64,000 nt of DNA, taken from Antedon bifida. Its lineage: Eukaryota > Echinodermata > Crinoidea > Comatulida > Antedonidae. The notes under the pieces are model-generated. The model did not search any database. It worked only from the letters and a program-made list of their open reading frames with translations, and had not been told where the DNA came from. The position numbers were made by a program, and so were the translations under genes. Position 1 is the first letter of the stretch, and every line of letters begins with the position of its first letter. The DNA lies in contig OY727103.1 in the NCBI GenBank assembly GCA_963402885.1, positions 3,634,501 through 3,698,500 of the forward strand, written 5' to 3'. Shown piece by piece: positions 1 through 64,000 of the stretch.

Positions 1-2258
1 GCCATAGCTATGAAAGAGAAAGAATGCCTCAGGAGAACCCGACCAACTAGACATCAGACATCACATTCTCAGAGTCAAACCCAACCTATTGGTAAATCAG
101 TTGAGGATTTTTCAGATGATCAGTTGATTGCTGGTAGGGACGTCTTTGATGCTTTTTGTCAGCCACCATCCACTGATGCACCAGGTAATTTTTTTTTCTA
201 ATTTTTTGTTTTAATTAACTTTTTTAGTCCATTTTTTGTTAATTAATAATTTGAATTGTTTTTTTTACTATATTTATAGTGTACTTTGCATTGGTAAGTA
301 TATGTGGCAGAAAATAATATAAAATATGCTTTGTTTGCAGTATCTCTTGTAGTTAGACAAAACCCTGTCTACTTGTCGTGTTTTTTATTTTCTTTTGATT
401 TATTCATTAAAGTACTTTATGCATTCAATAAAAAACAAATTAAAAACAACATGCTATTAGGCCTACGGTGTTAAAAACTACTGTTGATTTACATCATTTC
501 TCATGTTATGTATGTTTACTTGTTTTCTCATGTATGTATTTATACTTGTTTTGTCATGTGTTCATCTTGTCTGAAGATGTTTTTGTTTTGTTTTTTTTTC
601 ATTATTCACTGTAAGCTTTACCTGCACCTTTATTAACATTCTGCTGCTACTGATGCATTATATATACTGCTACATGTATTTTTGTGTAAATATAAAAAAT
701 GCTATCTGTGTAAAGAACAGGTATTTCTGTAGATTTATTAATGTTATTAACACATTTCTTTGACAAATTGATTAACCTAGCCCAACCAAGTGCATTCACA
801 GAACCTGCTAATACTATGCCCACGACAGTCTCTTGGTCAAAGGGGCAAGGTAATTATTTATTTATATTTTGTTTATTTTGAAACCAAAAATTCAGTTTAA
901 TGTATAATTAGTGTATACTTCAGTTGCTGGCTGGCCATTTAATGTTTTTTAATTTGGTTAAAGGATTTATTTGATTTTATTGTAGAAATTGTAGTGTCCA
1001 ATTTTATTTCAGACTGCCTTGTACCAGAAGGATGGAAACAGACTTTATCCGAGATTGACCAAGAGTGGATTTCCAAAGCCTTATTCAAGGAATCAAAGAA
1101 GGGGATTGCAGAGTTGGATTCTACCAAACTCAAGCAAATGTGGTTCGACCCACCACAACCGGATCCGCTCTGCAAGAACATACCAAAACCCAGAAGCTAC
1201 TTCGGTCATCGTCTCCTTCTTTGGATGCCCCACAAGATCTGGCTAATCAAGCTAGTCTGCACTCGACCAGGATGCAAGAACCGCCCACTCACATCTGCCG
1301 GTCTCTACAGACACGTTCGTCTGGTCCTGGACTTAGACTGCCACTACATACTCGCAACGGAGTACCTGGAGTGTCCTAATTGCCACGCAAAACAAATCGG
1401 CTGGAGCAACAACATATTGGAACAACTTGATTTACCACATCGACTCCAGTTCCCCGCTGTGCTTTCGTACCACCTAGCATGCGACATCCGGCTGGTGCAG
1501 CTCCTCAAGTACCTCGGAATCGGTAACAACCCTTCGCAGCTTCGCCAACAAGTCTTGGAGCAACATGTAAGACGGTGGAACGAGAGAGTGGCTCTCTATA
1601 TGCAAGATTGCAAGACGTTCTGTGATGCTCATGACATTGACAGTGTTCTTATTACTGCACCAAAATTCGACCAGGTATCAGAAATGATCTCAGTGCCCTC
1701 TGTCAAATGGTTCCGCACTCACTTTTCAGATGATGAATGTGACGATGCAGACTTCGACGAAGAAGTGTACACTTTCGATGTTGATGTAGGGTATGATGAC
1801 AAAACTCAACCGGACTACGAACCTCCATCACTTCGCCGATTGAGTGGGCATCATCATCGTGCGCCTCCGAAAGTTAGGCAACCCTCGCCGATCCTGCAGC
1901 AGCCTCCATCATCACATGATGGTAGTGATGCTGAAGAAGACGCAGCTCCTATCGACACTGTAAGTAGTTTTTTTAATCAATATTATTATATTGTGTATAT
2001 ATATATTTTTTTTGGTCTCTTCATTTTTTAAGGATACAACATTTGCACCTATTTATTTACATATTCAAAATTCAAATTCAAAAATCTTTTATTGTCCAAT
2101 TACATACAAAATACATACATGCCATTGGAGATGTGTCGTTTGATACACTACATACATAACAATTAAAAATTATATATATATATATATAAACACAAGAGGC
2201 AAAGAACATTAATTCTAAACTGCCCGTATATATATATATATACTACGCAACATCATTG

Positions 2259-2298
<40 letters not shown>

Positions 2299-3764
2299 CA
2301 TTTTAGCTTATGTTATATTGTTTGATAATGTTTATATACTACAAATAGAATTCTAATAGCTTTAATCAATTGGATACTTTTAATGAATTAAAAGCTATGA
2401 AGATTTCCATTTTTTTTGTTTTTCCCTCTTCCCTTTGAGTGTCATAAATATACGGAAAACATTTAAAAAAATTAAATTCACATTCAAAACAATTATAGGA
2501 GCTCGAGGATTCTGCAGGACCGGACAACATCTCAGGGTATGCAAAGGTAGAAGCCCTGGCCAACTGTCTATTCCAGTTCAAAGAAGACAGTGGTGTCATA
2601 AGTAAAACTCAAGCCGAGCAAATTACAAAGCTATGGAACAACCTCGACCCTTATGACAAAATCATCAAACGCCAATCACATCATCAAGATTACCTGTCCA
2701 AGGGCGAGTTCAAAAGGAGTAAAACGACTGTAATCCCAGGTGTCGAAAGCACTAGACGGTAAGACAGTTTCCTACTTTTTGTTCAATTTGTTGGTTGATG
2801 TGGTGGATGCGAGTTGATATTAATTTAATCAAAATGTTAATACAATATTCTTTTTAAATGTTACAGATGCTTCTTGGGTCAAAACACCGGACCAGCCCAA
2901 TGGCCAGACTGTAATCGGTACATGGAGTGCCTTATAACAAAGCTGTGTGAAGCCTACCCATCTACCGTCATCTCAGTCGGAGGCAACCGATTGCAGCGCT
3001 GGCCCCTTATCGTCAAGGGATACAAGAACATCCGTCGCAAAGTGTTAACGAACGGACACCTTTCGTCGTTTTCTCCGCTTCAGTTGATGGAAATAAACCG
3101 TACCACACTGATACAGTGGTAAGTTTCTTTCTTTCTGTTTCTGTGGTGGTGCTGTTTTTGCTATAAATACAATCTCATTTTCAATTATTTTGCTTATTTT
3201 CAACAGGTACAACAGAACAAAGAAGCAAGAGCGGCAAGTCTTGGAATCTGGCATATCTGCAACAAAACCCAAGCTTGTCACCTCTAGAGCCTTGCCCGAA
3301 CCTTTGATCAAGCCAGCAGTGCTATACACGTTGACGGCCACTCCAACATTCACATTCGTCCTGCCAGAGAGCACTGCCGGGCAAGCGACAGTAAGGAACA
3401 AAACGTCAATTCCAGTTCCACCGGGCAAGATGGCAATACCACCACTACCTTCTACGTCATCTGCCCCTGCAGCCAGTAGCAGCAGCAGCCTTCCTGTAGA
3501 GAGACCGATATCTAGAAGCGTCGCCCACTACAGGAAACAAGCAGCGAACAGAATAGCTGAAGGTAAACAAGTCAAAGAACATCAGTGAGTGTGTGTTCTC
3601 AGTGCAAACAACCGAGACTGATGGAAAACCACGCTCAGTATTACGGGACTTGGTATTGTGCTGCTAAGTCAAATCAAACCATGGAAGAGTGGAAAACTGC
3701 TATGGCTGCTCAACGTCGCCTCCGTAAACAGCAGAAGAAATCAATTCTGACTTTGCGGAAATAG
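1..3764 (+). CDS. DUF6729-family protein, 5' partial, frame broken near the 3' end
   Basis: Six exons join in phase: 1-184 (open to the window edge), 781-849, 1013-1959, 2499-2758, 2867-3118 and 3207 onward, all with GT-AG borders. Exon 3 holds a conserved block beginning RPRSYFGHRLLLWMP, followed by a CTRPGC pair and, about 45 residues on, a CPNC pair, which suggests a zinc-ribbon fold. I recognise this as DUF6729, a family found as multi-copy genes in fish and invertebrates, with no known function. Exons 4 and 5 (GVESTRRCFLG, then WYNRTKK) and the later LPESTAGQA motif match the usual order in that family. The frame stops at 3586-3588, but the conserved C-terminal Cys/His block (CSQCKQP to YC, stop at 3762-3764) continues in another frame, a net shift of one or two bases located between 3564 and 3587. 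This may be a pseudogene, an allele or a sequence error. A transposon-related origin is possible but not shown. Confidence 0.75.
2168..2298. repeat. TA-rich microsatellite in a DUF6729 intron
   Basis: Three runs of alternating TA lie between exons 3 and 4; the longest is at about 2262-2297. Confidence 0.85.
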
Positions 3765-4190
3765 TGTGTGTATGTGACAGATTTTAGCCGAGTGTCTGGC
3801 CAACTTTGTTGCTACTGTGGCGTGGCATCTTCGGGTGTAGGACAGTACAGCCAGTGATCGCCAACACCGAATACTGGGCGGTGTATAAAAACCTGGAATG
3901 GGTGTCCCCCGTACACCCGAATTTGGGTATATCGTGTCTGTAATACCCTTGGTGGAGGAAATGCCATCAAAACTTGGAATCGATTCTGCGGAATTGATGT
4001 CCAGTCACTGCACAACACTATAAAAAAGTTTTTAATGCTGCCGAATGCAAAGAGCAATGATTAAAGTAGTGAATTCTGTAATTTGTAAGAAAATAATTCA
4101 AGTTTATTATTATAATTACTTTTTAAATGATTAACATTAATTTACTCTCAAATCATTGCTCTTTGTATTTGAAGGTCCCAAGCCCTTACA
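3765..4190 (+). other. Probable 3' UTR and flank of the DUF6729 gene
   Basis: No open frame of note follows the stop at 3762-3764. The sequence is less AT-rich than what comes after it up to about 4060, which fits a 3' untranslated region. No clean polyadenylation signal stands out. Confidence 0.3.
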
Positions 4191-4259
4191 AAAAAGCAGA
4201 GGGAAAACTTTTTAAAATAAAAATAAATTAATAAATACTGTATGTTTTTGTTGGTCATT

Positions 4260-4650
4260 TACAAAATCCTAGTTACAACACATTTTCAACAAAAAATCTT
4301 TGTACTATAGTACAGGGTATGTTTTATTGTTTAAATAAATAAATCCTGGTTACATAATATTCCTACCAACAAAATTAATAACAGCAGTGTATAGCCCGCT
4401 CTCTTTTTTTTAAATGTGAAAACTTTTCTTAAGTAAAAATAAATTATTATTATAATTACTGTATGATTTTTGTTGATTATATTAAAAAATCCTAGTTACA
4501 ACACATTTTTTCAACAAACAATCTTTGTACCGTAGTACACAGGGTATGTTTTGTTGTTTAAATAAATAAATCCTGTTACACATAAAACCACCTACCAAAA
4601 AGAATTAGTAAAAGCAGTGTAAACCCTCCTCTCTTTTTTTAAAAAGTAAA
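4260..4650. repeat. Two tandem copies of a ~230 bp unit
   Basis: The stretch starting at 4261 (fragment AAATCCTAGTTACAACACA) recurs from about 4488 with the same following order: a TTTGTAC segment, GGGTATGTTTT, AAATAAATAAATCCTG and a pyrimidine tract. The copies differ by substitutions and short indels. They sit just before the U6 array. Confidence 0.75.
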
Positions 4651-5536
4651 AACTTTTCTTAAAGTTTTGTTAACAGACACTAACCCTTTTATAATAAAGA
4701 TATGAAATCTGTTGTTGTATCTTAGGGGCAAAATGGTATTACAGTAGGCCCGGTATTAAACCATTATATCCACGTCCTAGTTCAGATGCGTCTTGAAAAA
4801 AATATGATTTTTCAAATTACTTTTTGATGGTAATTTGTTGCTGAAAAATACAACAAACATAAAAACTAATTCAATTTTTGGAAATCTAAAAGTTGCTGCA
4901 GTAACTCTTGTTTTTATGCATCAACTCTTTTTGTTTGCATATTGGCATTGTGTCTCTAAAACAATGCGTGTATTCGTTACGTCGTGTACTTAAATTCATT
5001 TTGGTAGACCACTATAACTTTGGTCCAACTTGAGGTTTTAAATTAGAGGTAGACTATGTCTTAATAACTGTCTGTGATTTATAAAAGTACTATAATAAAT
5101 ACATGACACTAACCCTTTTATAATAAAGAGGTGAAAAATGTTGTTATATCTAGGGGTAAGATGGTATTACAGTAGGTCTGGTATTAAACCATTATATTCA
5201 CGTCCTAGTTGAGATGCGTCTGGAAAAAATGTTTTGATTTTTAAATTACATTTTTTATGTTAATTTGTTGCTGAAAAATACAAATTTAACTTTTGAAAAT
5301 CTAGAAAAGTTGCTACAGTAACTAAAAGTAACTGGTGATTGGTCAATTCAGAATATCTTGGATTGGTCCATTAATATTAAACAACTTTTGTTAACAGTTG
5401 TTATTCTACACATTCCTGAATATATGATATATATATTTAAATGAGTGATTTGTTTTATTGATGTTGTAAAAGAATAAATGAATATTTATTCTTAATTCAT
5501 ACTAAGAATGATGTAATTTACTCTACACACCTGCTG

Positions 5537-5643
5537 AATAATGGATCAGTCCAGTTCTCTCATTTGGCCAGGGGAAAAGCTATTCTTCTCTGTACAGTGT
5601 TCCAATTTGAAAGTTTGTATTGCCTGACTACCTAAGCTAGTAT
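5537..5643 (-). pseudogene. Decayed U6 snRNA copy 1
   Basis: The minus strand keeps TACAGAGAAGAATAGC (the ACAGAGA region of U6) followed by CCCCTGGCCAA, in the right order for U6 but with many changes. The flank beyond it also aligns with the flank of the intact U6 genes (TATTTATA, then an ACAAATAT-like stretch). It is a fossil U6 duplicate, not a functional gene. Confidence 0.75.
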
Positions 5644-6265
5644 ATTTATAACAAATATAACGAATTACAAAAAGACGTTAAAAAATTTCACATTAAAATA
5701 TATAAATGTGTAATACTATTAGGGGAAAAATGTTGTATCAGTTGGTTACAGTAGTCAGTCCAGTTTTTGATAGTATTGTTTTTACAACAAAGCTGGGGAA
5801 TCTGAAAACCAAGCAGTCGACCACACAAATAATTTAATAGCCCGCCCTCTATTAGGAGAAAACTTATTAAAATCTTTGTGGAAATGGTACTATAGTAATA
5901 ACCATTATTTTCACGTCGATATTTGGAATAATTTCTAATTTTTTTCTTTTTTATCAATTGAAATATGATATTTTTAAATTAAATGTTGGTTTAAACATTC
6001 AAAAGCTATTTAATTCTGTAATTTAGTTTCAAACACCGTGAACAAAATTAAAGAACTGAATAACAAACAAAATTCATCTTTTTATCCTAAATTGAGATGG
6101 ATTAATCAATTTCCTCTCATTGATATTTAACGAATATATTAGTATAACAACCATAATACTATCCATTTTACATATGTTGTGATGAGTCCCTGATACAAAC
6201 AAATTTATATTAATTTTTGCTCAAGTTTGGAGTAAAAGAAAATTAATATATTATTTTTTTTAATT

Positions 6266-6315
6266 AAAAATATGGAACGCTTCACGATTTTGCGTGTCAT
6301 CCTTGCGCAGGGGCC

Positions 6316-6347
<32 letters not shown>

Positions 6348-6372
6348 ATATATGTACTGCCTAAGCGAGTAC
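6266..6372 (-). ncRNA. U6 spliceosomal snRNA, copy 1
   Basis: The reverse strand reads as U6 over 107 bases: a 5' stem-loop starting GTACTCGC, the ACAGAGA box, an AGCATGGCCCCTGCGCAAGG core, the internal stem-loop and a terminal T run at 6266-6270. A TATA-like stretch (reverse of CTATATAC, 6395-6403) lies 23-31 bases upstream, where a Pol III type 3 promoter would have it. The 5' loop reads TTAG rather than the usual TTCG. Confidence 0.93.
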
Positions 6373-7285
6373 ATTTATATCAGAAATAAGGACATCTATA
6401 TACCCGTTAACAAATTTTACTTTCAAATATACAAATGTGAATTCGGGTGAACGCGAGTCTCCTAGGTAAAAAACACATTAAATGAATCGTTGTGCAATTT
6501 CCCATAAGCTTATCGCCTCATAAATTTAGTTTATATTACATCTAATAATAATAATGATGATTTAATAATATATATTATTTATACGTCTTATACCTATTGT
6601 ATTAACAAATTTAATTTAAATATGAATAGAAAATTGACACAAAAGCAACGTAGTATAAAGCAACCAGACTGCACCACTTGTATTTAAATTCTTTTGTTTT
6701 TATTCATCAACTCTTTTTGTTTGCATATTGGCGTCGCGTCTCTAAAACAATGGTGTAATCGCTACGTCATGTACTCAAATTAATTTTTGTAGACCACTAA
6801 AACTTTGGTCCAACTTGAGGTTTTAAATTAGAAATAGACTATTATTAACTGTTTTATAATTAGTATGACACTAACGCTTTTATTATAAAGAAATAAAAAA
6901 TATTGTTATATCCTATGGTATTACAGTAGGCCCGGTATTAAACCATTATATTCACGTCCTAGTTAAAATGCCTCTGAAATAATTTCTGATTTTTAAATTA
7001 CTTTTTTATGCTAATTTCTTGCTGAAAACCAAAAACTATTTTTTGGAAATCTAAAGTTGCTACAGTAACTCGAAGTAACTGGTGATTGGTCAATTCAGAA
7101 TATCTTGGATTGGTCCATTATTATTAAACAGCTTTTGTTAACAGTTATTATTCTACATATACCTGAATATATGATATATATATATTTGAATGAGTGATTT
7201 GTTTTATTGATTTTGTAAAAGAATAAATGAATATTTATTCTTAATTCATACTAAGAATGATGTAATTTACTCTACACACCTGCTA

Positions 7286-7392
7286 AATAATGGAACAGTC
7301 CAGTTCTCTCATTTGGCGAGGGGAAATGCTATTCTTCTCTGTACAGTGTTCCAAATTGAAAGTTTGTAATGCCTGCCTACCTAAGCTAGTAT
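7286..7392 (-). pseudogene. Decayed U6 snRNA copy 2
   Basis: The same degenerate U6 as at 5537, in the next tandem unit, with the ACAGAGA box kept. Its upstream flank (GCAGAAATAATTAATTAC and onward) aligns with the flank of the intact gene, so the duplicated block included more than the RNA itself. Confidence 0.75.
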
Positions 7393-8025
7393 ATTTATAG
7401 CAGAAATAATTAATTACATATAGACGTTAATAAATTTCACATTGAAAGATATAAAAGTGTAATTTTATTAAAGGATATATATTTATATCAGTTGGTTACA
7501 GAATCAGTTCAGTTTTTGATAGTATTATTTTTACAACAAAGCTTGGGAATCTAGAAAGCCCAGTCGATCGCTATAAATATATAGCCCGCCCTCTATTATG
7601 AGAAAACTTGTTCATAATCTTTGCTGTGGAATTGAAATGGTACTAATATCAATAATCATTATTTTTACGTCGATATTTGGAATAATTTCTAATCGTAATT
7701 ACTTTTTATCATTTAAACTATGATATTCTTTAATTAAATGTTGGTTTAAACATTCAAAAGGTTTTTACTTCTATAATTTAGCTTCAAACACCGTGAACAA
7801 TATTTGAGAACGATAACAAACAGAATTCATATTTTTATTATCCTAAATTTAGCACAGATAGATTATTCAATTTACTCTTATTGATATTTATCGAATATAT
7901 TGTTATAAAACTCATAATAATATCCGTTTTACCCACGATGTGATGAGTCTCTGCTACAAAACAATTGTATACCAGTTTTTGCGCAATTTTCGAGAAAAAA
8001 AATTAATATATTATTTTTTTTAATT

Positions 8026-8075
8026 AAAAATATGGAACGCTTCACGATTTTGCGTGTCATCCTTGCGCAGGGGCC

Positions 8076-8107
<32 letters not shown>

Positions 8108-8132
8108 ATATATGTACTGCCTAAGCGAGTAC
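8026..8132 (-). ncRNA. U6 spliceosomal snRNA, copy 2
   Basis: Identical over 107 bases to the copy at 6266, including the TTAG loop and the upstream TATA-like element (about 8155-8163). The 5' flank is also nearly identical, so this is a recent tandem duplicate. Confidence 0.93.
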
Positions 8133-9056
8133 ATTTATACCAGAAATAAGGACATCTATATACCCGTTAACAAATTTTACTTTAAAATATACAAATGTGA
8201 ATTCGGGTGAACGCGAGTCTCCTAGGTTAAAAACACATTGCATGAATCATTATGCAATTTCTTATAAGCTTATCGCCTCATAAATTTAGTTTATATTACA
8301 TCTAATAATAATAATGATGATGATTTAATAATATATTATTTATACGTCTTATACATACAGTCTTTTAAAAGATGTCATTTAAATATGAATAGAAAATTGA
8401 CAAAAAAGCAACGTAGTACAAAGCTGCACCACTTGTATTTAAATTCGTTTGTCTTTATTCATCAACTCTTGTTGTTTGCATATTGGCGTCGCGTCTCTAA
8501 AACAATGGTGTAATCGCTACGTCGTGTACTTAAATTAATTTTGGTAGACCACTAAAACTTTGGTCCAACTTGAGGTTTTAAATTAGAGATAGACTATGTC
8601 TTATTAACTGTTTTATAATTAGTATGACACTAACGCTTTTATTATAAAGAAATAAAAACTATTGTTATATCCTATGGTATTACAGTAGGCCCGGTATTAA
8701 ACTATTATATTCACGCCCTAGTTAAAATGCGTATGAAATAATTTCTGATTTTTTAATTACTTTTTTATGCTAATTTCTTGCTGAAAAATACAACAAACCA
8801 AAAACTATTTTTTGGAAATCTAAAAAGTTGCTACAGTAACTAAAAGTAACTGGTGATTGGTCAATTCAGAATATCTTGGATTGGTCCAATATTATTAAAC
8901 AACTTTTGTTAACAGTTATTATTCTACATATTCCTGAATATATGATATATATATATTTAAATGAGTGATTTGTTTTATTGATTTTGTAAAAGAATAAATG
9001 AATATTTATTCTTAATTCATACTAAGAATGATGTAATTTACGCTACACACCTGCTG

Positions 9057-9163
9057 AATAATGGATCAGTCCAGTTCTCTCATTTGGCGAGGGAAAATGC
9101 TATTCTTCTCTGTACAGTGTTCCAATTTGAAAGTTTGTAATTCCTGACTACCTAAGCTAGTAT
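9057..9163 (-). pseudogene. Decayed U6 snRNA copy 3
   Basis: Third member of the decayed series, about 1.77 kb from the second. The ACAGAGA region is retained and the 5' and 3' stem regions are lost. Confidence 0.72.
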
Positions 9164-9819
9164 ATTTATAGTCGTCGTGTACTTAAATTTATATAGCTAG
9201 ACCACTAAAACTTTGTTCTAACCCGAGGTTTTAAATTAGAGGTAGAGTTATGTCTTATATTAAGTGTTTATAATAGTATAAAAATAGTATAAAAGACATT
9301 ACACAGCAATCGCAATCGTTTTAATCAGAAAGTTTTGACTACTTAACTCTTCGGTCCCTAATTCCTAAATTTATAGCCCGCCCTCTATTATGAGAGAATG
9401 TTGTCATTTTTTAGAGATGTAGTGAGAGAGAGATAAGTTTACGTTCTAGACATAATTTGGAGGATATTTCGAATTTTAATTACTTTTTATTACTTTGTAT
9501 ATGCTATTCTTGAATTTTAATGCTGGTTTAAACCTTCAAAAGCAATGTTAACTCTACTATTTTGTTTCGAACACGGTGAATGTAATTAAGTAAGTAAGTG
9601 TAAAATGTAAGTATTTCTTTTCCTAAATTGATAATAAAATTGATTATTCAGAGGATGTGGGACCTAGGTCCATGCAGAACATGGAACAAATATCTATATA
9701 TTAGTGTAAAACACATAATGCTAACCGTTTTAACTATGATTTGAACATTCCGTACTATAAAACTAGCTTTATATCCGTTTTTTTCAATTTTTTAGGGAAA
9801 AATATTAATTTTTTTAAAT

Positions 9820-9869
9820 AAAAATATGGAACGCTTCACGATTTTGCGTGTCATCCTTGCGCAGGGGCC

Positions 9870-9901
<32 letters not shown>

Positions 9902-9926
9902 ATATATGTACTGCCGAAGCGAGTAC
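9820..9926 (-). ncRNA. U6 spliceosomal snRNA, copy 3 (canonical TTCG loop)
   Basis: A full 107-base U6 on the reverse strand with the standard TTCG loop in the 5' stem-loop and a terminal T run. The upstream flank differs from copies 1 and 2. A weaker TATA-like element (CTATATTA on the minus strand, about 9949-9957) lies at roughly -23 to -31. Of the three, this copy matches canonical U6 best. Confidence 0.93.
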
Positions 9927-10899
9927 ATTTATACCAGAAATATATAGTTTAATATAGTGCTTGACTGATGGCTTAATAACTTAAGTAAGTGTCGTTCTGG
10001 CTAACTATTTTTTCTATGTAAAGACCTACTGACAAAGTACAAAATATCTTTAAAATATCTATAAAATATTTTAAAATGCAAATTATATAGAAGGGAACAT
10101 GATTACTGATATATAAAAAAAGGATCGAATAGTCATTATATTAATAAATTATTTATATTTTGCGCGTACATAAGAGTGAATATAATGCATATTCATGAGC
10201 GGATATCCTTTGTGGCGGCGCGATCAAGCGTGTAATATAACATTTGAACAAGAGAGGGCGGGCTATTTCTATACTCAGTTGATAAGTTCCTATCATTGAT
10301 CAAAATCAACAGTATTATAATGGGACCTCTTACTGGTATATAATATAATACTGTATAAATCCAAAGGCAAATTACTGAAAAAATGACAATGCTGTGGGTA
10401 TCAGACGTGGCTGGATCTCAAATGGAGATACAAAAAAAAGCAAAAAGCTAAATCAAAACGATAAAGTAAAACAGCCAGAAAAGTTAGCAGAGCTTTCGAG
10501 CAACACTAGCCCTTCATCCGTGCAATATAATATTATATATATATATACACTGGGTCTTTACAAAAATGTTCTGAGGCCTTGCCTATATGCTGCTAGAAGA
10601 AATCTTTAAACCCGTTCGGACGTAACAATTTAAACATGTAATGGTCGCGTGTTTTTAGATAAATAGTTGTTTCAAAAACTCAACTGGATTGTTATTACAC
10701 CTTAAATCGCAAGCTCATTCATTAATCACAAGATAAGGAGCAATTTGACCTTTCTAGTGTAAAAAGATGCATGAAATATGACCTTGCTAGTGTACAGTGT
10801 GTACATTTTTTCATCTTCCGAAATTGACACATGTCCGCTTTATCAGTGATATATGGACAGTCTTCGGGGAGTTAGCAGTGTATGGCTAATAACCATATA

Positions 10900-11740
10900 A
10901 CATAGCTCTCCGCCTAATAGGATGGGCGTACATGTCGTGTTTCAAATTAGTTACAATATCCCTTTGTGTTCACCGCCTTGTGACACGCTTATCTCCAGTC
11001 GCAACAGTTGGCTGCTCCGCCTCAAAGTTATAAATAGACTCCGTAATCCATCAGTCCATAATCTATAAATAAACTAGGTCGTATCATATTTCACATAGTT
11101 ACAATATCTGTTTGTGTTTCACCGCCTGATGACACGCTTATCTCCATCGCAACAGTTGGTTGCTCCGCCTCCAAGTTATAAATAGACTCCGTCCGTATAA
11201 TTCATCATTCCATAATCTATAAATAAACTTTATTTCACATAGTTACAATATCTCTTTGTGTTTCACCGCCTTTACACGCTTATCTCCATCGCAACAGTTG
11301 CCTGCTCCGCCTCCAAGTTATAAATAGACTCCGTCCGCATAATCCATCAGTCCATAATCTATAAATAAACTAGGTCTTACGTATCATATTTCACATAGTT
11401 GCAATATCTGTTTGTGTTTCACCGCCTTGACACGCTTATCGCAACCGTTGGCTATTCCGCCTCCAAGTTATAAATAGACTAGTAGGACGTATACATTATC
11501 GGTCCACTATTATAAGCTATAAACAAATTAGGGCGTATGTCCTATTTCATTATCCCTTTCGTGTTTCACCGCCTTTTACCTCAAACGTTAGGTGCTCCGC
11601 CTACAAATATACTAGGGCGTGTACAGTCCACCCACTACTAGCTATAAATAAACTAGGGCACACGTACATGTATCGCAATTGTATCCTTTTGTGTTCACCG
11701 ACCTAGTTTATAAATGATGTCTGCGGCCAGTGGCGGTATA
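10900..11740 (+). repeat. About six tandem ~145 bp units resembling core promoters
   Basis: TTTGTGTTTCACCGCC-type segments start near 10963, 11111, 11254, 11411, 11553 and 11687 (spacing 134-157 bp). Units carry ACACGCTTATCTCC, then GCTCCGCCTCCAAG, then TTATAAATAGACT. TATAAATA lies at 11029, 11177, 11319 and 11469. In units 2 and 3 a CATCA(G/T)TCC stretch sits 30 bases after the TATA start, the normal TATA-to-initiator distance. A second TATAAATAAA follows each. The last two units are degraded. No gene starts inside the array. Confidence 0.8.
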
Positions 11741-11959
11741 CGCTATTTAAAGTATCTGGATACCAGAGGTCTCTCCTGACAAGGCTAAAAATTCTCCCTA
11801 CCATTCAAAAAAGCCATTAAAGGGTTAAGGCATTATTAATGACCCAAAAGAAGTTATCTGGATACTTGCTGTCCGCATGCGACAGGAGGGCTATCACAGA
11901 ACCACTCATGCATTCCCTAATAGACACGTATAATTTTAACACTGACAAAAGCTTATCAC

Positions 11960-12060
11960 CGACGGCCAATCACAATTCGGTATCTTGTAACACGACTGCC
12001 CAATCATAATGAGGCCCCGCCTGCCTCAGAACTTTATATGGTGTGATCGACAGCGACGTT
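11960..12060 (+). promoter_or_regulatory. Promoter-like cluster: two CCAAT boxes, GC box, TATA
   Basis: GGCCAATCAC (11963), CCCAATCAT (11999), GCCCCGCC (12014) and CTTTATATGG (about 12032) occur in this order on the plus strand. The CCGCCTGCCTCAGAACTTTATATGG order parallels that in the upstream ~145 bp repeats (CCGCCTC, AAGT, TATAAATAG), so it may be the non-repeated ancestor or relative of those units. The downstream transcript is not identified. Confidence 0.4.
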
Positions 12061-12639
12061 ATATTTTTGTTGTTACCCACGTGATGGATAACAAATCGCA
12101 GACAGTTTTTTTTATGGTGAAAGATAACTTTTGTTTACACTGAAAAAAACCACAGGCAGCATTTCGTCCAGATTTCGAGAGCTTCAATCATATTTTTTAA
12201 GATAATAACCGTGTATTTTTTATTACCCAAATCACAACTTAGCTAGCTTACATCATATCAACATCCAAGAATATAACTGAAAGTGGTCGATTAGGGGGAA
12301 AAGGCAGTTGGCGTATACTACTACTATTATAGACTAAATACCAAGGCAATTTAACAGGATGCTGAGCTCCGGGATCAAAGTGTTTAACTGTGGCTGCGAC
12401 ACTAAGCCTATGATACTTTTTATGATTGATTTCATGTCATTTTGATTGCCCATGTTCCAATTGTTCTTCGTGTCGTCTCGGTCTCCCTTAATTTAATTAA
12501 CATCCATGACCTGTTCTATATTAAAAGTACAAAATAAAGCAATCACGAGTGAATTAACAGATGTAGAACATCGGTCACTCTCTGTGTGTTAAATGTGTTT
12601 AAAAATTAAATCCCATATGATGAACAATATTAAAATCCA

Positions 12640-12852
12640 CTATAAAACTGTGCGAACTTTGGCACCTGTCACGCATCAGTGAGTTGTTTACAGTCCGTGT
12701 TTACACTCGATCGCACACTTGAACGATCAGTGTGTACAGTGTGTTTTGCGATCGAAAACCATTACGATTTAATGTTTATTCTTCAAAATATGCCACATAA
12801 AGGACGCAATGTACATGTAGTCGGCGATCTGAGACACCTAAAGCCTACCAGG
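12640..12852 (+). other. Putative noncoding first exon with TATA promoter
   Basis: CTATAAAACT (12641) is followed about 30 bases later by an initiator-like CTGTCACG. The sequence then runs to ACCAG|GTATGT at 12852, a good donor site. Joined to the next strong plus-strand acceptor of the NAPE-PLD gene (19601), the ATG at 12771 would meet a stop almost at once, so this would be 5' UTR. The link is inferred only from order and strand; it could belong to another gene. Confidence 0.35.
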
Positions 12853-14260
12853 TATGTTATGTCCAGTGTTTGTAGTTTAAATTTTAACGTGTGGTGAAGT
12901 ACGCAAATGTCAAGTTTGGTCCTCATTTATAAGCCCCTGCCAACCAAAATGCAAAGCATCATGCAATATAGATAGGCCTACTTGTTAGGGGAGGATTTAC
13001 CATTCTCTATCTTTTGGGTGGCATGATATAGATGGAAGTCCGGTCCTATCTAGTTGACGTGTTCATTCCGGAATTGTTCATTCAAGGGGGTATATGGATA
13101 GGCCTACTTAGTTTTAACGCTTTCAATGATACTGGAAAATTGGCAGGAAAGAAGAAAAATGGGAGTTCATTCATCTCATCATATGGGTATCATTTCATCA
13201 ATTAAAGTACAATAGGATGGGTTAGGTAGTAGTAGTAGTAGGCCTATATTGCAAGATATATGTTGCAGTATTACTATGATTTATGAATGTATTATATTAT
13301 AAATACAGGTAGTTTCAAAATAAATAATTAAATATTGAAATCAATTTTACATTTAGTACAATTTGGGAGGGGAGAAAGAAATTAAGTTAAATCTGCAGTA
13401 TGTAAGCCAATTTCTCTTGAATCCAAATTGAGAAAAATGATTATATCCACGCATCTACACGGCATACCAGAACTGGTGACTGCTGAATGTTTAAACGGTT
13501 TCAGATTAACTGGATTAAAGTGAGCTCAAGTCAAGATGTTTTTCTGATTCTGGCCGATTATTAGATCAAAATTCACATTTTTCTAAACTTAGAAACCTTG
13601 TGTCATCTGTTTTGAAAAATATTACCTTTTTTTTGTCTTTTGAAAAAGAGCTGTTGTCCAGTTAAATGAGGTTTTCCCCACCAAATTAAAAAAAAGTTTC
13701 ACATCCATGTTTTTGTTTACACTCTAAATTAAAAATGGTGATCTATAACATCAATTTGGCTAAATATCGACAAGCTAAAATATTTTTAGCAGAAAAAATA
13801 AAATTAATATAATAACATTGCTTTTAAAAAAAGAGCAAAAATAGTAAAAAAAGTGGTTCCAAATGTTATGAGGAAACAGATTTCTTTTTTTTATTTGGCC
13901 CAAGAGATTAAAATTATTAAAATGACATCCTACACTTTATAATAATTATCAATCCTGAATTATAAAGCAAATTCAGAAAAAGAAATATGCCCACTATGGA
14001 TTATAAAAGAATCCAGTTTCTAAATTATCTTTAATTACGATATAATTAAAATGAAATTGCGTTTTTCCTGAAGGAAGCACTCGCGGATCTAAATATACCC
14101 AACGTATGCCATTGGGATGATCCCAGTTTGATGAGTTTATTAAAAACATATTTCATAAAAATTGCAAACATATGAATAATTTGTTTAGTAATGATGATAC
14201 CATTGCTTTTGTTTTCTATTTCATTCTGTTAAGACAAGTATTTAAATTATATAATATAAT

Positions 14261-14422
14261 AAAGCTCTCTCTATAGTATCAAACTTTATGTGAAAAAAAT
14301 GTGATGTGCCCATATATGGACATGATGATGTCATATCACTACCATGTGGGCAAATCACTACCATATTTGGGCACATCACACTTTTTTTTGTCAAACTAGT
14401 TTGATAGTGTAAACAGAGCTTA
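14261..14422. mobile_element. Hairpin MITE family HP-1, copy
   Basis: Inverted ends AAAGCTCT...ATCAAACTTTATGTG and CAAACTAGTTTGATAGTGT...AGAGCTT flank an internal palindrome built from ATGTGCCCATATATGG and CCATATTTGGGCACAT around TGATGATGTCA. There is no coding capacity. Other copies are at 27440, 41250, 52294, 53219 and 61618, with a nested array at 25735. Confidence 0.85.
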
Positions 14423-14699
14423 AGGAATCATGTCAAATTTATTCTACTGCAGTAATCATATTTTTTACTGCAGTAAGCGTATTGTATAGTGTGTTTCAAT
14501 GTAAAAGTTTATGATGAAGTCATTGCAATAAAGTGTGTATGATTAGCCTAAAAAAAGTTTGCTAAATAATTTTATAAACAGATTAATGAGAAAACCAAAT
14601 ACAGTAGATTATTAATTTTACATGGTTCCTATATTAATAATACAGTTATTGATAAACACTATGTAATATCAATAATATTTATATTATAATAGACAACGC

Positions 14700-15110
14700 T
14701 GTGTTGATGTTTTCTTTGAACTATTAAGTATTATGTATATGTTCTTATTTACTAAGAATACACTAGTAAATACCAACAGAATTGAACGAAGTAGTTTTGA
14801 GGACTAACACATAGATGGTGACTCTATAATACCAATAATGTTCAAGTTTTCTTTGAACTATTATTATTATTTACTAGAAATATTGTTTTTAAATTGCAAG
14901 AATACACTTAGTACCAACAGAATTGAACAAAGTAGTTTTGAGGACCAACACATAGATGATGACTCTATAATACCAATAATGTTCTTATTTACTAGAAATA
15001 TTGTAAATTGCACAGAATTGAACGAAGTGGTTTTGAGGGTCAGCTTACACCCGATGACCAACACATAGATGGTCACTCTATAATAACCATAATCATTGAC
15101 TATTTCATAG
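14700..15110. repeat. Degenerate tandem repeat, three units
   Basis: AACAGAATTGAACGAAGTAG-type segments followed by TTTTGAGGAC and CACATAGATGGTGACTCTAT recur near 14776, 14918 and 15013 with changing spacers. Confidence 0.75.
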
Positions 15111-18100
15111 CTCTGGGGTGGGCCTAATAATACCTCACAGAAACGTCCAGTGTTGTCATGGATACAGATCCTATCTTTTGTTTTCTTCCTGATCTTACTT
15201 AAATAGCAGGGCAAACATTTCCAATTTCTGGGATACAATTGGCTGTAGGGCTTAATGGTCAGCGGTCATTTGGGAACAAAAGATAATTTCAGGGTTTAAC
15301 TAATTAACTAAAACTTTATTCAACCCTCAACAAACTCCTCAGGATGGAATCAGTTTGTTTAATTTTCAACTAACATGCAACATCCAGAATGTCTTTTGGA
15401 CAGCTTTTTCAGAGGACACCTTGGATCACTTGTGGAAAAACAAAGACAAATATAGTATAGTTGATAATGATGAATTGAATTAATATTAACAAGGTTCTAA
15501 AAGTGTCCATTTAACAGTATAAGTATATATTTTGTTAGAAAAATTAAAGATATACTGTATTGTCCCCTTGAAAAATAATTTTAAAAAAAGACACATTTTT
15601 GACATGGTCGCATTCCAAATTCCAAAATTGGTGTGAAGTTTGGGAGGATAATACAGTACCTTCTAGGTACAAAAGCGTGTCAATCTATGACAAATGGCAC
15701 AGTCGTCTAGAACAAATGTTTAATGTAGGACCCAATAAGCATTCTGTGGGGTGTAAACTCGCCCAAATTTGGAGTGACATTCATGCAAAAGTATATGTGG
15801 GTTAAGCAAGCCATTTAGTTAGGTATAAGCCCTGTGTTTGACAATAGGTTTGGCATCCATAGTAATATTAAAAAGTTCTGATGTGTTTTACAGTTATACA
15901 ATGAAAGATATCTATGATCTTTGTCAAAGAGTTCAACAAGTTTAAATTGAGTCACCTAGCTAGCTGTTATTAACATTCTCCACGGTACACTACACATGAC
16001 TCGGTCACATAACACAGTACATGAATTGATATATTGTCTAGCCAACATGAATGTGACACTACTGAACTTTTAACATTTGCATGTTATTTCATGATAATTT
16101 TTTTTAATTACATGAATTATAATATATTAGAGTTAATTTTTTCACTTTTTAATTCCAAATTGTATGCTAGCTTGTCTGGTATTTTTACACTAGTTTTTTA
16201 CTATTTCCATTAAAATTATATATAATTATAATAATAATTTATATAGCGCATATCCACTGAAAAGTGCTTAAGGCAAACAACAACCATACTGTAGCTGATT
16301 TAGAATGCGATTTCTTTTAAAATTATTTCCATGAGTACTATATGTTATTGTTATACTATGCATTGATTTTGCAAAATAAAAGTTTATATAAGGCAAAAGG
16401 TGGAAATATTTAAAGAATAAAATCATGTCTTTTTAGAAAAGTCCTTCACTATAAAAAAGGGTCTATAGTATTCCATTTATAAAATGCAAATCAACCCATT
16501 GTGAACAATGCAAATTTCCGGGCATACAGAAGATTCTATGATTACAGTACAACTACACAATACTACCGCATTTACATAATACTGTACCACAATAATATAG
16601 TTCTGTATTATTTACATTCTCAAAAGCATTTCTTTGAAAAGACTTTGAATGCAACAAAGTTAAACAATCCTCTGTCAGGCGACATCGGATCTGTGTTAAT
16701 TGTACTGCCATCACTCAGCCGTGAAACTCCATGGTTGGATTTAATATCAACGTCAGGCTTTAGTGATTAGTCAAATGTATTGTCCATGTAGTCTATCACT
16801 TGGAACAGCTCTGTCAGTCTTATAGAACACAGTGCATAAATTGTTCAATATGTTGTAGATCATTTTAGAATTGTCAATAGCAGACAGCTTATAAGATATG
16901 GGACGTTGTTTTTTTGAAGGATAATTCATTTTGAAGTCTGGAAAGTAATAATAGGTATGTAATTGTTAAATATCTAAATGTTTATATGATACACAAGCAA
17001 ATCTTGCTTTATTTTCTGACTTGCCCGAATTTACTGTATACACTATCCCCGGGACTAGCCCATACCATTTCACTGGCCTGAACTTAGCCATGTGATTGGG
17101 AGACAATGTTTTTAGTTAGTTAAGAATACGTACAGGTACCTGGGCAAAACATTGGACCTATTAAAAATAAATGATAAGCTATTGTGTCAGGCTAAACAAA
17201 TTGGGGCGGGCTACTCCTTACTAGTCCTGCCATACAAATGATGGGCTATTGTTTTCGACTGAAATACAGTAGTTCAAGGTCTAACATTTTGATGTCATAG
17301 ATTGTATATTAAAAGTAAAACCCCTCCTTTACAAGAGACACTTTCTTGTTAACATTACAACCAACCCCAATGGCAATAATTCAAGGTGGGGAGACACTTT
17401 GTTTTGGTTAGTTTTCATACATTGTCTCTAGGGTACCATACAAATCCTCAATACATACATTGTACTATTGTAGTACAGTAGGCCTATTCTTGTCATGTAC
17501 AGTATCTTGAATGCCTTATTATATTCTTTCTAATATTACTAATGTATTATAAACAGATATACATAGCTTTTCTATTCTAATATACTGTCACACATTTATG
17601 CACATAACACAATCAATTTTTTGACCATGTTTGAAAATTCTGTTCCTTCTATTACTAGCTAAGCAAAGTAGAAATTCTTGGTATTAAGAATATCTATAAA
17701 ATTCTCAATGTGGAGAGAAGAAGAAATTAATATATAAAAATTAAGGAATAATTATCAATATAAAAATCACGAAAAGAAGAGGACAAGTAAATGAATTTTA
17801 ATTTATGTATGTACAGTTGGCCTACTGTAGTTTATGAATAAATTAAGTTTTGTTTCAAGAACAATATATACTAGAGTATACCAGTTGATGACATTAGAAA
17901 AACAGATTATAAAATCTATATCGTAGATTATAAAAAAAAAACTGAACTGAATATGAAGTAAAGTAAAGTAAAATCAAATGGTTATAATTGGATTTTATAA
18001 TAATTTTTGGCCGAGTTTTCAAGAGAGTGCAATTACCTCTAACATATTGCGCAACAAACAATCTCTGTATACACGGCAAATCCTGATTGTTATTATTTTG

Positions 18101-19027
18101 ATCACGTCTTACTTGGCCTATGACCAAATAAGTAACAAAGCCTTGGAAAAACATTTTACAAACAACATGTATTTTGTAAATTGAAAAACAACTTATCTAG
18201 TGTACTTAGTGTACCGTCTGTAGGCTATAAGAATAATAAACATTCAGAAAGTAAAATATGTTACAATCATCATCTTATAATGTTTTTTAATTCAGAAACA
18301 TTATATAAAAAGGATACACAGCATTTTCCTTCAGACAGTCAGATGCTACCAAAATTGCATACAGTATATAATAATGAAGAATTACTATAACAATACAGAA
18401 ATGTTTGTTAGTAGTATTCATAGCAATTATTAAATATAAATTGTTATTTATAAATATTTTTTTTTTTTCATTTTTGAAAATGGTCTTCCTTGGCAAGATA
18501 AAGGTAAAACATTTAAAATTACCAAAAAAAAATATTACAAATATTTTAACATACTGTATTAAGAAGTTATCTTGAATTAAAAATAGAAAATGATTATAAT
18601 ATACATTTAAAATATTAAAACAATAAAAACATTAAATATATTTAAAATACTGTATTAAGAAGTTCTCTTGAATAAAACTACAAAGTAGAAATATAAAATG
18701 TGTATAATAAAAATATGAAAATAATAAAAATTAAATAATAATTCTGTCCAGTTGTTTGAAGTAATCCGTAAGATTTTGTACACAATCTTCATTTCCTTCT
18801 AAAAGAACTTTAAATAGACACGCATGAAGGTGACTGATTGCATGACAGAATGACTTTTAATGATTAACAAATCTTTCCGTTCCACGAGTCAAATTCAATG
18901 TGACTGATGTGTCTCAGATATAACATGACATGAAACTGTGGGTGTTGTATTTTAATAACTTTTTCAATAACTGATTCAAACAGTGGATACAGAAATCCAA
19001 ATGTGCATACAGTGGCTATATACGGCT

Positions 19028-19168
19028 ATGAGCGCTCACTGGCTAAACCCAGGGGCCCAGAGCTCAAGGGGCCCCAGAGAGCATGAACAGTCCAATGCAA
19101 CAACCCAGCGTTGGAGGACCACTTTGAAGTGATAAACCAGGGGCCTTTGCCCTGTGCGTTACGCCACT
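19028..19168 (+). repeat. Dispersed repeat, copy 1
   Basis: CTGGCTAAACCCAG, GGCCCCAGAG, CCCAGCGTTGGAGG, TAAACCAGGGGCC and GCCACTG occur in the same order as at 22541-22670. The GC content is unlike the surroundings, which suggests a transposon-derived fragment. Confidence 0.6.
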
Positions 19169-19669
19169 GTGTTTTCATTGAGTTACATAGGTAGACTGTA
19201 AGTAGGGACCTATAAATTAAAAGTTAACTATTATATAATTAGCCTACTCAAATGTTGTTAAAGGACAGAGGTGTAGCGGATCCAGTGGAGTGCTAACAAT
19301 TGCTAACATACAGTAATATTAATATTCTGTCAAAAATATTTTTAAAAAGTAGTTCATTTTAGGATCCAGTGGAGTGCTAACTAGTGCTAACATAACGTAA
19401 TATTAATATTAGTTCATTAATTATAAGTTCATTTTAGCTGTCTAACAGGGTGTGGCCTTAGCACTCCCTTGGATCTGCCCCTGAAGGGGGGAAGTTTTTA
19501 GCAACATCGACAGGTAGTCAGGGACTGACTGTTGACTATCACTGTAACAACAATGATTCACCTGTTGCAATTAAAAATTAAAAACTATTTCTCCCTATTA
19601 GGTTGTCAATCACATAGCCTGAAGGCCTCCGACCATCTTGGGATCAAAGTTGAATTAATTAAGACAGTG

Positions 19670-22600
19670 ATGTCACGTATCTACGAGAAAATTCCTGCTG
19701 ACGAAGACGAACAACCTCCTGAGGTAAAATCCCACCAGGATGAATCCGCCTGGAGTGAGGACATTGACCCAGGCTATGAGACATTACCAGGATGTTCACT
19801 GCTGTCTGAGATTCAACCAATCACAGAAGCCGATGAACAGGAATCAGAGAAAGAGGATCCTTACATGTTTATTAAACCTAGTCTGCCAGATGAGCCTTTA
19901 CTCAACAATAACGTCGTAGAACACAGACCTAAGTTGAGAACAGTTTTAACAGGTCGGAGGAGAGTTATGGGCGAATCCGGTATTAAACTAGGACCGTTAG
20001 ATTTTCGGAAACTTGAACCTGTCACTACATCGTTGCGAACTAAATGGGGTAACTTTATAAATCCCTGGAATTCGTGGACAATGCCAAGTTTAACTGGAGT
20101 TTTAAAATGGAAATTATTTTCAAAAAATAATCGTGCAATTCCTAATAAAAATGTAAGTATAAACTTTGATTTTTTGTTTGTATGTTGGTCACATGATATG
20201 ACAAACAGACTGGAACACAATAATAAGTTGATAAACCTTTTTGAACTTCTTCAAATTCTCACAAAACTGTAAGCAGGAGTAATATAAATTCTAGGGACAT
20301 AGTATTGTATAAAATATACCTCCATGGTATTGCCCAAATTTAAAATAGCATTAACATTTACTTTGAAAACAGTGGTCTACTGTACAAAACCTCAACATTC
20401 TTTATCTATAATAAACTTGATTGTAGTATAGTTAAATCCTGTCCTTTTATCTAAAATGTTTCCATTTGGCCGCTATCTTTCTGAATGTCAATAAGATATT
20501 ATATCAGACTTCTCCATATCACGTCCGCCAGACAATAAACTTGACCTAACCCTTTAAATAATCTCTCACTACTACTATATGGGGAAAAAATGACCACACA
20601 ATGGTTCGAACCAAGATTTACCGATTAGAAAGTGGAATCAACCAAACAGCTAGTTGGTAGAAAAGTGTGACATAATTGTTTTGAAGAGTATAGGCTACTG
20701 TATAGTGACAGTTTCACATGGGAGTAAGGTTGTTGTCAGAAGTTACGATACTGTACTGTGTAATGTTTATAGTCGCTAGACATAATACGATTGTGTATCT
20801 GGTGATAAGGCATTAAATCAAAGCTGCATGCTTTATAAAATAAATAAAATCCATAGCCATGTTCCAAACCCTTTTGGTATTAAACAAATAGGAAGTGCTT
20901 TATAGTATAATTTATATTTTAATATATGATTATTTTGTTATATTTGAATTGCAGGTATTGGACAAAACTTTACCCATCATATCTCCAAATTTGGAAGAAT
21001 GGAAGTTACCACCGCATAGCGGAATCCGTGTTTCATGGCTTGGCCACGCTTGTGTTCTTGTACAATTTGATGGTATAACAATTTTAACGGACCCTATCTT
21101 TAGTATGCGGTGCAGCCCATCAGCGCACATAGGTCCAAAACGATATCGTAAACCCCCGTGCGACATTCACGACCTTCCGAACATTGACGCCGTCCTAATC
21201 AGTCATGCACATTATGATCATCTTGATTTACCGACTGTAAAATGTTTAAATGCCCGTTTTGGGTCAAAATTGCGATGGTTTGTACCGCTCGGACTTATGA
21301 GTTGGATGATGAGGGCGGGCTGCGAAAATGTCATTGAGATGGACTGGTGGCAAGAGAATGGACATCCCGATCATACAAAAATAACGATTGCGTTCACGCC
21401 AGGACAACACTGGAGTAACCGTGCTTTGCATGATAACGGCTGGTATTTATGGGGTAGTTGGTGTGTTTTTGGACCAAACCATAGTTTCTTTTTTGCTGGC
21501 GATACTGGTTATTGTGATGCATTCACTCAGATTGGTCGGCGATACGGACCGTTTGATCTAGCAGCTATTCCTATTGGTGCCTACGAACCAAGGTACGTCC
21601 ATTCAGTTTGACAAAAATTTGTTTAAATAATGGAAAATCATACACTGGGCCGTAGCCACTAGTATGGTTGTTAAGGTTTCAACCTGACCACATTTTCACA
21701 GATGCCTTTGACAACCCAGTGGCTTGAACAGAGATTGTTCCCTTTTCTTGCGAAAACCGCACCACCTTATTTCTTATGGCTATCACTGTCATATAGAACT
21801 GAATGAAACTTAATAATATTAATAATACTGAGCATTTTTATAAAAGCGCTCTTGAACTGTTGTCTCACACCACTATCAAAGTAAAATCCATTTGAAAAAT
21901 TGAGTTTTAAGAAGAGACTTAGACTGACGAATGTGAAATGGAAGCCATAGAAAATGTGGCTTTAGACCAACTTGTACAACGAGGCCTGACGTGCCTTGTC
22001 TGAGTTGAATCCCGACGAGACGAGTCGTCTTAAGATATAGCTGTGGTTGTAGTTTTTTGGGAGAACAATAAACATGTTTTATTTTCTCCTGACGGGCACA
22101 TCGTATGACGCTGTCCGAGTTGACCTTTACAATAATAGAGTTATTACTATTTATCTTCTCTTATAGATGGTTTAAGAAGCCCCAGCACATCAACCCACAA
22201 GAAGCAGTACAAGTCCATGTTGACCTGCAAAGTACTGTGTCAATTGGCATCCACTGGGGAACCTTCCCATTTGGTAACGAGGTACAAGGTTAACATGCAC
22301 AATATTTGCATAATTTGTTTCCTCATCAATAAACTAAAAAAAAAATTACTATTACTATTGTACATACTACAGTACTGTATGACCAAATCAAAAACTCTAA
22401 CGGGCGAGCTCTAACATATACAGTAATATTATAGTCTGTTAGAAATACTGCTTGGCTCCACCCACCATACTCGAGTTAGAATTGTTTTTCTGTGTATGTC
22501 TATAATAATTCTAAGGTGTAATGGCTATGAATGTTCACTGGCTATGAACGCTTACTGGCTAAACCCAGAGGCCCCAGAGCTTGAGCAGCCAAAAATGCAA

Positions 22601-23151
22601 CTGCCCAGCGTTGGAGGGCCCCTTAGGAGTGCTAAACCAGGGGCCTTACCTCTGCATTATGCCACTGGCAAAACCACTGAAATGCTGAAGTAAAACTAAC
22701 TATACATTGATACTGGATCTTCATTGAATTACCATTTTTACTTTTCTGATACACAAACAAGTGAATATCTTATTATTTTTCTTTCCAGTTCTACCTAGAG
22801 CCGCCAAAACTTGTTAAAGAGGAGATGGCAAACAAGGAGCTTAACCCAGATGATTTTATCACCTTGAATCACGGAGAATCAAGATTACTTTTCGAAGAAA
22901 CATTAGTAGATAATGACAGATCAAGTATAAGTGAGAGGTCAACGCACATGGAAGAGATCCCGCATGATGATGGATCAATTGGTGTGACGATGGAAGAGAT
23001 CCCGCAGGATGATGGATCAATAGGTGAGATGACGGAAGAGATCCCTGAGGATGGCGGATCAATAGGTGAGATGATGATTGAAGATATCCCGCAAGATGAC
23101 GATGATATATCATTTGAGGAAAGTGGGGACGATAAGAGTATGATCATTTAA
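19670..23151 (+). CDS. NAPEPLD: N-acyl-phosphatidylethanolamine-hydrolysing phospholipase D
   Basis: Exons 19602-20152 (ATG at 19670), 20955-21592, 22167-22281 and 22789-23151 join in phase to 532 residues. The enzyme releases N-acylethanolamines such as anandamide from membrane NAPE and belongs to the zinc metallo-beta-lactamase fold. Visible features are the HAHYDH metal site (H245, H247, D249, H250), [17 protein letters not shown] with the bridging Asp, and GIHWGTF; all expected metal ligands are present. The vertebrate enzyme is about 393 residues. This one has a ~100-residue longer acidic N-terminus and a C-terminal acidic extension after HGESRLLF with four copies of an EEIPxDDGSIG-like unit. 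An AATAAA follows at 23180. The first exon may begin at 19602 with upstream noncoding exon(s); the frame is open back to that acceptor, so the exact start is uncertain. Confidence 0.93.
22541..22670 (+). repeat. Dispersed repeat, copy 2 (NAPE-PLD intron)
   Basis: Same ordered landmarks as 19028-19168. It lies between the third and fourth coding exons of the NAPE-PLD gene. Confidence 0.6.
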
Positions 23152-23949
23152 AGTAGAATGGAAAATATTTAATGCAAGCAATAAACCAAAACAGTTGTGG
23201 CGCTATAATCATTTTGCATAAACAGTCAAAACATTAATAGCTAAATAATTCTATAATTCTGTTTGGAACGTTCCATTTGCCTAATGGGGTTTCCAGAGTT
23301 TGATCAGTACAATTAATATTAGATAACTTTATTTATACCATAGAATCACAACAATCAACAATTATCCATAATAACCTGGGAAGGGAGTATATGGACTGTA
23401 TAGTTTGTTAACTTTTTCCTGATTATTTATACAGTAATAACAAACACGTAACTTTAAAAAAGTAAATTCAAAAGTAAATGATGAAATAGTGTTTCTAATG
23501 TAATGTCAGCTGCCAAAAAAATGTCTACAGTAATGGTATTTTTTAGGCTCATTAGTTAAGTTCAAAACGAAGAAGAACCAGAAGTGCCTTTACAATAAAT
23601 ATTATGCAATAACAATTACTGTAGATGAAAAAATGAAATATTGACAATCAAAAGCCTTTTTATACAAAACAATGAATTCTTTAATAATTAAATTATAAGT
23701 AATATATATTGTTTGGAGATTTGCATGAGTTTTTGGTCATTTGGTTTTTAAATTTTGAAATTCATCATTCTTTAGCGGTCAAAATACCGTACTCATTCAA
23801 ATCTCAATGTAGGGGGCGTTTGCAAACTGTTATGGATGCGACATATTGTTGGTTAGGGATGCTTTTGAATTTGTGACGACTTTAAGTCATGTTAATTAAT
23901 TATGCGCAAGTTGGTACATACACATGCATCCATACTCTATTCCTTGACA
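23152..23949. other. Intergenic, no gene seen
   Basis: Holds the NAPE-PLD polyadenylation signal (23180) and AT-rich sequence with no credible coding exon on either strand. Confidence 0.5.
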
Positions 23950-24515
23950 TACCGTAAATCTTCTAATAATAACCCACACTCTAATAGTAACCCACACTCT
24001 AATAGTAACCCCCCCTTCTAATAATAACCCACACTCTAATAGTAACCCCCTTCTAATAGTAACCCACACTCTAATAGTAACCCCCCTTCTAATAGTAACC
24101 CACACTCTAATAGTAATCCCCCTTCTAATAATAACCCACACTCTAATAGTAACCCATCTTATAAGTCAATCTATAATAATAATAACCCACTACAGTAACC
24201 CATGGGGGTTACTGTTAGAGTCACAAAAACTATTGACAAAATGACACTAAAATCAACATTTTTGATAAGGAGATAATGCATGTTGATCTGAGGAGTGGGG
24301 GAGGATTGAGTGTTTTTGAGTTTATAAAATAAAGTTAGAGTTCAACCAAATTTGTTTATTAGTAAATGTTAGGGTGGGTTACCATTTTCAAGTGCTTAAT
24401 TTAAGATTAATAGTAACCCACTACTCTAATAGTAACTCCCCCTTCTAATAGTAACCCATCCTAAAAAACAATCAAAGAATAATAACCCAGGGTTACAATT
24501 AGAAGACTTACGGTA
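23950..24515. mobile_element. TIR element filled with a minisatellite
   Basis: The ends are inverted copies: TACCGTAAATCTTCTAATAA at the left and, reversed from 24515, TACCGTAAGTCTTCTAATTG. Inside, TAATAGTAACCC(A/C)C with ACACTC or CCTTC spacers repeats about a dozen times at 23970-24155 and again at 24405-24455, with inverted copies near 24205. There is no open frame of interest. Confidence 0.65.
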
Positions 24516-25734
24516 CTTTTGGTGGTTTCTAAGTAACAGACTGGCAAGGCCTAGGTCATTGCATTGCTCATTAGCATATTCAAATCATATTAATTATTCA
24601 TTAAAAAAATGTATTCATGACTGCCTCTTAAACTTATATACCTTGTTCAGGATATGTACTGTAAATGCATTCATTGAATAAATATTTACCTTTCTCAAAT
24701 TATTATATAATTTAATATAGGGTCTAATCAGTGGAAATGTCATTTTCATATACTGTATTATTAATTATTATATTGTTGCTGAGACATACCAATATTAAAG
24801 TGGTTATACAGTAAAAAAAGTCAACATACAAATACATAACAATAAAAACAATATTATAGTGGTTATACTGTAGTGTACTGTAATTGCAAATCACACCTCA
24901 GTCAGTGTGTGTAGCATATTATCCACAATCCATGGTTTACTAGACAACCATGTACCGTAGGGTAGAATTATTTTGACAACCCCCTAAACCCCCTCCGCCA
25001 TAAACATTGTACACCTTTTTTATTTGGAGTTTCTATATCACTGCAAGTAGAGTACGACATCATTGCTCCTCCAATGGTCACATCTTCCTATTTAAATGAA
25101 AAAAAATTATTTACCTTCTTTTTAAATGCTTTGAAATATTGTACATACTACACAAGGCAAATTGAACAAAGTCATTCACGTTTTGTGATATATTTTATTT
25201 TTGTAATATCTTGTCTTCCAAATAAAAGAATGCTTCTATGTTAATAACATTGTGTTATACTGTTCTGTGATTGTTGAAGATGTATTGTCCACCCAAAACA
25301 TGAAAAATGAAGATTAATTAAATCAGACTTTGAATACGTTATTTTGTAGTTTTAATCAAGTTAATCACTTCCGTAGAAAAAAAAACGGAAAAAATAATAT
25401 TTTCACTTAAAAAATGACAAAATAAATGGTTAAATTCAACCAAAATTAAATTACAGTTTTTTCAGGTAAATACATTTTTTTTCCCGATCCAATTTTTGGT
25501 CAAAGTGGATAATTATTATGTTACATTAAAATGGCATATTCAACAAAAAATTTGTTAAGAATTATTTTTATTTAAATGTTATAATAAAAATAAAACATAT
25601 ACATTCATTGGAGGATCCAGGATTTTTTTTAATGGGGAGCTCTAACTTAAAAATATTAATGTCAAAAATAGATATCGAAATATAGGTCATAATTTCATTT
25701 TAGCTTTCAAAAGGGGAGTGTGCGACCCAAGCGC

Positions 25735-26460
25735 TGTGATGTGCCCACACGATGATGGCATATGACTACCACATTTGGGCATATGACTACCACATTTGGG
25801 CATATCACTACCATATTTGGGAACATCAAACTCAAAATAATAGTACTGTGTGGAAAACATTTCACATACAAGATCAATGTATTATTACTTAATTACACTA
25901 TCAAACTTTATTACAAAAAAATGTGATGTGCCCATATATGGACATGATGATGTCATATCACTACCATATTTGGGCATATCACTACAACATTTGGGCATAT
26001 CACTACCATATTTGGGAACATCAAACTTTTTGGAATGACTCCAGGCTCAAAATAATAGTACTGTGTGGAAAACATTTCACATACAAGATCAATGTATTAT
26101 TACTTAATTACACTATCAAACTTTATTACAAAAAAATGTGATGTGCCCATATATGGACATGATGATGTCATATCACTACCACATTTGGGCATATCACTAC
26201 CACATTTGGGCATATCACTACCACATTTGGGCATATCACTACCATATTTGGGAACATCAACATTTTTGGAATGACTCCAGGCTCAAAATAATAGTACTGT
26301 GTGGAAAACATTTCACATACAAGATCAATGTATTATTACTTTGTTACACTATCAAACTTTATTACAAAAAAATGTGATGTGCCCATATATGGACATGATG
26401 ATGTCATACCACATTTGCGCATATCATTACCATATTTGGGCACATCACACTTTTTTACAG
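25735..26460. repeat. Nested tandem array built from an HP-1 hairpin element
   Basis: A unit of about 215-235 bp (ATAATAGTACTGTGTGG, then ACACTATCAAACTTTATTAC, then the HP-1 core) occurs in three head-to-tail copies from about 25835, 26050 and 26285. Inside each unit a ~21 bp motif (ATCACTACCAYATTTGGGCAT) varies in number from one to four. Open frames here are repeat by-products. Confidence 0.85.
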
Positions 26461-26724
26461 ACATAGTGCTTCTTCAGACTTAGTTATTTACCCAGATACA
26501 AGTTGGTGATCAAGTTAGGGATAATTGGTCCATATGAAATCAAACTTTCCTAGATAAAGAACTAAGCTATAGATAACGGGCCTATAGATAAACTGTAAAC
26601 TGCCCAGTTACATTATATATATATAAACATACACACACACATATATTAAATGTACATATTTCTTACAATAGGGTGCCGGGAATAATCACAGATAAAATGT
26701 TAGAACAAAACAAAAGTGTTCACC

Positions 26725-26951
26725 CAAGGCTATCTAACAACAGTATGCTGAGCTTGCGTTGCCAAAATAGGAACTCGTAACAGTCCTTTGATCCTATGTC
26801 TGGCTGCAACAAATATACCAACAGTACTGTACTATGTACATATTCTCCGCGCCGAACATTGTCTGTTAATGGGCGTGCAACTGATCATGTTGCAGCCACA
26901 GATAAACCCTTTGATCTCTGGAGCTCAGCATCAGCATGTTAGATTGCCTTG
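26725..26951. mobile_element. Foldback element FB-2, copy 1
   Basis: Ends CAAGGCTATCTAACA...GCTGAGCT and AGCTCAGCAT...TGTTAGATTGCCTTG are inverted. Inner blocks GTCCTTTGATC, TCTGGCTGC and GCAGCCACAGATAAACCC are also inverted, so most of the element can fold back on itself. Confidence 0.75.
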
Positions 26952-27439
26952 GTTCACCAAGTTGGCTTTTTTATATAAAGAAATTCTCAGACTTTGTCGA
27001 TGTCATTTAGTACATTATTATTATTACACACACAAATTAATAAATTCACATAAAATATGTACCTACAAACACTTAGTAAAAATGCTATCATTCATATCAT
27101 ATCATTAATAATACAATTTAAATTAATAATTACAAATTACAAGTAAAGAACAGTAAAATTCAATAATATCCCTAAATGTAATGAGACTGGTAATTTTGTT
27201 TTAGCATTGAACAATTCAAAAATTGTTCAATTACAAAACAAATTCATAAAACATGAGACAATAATTATTATTTTAATAAAAAAATCAATAAAAAGTTGTC
27301 AGTAAAAAAGTGACTACTAACTACAAGTAAAACACTAACTACATGAGGAAAGAATATACACAGCTAATTAATACAAATTTATACAGATTTAACCATAGAC
27401 ATACTAGCTAGATGCTGAACTCATTCAATATTTAGTTCT

Positions 27440-27592
27440 AAAGCTCTGTCTACACTCTGTCTATCAAACTATATGCGACAACAGAATGTGATGTGCCCAT
27501 ATATGGACATGACGATGTCATATCACTACCATATTTTGACATATCACTACCATATTTGGGCACATCACACTTTTTTTTGTCAAACTAGTATG
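27440..27592. mobile_element. HP-1 hairpin MITE, right end incomplete
   Basis: AAGCTCTGTCTACACT, the GTGCCCATATATGGACATGA core and a CACATCACAC arm are present. The right end stops after CAAACTAGT without the GAGCTT terminus. Confidence 0.75.
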
Positions 27593-27683
27593 TCAATGGT
27601 TTTAATTGCCTTTCAAGACAATCCTAAGTCCAGCTTAGAAGCTCAAAAGCGATTATTTTAAATGCATGGGTTCTGAGTTTTAG

Positions 27684-27900
27684 CAAGGCAATCTAACAAT
27701 AGGACGCTGAGCTTGTCTTGGCAAGATAGGAACTCGTAACAGTCCTTTGATCTTATGTCTGGCTGCGACAAATACTAACAATATTGTACTATGTACATAT
27801 TCTCCACGACTTGCGTTGTCTGTTAACCACTGATCATATCACAGCCACAGATAAACCCTTTGATCTCCGGAGCTCAGCATCCTGTTGTTAGATTGTTTTG
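27684..27900. mobile_element. Foldback element FB-2, copy 2
   Basis: Same structure as 26725-26951: CAAGGCAATCTAACA at the left, AGCTCAGCATCC and TTAGATTG at the right, with the same internal GGAACTCGTAACAGTCCTTT block. Confidence 0.75.
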
Positions 27901-29418
27901 AAAAAATCCAGAAATACAAAAAGTTATCAAACCCTGATATTCGCACACACGACCCTGTCCTGTAGTGTGGACCCTGTCCTGTAGTGTAAGATTTGTGCAT
28001 TTGAAGAATGTACCATAAACAATGGAATAATCCTATATCCTTTGTGGAATGTTCCATTTGCCTGATAGGGTTTCAAAAATGTGTTGCACGCATTATTTTT
28101 TACAACAATTACATTTCACTGGAATCATATTTTGAACTAAGGTTGGAATTTCATACTTATATTTTTACAACATACAAACTAATGCAAAAAAAAAAACATT
28201 TTAAAGATAAAATTGCAGCATGTACAAAACCAAAAATATAGCATTGCTAAACAGTGAAATGCTACTGTATAGCTACAGTATGCTGTTTACAAGCAGCACA
28301 TTCAGATAGCACCTTGAGGTCACATGGTGTGTTTGCAGCGGATATCAATCAATTTTATAAGTGCAGTGACGAATTCTGGGAACATTTTCATTAAATAATT
28401 TTGATTATTATCAACTGTATCCATCTGAATTTTGAGTAGATAACAGTTTTGTAATGGTATTTATTCTGGTCCTCAAGCTTAACTGGAAACTGAAGAAATT
28501 TTGATTCGGATCCGCGACCCAGGGCAGCCAGCAGTGCAGCGCCTACCCGATCAGCACATTGAGAATATTGTGTTTTCTGCTATACATGTTATACATAAGT
28601 AGCAATAAGGTAGTTTTGTGTATAATTTGGCAATACTACACTGACTAAATGTTCCCCTACTATCATAAAGATAAACGCTACGTTCTCGATCATTGTACAG
28701 CTGATCTGTTCTTTTCCAGACAAACTATCGCATATCAAAAATGTTTTTTTTTCTACTTGTAAAAACTATACTATTATCTAGCAAAAGAAAAAGTTTAAAA
28801 TCTTTGGTAATATTTTTTTGTGATAAGCAACTTAATATACTAAATGATACTATAACAGTGGCAGTGGCGTTAATGAATACAATCGTATTTATATGGTGCT
28901 TTTAACAATCAGCTGATTGTCCCAAAGCACTTGTTGATATGACATGTATATATAAGTATACATATTAAGTATATATAAGTATACATATTAAGTATATATA
29001 AGTATATATATTAAGTATATATAAATATATATATTGAGTATTAAGTATATATAAGTGTATATATAAGTATATATATATTAAGTATATATAAATATATATA
29101 TTAAGTCTCAAATGTGTGTTTATTAAGTAAAACAATAACAACTAAAACAATCGTGACAACGTGAAAACCAAAAACAATTTTAGGAGACTAGCTGGCTATG
29201 AAACATATTTGTAGAACTGTGAGGTTATTTGGAATAATGGTAACTCCCTAAGCCATTAAAATTTACACACATAATACACATAAACACTAATTTCACTGTA
29301 TGGTAACTGAATTGATTGCTTTTTTTTTAGCAATTGGGTATAATTACCATATTGGTTTTACTGCCCACTAAAGAAACTTAATTAACACACACAAAGAAAA
29401 AACACCCCTGCACTCATG
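27901..29418. other. Intergenic with microsatellite
   Basis: Contains a SINE-tail-like stretch (TTATATGGTGCTTTTAAC, about 28889) and, at 28943-29106, a run of AAGTATATATAAGTATA-type repeats. No exon is supported. Confidence 0.5.
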
Positions 29419-32363
29419 TCATGACAGCCCCTCTATCTCCTTTTTAAGTGTGTTAGCTAACCATGGCAGTTTAATCTCTCTTAAGGCCGCTACCAGACTC
29501 TTTTTCATGCTAGTATCCCCACTGTTCCTCCTCCACCATTTTACCAGCACAGCAAAGGCTTTTTGCTCCGTCGTTTCTTGCGTCCGTTCCAGAACTCTGA
29601 TTTCTTGTTCCAAAATGTCGTAGCTAACCATCGGAAGTTCCCTGGCAAGTTGCTTCCATTTGTTGGATGTGTTTCCGATATGTTTCGAGATCCGCTGGAA
29701 AAAGGACATCATTCCGGTTTCTAGGAAGAAGATTCATTTCACAGGTGCTTAGTATACCATTTGGAAATCCATACTTTCAATTAAAATATAATTAAAGCCA
29801 CTAGATCTATGTTAGACTTAATTTAAGGTCACGCACTACATTTTATGTAAAAATAAATACTATATGGACCTATTGCGATAAATTTTTTGTCTATAATTTA
29901 AGTGGCCCGCTCTAAATACCAGAATGAATCGCACGCGGATTGATATTCTCATATTGTGATGTGATGCACCCACTTTCGATAGATCTTGAAAGGGTAAACA
30001 AATAGAAGAACCGTAACTATTCAGCGAAAATATTAACAGATTCTGCAAAAAACAGAAAGACAATTAGCTAGCGTACGATGTTATTACATTACCGCTCTAT
30101 AACCAGCTAGGCCTACACAACTAAGCCTAGTTAAATTAGGCCTAAGACCGTACACGAACGCGACATTCGACGCGAGCTACTTAGGTAGTGCATTGTTTCT
30201 CTCCTTTTATCATAACTAACCATAAAACGTACATTTAAGACAAGGAATGACCTTGTTTTAAATTAGTATATTTATGAATTATTTTACAAAAATTTTAGGT
30301 CTAGAGTCGAACACTGAAACCATAGCATTGTATTGATACGATTCTCATGTGGAAGAGGACACCTTTAAGAAAGAAGAAATTAAAATGTATTTTCAAGAAC
30401 TTACTTTTTAAGGTTTCGCCGTCAATATGGTCAATATTAAAATCGTTCTTTGATTCTTGTTGTGAATATTTGCATTGGAAATCTGAGGAAAGAAATAATT
30501 ATGAAAATGAAATTATTGAATAAAATAATTCAGAAAGGTTTCTAAACAAAATAAACAAAACATCAACTTGCAATGAATTGTGCTTCCAGAACCCGCAGTG
30601 ATCACAGTGTTATTGTCGCCCTCTATATTTACTTGATGAAATGTTTGGCAAGAACTCGGTCCACATTCTAAAAAAAATACAAAATAATTTTAAAATGTTA
30701 CTGCTTAAAAAGATTAAATTTGGTATTGAAATAAAGAAAGTAAAGCCAAGTTAGGACGACAAAATAATATTATACCATGAGCTAATTTGCATAACATTTA
30801 CATATTTGCACTGCCAGGTGGCATTGAGGTACAGTACTCACCTTGTGCTGCAGCATCATTTGTTTTTTGTTTCTTAGAATATTCATTACTTTCTTCTACT
30901 TCCTCAACCATCCTTCGCTTAGGACGTAAAGAAGAAGGGTCGTTATTTCCTGATGAATATTCATTAGATGGTATTGCGTTGTTTGAGTTTTGAGCCGAGT
31001 TTGATCTGGTTGGAATCTCATCTTTGTTTTGTTTTTCTTTCGGCATTGGTTGAACATGAGCCACGGGTCGTTCCCCGACATCAGTCCCATCATGCAACAT
31101 GCTATCTTTGGTATCTAAACTAGGGAATGCGTCCGACTGTTCTTCTCTAGGTGGGCACTGGTTACTACTGATGTTGTTGTTATTGGAATTGACATCACTC
31201 TGTTTATCATCATCATCTTTTGTAATATCTTCATCGGATTTATTACTATTTACATTGACTAAAATAAAAAGAAATAATATATTATCGAAGGAACCCATAA
31301 TTAAGGGGACAACCTCAGGACCAAACTACAATAATCAATAATCAATCCAATAATAGGAGTGGTTCTATTTTAGTACATAATAAAGCTCATTTATCTATTT
31401 ATTATTATAACCATTTAAACGCCAGACAAGTTATAATCATATTAAGTCAGTGTTATTTTTTACTTTCATTTTGAACAAATAAAACATATGCCTACTTTAA
31501 TTTAAATAAAAATATATTGGAAGCAGATGAATTTATTATAATACTTTTTAATACTTTATAATACTTTGCCATTAGTTTAGAAAAATCTGATTGAAAATAC
31601 ACAACTACTGACCTTTGACATTGCTCCCGTCACCGCTCATTACCACCATATTTTCGTCACCTTTAACGATGCATGATGATGTCACAGCATTGTCCATCTC
31701 CATTGGAAGGTCATCCTCGCTGCTTTTGGCATCCTCCTCCTCCGTCGTGTCCTCCGTCGTGGAGTCCATTTGTGAAGCATCATCTTCATAACCGCTATCC
31801 CTGTTTGATTGTTGTTGTTTTGGTTTATAAACATTCACTGGAAAACAAATAACACCTAGCTCTTTAATGCACTCGTCAATTGTATGACCCTCTATACAAC
31901 CCCTGGGATAGTTTGCGTCATTTGTCCGATGTGTCATACCTTATGAATACCATGACGCACCATCAAAAAGTGGCTCGCCTTTAGGTGACCATGACGCACC
32001 CATTTTGACGCACTGTGATCATGTTGTTCATGATATGGTGGGTGGTAAAGTGATGGACATTGACACACCATTGTTATTGACACACCATTGTTTTTGACGC
32101 ACCCCTGCGTCAATAATTATTTGTAAATGACGCATCTATGACACACTTTTCCCGCGGGTCGCATAGTGGGTCATACAATTGACAAGTGCATTCTCATTCT
32201 CATTAGTATAAATAATCCAAGTAAAAAATGAAAGAAATATTGTAAAAAACAAATTACCAGAGACGCTACTTCCATCTCCAGTCATGACAACATTGTTTGA
32301 CGAACCCTTGACAATGCAGTGATTGACAGGTTGGGCGTGGCTTGAGGACACACCTTCCATCAT
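29419..32363 (-). CDS. RHIM-like motif and death-domain protein (novel architecture)
   Basis: Six minus-strand exons join in phase: 32258-32363 (start ATG 32363), 31613-31837, 30842-31258, 30572-30667, 30405-30482 and 29419-29720, giving 407 residues; every intron is phase 1. Residues 16-34 (CIVKGSSNNVVMTGDGSSV), 91-109 (CIVKGDENMVVMSGDGSNV) and 262-280 (VNIEGDNNTVITAGSGSTI) are three copies of one motif, I/V-x-x-G-x-x-N-x-V-x-x-x-G-x-G-S, each at the end of its own exon. It resembles the RHIM core of RIPK1/RIPK3/TRIF and the insect cryptic RHIM. Residues 111-249 are acidic, Ser/Asn-rich, with basic RPKRRM and SKKQKT patches. Residues ~315-405 look like a death domain (ISKHIGNTSNKWKQLARELP..., then EQKAFAVLVKWWRR, then LVAALREIKLPWLANTL). 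Role inferred: oligomerising adaptor in innate immune or death signalling. The intron after exon 4 needs a GC donor (GCAAGT). Upstream exons are not excluded. Confidence 0.7.
31875..32183. mobile_element. TIR-4 element inside intron 1 of the RHIM-like gene
   Basis: GTCAATTGTATGACCC and (reversed from 32183) GTCAATTGTATGACCC form perfect outer ends, followed by imperfect CTATACAACCCCTGGG / CTATGCGACCCGCGGG. The interior is rich in TGACGCACC and GACACACCATTG repeats and has no coding frame. A related copy is at 37271-37574. Confidence 0.8.
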
Positions 32364-34565
32364 GTTACATCGCAGCGTCAGTTGCGAAACCACGGTGACA
32401 AATAATTTCAGATAAAACCTGTATTATATTTTTTAGATGTAAATATACTAAAATGTTATATTTATTTTTTTCTAGAAATAAGTTACAATCTGTTTTGTTT
32501 TAAGTCATAGTTGTGACGCAATAACGCGTTTCGCATCTCAGTTGACGCTACCAGTTAAAAACAAAGTGCCAGCCAACATGTACACAGTATAGTAACTTAC
32601 TGCTTCTACTCTCTAGGCCCAGACTAAACCAGCTAGGCTAGGCGGCCGGCTGGCCTAGGCCCTAGTTAGTATAAATAATAGGCTGGCGGCAAGCTTAGTT
32701 TTCAACCCGAATTATTTGTGAACAAAAACTACGTACTATTTTAAAATGCATGGAAAAGTTACCTAATGTAATTATAAACATAAGATAATGGTTTATTATA
32801 ACAACAAAAAAGAAATATACCCATTTTTTCAGAGAATAATCTTAGCACCAATTACGAGAACCCGCACTTTTTTCACATGAGGAAAAACAAAAACATTAAA
32901 CAATGCATGTAGACATATGGAACGCCAAAATGGACTTAAATGAGAGACTCATTGTTTTTGGAGATTATTTTTTTATATCATATAATATTATGCTCTGTGC
33001 TATTTTAATTCTTTATAAACATTTACAAAAAAAGGCATTATATAGTTTACATTATATAAACATGCTAAGGAATGTTAGAACACTGAGATCTAGTAAATAA
33101 AAATACAAACGCATAATTAATTCAGTTTTACCACGATTTAATCAAGATATTATAATCTATAATGCACCATTTATTAAACAAATTATTTATTTTATTTATA
33201 AATATACAAGTGATTCTTATTTTCTATATTTTAAAATACTATTTATATAATTTTTTGATATCATATATTATTAAGCTCTGTGCTATTTTAATTCTTTATA
33301 AACATTTATAAAACTTGATAAAACAAAATATTTTTGTTCATTTTGTTCCATAAATAAAAAAAAACATTCTCAGTATCTAAATTTGGCCAGTATCAGAGGC
33401 AGAATCTGGGATTGATACAGTATTTCATGTGATGCCTGTATCTGTAACTTTTTACACTTATAATTTTAGTTATTTCAACAATATTTTACAAGGGTGGTGG
33501 TCATCTAGAGATAATAATAATATTTGTTTTTATATAGCGCTTATTGCACAATGCTTCTAAGCACTTCACATTATTACCGAGGCCATTTTTTTTATCAAAA
33601 CACGTATGGAAACACACTGACATAATGCAGCTAGTAATCAGTGCAAAGTTGTGTCTTGATCTAACATGGTACCAATTTATGCACCTTGGTGGAGAGAGGC
33701 AAACGTAAGTAAAGTATCTTGCCCAAGGATAAAAGCAATGTGGTGAGAGTTGGATTGGATTGCATACTATAAGCATTCAAAAGTGCCTTGAGCACCTTTG
33801 GTAGCGAAGTGCGCTCTAGAAATCTGCATTATTATTATTATTCGAAATCACAATCTCTTTATGGAATTTGACTTTGATACTGGGCAAATATTGTTACACT
33901 GAGATACTGCAATATTAATTAAAAAATATATTTAAACAAATTAAATCAAATCCTAATTTTTTTCAAAAGAAGTACGCCGACACATCAAAACACAATTTTA
34001 AAATATTTTTTGGAATAAAATATATGTAAAAAAATAATGCAAAATGCTCTGTAAATACTGCATTCAAATTATGACCTTACAACGTTACTGACCTTTACAT
34101 TTTGACCTTTGTAACATTTGGTAAATTAGAATTATAAATAGTAGTGTTCGTTTTGCAAAAAGACAAGCCTACTCTATGACTCTGAATTGATGACAAGTTT
34201 TAAATCTTGCATAAAAAACCATCTAAAAAAAGAAACTAACAAGCAAATATTTTATAGACAATTTAAATTACAAAAGCATTATAATTTTTTTTAAACATTA
34301 AGAATTAATAATAATTATGTAAGTAAAGTTGATGCAACAGCTATGCTTGTAAGTAAACATAAAGTAACAGCCAATCTTGCAAGTAAACTTGATGTAAGAG
34401 CTATACGTGTAGGTAACCTTGATGTAACAGCTGAACATGGAAACAATAAACTTTTAAAATTAAGTAGTGATATTTTGAATAAGTTGACAGATTGCAACGC
34501 TTATTATATATAAAGATTCAAGATTTTTTTAACACATAAAATGAGTTTCACCAGCAATATATTTA
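32364..34565. other. Intergenic, promoter side of the RHIM-like gene
   Basis: A CpG-bearing stretch at 32510-32560 (GACGCAATAACGCG, TCAGTTGACGC) may belong to the promoter. A duplicated AT-rich block (CTGTGCTATTTTAATTCTTT) occurs at about 32994 and 33277. A SINE-like repeat covers 33513-33840, and a ~36 bp repeat of four units lies at 34318-34440. Confidence 0.4.
33513..33840. mobile_element. SINE-like dispersed repeat
   Basis: Flanked by ATAATAATAAT runs at both ends, with TTTATATAGCGCTTATTG at one side and AAGTGCGCTCTAGAAATCTG at the other. It shares ATAATGCAGCTAGTAATC, TTGTGTCTTGATCTAAC and AAGTATCTTGCC with the copy at 36846. Confidence 0.6.
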
Positions 34566-37500
34566 TCAAGATTGTTGACAACAAAAACCGGACGATTTGG
34601 ATGTATTTGGCGTTAAGGTAATCCTGCCGGTACTATCAGTGAGTTCGTCAGCTACTGAGCCTGGCTGGCCTGACAGTGTGTTTCTTGCTAGAATTTCTTC
34701 TACTAGAAACCTAAAAGTAAAACGAAAACATTTTCATATGACAAAGAAATTAATAAATAATGGTGGGTTTTGTTGAAACAAATGTAAACAATACTTACAT
34801 CATCGATTCACTTATGTTAGAGCTCTCTTTGACGGATATCTCACTCCAGCCGATGAACCCATTGTTTTGCGAAAGTTCTTGAATATCGCTGGACGAGACC
34901 GCACGGTTTTGCGAAAGGTCACACTATAGAACAATATAAAAAAGTAGAAAAATATAAGTGCCATATTAATAATAACAATCGTCGGTAACTGCATCTAAAT
35001 TTGTCCAGTACTAAGGCAAATTATGTGAGTATCACATGAGATGCGTGTATCATAGACCCTAACATAACACCTTAACTTAAGCTTCTATGATATAGCCGTC
35101 ACATGTGAAACACATGGGATGGTGTATTATGGAATTAGCCTATGATATGGGACAAATATTGTCATATGACAAGATACGGTACAGTAGTAAAATGATACAT
35201 ACTTTATTGGCAAGAAGCAAACAAGGAAGAGGAGAGCCGTCCTTCAACGATACTTTCGAGTCTAGATCGTTCTTCCATTTCATGACGCTGCTAAACGTTT
35301 TATGCATCGTTACATCAAACATAATGACGCATGCTGATGCGTCCTTGTAGTAAACACGAGTCAGTGAGGTGTAACGCTCCTGACCTGAAAAAAAAAACCA
35401 CCAATCAAATATTATATTACCTACAAAAAAAAACTAAAAACAAAAAATGTTATTCTTCAGACTTTTTTAGTCCATAAATATTACATTTTTTTTAAACCAT
35501 ACTAGGATACAAAAATCATTTAAAATTAAGTAACACATCATGATTAAGACATCAATTAGTAATTAAGACACAATTTACAAATTACTGTGTCATGCACAAA
35601 TGTATTTACTTAGCAAGTTATCATTATATTTAACAAATAAAGGAATATGAATGAATTGAGGAGGACTCAAGGCTGGGAGGTTTTAAAATTAGGAGAATTA
35701 TTCAATAAATTTCATAAATGTGACATATTTACAAACATAAATTTATTTTACTCACCACCGATATCCCATAATTGTAACCGAATCGTTTCATCATCATTTA
35801 AGGAAAGAACTTTTAAAGCGAAGTCAACTGAAAGAAAAAACAAAAACAAAATTTGATTAAAATTAAATTGGATAAGATTATGTGTACCACAAATGGAATC
35901 TAATAAAGTGAAGATGGAATTTTAGGATACCAGCTAATTAACTTCTGATAATGAAACTTTATAGGCCTTTAAAACAATTCTTATCATGGAAGGAATTGGT
36001 GGTTATACCATAAGGTAAGAGGTATGTTTATAGGCCTTTAATCAATTCTTATCAGGAAGGGATTGGTGGCTACCATAAGGTAAGAGGTACGTTTATAGGC
36101 CTTCAATCAATTCTTATCATGGAAGGAATTGGTGGCTACCATAAGGTAAGAGGTATGTTTATAGGCCTTCAATCAATTCTTATCATGGAAGGGATTGGTG
36201 GCTACCATAAGGTAAGAGGTATGTTTATAGGCCTTTAATCAATTCTTATCATGGAAGGGATTGGTGGCTACCATAAGGTAAGAGGTATGTTTGCTAAACA
36301 TAGGTACCAGTACATATCAACTCTGAAAAAGCTCTATTGACTTACAGGTTTTTATTTCAAAATTAATATAAAGTTTAAAAGCCAATTTGTCTAGCATAAA
36401 ATAGATAATATTAGTAAGTTTTACAAAATGATTTGTAGTTCAAACAATGGAAACTATGCATATGAAAATTGGATCACATGTTCCCATACAGCTGTGAAAC
36501 CATCCTTTAAAATCTTATGGAAATCAGGCAATAACTTTTTCAGTAATCCTGCTAACAAACAAATATAGAAAGAAACAAACACACCCGATTGACCTCATAA
36601 CCTCTTATCAGTAATATAGTAATTTGGGCTATCCTGGAAAATATTTTTATGTCTTTTTTCTTATTAAATTTTCTCATTATAAATTTAATACCACTAGTTT
36701 TAGTAGCAGTTAGTAGTAGTGATTTTTTTGTTCTTTTTGTATAGTTAATGGAGTGTAAAACATTAAAACTAATTCATAGGCATATCAAGGTTCACTGCCT
36801 AAATTCAGGGTCGTTGACAGAAATATTCAAGGTGGGTGACAAAGGTATTCAATAATAATAATAATAATAGTTCATTCTTATATAGCGCATATAAGCAAGC
36901 TCTTAATGGGCTGAACATTATTACCCCAGTCATTTTTTGGATCAAACACATATGGAAACATACTCCCATAATGCAGCTAGTAATCAAAGTTGTGTCTTGA
37001 TCTAACCGGGTACTCATTTATACACCTGGGTGGAGAAAGGCAAACATGAGTAAAGTATCTTGCCTAAGGATACAAGCAATGCGGTGAGGGTTGGATTCGA
37101 ACCTCGATCTCACGATCAGTAGTTGAACGTCCAACACACTGCACCTCAAGCCCTCACAAACAGATCATTGGATGGCTAAATGCCTTCACTCATATCTCTA
37201 AATTTTGTAATTTACAAACAGAAGTAAATAACCTGTACATATTTAAAATGTATACACTTTGCACTGTACAGTATGACCCACTAACTATACGACCCCCAGG
37301 AAAGGTGCATGGATACGTCATTTACAAATAATTACATTACTGCAGGGGTGCGTTAAAAAACCTAGATGGTACGTCACATCAATGAACAATGGTGTGTCAA
37401 TGTTCCGTCACTTTACAACACACTATGCCATGAACAAATTGAACAATATGGTCACAATGCATCAAAATGGGTGCGTCAGCTAAAGGTAAGTCACTTTTTT

Positions 37501-37709
37501 TATGCAAGGGTGTGTCATTTTATTACGCATATCGGTCAAATGACGCACCTCTCCTGGGGGTCGTATAGTAGATAAACATAGATTTACGTACCTCCAATTG
37601 TTGTTTTGTAATCGTCTCTAAACCGGTTGGATACGTAGCGCTCTACAAAAGAAGTTTTTCCAACCGTTCCATCGCCAATAATCAATACTTTAAATAATCG
37701 TTCAATCAT
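34566..37709 (-). CDS. Rab29/Rab32-subfamily small GTPase
   Basis: Exons 37592-37709 (ATG at 37709), 35756-35827, 35203-35384, 34799-34923 and 34566-34710 join in phase to 213 residues. Motifs seen: P-loop GDGTVGKT (12-19), DFALKVL after switch I, G3 WDIGGQE (60-66), NKCD (123-126), EIS at the G5 position, and a C-terminal CCQQS for prenylation. The stretch YTSLTRVYYKDASACVIMF and the DLDSK signature place it in the Rab32/38/29 group. RYTSLTRVYYKDASACVIMFDVT-type wording fits Rab29 (Rab7L1) best. Members act on lysosome-related organelles and endolysosome/Golgi traffic. The usual Ala of DIAGQE in this group is Gly here. A noncoding exon ends in a donor at 38261, with CACGTG boxes just upstream. 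Intron 1 is large (35828-37591) and full of repeats. Confidence 0.9.
35960..36296. repeat. 68 bp tandem repeat, five units, in Rab intron 1
   Basis: GTTTATAGGCCTT, CAATTCTTATCATGGAAGG, ATTGGTGGCTACCATAAGG and TAAGAGGTATG recur five times with few changes, so the array is recent. Confidence 0.9.
36846..37150 (-). mobile_element. tRNA-derived SINE-like repeat in Rab intron 1
   Basis: The 37090-37140 end, read on the minus strand, has a GGTTCGAATCC B-box-like sequence and an upstream GTGCAGTGTGTTGG A-box-like segment, as in tRNA-derived SINEs. The other end carries TTATATAGCGCATATAAG and an ATAATAATAAT run. The body matches 33513-33840. Confidence 0.6.
37271..37574. mobile_element. TIR-4 element, copy 2, in Rab intron 1
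   Basis: The ends CTATACGACCCCCAGGA and TCCTGGGGGTCGTATAG are inverted copies. The inside has the same TGCGTCA and GACACACC-type words as the copy at 31875. Confidence 0.75.
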
Positions 37710-38260
37710 CCTCCACTGACAGCTTGCAGAATAATGTTTTGAATACAGTATTTGAATTATCCTCTACTGCACTACTCAGTACTGTATAAATTAAAATGTT
37801 AAATATTACTTCATGTATGAAGGGCCAGCAGCAACAGTTTTCACACCTGTTCCAGAAAATTAAATCGAACATTGACATTTTATTTGCCGGACAATATTAT
37901 TGTAATATTATCGATATCAATTAAAATTTATGAAACATAATAGTACTACTAGAGTACTACTAGCTAGGCCTTATATTATTTCCATCCTGATAATGTAGGC
38001 TTTGCAAGCTCCTACAGTAGCATCAATTAGCCTTAGGCCTTTTTATATGCCTTGCAACCAATACTATCTACATTATTATATACCTAGCCCGGATTTCACA
38101 CTCCTCTGCAGTGTCACCACACTCTGGCTGGGGGCTGGACCTCTTTTCTGGCTGTGAGTGTGATCTAGGCCTAACTAGCTAGCTTAGTTACTAGGCATAA
38201 ATCCCTAAATAATAAGATCCTTTATTACTGTCTTTAAATTCACATTTGATATCAACTTAC

Positions 38261-38340
38261 CCTTCTTCCTTTCATAAACGCTTCTTTTCCGCTTTGTCTT
38301 TCATCACTATCTGTGATAATCGTGACACATCTGTTGTCAC
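38261..38340 (-). other. Putative noncoding first exon of the Rab gene
   Basis: On the minus strand the sequence ends GGAAGAAGG|GTAAGT at 38261, a strong donor, and has no open frame. The exon 5' boundary is a guess. Confidence 0.45.
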
Positions 38341-38343
38341 AGA

Positions 38344-38404
38344 TCACGTGCGCGAAGGGACCCTGTGCGTCACGTGATTAATCAAAATATTATTATCACG
38401 TGAC
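38344..38404. promoter_or_regulatory. Three TCACGTG boxes (CLEAR/E-box-like cluster)
   Basis: TCACGTG occurs at 38344, 38370 and 38396, each 26 bp apart; the third reads TCACGTGAC. This is the core bound by TFEB/MiT and USF factors. It sits just upstream of the probable Rab first exon. Confidence 0.6.
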
Positions 38405-39280
38405 CGAGTTGTATCAAAGTTTTATGTACAGTATTACTAACACTATAGTACATTTTTCCAAAACCATTTATAACTTTTTAAAGCCAAAGAAGTTAGTTGG
38501 GAAGCCTTTTAATATGTTTTAATTTAATCTATGCACATTACAAACAAAATGTTGATATATACAGAAAAAAGAAACAAAAACCGAATTGTTTTATTTATTT
38601 CAGCATGATTTTTAATTATACATTTTGAAAAAATTACTTGTATTTGGTAAAATTATATTGTACGTAAACAACTTGTTTTCATTTTTTCCAAAACACTACA
38701 CATGATTCCGAAAATACTAACACTGTATTAAGAATATGTATCAATCTTTATATTAAATTAAAAAATACCATTATTATACATTAAGCTATGTTAATTAACA
38801 ATGACTATTTGTTACTGATTTTAAAATTATTTGAACATGATTAAATATTATTAAAAATATTATATTACTCAATGTTATCACTGTATGTGCACAACAAGTT
38901 TAGTAACTAGTTGTTGTTTCTGTTCTTTTTAATAGCACCACCAGTGGGTAGTTTAATGTATTGTTTTTTTTTTTTTATTGCCATCTAGATCACATAACTA
39001 GAAGATTAACATATCGTTTAAATAGCTAAAATCTGTACTAATTATAAAATAACTTTTAAGTTTGAAATAATTTAAATGTAAAGAAAATACCATAGTATTA
39101 CAGTACTAAACTACTAATCAACTCTCCCAATACTAATAATAACCAAAAAAATGATTGCAATTAGGTCAAATTGGGTTAAACCACGCTATCATTTAATAAT
39201 GTAAGTATATCTAGTGTAGCTTCAAATACCAAAAGTGCATAACATTGTAAATTATTCTGCCATGATACATACACCTGCCA
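38405..39280. other. AT-rich intergenic, no gene seen
   Basis: Low-complexity AT sequence without exons or notable repeats on either strand. Confidence 0.5.
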
Positions 39281-39610
39281 ACTCTCACGCATAATGCGCG
39301 AGTCTCACACATAATGTGCGAGTCTCACACATAATGCGCAAGTCTCACACATAATGTGCGAGTCTCACACACAATGCGCGCGGTTCACACATAATGCGCA
39401 AGTCTCACACATAATGCGCAAGTCTCACACATAATGTGCGAGTCTCACACACAATGTGCGCGTTTCACACATAATGCGCAAGTCTCACACATAATGTGCG
39501 AGTCTCACACATAATGCGCAAGTCTCACACATAATGCGCACGTTTCACACATAATGCGCGAGTCTCGCACATAAGGGCCAATTTTTTATGCCTCACGCAT
39601 ACGTGGCTAT
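39281..39610. repeat. 20 bp minisatellite, about 15 units
   Basis: Units of the form AGTCTCACACATAATGYGCR follow one another with no spacer, with a few changed positions (GCGCGCG, CGTTTC). It is not a CRISPR: there are no spacers. Confidence 0.95.
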
Positions 39611-39958
39611 TTCTCACGCATCCATAAAAAATATTCAGAAAACATTATTTTGAAATTTTTAGTTATTATAACATAGAGGGTGCTATATACAATTTTAATT
39701 TAATGTCTCGCACACTGGTCACTGAAAAAGTTGGCAGGTATAGATATGTAGGGCAGGAAGGCAGTGTGTAATGGGGGTAGATTCTTACCCATTTCGTGAC
39801 CCTCAAAACTATAAATTCCTTGGTTGTAGATAGTATGTATTGTCTATAGAAATAGAGCTATCACATTAATATGCATCAATCTCATGAATATGCATAAATC
39901 ATATGAATATGCATCAATCATATGAATAAGCATCAATCTTATGAATATTGATGAGCAG

Positions 39959-42900
39959 TTAGTTTTCCTTCTTTGATTCTCCATCTTGAGTTTCCAATTG
40001 TTTCTAAAGAAATAAGAAAATTGGTTTGGAACAAAACATTCAAGATTCTTTATTCATCGTCATATAAATACAAACATGATAAGCGGTTTCCTGGGTATAA
40101 AATTCAAGACAAGATAATAAATACAGCTACAAAACAAACATGAAAAATACAAACAGAACAATTAGTGACTGACAATTAAATAATTGGTTATAGAAAAATA
40201 TATAGTATTTATGCTATCAGTATGAAAATAATTACTAAATTTAGTTACTGTAATTAATTAAGTCCTACACAGCTACAAATAAATATAATAAATAAGATAT
40301 GTTGCAGTCCATTGGTCGATAATGATTCAATAAAATAGTCTATCAATGAAAATTGGTATCAAAGAGTCTTATTGCACAAGGTAAGAATGAGTACTTGTGA
40401 CGGTTTTTTCTCTTAAGTGTTGGTACCATTCTCCCTGATCTGCTAATTTGTAATGTATACATTTAAGGGATGCGTTTCATTCTCAGCAATTGCTTTCACC
40501 TTATTCAACATGATTTCTTCACATATACCTTTTTTAGAAGATTCTAGGACATTCGCATTGCTTTATGATTGATCATTGCAGCGACCCAGAAACAACCAAA
40601 CTATGCATGCATGCGCAAAATAAATTAAAATGAGCACAAATCAAAAGCGCCCCACAGAACACTGACTCAATATGCATTTCAGTCAGGCAGGATGGTTACC
40701 TATCTCATTTACAGTGACACTGAAAGTAGGGAAAATAACTATAAATGAGGACATAAAAATATTTAGGCCTACTTGTAACTTGGCATGTTCTACCAGCAGC
40801 CTGTCATACTCTGTCGAAACACCTTCTGCCTGTTTCTTGAATGTTTTCAAATCTAGCTTAGCATTTTCCAACTCTGTAAAATATAATCAATTTTGTCAAA
40901 AATGAATAACTTTTTTGGTTATTACAAAAAAGAAATCTTTGTTACTCCACAGTAGTTACACTAAAAACATTACAATTCTTCTGAATATAACTGAAAAATG
41001 TTTTAGGTAAATACCATTTGTTAAGTTTGTAACTTCTTCTTTTGTAGCTTTTAGTTCTTTGGTAACCTCGCTGTCAGCAACCGCCGCCATGGCAACATCA
41101 GCCATTGAGTTCGATCGAGACAGTTTGCGTTTGCCCTCCTACAAAAAAAAAATTGTTTAATATACATATGTAAAATGTTGTTGCCATGCAGAAGTAGCCA
41201 TAAACGGGGTATTGCCAATGTGAATAAATTATCATATGCTCTAATTCTTAAGCTCTGTCTACACTATCAAACTTTATGTGACGAACAAAATGTGACAACA
41301 CTAGTGTGACAGTGTAGACAGAGCTTTACAAAACATTTTAATCTTCTATCAACAAACACCGAAGTATAGTCATTGTCTCGGGACCATTCTATTGTCACCA
41401 TCAGATAGACTTTCTTCATTAGCGCTTCTATGAATGGATGACTAGTTATGAGCGGGAACGCTAGAAGACCCAGTACTGTTTGATTTTACATTCATTGGGG
41501 AAATTCCCTGAACACATTCAGGGTATTTAAAATGAGTATACCTTTTCTAATTCTTCAATCTCGGCCATAAGCTTTTTAGCTTGTTCAGATGCTCCTCGAG
41601 CCTGCTTCAATGAGGCTTCATTCGATGCAGTTAGACTGGCTTCTTTGGATATCAACTTGCTCATTCTATTCAGCACACTATTGGAAAACAAGAAATTAAT
41701 CAATTATCAACATTGAATAGAGATAAATTAGTGATAATAATATATATAATAAATATATATATTAATTATATAATTAATAATAATAAATATGAATATTCAT
41801 TTTCATTACTTTTATTTCGGAAACGTACCTCCATAGTTACAAAATCAATTGCATCACATAAGAAAAAACAAGTTTAAATAAAAAAGGCACACACACACAC
41901 AAAAGACACCGCTATCAGATCATCTCAGGATCTCCATCATTTTGTTATGGAGCCTGGATGATTCAAATGATGATACCAATACATTCTATCATTCCATTCT
42001 TGCTAGCAGACATTAAGAATTAATGTGACCCAATGAATAATCAACAACATTAGAGTTAATGAATATTCAACAATAAACATCAGAGTTAATGAATATTCAA
42101 CAATAAACATTAGAGTTAATGAATATTCAATAATAAACATTAGAGTTAATGAATATTCAATAATAAGCATTTTTAGTTGGATATTGAGATTGTTTCATGA
42201 GTATTGACTGCTCAAGCCGAGTTTAATAGAGCAGCCAATATTTCATCAAATAAATCCTGTATTCCTAATGAATATTATATTAAATAATGAATAATAAATG
42301 AACATGAATAGAGGTAATGTATAAAATAATGAATAATTGATAAACAAACTAAATTCATTACTTTACAAGTCAGTCTTAAATATTTATAATAACATATAAC
42401 AAAATGAAAGCACTCTCAGAAAATGAGTAACGTACTTGGCAAATTATTATTATTTTTGCCCATGTTAAAAGAATACACATTTTTCTTTTTTTTTTAGTGA
42501 AGTTATTAATGAACCAATTTTCTTGAATTTCAACCGACATGTTCTGTCTGTAAGTACATACCTATTTATGAATGATAACTTAAAAATTGTAGGCGCTATC
42601 GTGCTAACAAACAATTCTATTTTGCCAAGGAAAGACTCACAATAAAAGCAGAAAGGCAAAGCCAGAGATGTAGAGGTTTCGCTGAGCTCTAAACATCTTC
42701 ATGTTCATTGAGATTTCTGCCTCTGGTAAGTTGATGTCGACCTTTGTATTGGAGTATTTTCTGACTTCACGAACTGCATCTAAAAACATTCAATACAACA
42801 ATTTATAATTGTTCATTTATTTCTGATTTTAAAGGCTTTCGGGCACAAAACTTGAGAACTGTGCATAATAGAATCTTAAACTTACCAAGAAAGAGGAGAA

Positions 42901-43258
42901 TAAGAATAACCACAAGAAATTTGAAATAAATATGCGCATAATCCGTCAATATTTTTAACCAGCGTGATCTGAACACTTTCTGCCACCTAAAAGAAAAGAA
43001 TCATTTATACAACTAAAACAAATATTTGAAAAGTTATAAATTTATTATAAATTGAGTTTTCTATTAAAATTAAATCAATTATTTCACACACAAAGCACAC
43101 GTTTGTCCCAACCGAATGTAATACAGGATCTTGTCAAGTAATTTAATAACATCATAGGCTACTTACATGTATGATTTAATAAATGGCAACATGAATAATA
43201 TCACAACAAAAATCTCAAAATAAAGAATAGCGGCAACAAAATTCCACTGCAACGACAT
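39959..43258 (-). CDS. BCAP31: B-cell receptor-associated protein 31 (ER cargo receptor)
   Basis: Seven exons, 43167-43258 (ATG 43258), 42886-42986, 42641-42779, 41542-41677, 41015-41138, 40773-40873 and 39959-40003, join in phase to 245 residues; the human protein has 246. The protein starts MSLQWNFVAAILYFEIFVV, has three hydrophobic segments (about 5-26, 41-63 and 97-115) with an MKMFRAQRNLYISGF link, then a charged cytosolic coiled coil. The family signature VSTEYDRLLVEHAKLQ is present. The C-terminus is KKEN, a dilysine-type ER retrieval signal. BAP31 is an ER membrane chaperone that sorts membrane proteins for export and takes part in caspase-8 death signalling at the ER. Intron 4 holds an HP-1 hairpin element (41250). 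Confidence 0.96.
41250..41327. mobile_element. Short HP-1 hairpin MITE in a BCAP31 intron
   Basis: AAGCTCTGTCTACACTATC and the inverted GACAGTGTAGACAGAGCTT end flank a shortened centre; the GTGCCCATATATGG core has been lost. Confidence 0.8.
42040..42175. repeat. ~30 bp tandem repeat in a BCAP31 intron
   Basis: GAGTTAATGAATATTCAA and TAATAAACATTA alternate for four to five units in the intron between exons 3 and 4. Confidence 0.85.
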
Positions 43259-44128
43259 TTTCGTTTGATTGCTTGAATTGAATCTGTAAAGTAATCATTT
43301 AATCAATAAGCATGTCAAAATTGTAATATCTAGACCCTAGTTATGTAAGCATTGTAAGCCTGGCTATAGGAGCTACTACTAACTGGGCCTAGGCCTAGGC
43401 TAGCTAGGGAGCATTGTTGGCCTAGCTAGGCCTAGCCCTAGACTAGTACTACTACTAGCCTAGGCCTAACCTAGCTAGCCTAGCCCCAGCAGGCAGGCTA
43501 TTTATCACACGGTTATTTACCTGAATTCTAACACACGTATCTAGTATAAATTAAACATACAGTATATAGGCCTACCTTTTTATAATAACGCAAAATGAAA
43601 AATACCTCACGACTAAAAATAACCCAGACAATCTTATTTCTCCACGTAGATTTATCAAGATCAAGTTAAAAAACCATACGGATACGGATTCCGATTGGCT
43701 ATTTGCACGTAGGAAACTTTATGGCAAGCCAAGTCCGCCAAAACAAAGGCACAAAACATAAATAGTTTGAATTCAAATTGTGCAAATCATGCATAACAAT
43801 GGTATTTGATCTTACAGTTATTGTAGTTCAAATAGGCGTGTTGAGATTACATCATGCAAACAAAAAATTATTAAACCGACTGTTTAACTAATAATTGCAT
43901 TTTATTTGCTTGATAATTCATACAATAGTGCACAGTTCTCTAAACTTTGTGCCCAAAAGACAATCAAATAATTTTGTAGAATGATTCAGATGAAGAATTT
44001 ACATATGTTTTGCGAGAACTGTACTTTCCCATGCACTTGAAATAGACAAAATATTAATACAGTATATAATACAATATATAAATAATATACAGCACAAATT
44101 TATAATAAAAGGGTAGCATAGGCAATTT
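43259..44128. promoter_or_regulatory. BCAP31 upstream region
   Basis: Contains GGCCTAGG/CTAGCC-rich simple sequence at 43380-43500 and, near 43690, an inverted CCAAT box (CCGATTGGCTA). The rest up to the SHQ1 stop codon is AT-rich without exons. Confidence 0.3.
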
Positions 44129-47100
44129 TTATTCAAACATCTCAATCTTTTTAACTGGTGGTTTGTGTATCCACTCAATAAAAGCAGGATCTGAAGAGTC
44201 TGTATCTTTAAAGTCTAGCTTAGTTACTGTATCATCAGAGACTATAGATAATTCAGACAACGGTTCTACAACTTGGGCTGTTACATCAATCGTTCTACAA
44301 CCTTCCTTTTTTACATCATTATCAACGTTACTTTCATTTTTTTGCAATTCTCCTGCACCATTTAAGCCATGTATTGAAATATTTTTCGAAACTTCATGTT
44401 CATCTTTTAAAGATAAATGTTCAAATTCTTCAATTCCATTAATTACACTTTCTTCTGCTGATTCTCCACATTTTTCAGTAACAAAACCTTCTGATTGTTT
44501 CATTTCTTCTTCGGCAGTTTTAATCACAGATTCCTCCACAGCAGAGGGGTTAGCATGAGTATAAAGAATTTCTGGGTAGCCATATTGCTGTATGTCGGCT
44601 TCACTGGTCGTTTCTTCGTTTTCTTCTTCTTCCAAAACCAACTCAGCTGCTTGTTCTAATTCCACCAGGTCAAAACCAATGTCATCCTTGTGAACTTTAA
44701 CCTTAAAATCAAACGTCAATGGCATTACTATTATACTCAGTTATTGTACTTTTACGTTAGTATTCTTTTACAAGCACTACCAGCGGCCATTTTGAATTTT
44801 GTATGCGATTTTTAAGAATCTATTTTACTATTACAGTTTAAAAATGATTTAAAACATTGCTGGACCCCTTCTGGTACTTGAACACTCTACATTACATCTA
44901 AATCTCACCTTCCTCAGAGCTTTGGCAACCGATTCCAACCTCCGTTGGCTAACCGTCTGAACCCACAGGCAGTAGTCTGTGATATACAACTCATTTAGAA
45001 TGTAGTGTGGATCATCATGAGACAACAATTGATGAATCTCTAGCAAGCATTTCAACAACCTTCTTCGACCTATTACAACACAAACCAAATTCTTAAGGCC
45101 AACTCAGACAGTATCGTACGACAAGTCGTCTCGTCGGGAGAAACTATAAACATGTTTAAAGTTCTTGCGACGACCTAAAAACTATCGCAAGACGGGATTG
45201 TATTCAGAGAGCACAGACGAGTCAAGACGTTTTTCGTTGGGCCTCGTCGTACGATGTTGTCCGGGTTGACCGTATACAGTCAACTCTACCACCTTTGGGC
45301 TGGCCTATAATATCTCGTTTTCTGGAGAGCGTTCTAGAATGCGTTTTTAATGGTAAAAATGAATTTGGGACCTTTTGAACCTCAAGAAAAGTCTGGTTTT
45401 AAGAGAGTCCGGTATTGGGAGAGACTGTATTCATAAACAAATACTCAAAATATTTAAAAATATATCTTGATAATTATGTGTTAAAATATACAATCAATCA
45501 TTGAAATGGAAAAAGTAGACCCAAATATGGAAATCAATTTCCATATTTGGGTCTATTTCCAAATATAGAAATTGACTCATCCAATGTAACCTTACAGGGG
45601 GGAAAATAAATAAACAATCCACTCCGATATAAAATGTTTTTTACCTAAAAAAAAGATTTTTTTCACATCATTTAGGACTTTACTGGATAGTTTCCAGTGT
45701 CGGTAGAGGGGGTAGCAAATGCTCCTACGAAAACTGGCTTCAACAACGTCTTGTAAAGAAGTAAATGAATTCATCCAACTAAGCGTTGAGCTTAGCTTAC
45801 AGATGGTCCAAGCCGACTCCACCTGAATATAAATAACAAAGACATTCAAATTTTAAATTAAAATATTTTTTTGCCGAATAAACCGTATATTGGTAAATCT
45901 GTGACGTGATACATACATTGTTATCACCTTCTGTTGTCCTATAATTATATGCATACGCATATAAAATATCAACCAATGACAGCAGAGCAACGCTATCACT
46001 TTCTTTATCATGTAGGATCTCTCGACGTGGTAGTTTTCTCATCTGTTCCTTCTCGTCATCAGAAAAAATAACTGAAAACAAAAAACAGAAATATTTATTT
46101 TTTACTTGATGGACATATTTTCTCTTGGCTCTGTGGTCATACAAAGAATTTGTTTAGACATTTAAACATAGAAGATTGAAATTTAGATCACAATGAACAT
46201 GTATAGAGGCAGACTTCAGGTTTCCTAGGTTAAGGTTAAGCTACAGCAATAACTGGGAATTGGAAACTTTATTATTAATAACTTTAACCAACCGATTTGC
46301 TCTTCATCAGATGATCTCAGATTATCTTGGCCAGAGTCCTTGGTCTGATCAAATTCTTGGCCTTGTTTATTCCGCATTTCAGTATATTCACTTTCCCATG
46401 GTGCCTTGTAGGCTAGTAAACACTGAATACATTCATCTTCATATAGATCAGCTCTAAAAATCGAGATTTCAATGACAATAGCTATATATTCATACAATAC
46501 AATTCAAAATTTATTACAATAAAAGGGAAGAACAGTTTATACTGCTATCACAAATTCACGAAATTGACTCGAGGAATGGTAGTGAGTTTGTTTAGTTTTT
46601 AGAATGGGTTCAGGGGAATATTTTTCTGGTATATTATGACTCACAGATAATGATCTTCGTCAAAGTGTTCTTTTTCATCTTCCATACTGTATTTCATTCT
46701 GTTCATTGGCGTTGTATTATCTGGATCTTTAACGTCAACAATCCCGCAAAGCTCATCCTGAAATAAAAAAAAAGGTATTATATTATCACCAGATCAAATA
46801 TTACCATATAAAACGGAGTATAATTTCAGAGGGCTTTGTGTTATTTGATGAAAATTAGGGGTGGCATATGAATGATTATATTCGGGCCTTATACAGTAAT
46901 CGGAAACACTTAGCTGGAACATTTTCTAATATATTTTTTTCCTGTACTGTAATATGTAATAACATTTGTACTAACCTGCAGTCTATTAAACACACCACTC
47001 TTTTTATTGGCAAAGCCGTAACAAGCGTTGCCAACAGTTACGGTCTCGTCATCCAAATATGGTGCTTGAATCACCTGCCAATCAATCTCCTCCTCATCAT

Positions 47101-47996
47101 CATCTTCAAGTGTCTGACTAGGCTCACAAGACCCAGAGGAATCTATAAACAAAATAGAAATATAAAGGGCAGAGGTTAAAGTACAGTACTACTCTAATAT
47201 CAATTAGAAAAGAAAGGAGGTATTATTGTTACAAAGTCTCCCTAACTCTCTGAAAGTCAAAAACTCTCCCAAGACCAGAATGTTCTTGAGGTCCAAAATG
47301 CAATCAGAACACAAAAAAAGTACACATTTTAGGACCAGGCTAGGGTGTTTGGTACTAGGAGAGATGATCAACAAACCTGTGACTTCTATAGACGCTCCCT
47401 GGACGTGTGTCTGACCGCTTGGTGCCAAGAGCTTGGTCAGCATGCCTAGACCTTCAAAGTATTCACCATTGGTTGCCTTTGGAATTACAACTGTGAAAGC
47501 TCCTGAAATATTACAGTAGAGAGAGAGTCAGTCTTGCATTTAAAATCACAGGTGGTAGCCATGCACTAATAATAGAACTTATTATTTATTAATTATTTAT
47601 TAAATTAATAATATTAATTGTACCTTCATCAACATCATAACTTGCGGTCTCACTACCATCCTCAACTAGTCCTCCAGGTAGATTTAATCTGAAAGGTGAA
47701 AGATGTAATATTTTAATTGGTGGATCCATGATTTTGAAATAGCCCATCTAGGGGGAGGGGAAACAGGCCGTACCCCCTCTTGGACCCGCCTCTTTAAGTT
47801 GTATAGTTTAACTACTGTTCTAGGCACAAAAAAAAAATAAATCAATTGTATACCTCAAAAAGTATGGTTTTGAATAGAATTTAAAAACTTTTCCATCCAC
47901 ATCGATTTCAACATCCGATACCTTGGCAAACCTTGCCTTGATCAATATAGTAATGGTGTTATGAGTCTGTGTGATGTCAAAGGCTGGCGTCAGCAT
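44129..47996 (-). CDS. SHQ1: SHQ1, H/ACA ribonucleoprotein assembly factor
   Basis: Ten exons join in phase: 47854-47996 (ATG 47996), 47624-47688, 47377-47502, 46976-47142, 46645-46757, 46293-46453, 45917-46071, 45645-45822, 44909-45069 and 44129-44701, giving 613 residues (human 577). SHQ1 is a chaperone that holds dyskerin/NAP57 before H/ACA snoRNP assembly. The N-terminus MLTPAFDITQ with KPYFLRLNLPG, YDVDEGAFTV and FEGLGMLTKLLAP is the CS (p23-like) domain (about 1-95). The SHQ1-specific helical domain follows (about 220-420), with LVDILYAYAYNYRTTEG, ESAWTICKLSSTLSW, CYPLYRHWKL and YILNELYITDYCLWVQ. Exon 10 encodes an acidic tail of about 190 residues, poorly conserved, ending VKKIEMFE. 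The AATAAA overlaps the stop codon. Confidence 0.96.
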
Positions 47997-49535
47997 GGTT
48001 CTTGATGTAAATTATATAATACACAACCTGAAACTGAAGAGTATACAAAAGTATTGGTTGAATGTTATTCAATTTATGCTCTTTAATTATTATGTAGACC
48101 TACAGTTGGCCTATAACATAACAGAAACAATATGAATTAATAATTTTTGACATGGTAGTCTGTGTTGGACTTGATTCAAGCAGCAAGGCATGAACAATAA
48201 TATACAAAAATATAAATAAAATACAAACAACTAATAATAATATATTATAGTACTCGGGATACAAAAACCATGCGCAAAATATGACAAATTTTTGACATAT
48301 ATAAAATTAAAAATTATATTCATTCAGTTTAATATTTTAACAAATAATTTAGTAAATTCCCATTTGTTTATTTTGTGTTTTTCCGATTTATTCATCATAG
48401 GCATATAATAATATAATCAGGTCGTTTCGTCCTATTTTTCAGCCATCTATTGCCGTCTAACAATAGTAACTGAGCTGGTGGCGTCTGATTGCAGCCTAAC
48501 TAATAATAAACTAATCATATGCCTACTAAACTAGCCTAGCCCCGGGCCTAGTTCAGACCTGAATTAACCTACGCTATTAACCTATACAAAAAATGTCTTA
48601 ATAATAAATAAAAATGCTTTAGTATGTGTTGTACATTGGTTTTTGTTTTCAGCAAAATAACAGAAAAACACACGTGCATCGATGACTCTCTCAAAATGCA
48701 ATGTTTACTTCTTGTCACGCAAGGGTGATTCGAATTTAAACTTTTAGGCTTATTATTAGAATTAAATAAACTTTTAACTTTAATTACACATGATAAATTT
48801 TCAAATAAATTAAAACAATAAATTAAATTTAAATCAGTTTAATATTGTTTAACACTATTTGGAAATTTGTACATCCTTAACTTTGAAATTGAAAATTATT
48901 TGAAATGGGCAACAGAACGGACCAATCACATGACTGGAATGAGTCACACCTTCAAAATGATAAACAAAATCAAAAACCCAAACATGATCGTACGATTCTT
49001 TGCTTACGTACGTACGTGTTGTTGACAGTGTTATTGTTTTGATGAAGAAATAAATGTAACTGGCGATGTTTAACTAGTGATATAACAGATTATTTGTAAG
49101 TGATGTTATATATAAATAGTTGGTACACACTTTCGTAGTTTTAGAGGAATTTAAAATAGGCCTAGGCCTACTACTACTACTACTAGTACTAGGCCTCTCT
49201 TTTCTCTATATATACTATACTATCTACTACTAGACTAGGCCTAGGATATATTATAGACTATAGCCTAGTCTAGACTAGGCCTAGCTAGTAGGCCAGCAGG
49301 CCCTAGCTAGTTACACTTACACTTTATGTATAGTAGGCCCTATCTACAGCAGTTGGGCCTAACTAGATGCCCAACTTCATATCTTGTAGTAGAGTAGTAG
49401 AGTACGTAGTACACCACTCTTTTGTTTGAACAGTATACACACACACACACATTTCAAACAAACAATCAACATTTATTATGCAATCGACAGCTCAGGTATG
49501 TTAATTTAATACCTGTATTTACTTTTGATTTTTAG
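47997..49535. promoter_or_regulatory. Divergent upstream region between SHQ1 and PNPLA8
   Basis: About 1.5 kb separates the two start codons, which point away from each other. It holds GGCCTAGG-type simple sequence (49158-49300), a CA run (49438-49450) and a likely PNPLA8 noncoding exon ending CTCAG|GTATGT at 49495. No TATA box is clearly placed. Confidence 0.4.
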
Positions 49536-49555
49536 TGTGCGATACTCGGTTAATC

Positions 49556-52500
49556 ATGGCATTCACCAGTACTGTAAACCATCAGGGTATGATGATGTCA
49601 CTGAAGTCAAGAGCCATCTACAAAACTGTTGAAAACAATATCTCAAGACCGACGAAAATCAATAAAACAAGAAACTTTACAAACACAACTCATTTTAAAA
49701 GGGGTAGAATACTTAGAGCTACTAGTGCTTTACGGGAGTACACCTTTCATGGCGTTAATGTACGTGCTGCGTATTTACAATCACAGTTATTAACATCGTA
49801 TCCGAGAAAATACAGCTCCTCAAATCAGGGAAAGCACAATGAGTCCATTAAAAATGACATTTTTAGATTGTCACAAAATGAAACTACCGACGTTTTAAAC
49901 AAATTAAACGCCAGGATTGAGGAACGATATTCAGAAGTGAAAGAAAAAGCAAACGTGATGGTGAACTCCTTAAAAGATAAGGTTAATAACTCTACGTCTA
50001 GTTTTGGTCCGACGACATTATTTCAACTTAAATCGAATGAAAATCCTCAAAAAGTGGTTCAGCACAATAATAACCATTTAGATGAAACTGATAAAAAATC
50101 AAGTAGTGATAATAAAACGGATTTAACGACGGATTCCTTAAATTCAAATGCTGTCACTGATGAACTAACGTCGTTTGGAAATAATGAATCATCTGAAAAT
50201 CATGATGAACCTCCCAGTTGTAGTGAAGAGTCTTCTGGTTTGGTCAAAATATCTGATAAAGTCGAAAGCAAGAAAGACAGCAGGTTGAATCTAAATAAAG
50301 TGAAAATGTCATTACCATCACTAGAAGATATAAAGTCAACATCATCATTCAAAAACGCTACCTCATTTACCGAAACAACTTTGAAAAGAGCAGCTCAAAA
50401 GACTGACGATATGACTCAGGATCTACAGGGAACCCTCACCAGTATAAAAGACAAGATCTCTAGTATTCCGAAGATCGACCAGTTCACAACAAGATTCAAA
50501 GGAAGCAAGGTGAAATCTGCGGCAGAACGAAATAGAGATCTTCCTTCTCCACAAGGCAAGGTTTACACGCTTGAAGACACATTGCTGAAAATGGGAGAAA
50601 TGGCGGGTTCTACGGTGAATATTGTTGCTTCTTCCCCGGCAAGTTATGCATCTAAATTAGAAGGTGAGACGACCACGACAAAGATGAAGAAGTACCTGGA
50701 GCAAACGGTGAAAGCAGTGAAGCGTCAAGAAAACACATCAAACAACAAAAACCAAGGAAAATTAAAAGTACGTTGAAGAAGAAATAAATAAAAATGTTAG
50801 TTAAAACATTTAGTTCTTTTAAACTCTAAATAAAAATTAATATTTGTTTCTCATTTCTAGATATGCAAAGCAAGCATAGATAATCGCACGAAGGCTCTTT
50901 CAATTGGTGTCCGAACTGCCGAAACAACAGCTATGAAGCTATTGCGAGTAGAACGGCTTGCTGAACATCTCCTACAATATCCGGAATCACGACAGGTTGC
51001 TGTAAAGGTACGGCAAAGCAAATCTATTTTAGCATCAATTTTTATGATTTTTCGGCGCCCAGGTCGGATTAGCTTTATAGACCTAATAATTGTTTTCGTT
51101 TATTTTATAGGTCGGCGCTATACCTTCGTTATTAAAGATGCAAAAAACTTGGGACAGAGCACTGATAGAACACGTGCACATGTGTTTGGCGTTGCTCGGT
51201 TACGTGCCGAATGCGAGAGGACGAGGGCTTCGAGTACTGAGCATTGATGGAGGAGGAGCAAGGTATAAACCGATTAAAAAAAAACCGAAAAAAAAACATG
51301 AAATTTTATTTTACAAAATTACCAAGATGTATTTTTTTTTCTTAGAGGGGTGATTCCTATCCAAGTTTTACATGAGCTGGAGCGGCGCACAAATTGTAGA
51401 ATTCGGGACATGTTTGACTACATCATGGGCGTCAGTTCGGGTGGCGTGCTTGCTTTCCTACTATCCTTCGGCCAATCAACACTGGATGAGTGCAGTGCGA
51501 TATATAGGAGACAATCCCTGGAGGTTTTTAAAAGGAACTCTTTGATTGGAACTGGAAAGCTATTTCTCAACCACGCTTTTTATGATACGGAAGGCTGGGC
51601 TAACATTTTGAAGTAAATACAATGAATTAAATATTAGAAATATCTTTAAATTAAAATGAATTGAGAATAGACTTAATATAAAACATATATAATGAACATT
51701 TTCTCTAGATACTTATATACAATAATAAAATATTAATCTATAGATCCTTAATACATACAATATAATATTCTATAGATCCTTAATATATACATTTTTCTAT
51801 AGATCCTTACTAAATACAATAAATTAAAATGTTCTATAGATCCTTACTAAATTTTTTTAATGTTTATCAAAATCAATATTTTATGGCATCCTGTTGCGTG
51901 TATGTATTTATTTATTTATTTTCAATCTTTCTACATAGCAAAAAAACAAACATAATATAAGTATAACAGGGAAGTAGCGGAAAAGCAAAAGTATAAAACT
52001 GTCATCTTGTGATGTGCTTGACCAGCCCCTGTCAACTTGAACGATACAATAAAACCGACATTTAACAAATTTAGAAAAATACATAAAAAAATATGGTATA
52101 ATAAAATGTTAACAAAAGTGTTGGCCGAAGTGTTGTATAATTTGAATGTCAATATTTTTTCAGGACTTATCCAATGGCAAAGGAGAGAATGATAGAATTT
52201 GCCAAGGACCCAACTTGTCCAAAGGTAAAACCTATTTAATCTGCACTAAATCATAAATCCTTGCTTGTACTTTATTTGTTATATAATTTATCTAAAGCTC
52301 TGTCTACACTATTAAACTTTATGGGACAAAGAAATGTGATATATGTCCATATATGGACACAATGATGTCATACCACTACCATAATATGGACACTTTTTTG
52401 TCAAACTAGTTTTATAGTGTAAACAGAGCTTTAAAAATGTATACATTTTTTTAATGCCTAAAATTTGTATCACTTTTTTGTGCATGCTTTACATTATTTT

Positions 52501-53841
52501 ATTTTTGTTCTTCTCCACCAAGGTTGCAACCATAGCAACACTAATCAATCAAGGTGCTTTGAAGGACTACCTCTTTCGTAATTACAACTTACCAGCTGGC
52601 GTGTCGTCTAGATACCTAGGCAGCTCATCGTACCCATCCTGGCAAGCCCTCAGGGCATCCTCTGCTGCACCGGGCTACTTCGAGGAACACAAACTTGATG
52701 ATTATATTTTCCAGGTAAAGACGAGAACAACATGGTCATAGAATGAGGTTATTTTTTAGTTAAACAACCCATTTTATCCAAGGACATTTCTTAATTTAAC
52801 TTCATCATGGGGAATAAAGTTTGTATGAAATAAAGACTTGCATATTTAATTTAATCTATATGTATCCAACACAAATTCAATAATTATAGTAATACTGTAC
52901 AGGATTTGTCTATTCAAACTCGCCACACATTGCATTTAGCTGTGTCTATATAAACTCACCCCCATCTACCGTAAACTAGATGCAAATTTCTTTTTCGTTC
53001 TCTCGTACAGGATGGCGGTGTATTGACAAACAACCCATCTGCGTTAGCGATACACGAATGCAAGCTTCTTTGGCCGAACACGCCAATACAATGCGTCATC
53101 TCTCTTGGTACGGGAAGATGGGATCCGCAAGGGTCAAATGTCAACCAGGGTTTCAGCACACTGAAAGAAAAATTGGTTAAGATCATGCTCAGTGCTACCG
53201 ACACTCAGTGTAAGTGATGTTTACACTATCAAACTTTATGTGACAACAAAATGTGATGTGCCCATACATGGACATGATGATGTCATATCACTACCATATT
53301 TGGGCATATCACTAGCATATCAATGCAATACATTAAATCTTCAAACAAATATAAACCATTAATGTAAAGTTTGCAATACACCATGTACATATAGTTCTGA
53401 AAAAAACTGTCGAGTTTCATGTTATAATTAGTCTGCTTTTATGAAATGAAATTAAGAAGTGGTGTACTGCAAACATTATATCAACATTTGATTTCCCATG
53501 CAAACCTTCAAACAATATAATATAAATCGTGCTATCTTTTTGGTGATGTGAAGAAAAATGAATAAAAGTTTTGTTTTGTTTCAACAGCTGTCCACACTAT
53601 TATGAATGATCTCTTACCTCCAAAAACCTACTACCGGTTCAACCCGTTTTTATCGGAGGACTTTGACCTTGACGAGAATCGACCTGAAAAACTGAACATG
53701 ATGGAGGAAGACATTCGCTTGTATTTAGAAGAAAACGAACAAAAAATCGCAGATGCAGTAAAGGCGCTAACATATAAAAAAACTCCCATACAAAAAGTTT
53801 CCGATTGGGTGAAACATAAAAAACTCCTTTACGATGTTTAA
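49556..53841 (+). CDS. PNPLA8: Calcium-independent phospholipase A2-gamma (patatin-like)
   Basis: Exons 49536-50767 (ATG 49556), 50861-51007, 51111-51262, 51346-51612, 52164-52224, 52523-52714, 53011-53209 and 53588-53841 join in phase to 827 residues (human about 782). This is a serine lipase that cleaves fatty acids from membrane phospholipids, in mitochondria and peroxisomes in known members. Patatin signatures: oxyanion-hole DGGGARG (499-505), nucleophile elbow GVSSG with Ser534, and DGG with catalytic Asp678. The first 400 residues are Ser/Lys-rich and poorly conserved; the first ~60 have many basic and few acidic residues, which fits a mitochondrial presequence. The C-terminus has no SKL peroxisome tag (it ends KKLLYDV). 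Introns 5 and 7 hold HP-1 elements (52294, 53219). An AATAAA lies at 53938. Confidence 0.95.
51610..51860. repeat. Degenerate tandem repeat in a PNPLA8 intron
   Basis: TCTATAGATCCTTA with AATACA(A/T) spacers recurs four to five times. Confidence 0.6.
52294..52432. mobile_element. HP-1 hairpin MITE in a PNPLA8 intron
   Basis: AAAGCTCTGTCTACACTAT and the inverted TTATAGTGTAAACAGAGCTT are intact; the centre is slightly shortened. Confidence 0.85.
53219..53318. mobile_element. Truncated HP-1 MITE next to a PNPLA8 donor site
   Basis: The copy begins within the first ten bases of the intron (TGTTTACACTATCAAACTT) and ends at CACTAGCAT; the right arm is missing. Confidence 0.8.
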
Positions 53842-55005
53842 TCATTATTTAAATGTTATTGTTGGTGTGCTTTTTTTTCTTCTTTTTTTATTTTTGGTAT
53901 TAAAGTTAATACAACATTTAATTTTTTAAAGGTATTAAATAAAGTTATTGTAAATCATTTTAAAAAACAGTTCAAGATATATATTTATTTATTTGTAAAT
54001 TTTATTATAATCATGATAAGAAACATATGTGAATATTTCGCTTTATAATTTATAATTTGATTAAAATAATTTTCATACTCTTATTAATCTGTTAATCTTA
54101 CAATTTTTTTAAATATTTTTATCTAAGTTTACCTCAATTTTGCCTTTATTTGCGCATAGTAAATAATTTTATAATTATGCAACTGTTTACTAATATGTAA
54201 TTATATAATAAAGGGAAAAAACAAAAATGTTAATACTATTGAAAGCAGATAAATGTGAAAATAAGGCATTGTTCAGTTTGTCAAAATATTACAATTAATA
54301 TTGATTAATATTAATAATAACAGTTGAATTATGTATGGGGTGAGAGGAAGGAACCAAATGAGACTCAAGTTATTTCCTCATTTACTGTAATATTGTGCAA
54401 TGTTATTTGCAGCTAATGTTATTAAACACATCTGACTTATAAGAACAACATTTAGTATTGTATACTTTTATTTCATCTATTATTTTTCAGTCGCAATATT
54501 CATCGGTCTATCACGTTTACAAAAATCCCAAGATAAAAAGAAATCTGTTTAATAGAACCATTGATTAGACTGTTACCGTTGAATAGTAAAGTAATATATT
54601 CAATTTAGTAAAGATTTTTATTTTTCATACATGAAAAATACTATTTAATGATCGGTAAATATTGCATACTATTGCACGCCATGTGACCCACACTTGTCCA
54701 ATCAAATGACAGGAATTTATTTAGGTGTTATATAATAACATATCCAATACCATGTGATAAGAAATCACCTCCACCTCGAAATCAAACAACAAAAATGTTA
54801 TACTGATTCTGAAGTATGCAATAAAGTTTACCAGAGTTACAATGAAAACACACACTCTAGATTTATATTACAATATGTATCAAATTTCTTGATTTTATAA
54901 ACATACAAAATAACCTAGTAGCATAGCAATAGTAGCATAATCAATACCATGATGATACTTATACTGTATTAAAACTGATGATTTTATTGCTCATTATGCA
55001 ACAAC
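53842..55005. other. Intergenic, AT-rich
   Basis: PNPLA8 3' UTR to about 53960, then AT-rich sequence with no exon or clear repeat. Confidence 0.5.
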
Positions 55006-55931
55006 ATGGAGGACACTAATGAGACTGCGACTGGCATCAACAAAGTTTCAACAATGTACTGGTATTTTATATACATTTACACTCCTATTATGTTACTAAT
55101 TTTATTCAGCAACTTTATCGTTCTTTTCACGCTTTACCGAAGTTCAGCAGTAGCTAAGAAACCTGTTAATATTTTTGCCGGATCTTTTTAGCTGTTGTTG
55201 ATTTTCTAACCGGATTGTTTGGCATTCCGTTCGCAGATACAAACCTACCTTGTTACGAATTGTATTTTGCACAAGAAATAACTTTGCTAGCCATGTCTTT
55301 GGTAAATATAGTGATCATGACAGGAGATCGGTTCTATGCCGTCCAGTTTCCGATTCGATATCGGGTGTGGATGATGGCAGGAAGAGCAGTTCGGATTAGT
55401 ATTGTTGGTAATTTGATTGGTTTTATCACCGGTGTTCATTCAGTGTAACATTTGTAGCCGGAATAATAATGAACTTCAACCATTCGACATTGACATATAA
55501 CTGCGAACAATTTGACAATCTCTATCCCATATATGGAGAATTCGTATTCTTTTATTTTAACACACTATCAATGGCATTTATCATACCAATGATGTTGATT
55601 ATATATTTGTATATTTTTCGAATAGCAAGAAGACACATGAAGGAGAGCATTGCGTATTGGACAGAAGATTAACACTTTAGATCTGAAGGCTTCTAAGATG
55701 ACTGCTATTATTATTAGTGTGTTTTCTTATATGCATTTCACCAAAAGCTGTATATCATGTACTAAGATCTATACTGTACAGCGATCAAACGTGGTCCGTC
55801 TGGTTTTGCAATCTTTCAGACGTACTTTTATTCTCAAATTCGATGATGAATCCGTTTATTTACAGTTTGGGAAATTCAAACTTAAGGAAAGAATACAAAA
55901 AGCCGATAAGTGCAATTATTTGCAGACATTA
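55006..55931 (+). pseudogene. Broken rhodopsin-like GPCR, paralog of the next gene
   Basis: The reading frame is closely related to the intact receptor at 57563 from METDTNET-like start (ATG 55006) to an NPFIYSLGNSNLRKEYKK end, but needs at least three frame changes: near 55187 (two extra T in GGATCTTTTTA), near 55437 (a loss before CAGTGTAACATT, where the frame meets a stop) and near 55645 (a small loss in GGAGAGCATT). Part of the first extracellular loop is also missing. It keeps GDRFYAV and SNSMMNPFIYSL. It is a single-exon, dead or dying tandem copy. Confidence 0.88.
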
Positions 55932-57562
55932 GCAACAAGAGATAAAAAAAACATAAGCATTGAAGATGTTTTATTGTTGACTTTGATTATTTGGGTGCCT
56001 TCAATTTGCATCAACGACCTATGACCTGTGGGACTTTATGTAAATTATGCATTACGATCAATTTTCCCAAGTCGTCCACTTTTAAATCGTTCAAAGTTTT
56101 GTTGCGACGACCGACCGCCATACCCCATAAAATATACAAATGCGCATGTCTGTGATTCCAATATCGTCACCTGCACATGACAATGACAATGACAAAAGTC
56201 CATATAACTATATATTTGGTTATCGCAGGATCACTTGAAAAACGAAAATTAAAGGACAAATTGGCCGAGAACCATATTTTAATAACGTATTAGGGATGTA
56301 CATATGATTTCAGAACAATCGCGACATTTACGATATCGTCGCGCGCGCTCGCCGTACAGCCGTCAACGTAAATTGCTGTGACGTCACAAGTGCACGGCAA
56401 AATCTACCTCATGAGTTTTCACTGTTGTTAACATACAAGAGATAGGTACCGTCACTTCAATTGCTAATTTGACCTGTATTAGGCTTAAATTTGCCAAAAT
56501 GTTTAGTCTGGTATTTTGAAGAAACACTTTTGAATATCCAGATAGGTAAAAAAAGAATAAACAAATTCAACATTTATATTTTTTACGATTTATTAAAAAA
56601 GTGTGTTTACAAGAAATGTTCACGCTTTGCGAGACTTTATTATTGATGACCCACGAGAGGTAGCTAGAAGTATGACGTATGTGATGACGCGATGTAATAT
56701 ATTCCACTCAAAACGTTCCTGTGCATGTTGGTGTAACACGCGACGGGTCGTGTCGGTGTGTGGTGGTGATTCTGCAGCCTATTGATATGCCTACTAGGGC
56801 GCCTATGCCTCCTAGGCCTAGGCTATCTCATAGACATAGGCCTATACTAGCTAGGTATCGAGTCGGTCTGATTATTTTGGCCGCCGTTTATAAAAGCCTA
56901 AATTCATGAACTTCTATAATTTACTCACCATCGTCTTTGAGTACAAAAAAGGGTTTAGGTCGGGGGGATTACTATAAAACAATCGTCTTTATTCACCGAA
57001 CCGAAAATCACCGCGATCGTATTAAAAAAGTTTTTAGTGCGATATGGTTGAATGATTCCAGAGCATCATACGTCATGTTTTTTCTAGCTACTCTTTCGGG
57101 TCAATAGACAAGTATGCCAAAGCGCGAACATAATTGAAAATATATTAACATAATATTATTGGCGACCGGAGATAAGAGAGATTTTGGACACCCAATTAAA
57201 TGTAAAATTCATAGCAAGAAGGGAGAAGTTGCCTATGTAGTTTTAGGCCTCTAGTTTCTCTGGCCTAACTAAACGTGCTAAAATGTCCCAAATGAAGGTT
57301 CCAGACGTTTGTGGTACGTCTCAACTGTTTCAAGCAACCTGAAGTCAATTATATATTAATTATTAAAGGATCGATGTGGACTTATATGATGGCATGGTAA
57401 TATGAAATCAAATGTTATATATCAAATATCAATATTTAATGTCTAAACAAACAACACACGTCCCTGACAGGAAGATGCCCAATCGATATACAGTTATACA
57501 CATTATTAGTTTATGCCAATACAGTGCAAATCGTCATTTTAGGAGAGAAGGGATCAACGAAA
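55932..57562. other. Gap between the GPCR copies, with an inverted repeat
   Basis: Apart from the inverted repeat at 56605-57135 it has a CpG-rich spot at about 56336-56395 and GCCTAGG-type simple sequence near 56800-56850. No coding exon is supported. Confidence 0.45.
56605..57135. repeat. Long imperfect inverted repeat
   Basis: Left arm about 56605-56690 (GTTCACGCTTTGCG, ATGACCCACGAGAGG, TAGCTAGAAG, TATGACGTATG) matches the reverse of the right arm about 57060-57135 (CATACGTCATG, TTTCTAGCTACTC, TTTCGGGTCAAT, CAAAGCGCGAAC). It may be the ends of a nonautonomous transposon of ~530 bp. Confidence 0.6.
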
Positions 57563-58516
57563 ATGGACGAGTACTTAAACGAAACTATGACTGATAATAG
57601 CAAACAAGTTTCGCTAATTTCTTTCTATAATGTATACATCTACGCTCCTATTATTGTCCTAATTTTATTCAGCAACTTTATCGTTCTTTTCACGCTTTAC
57701 CGAAGTTCAGCCGTAGCTAAGAAACCTGTTAATATTTTTGCCGGATCTTTAGCTGTTGTTGATTTTCTAACCGGATTGATCGGCGTTCCGTTTGCAGTCG
57801 TTGCATTCGTGAAACCAGGGTTGCCTTGTTTCCGCTTGTATTTTGCGGCAGGAATCACGACCCTAGCAATGTCATTTGCGAATTTAATGATCATGACAGG
57901 AGATCGCTTTTATGCCGTCCGGTTTCCGATCCGATATCGGGTGTGGATGACGACAGGGAGAGCAGTTCGGATCAGTATTGTTGGTAATTTCTTTGGTTTC
58001 ATCACGGGTAGTATTTCATACAGTGTACCGTTTGTCGCCGGTATCATCACCAACTATACATCGATAAACTGCGAACAATTTGACAAGTTTTATCTCACAT
58101 ACGGACATACGATGTTCTTTTACTTTAACATACCAACACTGTTACTGAATATACCCATAATGTTAGTCGCATATTGGTACATTTTTCGAATAGCGAGACG
58201 ACACATGAAGGAGAGAGCGTTACGTATTGGACAGAAGATCAACATATCGGACCTGAAGGCTTCTCGGATGACTGCAACGATTCTTATCGTGTTCCTTTTA
58301 TGTATTACACCAAAGTCTATACATCTAATCGGATTGCTTATCAACCATACGTGGCCATTGTGGTTTATCAACATTTCAGACGTGTTTTTATTTTCAAATT
58401 CAATCATGAATCCGCTTATTTACAGCTTGCTAAATTCTAACTTGAGAAAGGAATACAAAAGGTCGATAAGTGAAATATTTTGCTCATGCGCCATCAGGAA
58501 AAATCACAGAAAATAA
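57563..58516 (+). CDS. Orphan rhodopsin-family (class A) GPCR
   Basis: A single exon of 317 residues. I start it at ATG 57563 (MDEYLNETMTDN), which puts an N-glycosylation site NET in the extracellular tail; the frame is open a little further upstream without another ATG. Seven hydrophobic segments are seen. Class A marks: N38 in TM1, D67 in TM2, C89 at the top of TM3 and C170 in the second outer loop (disulfide), GDRFYAV (D114, R115; DRF in place of DRY), and NPLIY (283-287) followed by SLLNSNLRKEYKR. TM6 reads LLCITPKSI, so the usual Trp of CWxP is missing. The TM7 tail resembles the melatonin/amine-like group only loosely; the ligand is unknown. A broken tandem copy lies 1.6 kb upstream. 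Confidence 0.9.
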   Translation: MDEYLNETMTDNSKQVSLISFYNVYIYAPIIVLILFSNFIVLFTLYRSSAVAKKPVNIFAGSLAVVDFLTGLIGVPFAVVAFVKPGLPCFRLYFAAGITTLAMSFANLMIMTGDRFYAVRFPIRYRVWMTTGRAVRISIVGNFFGFITGSISYSVPFVAGIITNYTSINCEQFDKFYLTYGHTMFFYFNIPTLLLNIPIMLVAYWYIFRIARRHMKERALRIGQKINISDLKASRMTATILIVFLLCITPKSIHLIGLLINHTWPLWFINISDVFLFSNSIMNPLIYSLLNSNLRKEYKRSISEIFCSCAIRKNHRK

Positions 58517-59019
58517 GGATTTTAGAAAATAATTTTACAAATTCTAAAAATTAAATAGGCTATCTATTAAGCCAGTAACATATATGTAATAAGTAACCGC
58601 TTTGGTCTGAGGCCCAAAATGTCTTTTTCCATTTGCTTTGAGTTAATTTTCTACCACGTGCGGTTGGTTAGTTTCGTTTCGGCGAGTATCAATTCGTTTG
58701 TAAAATATATACTTTGTTTTTGCGACCGAAAACCCAACATGTACAGTTAGTACCGCCTCGTCTATATAACTGTTCTGCTTCTTGCCGGCGTCTCTCTGTT
58801 CGACAGTCGGATCTAAAACATTCGTTTTAAAGAAGCAGTGGATTCACAAGTATTATCGTATCAGGCAGTGTTTTAAACAGATAGGCCTAATGAATGTTTT
58901 GTATTCGTTAATTGAGAGAAAGTTGCAGTCTATAGCAAAGTATTTTTTGGGAAATTTAAGCCCTTAAACAAATTTTTTCATTCAAATCATTTCAGAATCA
59001 AATCTATTGAATAACATAC
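58517..59019. other. Intergenic, no gene seen
   Basis: About 500 bp between the GPCR stop and the lectin stop on the other strand; no repeat or exon stands out. Confidence 0.5.
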
Positions 59020-60788
59020 TTAAGTAACACGGAACATGTGACAATCAGTATGTCCAAATTTATACTGCGCATGCTCTCCTTCACTTCGAAGGAGGTCACA
59101 TGTCAGGGTGCTTTTCGATGTGATCTGAACCTGGAACCCAGTGCAATTGACAGAAATGCAAAGATTAAAGCAATCAATGCGGCTACGAACAGACGTCGTA
59201 CTTGTCAGTGTCAGGTTAGCTAATTCACTTTCCTTCAAGCAGGCTGGGCTACCACTGTCGCTGTAAACTCGCTTCGATGTGTAGATATCCTTCCCTAAAA
59301 TAGATTCAATCAATAAAGCTCTAGTACTGTTTGAAGACATGGGTTCACTAATCTTCTTTAGAGGAAAAGTGGGAATGGAAAAGTTGAGGTAGAGGTGGAG
59401 TTGGGTTCAGACGAGGGTACAGAATTGAATATCTTTATTTAGACATTTACGGTACAAATATCAAATATTCAACATCAAAGCTTGGTTCCGACAGGACCCA
59501 ACGCAAGGACGTAAGCACTGCGCAAGTAATTTGACCAATCACCAAGCGATGGAATATTCGAACTATCGCTTGCTACTGGTCAACTCGCTTGCGTTGCGTT
59601 AACGTCTTTGCGTATCGTCCCTAGTTTGAACCCAAGCGTTAGAATTGTGACAATATCTCGATAATATTGATGTTTCTAGGCCTCTAGTACCTCTTTCACA
59701 GATAGAGTTGACAAGCCGAATAGAACAGCTGAAATCCCTCCATGTTGTTCCAATCATCATGGCGCAATCTCCAGTATTAGGATCACTATCACCAGGATCA
59801 TAATTGTCTGGCTCATTGGATATCCATTCTGTGGAATAAAAACGTCCAAAAGTAACGTCAATCCATTTCTTTATAAGCCAGTTAAATTGCAACAAAACTA
59901 TCAAGTATTAAAACTATTTTGTTACAAAACTATTGTTATTAATACATTTCAATTAAATAATTTGTTTCATCTATTGCAACAATATATCGAAACCTCTACA
60001 ACTAAAATAATATACCGTACTAGTAAAAGTATTATCCTCGGCTTCGGCGGTCCACTGCCAACCACCTTCAATGTCTATGTCGTTAAACCCAATCCACACA
60101 TTGCAACTTCCGTTACACAGTTCAACTATAAACGTATTCTTTTGTTCGGTATCGATTGTTACTAAACTTGCCTGATTGGCGACGCAAGCTTCTAGAGAAT
60201 CAAACCAGTTGAAAGTGTTCTCAAATAATCTGTAGCAGCTTCGACCAAAAGGATGCCACAGATCCTGGCAACCAGAGCCTGTTGGTTTCAAACATGTCAA
60301 AGGTTATAATAAATGTAGCTTGAAAGAAATACATTGCAACTGGTGGCGAATCCAGACGTTTCATGGGATGCTATAAACACACCCCCAAAATGTGGCCTAC
60401 CGTTGGTAAAGTCATAATTCAATCACGACACAGCATTCGCCAAAAGCCTTTATTCATAATTCCGCAGCTCAGTAGCAACTATAGTTTTCAAAATGGTAGA
60501 ACGTTCCACTTTCTTAAGGGTTGCGTCATGCTCTTTTCAGATGTACTCTGACTCAACAGCGATGTGTGTTTACTAGAAAGACCTGTGACAGTAATCTTGA
60601 TAAAAAAAGACTTGTTCTACCTATGGTGTTCTATGGAGTATAGAACCTGGCCAAACACGTGCATTTCGACACCTTGCTTTTATACATTACTAACAGTAGG
60701 CCTTTAAATACTCACCGTTTGTGCTGATCGATACGAGAGAATTAACCAAAATATAGGTAATCACAATCGTGATCTTCATTTTCATCAT
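59020..60788 (-). CDS. Secreted C-type lectin with C-terminal PAN/apple-like domain (A)
   Basis: Exons 60716-60788 (ATG 60788), 60021-60278, 59691-59828 and 59020-59294 join in phase 1 to 247 residues. Residues 1-24 (MMKMKITIVITYILVNSLVS) form a signal peptide. Residues ~28-156 are a C-type lectin domain: CQDLWHPFGRSCYRLFE, SLEAC, WIGFNDIDIEGGWQW, then EPDNYD in the EPN/QPD position, WRDFSC in place of WND, and NSICER. Calcium and sugar binding is therefore possible but not standard. The last exon (157-247) has six cysteines in a PAN/apple-like pattern (SPACL, DCFNLC, CTGF, LTCDLL, DCHMF). Family members bind sugars in innate defence or adhesion. A paralog with the same exon plan lies at 62039. 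Intron 3 holds a CpG-rich foldback repeat (59480). Confidence 0.87.
59480..59638. mobile_element. CpG-rich foldback element CG-3 in lectin A intron 3
   Basis: GCTTGGTTC...ACGCAAGGACGTAAG at one end and CTTGCGTTGCGTTAACGTC...GAACCCAAGC at the other are inverted copies around ATTCGAACTATCG. There is no coding frame. Confidence 0.75.
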
Positions 60789-62038
60789 CAGGAAGATTAC
60801 CAACAGTGTAGCTGTAACATCAAAAACAAAATATAAAATAAATAAATTCCTTTTGGCAGCGTATTTTAAATGGAAATTATTTTACGGGCAAAACCAATCA
60901 ATTTTAGAATGATGTTATTCATATTATTTATTCCCTCATTGGACCAAAAGAAAGATACCTAAAAAAAAAAATTTATTTTAAATGAGCAAAATTAAATGCT
61001 TATAATAAAAATAACATTTTAAATAAACTAGATTAATAAACCTATTTGGAGATATTTTTATATTTCAAAATCCATTAATCAATATACTTGTTGTTATCAA
61101 TCTTGGGCTGAAAGAAAACATATCCACAATGAATAATTTATAAAAACATTTGAATATCCATAATTGGAAAACATACTTAGCGATAAATGTACTCTAGAAA
61201 AATAATATAGCTGTTCGACATAGTAATACTTTTTAAATAGTAGTGATGTACAATATGTACAATATATTCAAATGTATTAACATCCACCTTAACATCAAGG
61301 TATGGTTAACAACAACATTTACAAAAAAGAACAAAGATATAAAAGAAAAAGCAATAATGAAAGCATTCAATGAACATGTATGTTGCATAAAGGTCGCTCA
61401 GTATCAAGTGGAGGCCTGAATAGTCGAGCGCCTTTCAAACGCCGAACATACATACTTCATAACTGGCTTCGGATGATATCGGGATCATTTGCACCCATAA
61501 TAAATATAAACTTATCATTTTGTGACATATTTTTGAAGTTTAGATTAAAATCTACGTAAATACAAATTATTAGACATACATACCTGGATATGGAGGTGTC
61601 AGGAGCGTGCAAGCCTTAAGCTGTCTAGAGTAGACTATCAAACTTTATGTGAAAACAAATTGTGATGTGCCCATATATGGTCATGATGACGTCATATCAC
61701 TACCATATTTGGGCACATCATATTTGTTGTAACATAAAATTTATAGTGTAAAAGAGCTTTAAACAACGCGATTTGCTCCAAAACTCGCAACTCACGAATG
61801 AATCTGTTCTAATGTTCAATGTATATAGTTTTTGTTTAATACCACTGGTTTACGTATATCCTCAACATATAGTTTTATAACAGTGAAAAAAAAAACAATT
61901 TGAGTGAGCCGCCGCGTATTCGATCATTTCTGATATTATAATTCACTAATCCTACTTTAAACTATGGATTAATGAATAATCCATGTTCAAACTTAGTTGT
62001 TAAGCCAACAATGTAAAATGGTAAACACCTAAAATTTA
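60789..62038. other. Between the lectin paralogs
   Basis: Upstream region of lectin A and downstream of lectin B; AT-rich with one HP-1 element at 61618. No exon is supported. Confidence 0.5.
61618..61762. mobile_element. HP-1 hairpin MITE
   Basis: Starts TAAGCTGTCTAGAGTAGACT and ends TTATAGTGTAAAAGAGCTTT, with the ATGTGCCCATATATGG core. The central motif here reads TGATGACGTCAT. Confidence 0.8.
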
Positions 62039-63817
62039 CTATATTATGATAAACATATCACAACTATTTTGTCCAAATGTATACTGCGCATGCTCTCCCT
62101 CACTCCATAGGACGTCACATGTCAGTGTGGTTTTCGATGCACTCCGAACCTGAAACACAGTGCAATGTTCGATTGAAATGCAAAGACGAAAGCAATCAAC
62201 CCGACTACGAACAGTCGTCGAACTTCTCAGTGTCAGGTCAGCTAATTCACTTTCATTCAAGCAGGCTGGGCTACCGTTGCGTCCATAGACTCGTTTCGAT
62301 GTACGCATATGCCTCTCTGAATACAATGTAAATTAATCATTAAAATATGACCTAAAAACGTAGGCCTATTATGACTAATGCTTGGTTCCCACTAGAGACG
62401 CAACACAAGGACGTAACGCAACGTAAGTGAATTGGCCAATCACAAGCGATAAATTATTCGAACTGTTGCTTGTCATTGGTCAATACGCTTGCGTTGCGTT
62501 TACGTCCTTGCGTTACGTCCTAGTGTATCAAGACATTGATCTTCCCACTAGAGACGCAACGCAAGGACATAAGCGTAACGTAAGTGATGGATAAAGCTTG
62601 ATTCCCACTAGAGACGCAACGCAAGGACATAAGCGTAACGTAAGTGTTTTGGATGTATTACCGTCGCTTTTTGTCATTTGTCAACTCGCTTGTGTTGCGA
62701 CTGCAAATTCCGCTTTAATTTAATAGTGTTTAAAAATGTGTGTATAACACTCAAATGCACAGCACATTGATGCCAAAATCCTGTGTTGTTAATTTTCAAT
62801 CATGTTGAGATAAGTTTCTAATTTGTTTCTCTACGTTTAAAAAAGGACGGATTTCTTGTTTGAAATGTTCCGAATAAGAAAGCTAGGTCCCATTTAGACC
62901 CAACGCAGTTACGTAAGTCACAACGCAATGACGTAAGCCGCAACGCAGTGACGTAATCGGCAACACATGGACGTAGGCCGCAACGCAATGACGTAAGCCG
63001 CAACGCAATGATGTAAGCCGCAAGGACTACTTTAGTCGCAAAGCAATGACGTACGGTACCGTAAGCCGCAACATAATGACGTAAGGCACAACGCAAGCGA
63101 ATTGACCAATCAAGATAGTTCTAAACAATCAAACTAATTTCAAACTCGTAGAGACGTAAACAGTATTTCTGTATGTATACCTTTCTCACAAATATAGCTG
63201 TTAAATCGAGCCAAGCAGTTACGATCCAACCATACTGTTCCATACGATCCAATTACGCTGACGCAATCTCCAGAGTACGTATACGGTACACTCACGCCCC
63301 CATCCCAGTCGTTTGGCTCGCCGGGGTGCCACGCTGTGAAGAATTAATAAGATCAAGCTAAAAAAAAAACATTTCATTAATTGATATAACGTGACCTCTG
63401 ACCTAACACTTGCCTTAGGTAGGCAATTTACAAAATACAAAAATAAATAGCTTATGCGCATGTGTAGACACACTTCTTCTTCCCTGAATGAGACGCGCTG
63501 CTCCAACTTTATTAACATTATTTTTCAAACATGAGTATAAATTAAATAATATACCGTACGAGTAAAATTTATATCCTCTGCTCCAGATGTCCACTGCCAA
63601 ACACCTTCAACGTCTACGTCGTTTAACCCAATCCAGGCGTCACAAGTACCGTCGCACATTTCGAATATTAACGTATGTTTTTCTTCTGTATTTACAGTCG
63701 CTAAACTTGCCAGGTTGTCTTTGCAAGCTTCACGAGAATCAAACCAGTTGAGAGTGTTCTCAAATAATCTGTAGCAGGTTCGGCCAAGAGATGGCCACAA
63801 ATCCGGACAAACAGCAC
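62039..63817 (-). CDS. C-type lectin with PAN/apple-like domain (B), 5' partial
   Basis: Exons 63560-63817, 63181-63333 and 62039-62316 join in phase 1 just as in lectin A, with the same exon lengths give or take 15 bases. The signal-peptide exon is not found in 63818-64000 and should lie beyond the window. The lectin domain has CPDLWPSLGRTCYRLFE, SREAC, WIGLNDVDVEGVWQW, then PWHPGEPNDW, a standard EPN mannose-type motif, and WLDRNC, YICEK. So this copy keeps the calcium/sugar motif that lectin A has changed. The last exon (SPACL, DCFRLC, CTVF, LTCDVL, CDMF) matches the PAN-like domain of lectin A closely. The last codons end DMFIII. Confidence 0.87.
62380..62700. mobile_element. CG-3 foldback elements in lectin B intron
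   Basis: A full foldback copy (62380-62533; AGAGACGCAACACAAGGACG and CGTCCTTGCGTTACGTCC arms) is followed by two further partial copies with identical AGAGACGCAACGCAAGGACA starts. Confidence 0.75.
62885..63105. repeat. ~20 bp tandem array derived from CG-3
   Basis: CGCAACGCAATGACGTAAGC and close variants repeat about nine times, all in one direction. Confidence 0.85.
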
Positions 63818-64000
63818 CTGTGATATGATAAAACACTTCTAAAAATCTGGTTATAAGTTTTAAATAAATATTCGAAATTCGTAAATGTCATCTTTTTAAA
63901 TTAGGCCTAAAGAGCTATTGCATAATAATTGATCATGTAATATTTCAATGAAATGACCCAACGATTTAAGGAGGAATGGTTGAAAAATATTGAGAACATA

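Follow-up and report, generated by a model that had tools for sequence, protein, structure and literature searches.

The window, a 64,000-nucleotide stretch of Antedon bifida DNA, carries on its minus strand a six-exon gene for a 407-residue protein, in which a short motif occurs three times ahead of a predicted C-terminal death domain. The three motifs are serially duplicated exons, for which the evidence is unusually clear, and the protein that they help to build is an uncharacterised death-domain scaffold that has so far been seen only in crinoids.

A database search, in which 2122 candidates were scored, identified two relatives only. One is an annotated, uncharacterised protein of Antedon mediterranea (403 aa, 87% identity); the other is LOC117105274 of Anneissia japonica, also uncharacterised (438 aa, 52% identity). 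A profile built from the three sequences recovered the same two relatives from 4706 candidates at E values up to 10. Each search relies on five-residue words common to query and target, and could overlook an echinoderm ortholog that is more distant. In the openly licensed PubMed Central papers on feather stars and crinoids that we consulted, neither LOC117105274 nor the RHIM is mentioned; nor did the titles and abstract openings of openly licensed papers on tandem, three or multiple RHIMs yield a protein of this layout.

Gene structure and the three motif exons

The gene and its exons are the following.

29419-32363, minus strand: whole gene, six exons, 407 residues (assembled reading frame; crinoid orthologs)
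32258..32363, minus strand: exon 1, coding part, with the start codon at 32363; closed by motif 1 and a phase-1 GT donor (gap-free junction against the A. mediterranea protein)
31613..31837, minus strand: exon 2, acidic linker A followed by motif 2 and a phase-1 GT donor (alignment to ortholog)
30842..31258, minus strand: exon 3, acidic and Asn-rich linker B, without a motif (exon model)
30572..30667, minus strand: exon 4, motif 3, GC-AG donor, phase 1 (exon register; GSGST kept in both annotated orthologs)
30405..30482, minus strand: exon 5, short conserved linker toward the death domain (ortholog alignment)
29419..29720, minus strand: exon 6, death domain with six predicted helices, and the stop codon (Pfam Death; AlphaFold2)

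All five introns are in phase 1, and four of them have GT-AG ends. The fourth intron, which follows motif 3, begins with a GC donor of an unusual type (GC-AG). When the 407-residue model was aligned with the annotated A. mediterranea protein, there was no insertion or deletion across any of the five junctions, that of the GC-AG intron included. An alternative GT donor would end exon 4 at 30593 and thereby drop GSGSTIH; it was rejected because both orthologs keep the removed residues and because the GC donor yields the 49-nt register common to the motif exons. GSGST, which only the GC donor can supply, is present in both orthologs, and Anneissia then has two additional residues. The six-exon, 407-residue model of the first-pass annotation is therefore upheld, with exact coordinates, and the gap-free alignment indicates that the gene is real.

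The motifs themselves lie at the ends of exons 1, 2 and 4.

32259..32321, minus strand: motif 1, HCIVKGSSNNVVMTGDGSSVS (PSSM position; Gly codon 49 nt from the exon end)
31614..31676, minus strand: motif 2, SCIVKGDENMVVMSGDGSNVK (PSSM position; Gly codon 49 nt from the exon end)
30573..30635, minus strand: motif 3, a diverged copy, QVNIEGDNNTVITAGSGSTIH (BLOSUM62 score, PSSM position and exon register)

An ungapped BLOSUM62 comparison over 23 residues gives 82 for motifs 1 and 2, which are near-identical. Against these two, motif 3 attains only 34 and 38, and 6 and 3 of 1000 protein shuffles did at least as well. Nevertheless, in all three motif exons the codon of the invariant glycine starts exactly 49 nt before the phase-1 exon end. 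This common register, together with the shared intron phase, leads us to read the motif exons as duplicates of one another and motif 3 as a true third copy. Thus, the earlier description of three near-identical motifs is right about the number of copies, but near-identity is confined to the first two.

Across the three species the motif can be compared in nine instances (three motifs in each), which comprise eight distinct sequences. Its consensus is [CV]-[IVN]-[VI]-[KHE]-G-x-x-N-x-[VA]-x-[MT]-x-G-x-x-S, with a length of 20-27 residues, and the G, the N at +3 and the G at +9 are invariant in all nine. Between the window protein and its Anneissia ortholog, identity is 0.73 in the motifs, 0.71 in the death domain and 0.43 in the remaining N terminus; when the motif mask was shifted circularly, 2 of 308 shifts, the unshifted one included, reached the observed motif identity. 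By this comparison, the motifs are conserved on a par with the death domain and far more than the linkers, and not by chance. A pattern derived post hoc from the motifs occurs three times in the N terminus and in none of 20000 N-terminus shuffles.

We also computed 11-residue averages on an aggregation scale. Of the five highest local peaks in the N terminus of the window protein, four fall in the motifs and the fifth, at residues 83-93, shares residues with the beginning of motif 2. The top three peaks of the A. mediterranea protein are the three motifs, and in Anneissia the motif 3 peak ranks fourth, behind a linker peptide. Peak values are modest.

The death domain and the chain ahead of it

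The isolated C-terminal domain of the window protein scores 26.3 bits against Pfam Death (PF00531), for which the cut-off is 22.6, which bears out the death domain proposed in the first-pass annotation. All three family members match this profile at E<=10 (best E 1e-6); as full-length proteins they score 22.4 bits (window), 25.1 (A. mediterranea) and 21.2 (Anneissia), so that two of the three fall just below the cut-off. The profile evidence thus identifies the C terminus as a predicted death domain. AlphaFold2 modelled it as six helices, with a mean pLDDT of 64 and a pTM of 0.47; the model carried 4-5 intron-derived residues, and the best three of its 153 Foldseek matches were the death domains of ankyrin-G and Fas/FADD, at E values of 0.35-0.86. 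At E<=10 the domain profile hit six distinct PDB sequences, and four of these are death domains, three of THOC1 (E 0.036, 0.37 and 0.53) and one of FADD (0.16), none of them significant. The window domain alone gave a best E of 0.22 in the PDB, and the aligned full-length set matched nothing there at E<=10.

The death domain was also searched against the A. bifida genome, which comprises 315.6 Mb in 27 contigs and holds the window at C16:3634501-3698500. This returned one self match and no second copy of the gene, together with 15 other matches (E 0.0016-7.1, identity <=34%), 10 of which, compared by eye, overlap Pfam Death sites. The genome has a large death-domain repertoire, with 150 Pfam Death matches.

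Pfam-A contains no kinase family that matches the window, A. mediterranea or Anneissia protein at E<=10, and the window protein has no further Pfam domain that reaches its threshold. The kinase-free adaptor layout proposed earlier therefore holds, as three motifs, a disordered linker and a death domain. The N terminus is predicted to be unstructured: AlphaFold2, given a two-sequence alignment, returned a mean pLDDT of 38 and no strands. Each motif would accordingly be an isolated, tethered linear element. The acidic linker with a basic patch that had been noted before is visible in the sequence. Linker B (residues 113-255) has an identity of 0.41 to Anneissia, and a conserved island lies at residues 46-56 (0.82 identity). 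Two further linker elements can be placed.

31047..31094, minus strand: conserved linker element HDGTDVGERPVAHVQP, residues 166-181, 0.88 identical to Anneissia (14/16); position derived from the exon table
30864..30920, minus strand: bipartite NLS-like basic patch KRR-x12-KKQK, residues 224-242 (ortholog alignment)

Both KRR and KKQK are retained in all three orthologs, with a spacer of 11 in Anneissia, and the patch has the form of a possible NLS.

Relation of the motif to the RHIM

The first-pass annotation had inferred a multi-RHIM adaptor, and RHIM must be withdrawn as a family label. The core tetrad of the RHIM is given as (V/I)-Q-(V/I/L/C)-G in an excerpt of PMC9444067; it occurs in none of the nine motif instances, whose cores read IVKG, VVKG, IVHG or NIEG. 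Taken position by position, the first residue agrees in six of nine and the glycine in nine of nine, the Q is found in none, and the third position is occupied by K, H or E and never by an allowed residue. The residue at +5 is V in eight instances and A in one, and the motif thus departs from G-x-x-N-x-[M/L/I], the RHIM pattern that extends beyond the tetrad. Relative to the RHIM, motif 3 has the hydrophobic residues ahead of its glycine shifted by one position.

Profile searches gave the same answer. Among the Pfam-A families, RHIM (PF12721) matched neither the full protein nor the three motif peptides, in a search whose HMMER filters drop most weak matches. A genome search with PF12721, which has limited power because it proceeds exon by exon in six frames with a 22-position model, scored 17 candidates; eight reached E<=10, none exceeded the cut-off and none lay in the 407-residue gene. 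The best site, at 18.8 bits, stayed below the cut-off of 20, and one of 14 control genomes also had a sub-threshold match. RHIM membership was rejected on the tetrad count of 0/9 and the lack of a profile match. Sub-threshold sites cluster on contig C14 (18.376-18.393 Mb), where a single peptide that has VQLG and lacks G-x-x-N occurs three times; we take it to be a repeat or a chance match. No chain in the PDB, not even those of RHIM amyloids, was matched by the motif profile at E<=10.

What the motif and the RHIM have in common is G-x-x-N, the hydrophobic residues after it, the length and a position in disordered sequence that precedes a death domain. As sequence features, these suit an analogous or a very diverged motif. 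The pattern [IV]-x-x-G is present in six of the nine instances, namely in motifs 1 and 2 and not in motif 3. The cRHIMs of Aedes are irregular, with V and G as the constant core and a third position that can be polar (N in PGRP-LC), according to passages of PMC9531809. Because insect cRHIMs are irregular too, the crinoid motif may have an analogous or diverged role.

The first-pass annotation had also suggested looking for the motif in other genes of the same genome; our searches, which are insensitive, found no such partner. Peptide searches of the genome with motifs 1 and 3, in which as few as 2 and 1 candidates were scored, returned only the 407-residue gene. A degenerate pattern matched the genome four times, twice within this gene, compared with two matches for a backward control. 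A PSSM scan of the 64-kb window gave only the three motifs at high score. The same scan found no partner in 28 loci around death-domain matches (224 kb, chosen from the 150), where the best other score was 13.2, in a low-complexity repeat, against 9.5 for the best shuffled score and 50-59 for the true motifs. Of 10 further loci, one overlaps the 407-residue gene and the other nine reached at most 10.9, again against 50-59. A region search of the protein database (222-705 residues, 22 candidates) likewise found no motif partner, and it missed the Anneissia ortholog. Taken together, these scans speak weakly for the absence of a motif-bearing partner.

Insect IMD has a cRHIM before its C-terminal death domain and is not known to carry a kinase, and ZBP1 is not known to have a death domain. 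IMD serves as a death-domain adaptor, and amyloid is formed by its cRHIM (excerpts of PMC9531809 and PMC9835746). Like IMD, the crinoid protein has a RHIM-like element and a death domain in what would be an adaptor, but it has three motif copies, lacks the core VHIG and has no motif-bearing receptor that we could find; the two are likened by description, not by sequence. RIPK1 resembles the crinoid protein in that a short motif, set in non-globular sequence, precedes its death domain, but the crinoid protein has neither a kinase domain nor the RHIM tetrad, and has three motif copies. The number three recurs in ZBP1/DAI, which carries three RHIMs (in the cited part of PMC11239871); its motifs, however, are RHIMs, and it has Z-alpha domains. 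Finally, the BASS and PP amyloid motifs of bacterial and fungal NLR systems are about 20 residues long, contain glycines and polar residues, are placed at protein termini and in some cases repeated (excerpts of PMC7889193 and PMC8086366). The crinoid motif is likewise short, with glycine and polar residues, and repeated, but in those systems an NLR and an effector share the motif and are often neighbours, and no such partner was found here. The earlier statement that no described protein has this layout was therefore too strong, since IMD (cRHIM and death domain) and ZBP1 (three RHIMs) precede it. By analogy, the crinoid layout can be classed as a variant of the known kind that couples a RHIM-like motif to a death domain.

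A proposed working and its alternatives

Of the readings considered, the most probable, though held tentatively, is that the protein is a crinoid IMD-like adaptor with a noncanonical self-assembly motif, triggered by assembly. It would be intracellular and would work like insect IMD. Its three flexibly tethered motifs would serve as homotypic, multivalent assembly elements, probably forming a beta-arch stack, and once concentrated they would gather the C-terminal death domains, which could then recruit death-domain partners, for example of the FADD or MyD88 type. Self-assembly of the motifs, an amyloid nature, these partners and any function in cell death or immunity are what we infer for this protein. 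In favour of an IMD-like adaptor, we counted the death domain, the motif exons in the same register, the conservation of the motifs, the lack of further Pfam domains, the disorder, the aggregation peaks, the G-x-x-N likeness and the precedent of IMD, in which an amyloid-forming cRHIM goes with a death domain. Against it, we counted the lack of a tetrad or profile match, of a partner in the insensitive searches, of strands and of a PDB match, and the modest size of the aggregation peaks. A K, H or E at position 3 would presumably be unfavourable in an amyloid core.

The distribution of the RHIM bears on this proposal. According to the cited part of one survey (PMC11507063), which does not mention Anneissia by name, RIPK1 lacks the RHIM in ambulacrarians, starfish and amphioxus, and echinoderms have MLKL. 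A RIPK1 without a RHIM alongside MLKL would leave room for another coupling element. Passages of PMC9573974 confine the RHIM to vertebrate RIP kinases, whereas a review takes the contrary position that orthologs of RHIM proteins exist in Drosophila and Branchiostoma (excerpt of PMC9444067).

Animal signalling amyloids are known mainly through the RHIM and the insect cRHIM, and a conserved, duplicated non-RHIM motif ahead of a death domain is a small but concrete candidate for a second amyloid class. Whether the RHIM is the sole signalling amyloid of metazoans is posed as an open question in the excerpted part of a review (PMC7889193). We consider it unlikely, though worth stating, that a signalling amyloid motif separate from the RHIM arose in crinoids, perhaps in other echinoderms too, was multiplied by exon duplication in a death-domain adaptor and replaced the RHIM as nucleator; if it did, the answer to that question would be no. 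The candidate also bears on how assembly is triggered in echinoderms, in view of the RIPK1 reported without a RHIM (in the same part of PMC11507063) and the large death-domain repertoire of this genome. If the motif does not assemble, what is left is still an uncharacterised death-domain scaffold with a clear exon duplication.

The main rival to the IMD-like adaptor, which we regard as somewhat unlikely, is that the motifs are short linear binding peptides. They would then form three docking sites linked by avidity, each adding a strand to a globular partner, with no self-assembly and no amyloid. The motifs do stand as isolated conserved islands within a disordered acidic chain, with a charged residue or His at position 3 and no motif-sharing partner found, and the linker holds islands of similar size that are not RHIM-like (the elements at residues 166-181 and 46-56). 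However, three copies with a G/N turn pattern would recall homotypic motifs more than docking sites.

Descent from a genuine RHIM is, in our judgement, decidedly unlikely. In this case, the motif would be a strongly diverged cRHIM retained in a crinoid death-domain gene, a reading consistent with G-x-x-N in all nine instances and [IV]-x-x-G in the six of motifs 1 and 2, with the polar third position and the V and G core of Aedes (in the passages of PMC9531809) and with the RHIM-protein orthologs stated for Drosophila and Branchiostoma (in the excerpt of PMC9444067). Against this stand the complete lack of Q at position 2 and of V, I, L or C at position 3, the V or A at +5 and the lack of [IV] at position 1 of motif 3; moreover, none of the eight genomic PF12721 sites at E<=10 lies in the gene.

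It is very improbable that this is a nuclear death-domain protein with a THOC1-like localisation, in which the basic patch would be an NLS and the acidic stretches would bind nuclear factors, with the motifs docking there. The retention of KRR and KKQK in all three orthologs would fit, as would the fact that THOC1 accounts for three of the six distinct PDB hits of the domain profile, but none of those E values is significant and FADD scores alike. Beta-helix or adhesin repeats, which the first-pass annotation had named as a fold that would refute its reading, are scarcely credible: DUF3060 matches weakly at motif 1, with 12.1 bits for the window protein and 14.4 for A. mediterranea, and was rejected as below the cut-off of 23.1, the AlphaFold2 model has no strands, and single rungs separated by about 55 to 150 predicted-disordered residues are unlikely to stack as one solenoid.

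Returning to the surroundings of the gene, we scanned ten long open reading frames of the window. None of the ten encodes an NLR or a kinase, three have no match and one has a sub-threshold apolipoprotein match. Above the cut-off were DUF6729, a metallo-beta-lactamase fold, a Ras-family exon, a patatin exon, a rhodopsin-type receptor and a C-type lectin exon.

Death domains across the genome

The death-domain repertoire of the Antedon bifida genome is large. From 241 candidates, 150 were scored, giving at least 150 death-domain matches at E<=0.001. They crowd together on contig C7, from roughly 11.3 to 18 Mb, and on C10, from roughly 11.7 to 16.1 Mb; C12 carries matches as well. Three loci, L015, L020 and L021, are named with this repertoire. 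At both L020 and L015, several death-domain exons follow one another, and Pfam Death matched five of the seven ORFs tested there; the other two matched nothing, and both had a COR-like look when judged by eye. One further locus places a death domain beside a TIR:

C15:16290000-16299900 (L014), death-domain ORF adjoining a TIR ORF

Four death-domain matches with similar scores (43.7-44.0 bits) lie inside 38 kb at this locus, which suggests tandem copies.

Sub-threshold RHIM matches on C14

Pfam RHIM gave three matches at C14:18376274-18392915, all repeated copies of one VQLG-containing peptide. All three fall below the cut-off (18.8, 16.2 and 16.2 bits vs 20); they are probably not RHIMs.

Linker elements and flanking repeats

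Within a linker of the three-motif death-domain protein that is otherwise evolving fast, the element HDGTDVGERPVAHVQP (window 31047-31094) is identical to its Anneissia japonica counterpart at 14 of 16 positions; it may be an interaction or processing site. Linker A carries a second conserved element, DSGYEDD (window 31779-31799; DSGYDDD in Anneissia), which resembles a phospho-degron.

Intron 1 of the gene contains a 43-nt inverted repeat, whose arms (window 31866-31908 and 32150-32192) are 86% complementary and enclose 241 nt; this repeat is MITE-like. Downstream of the gene, window 28940-29111 holds TA-rich direct repeats, several of them spaced 23 nt.
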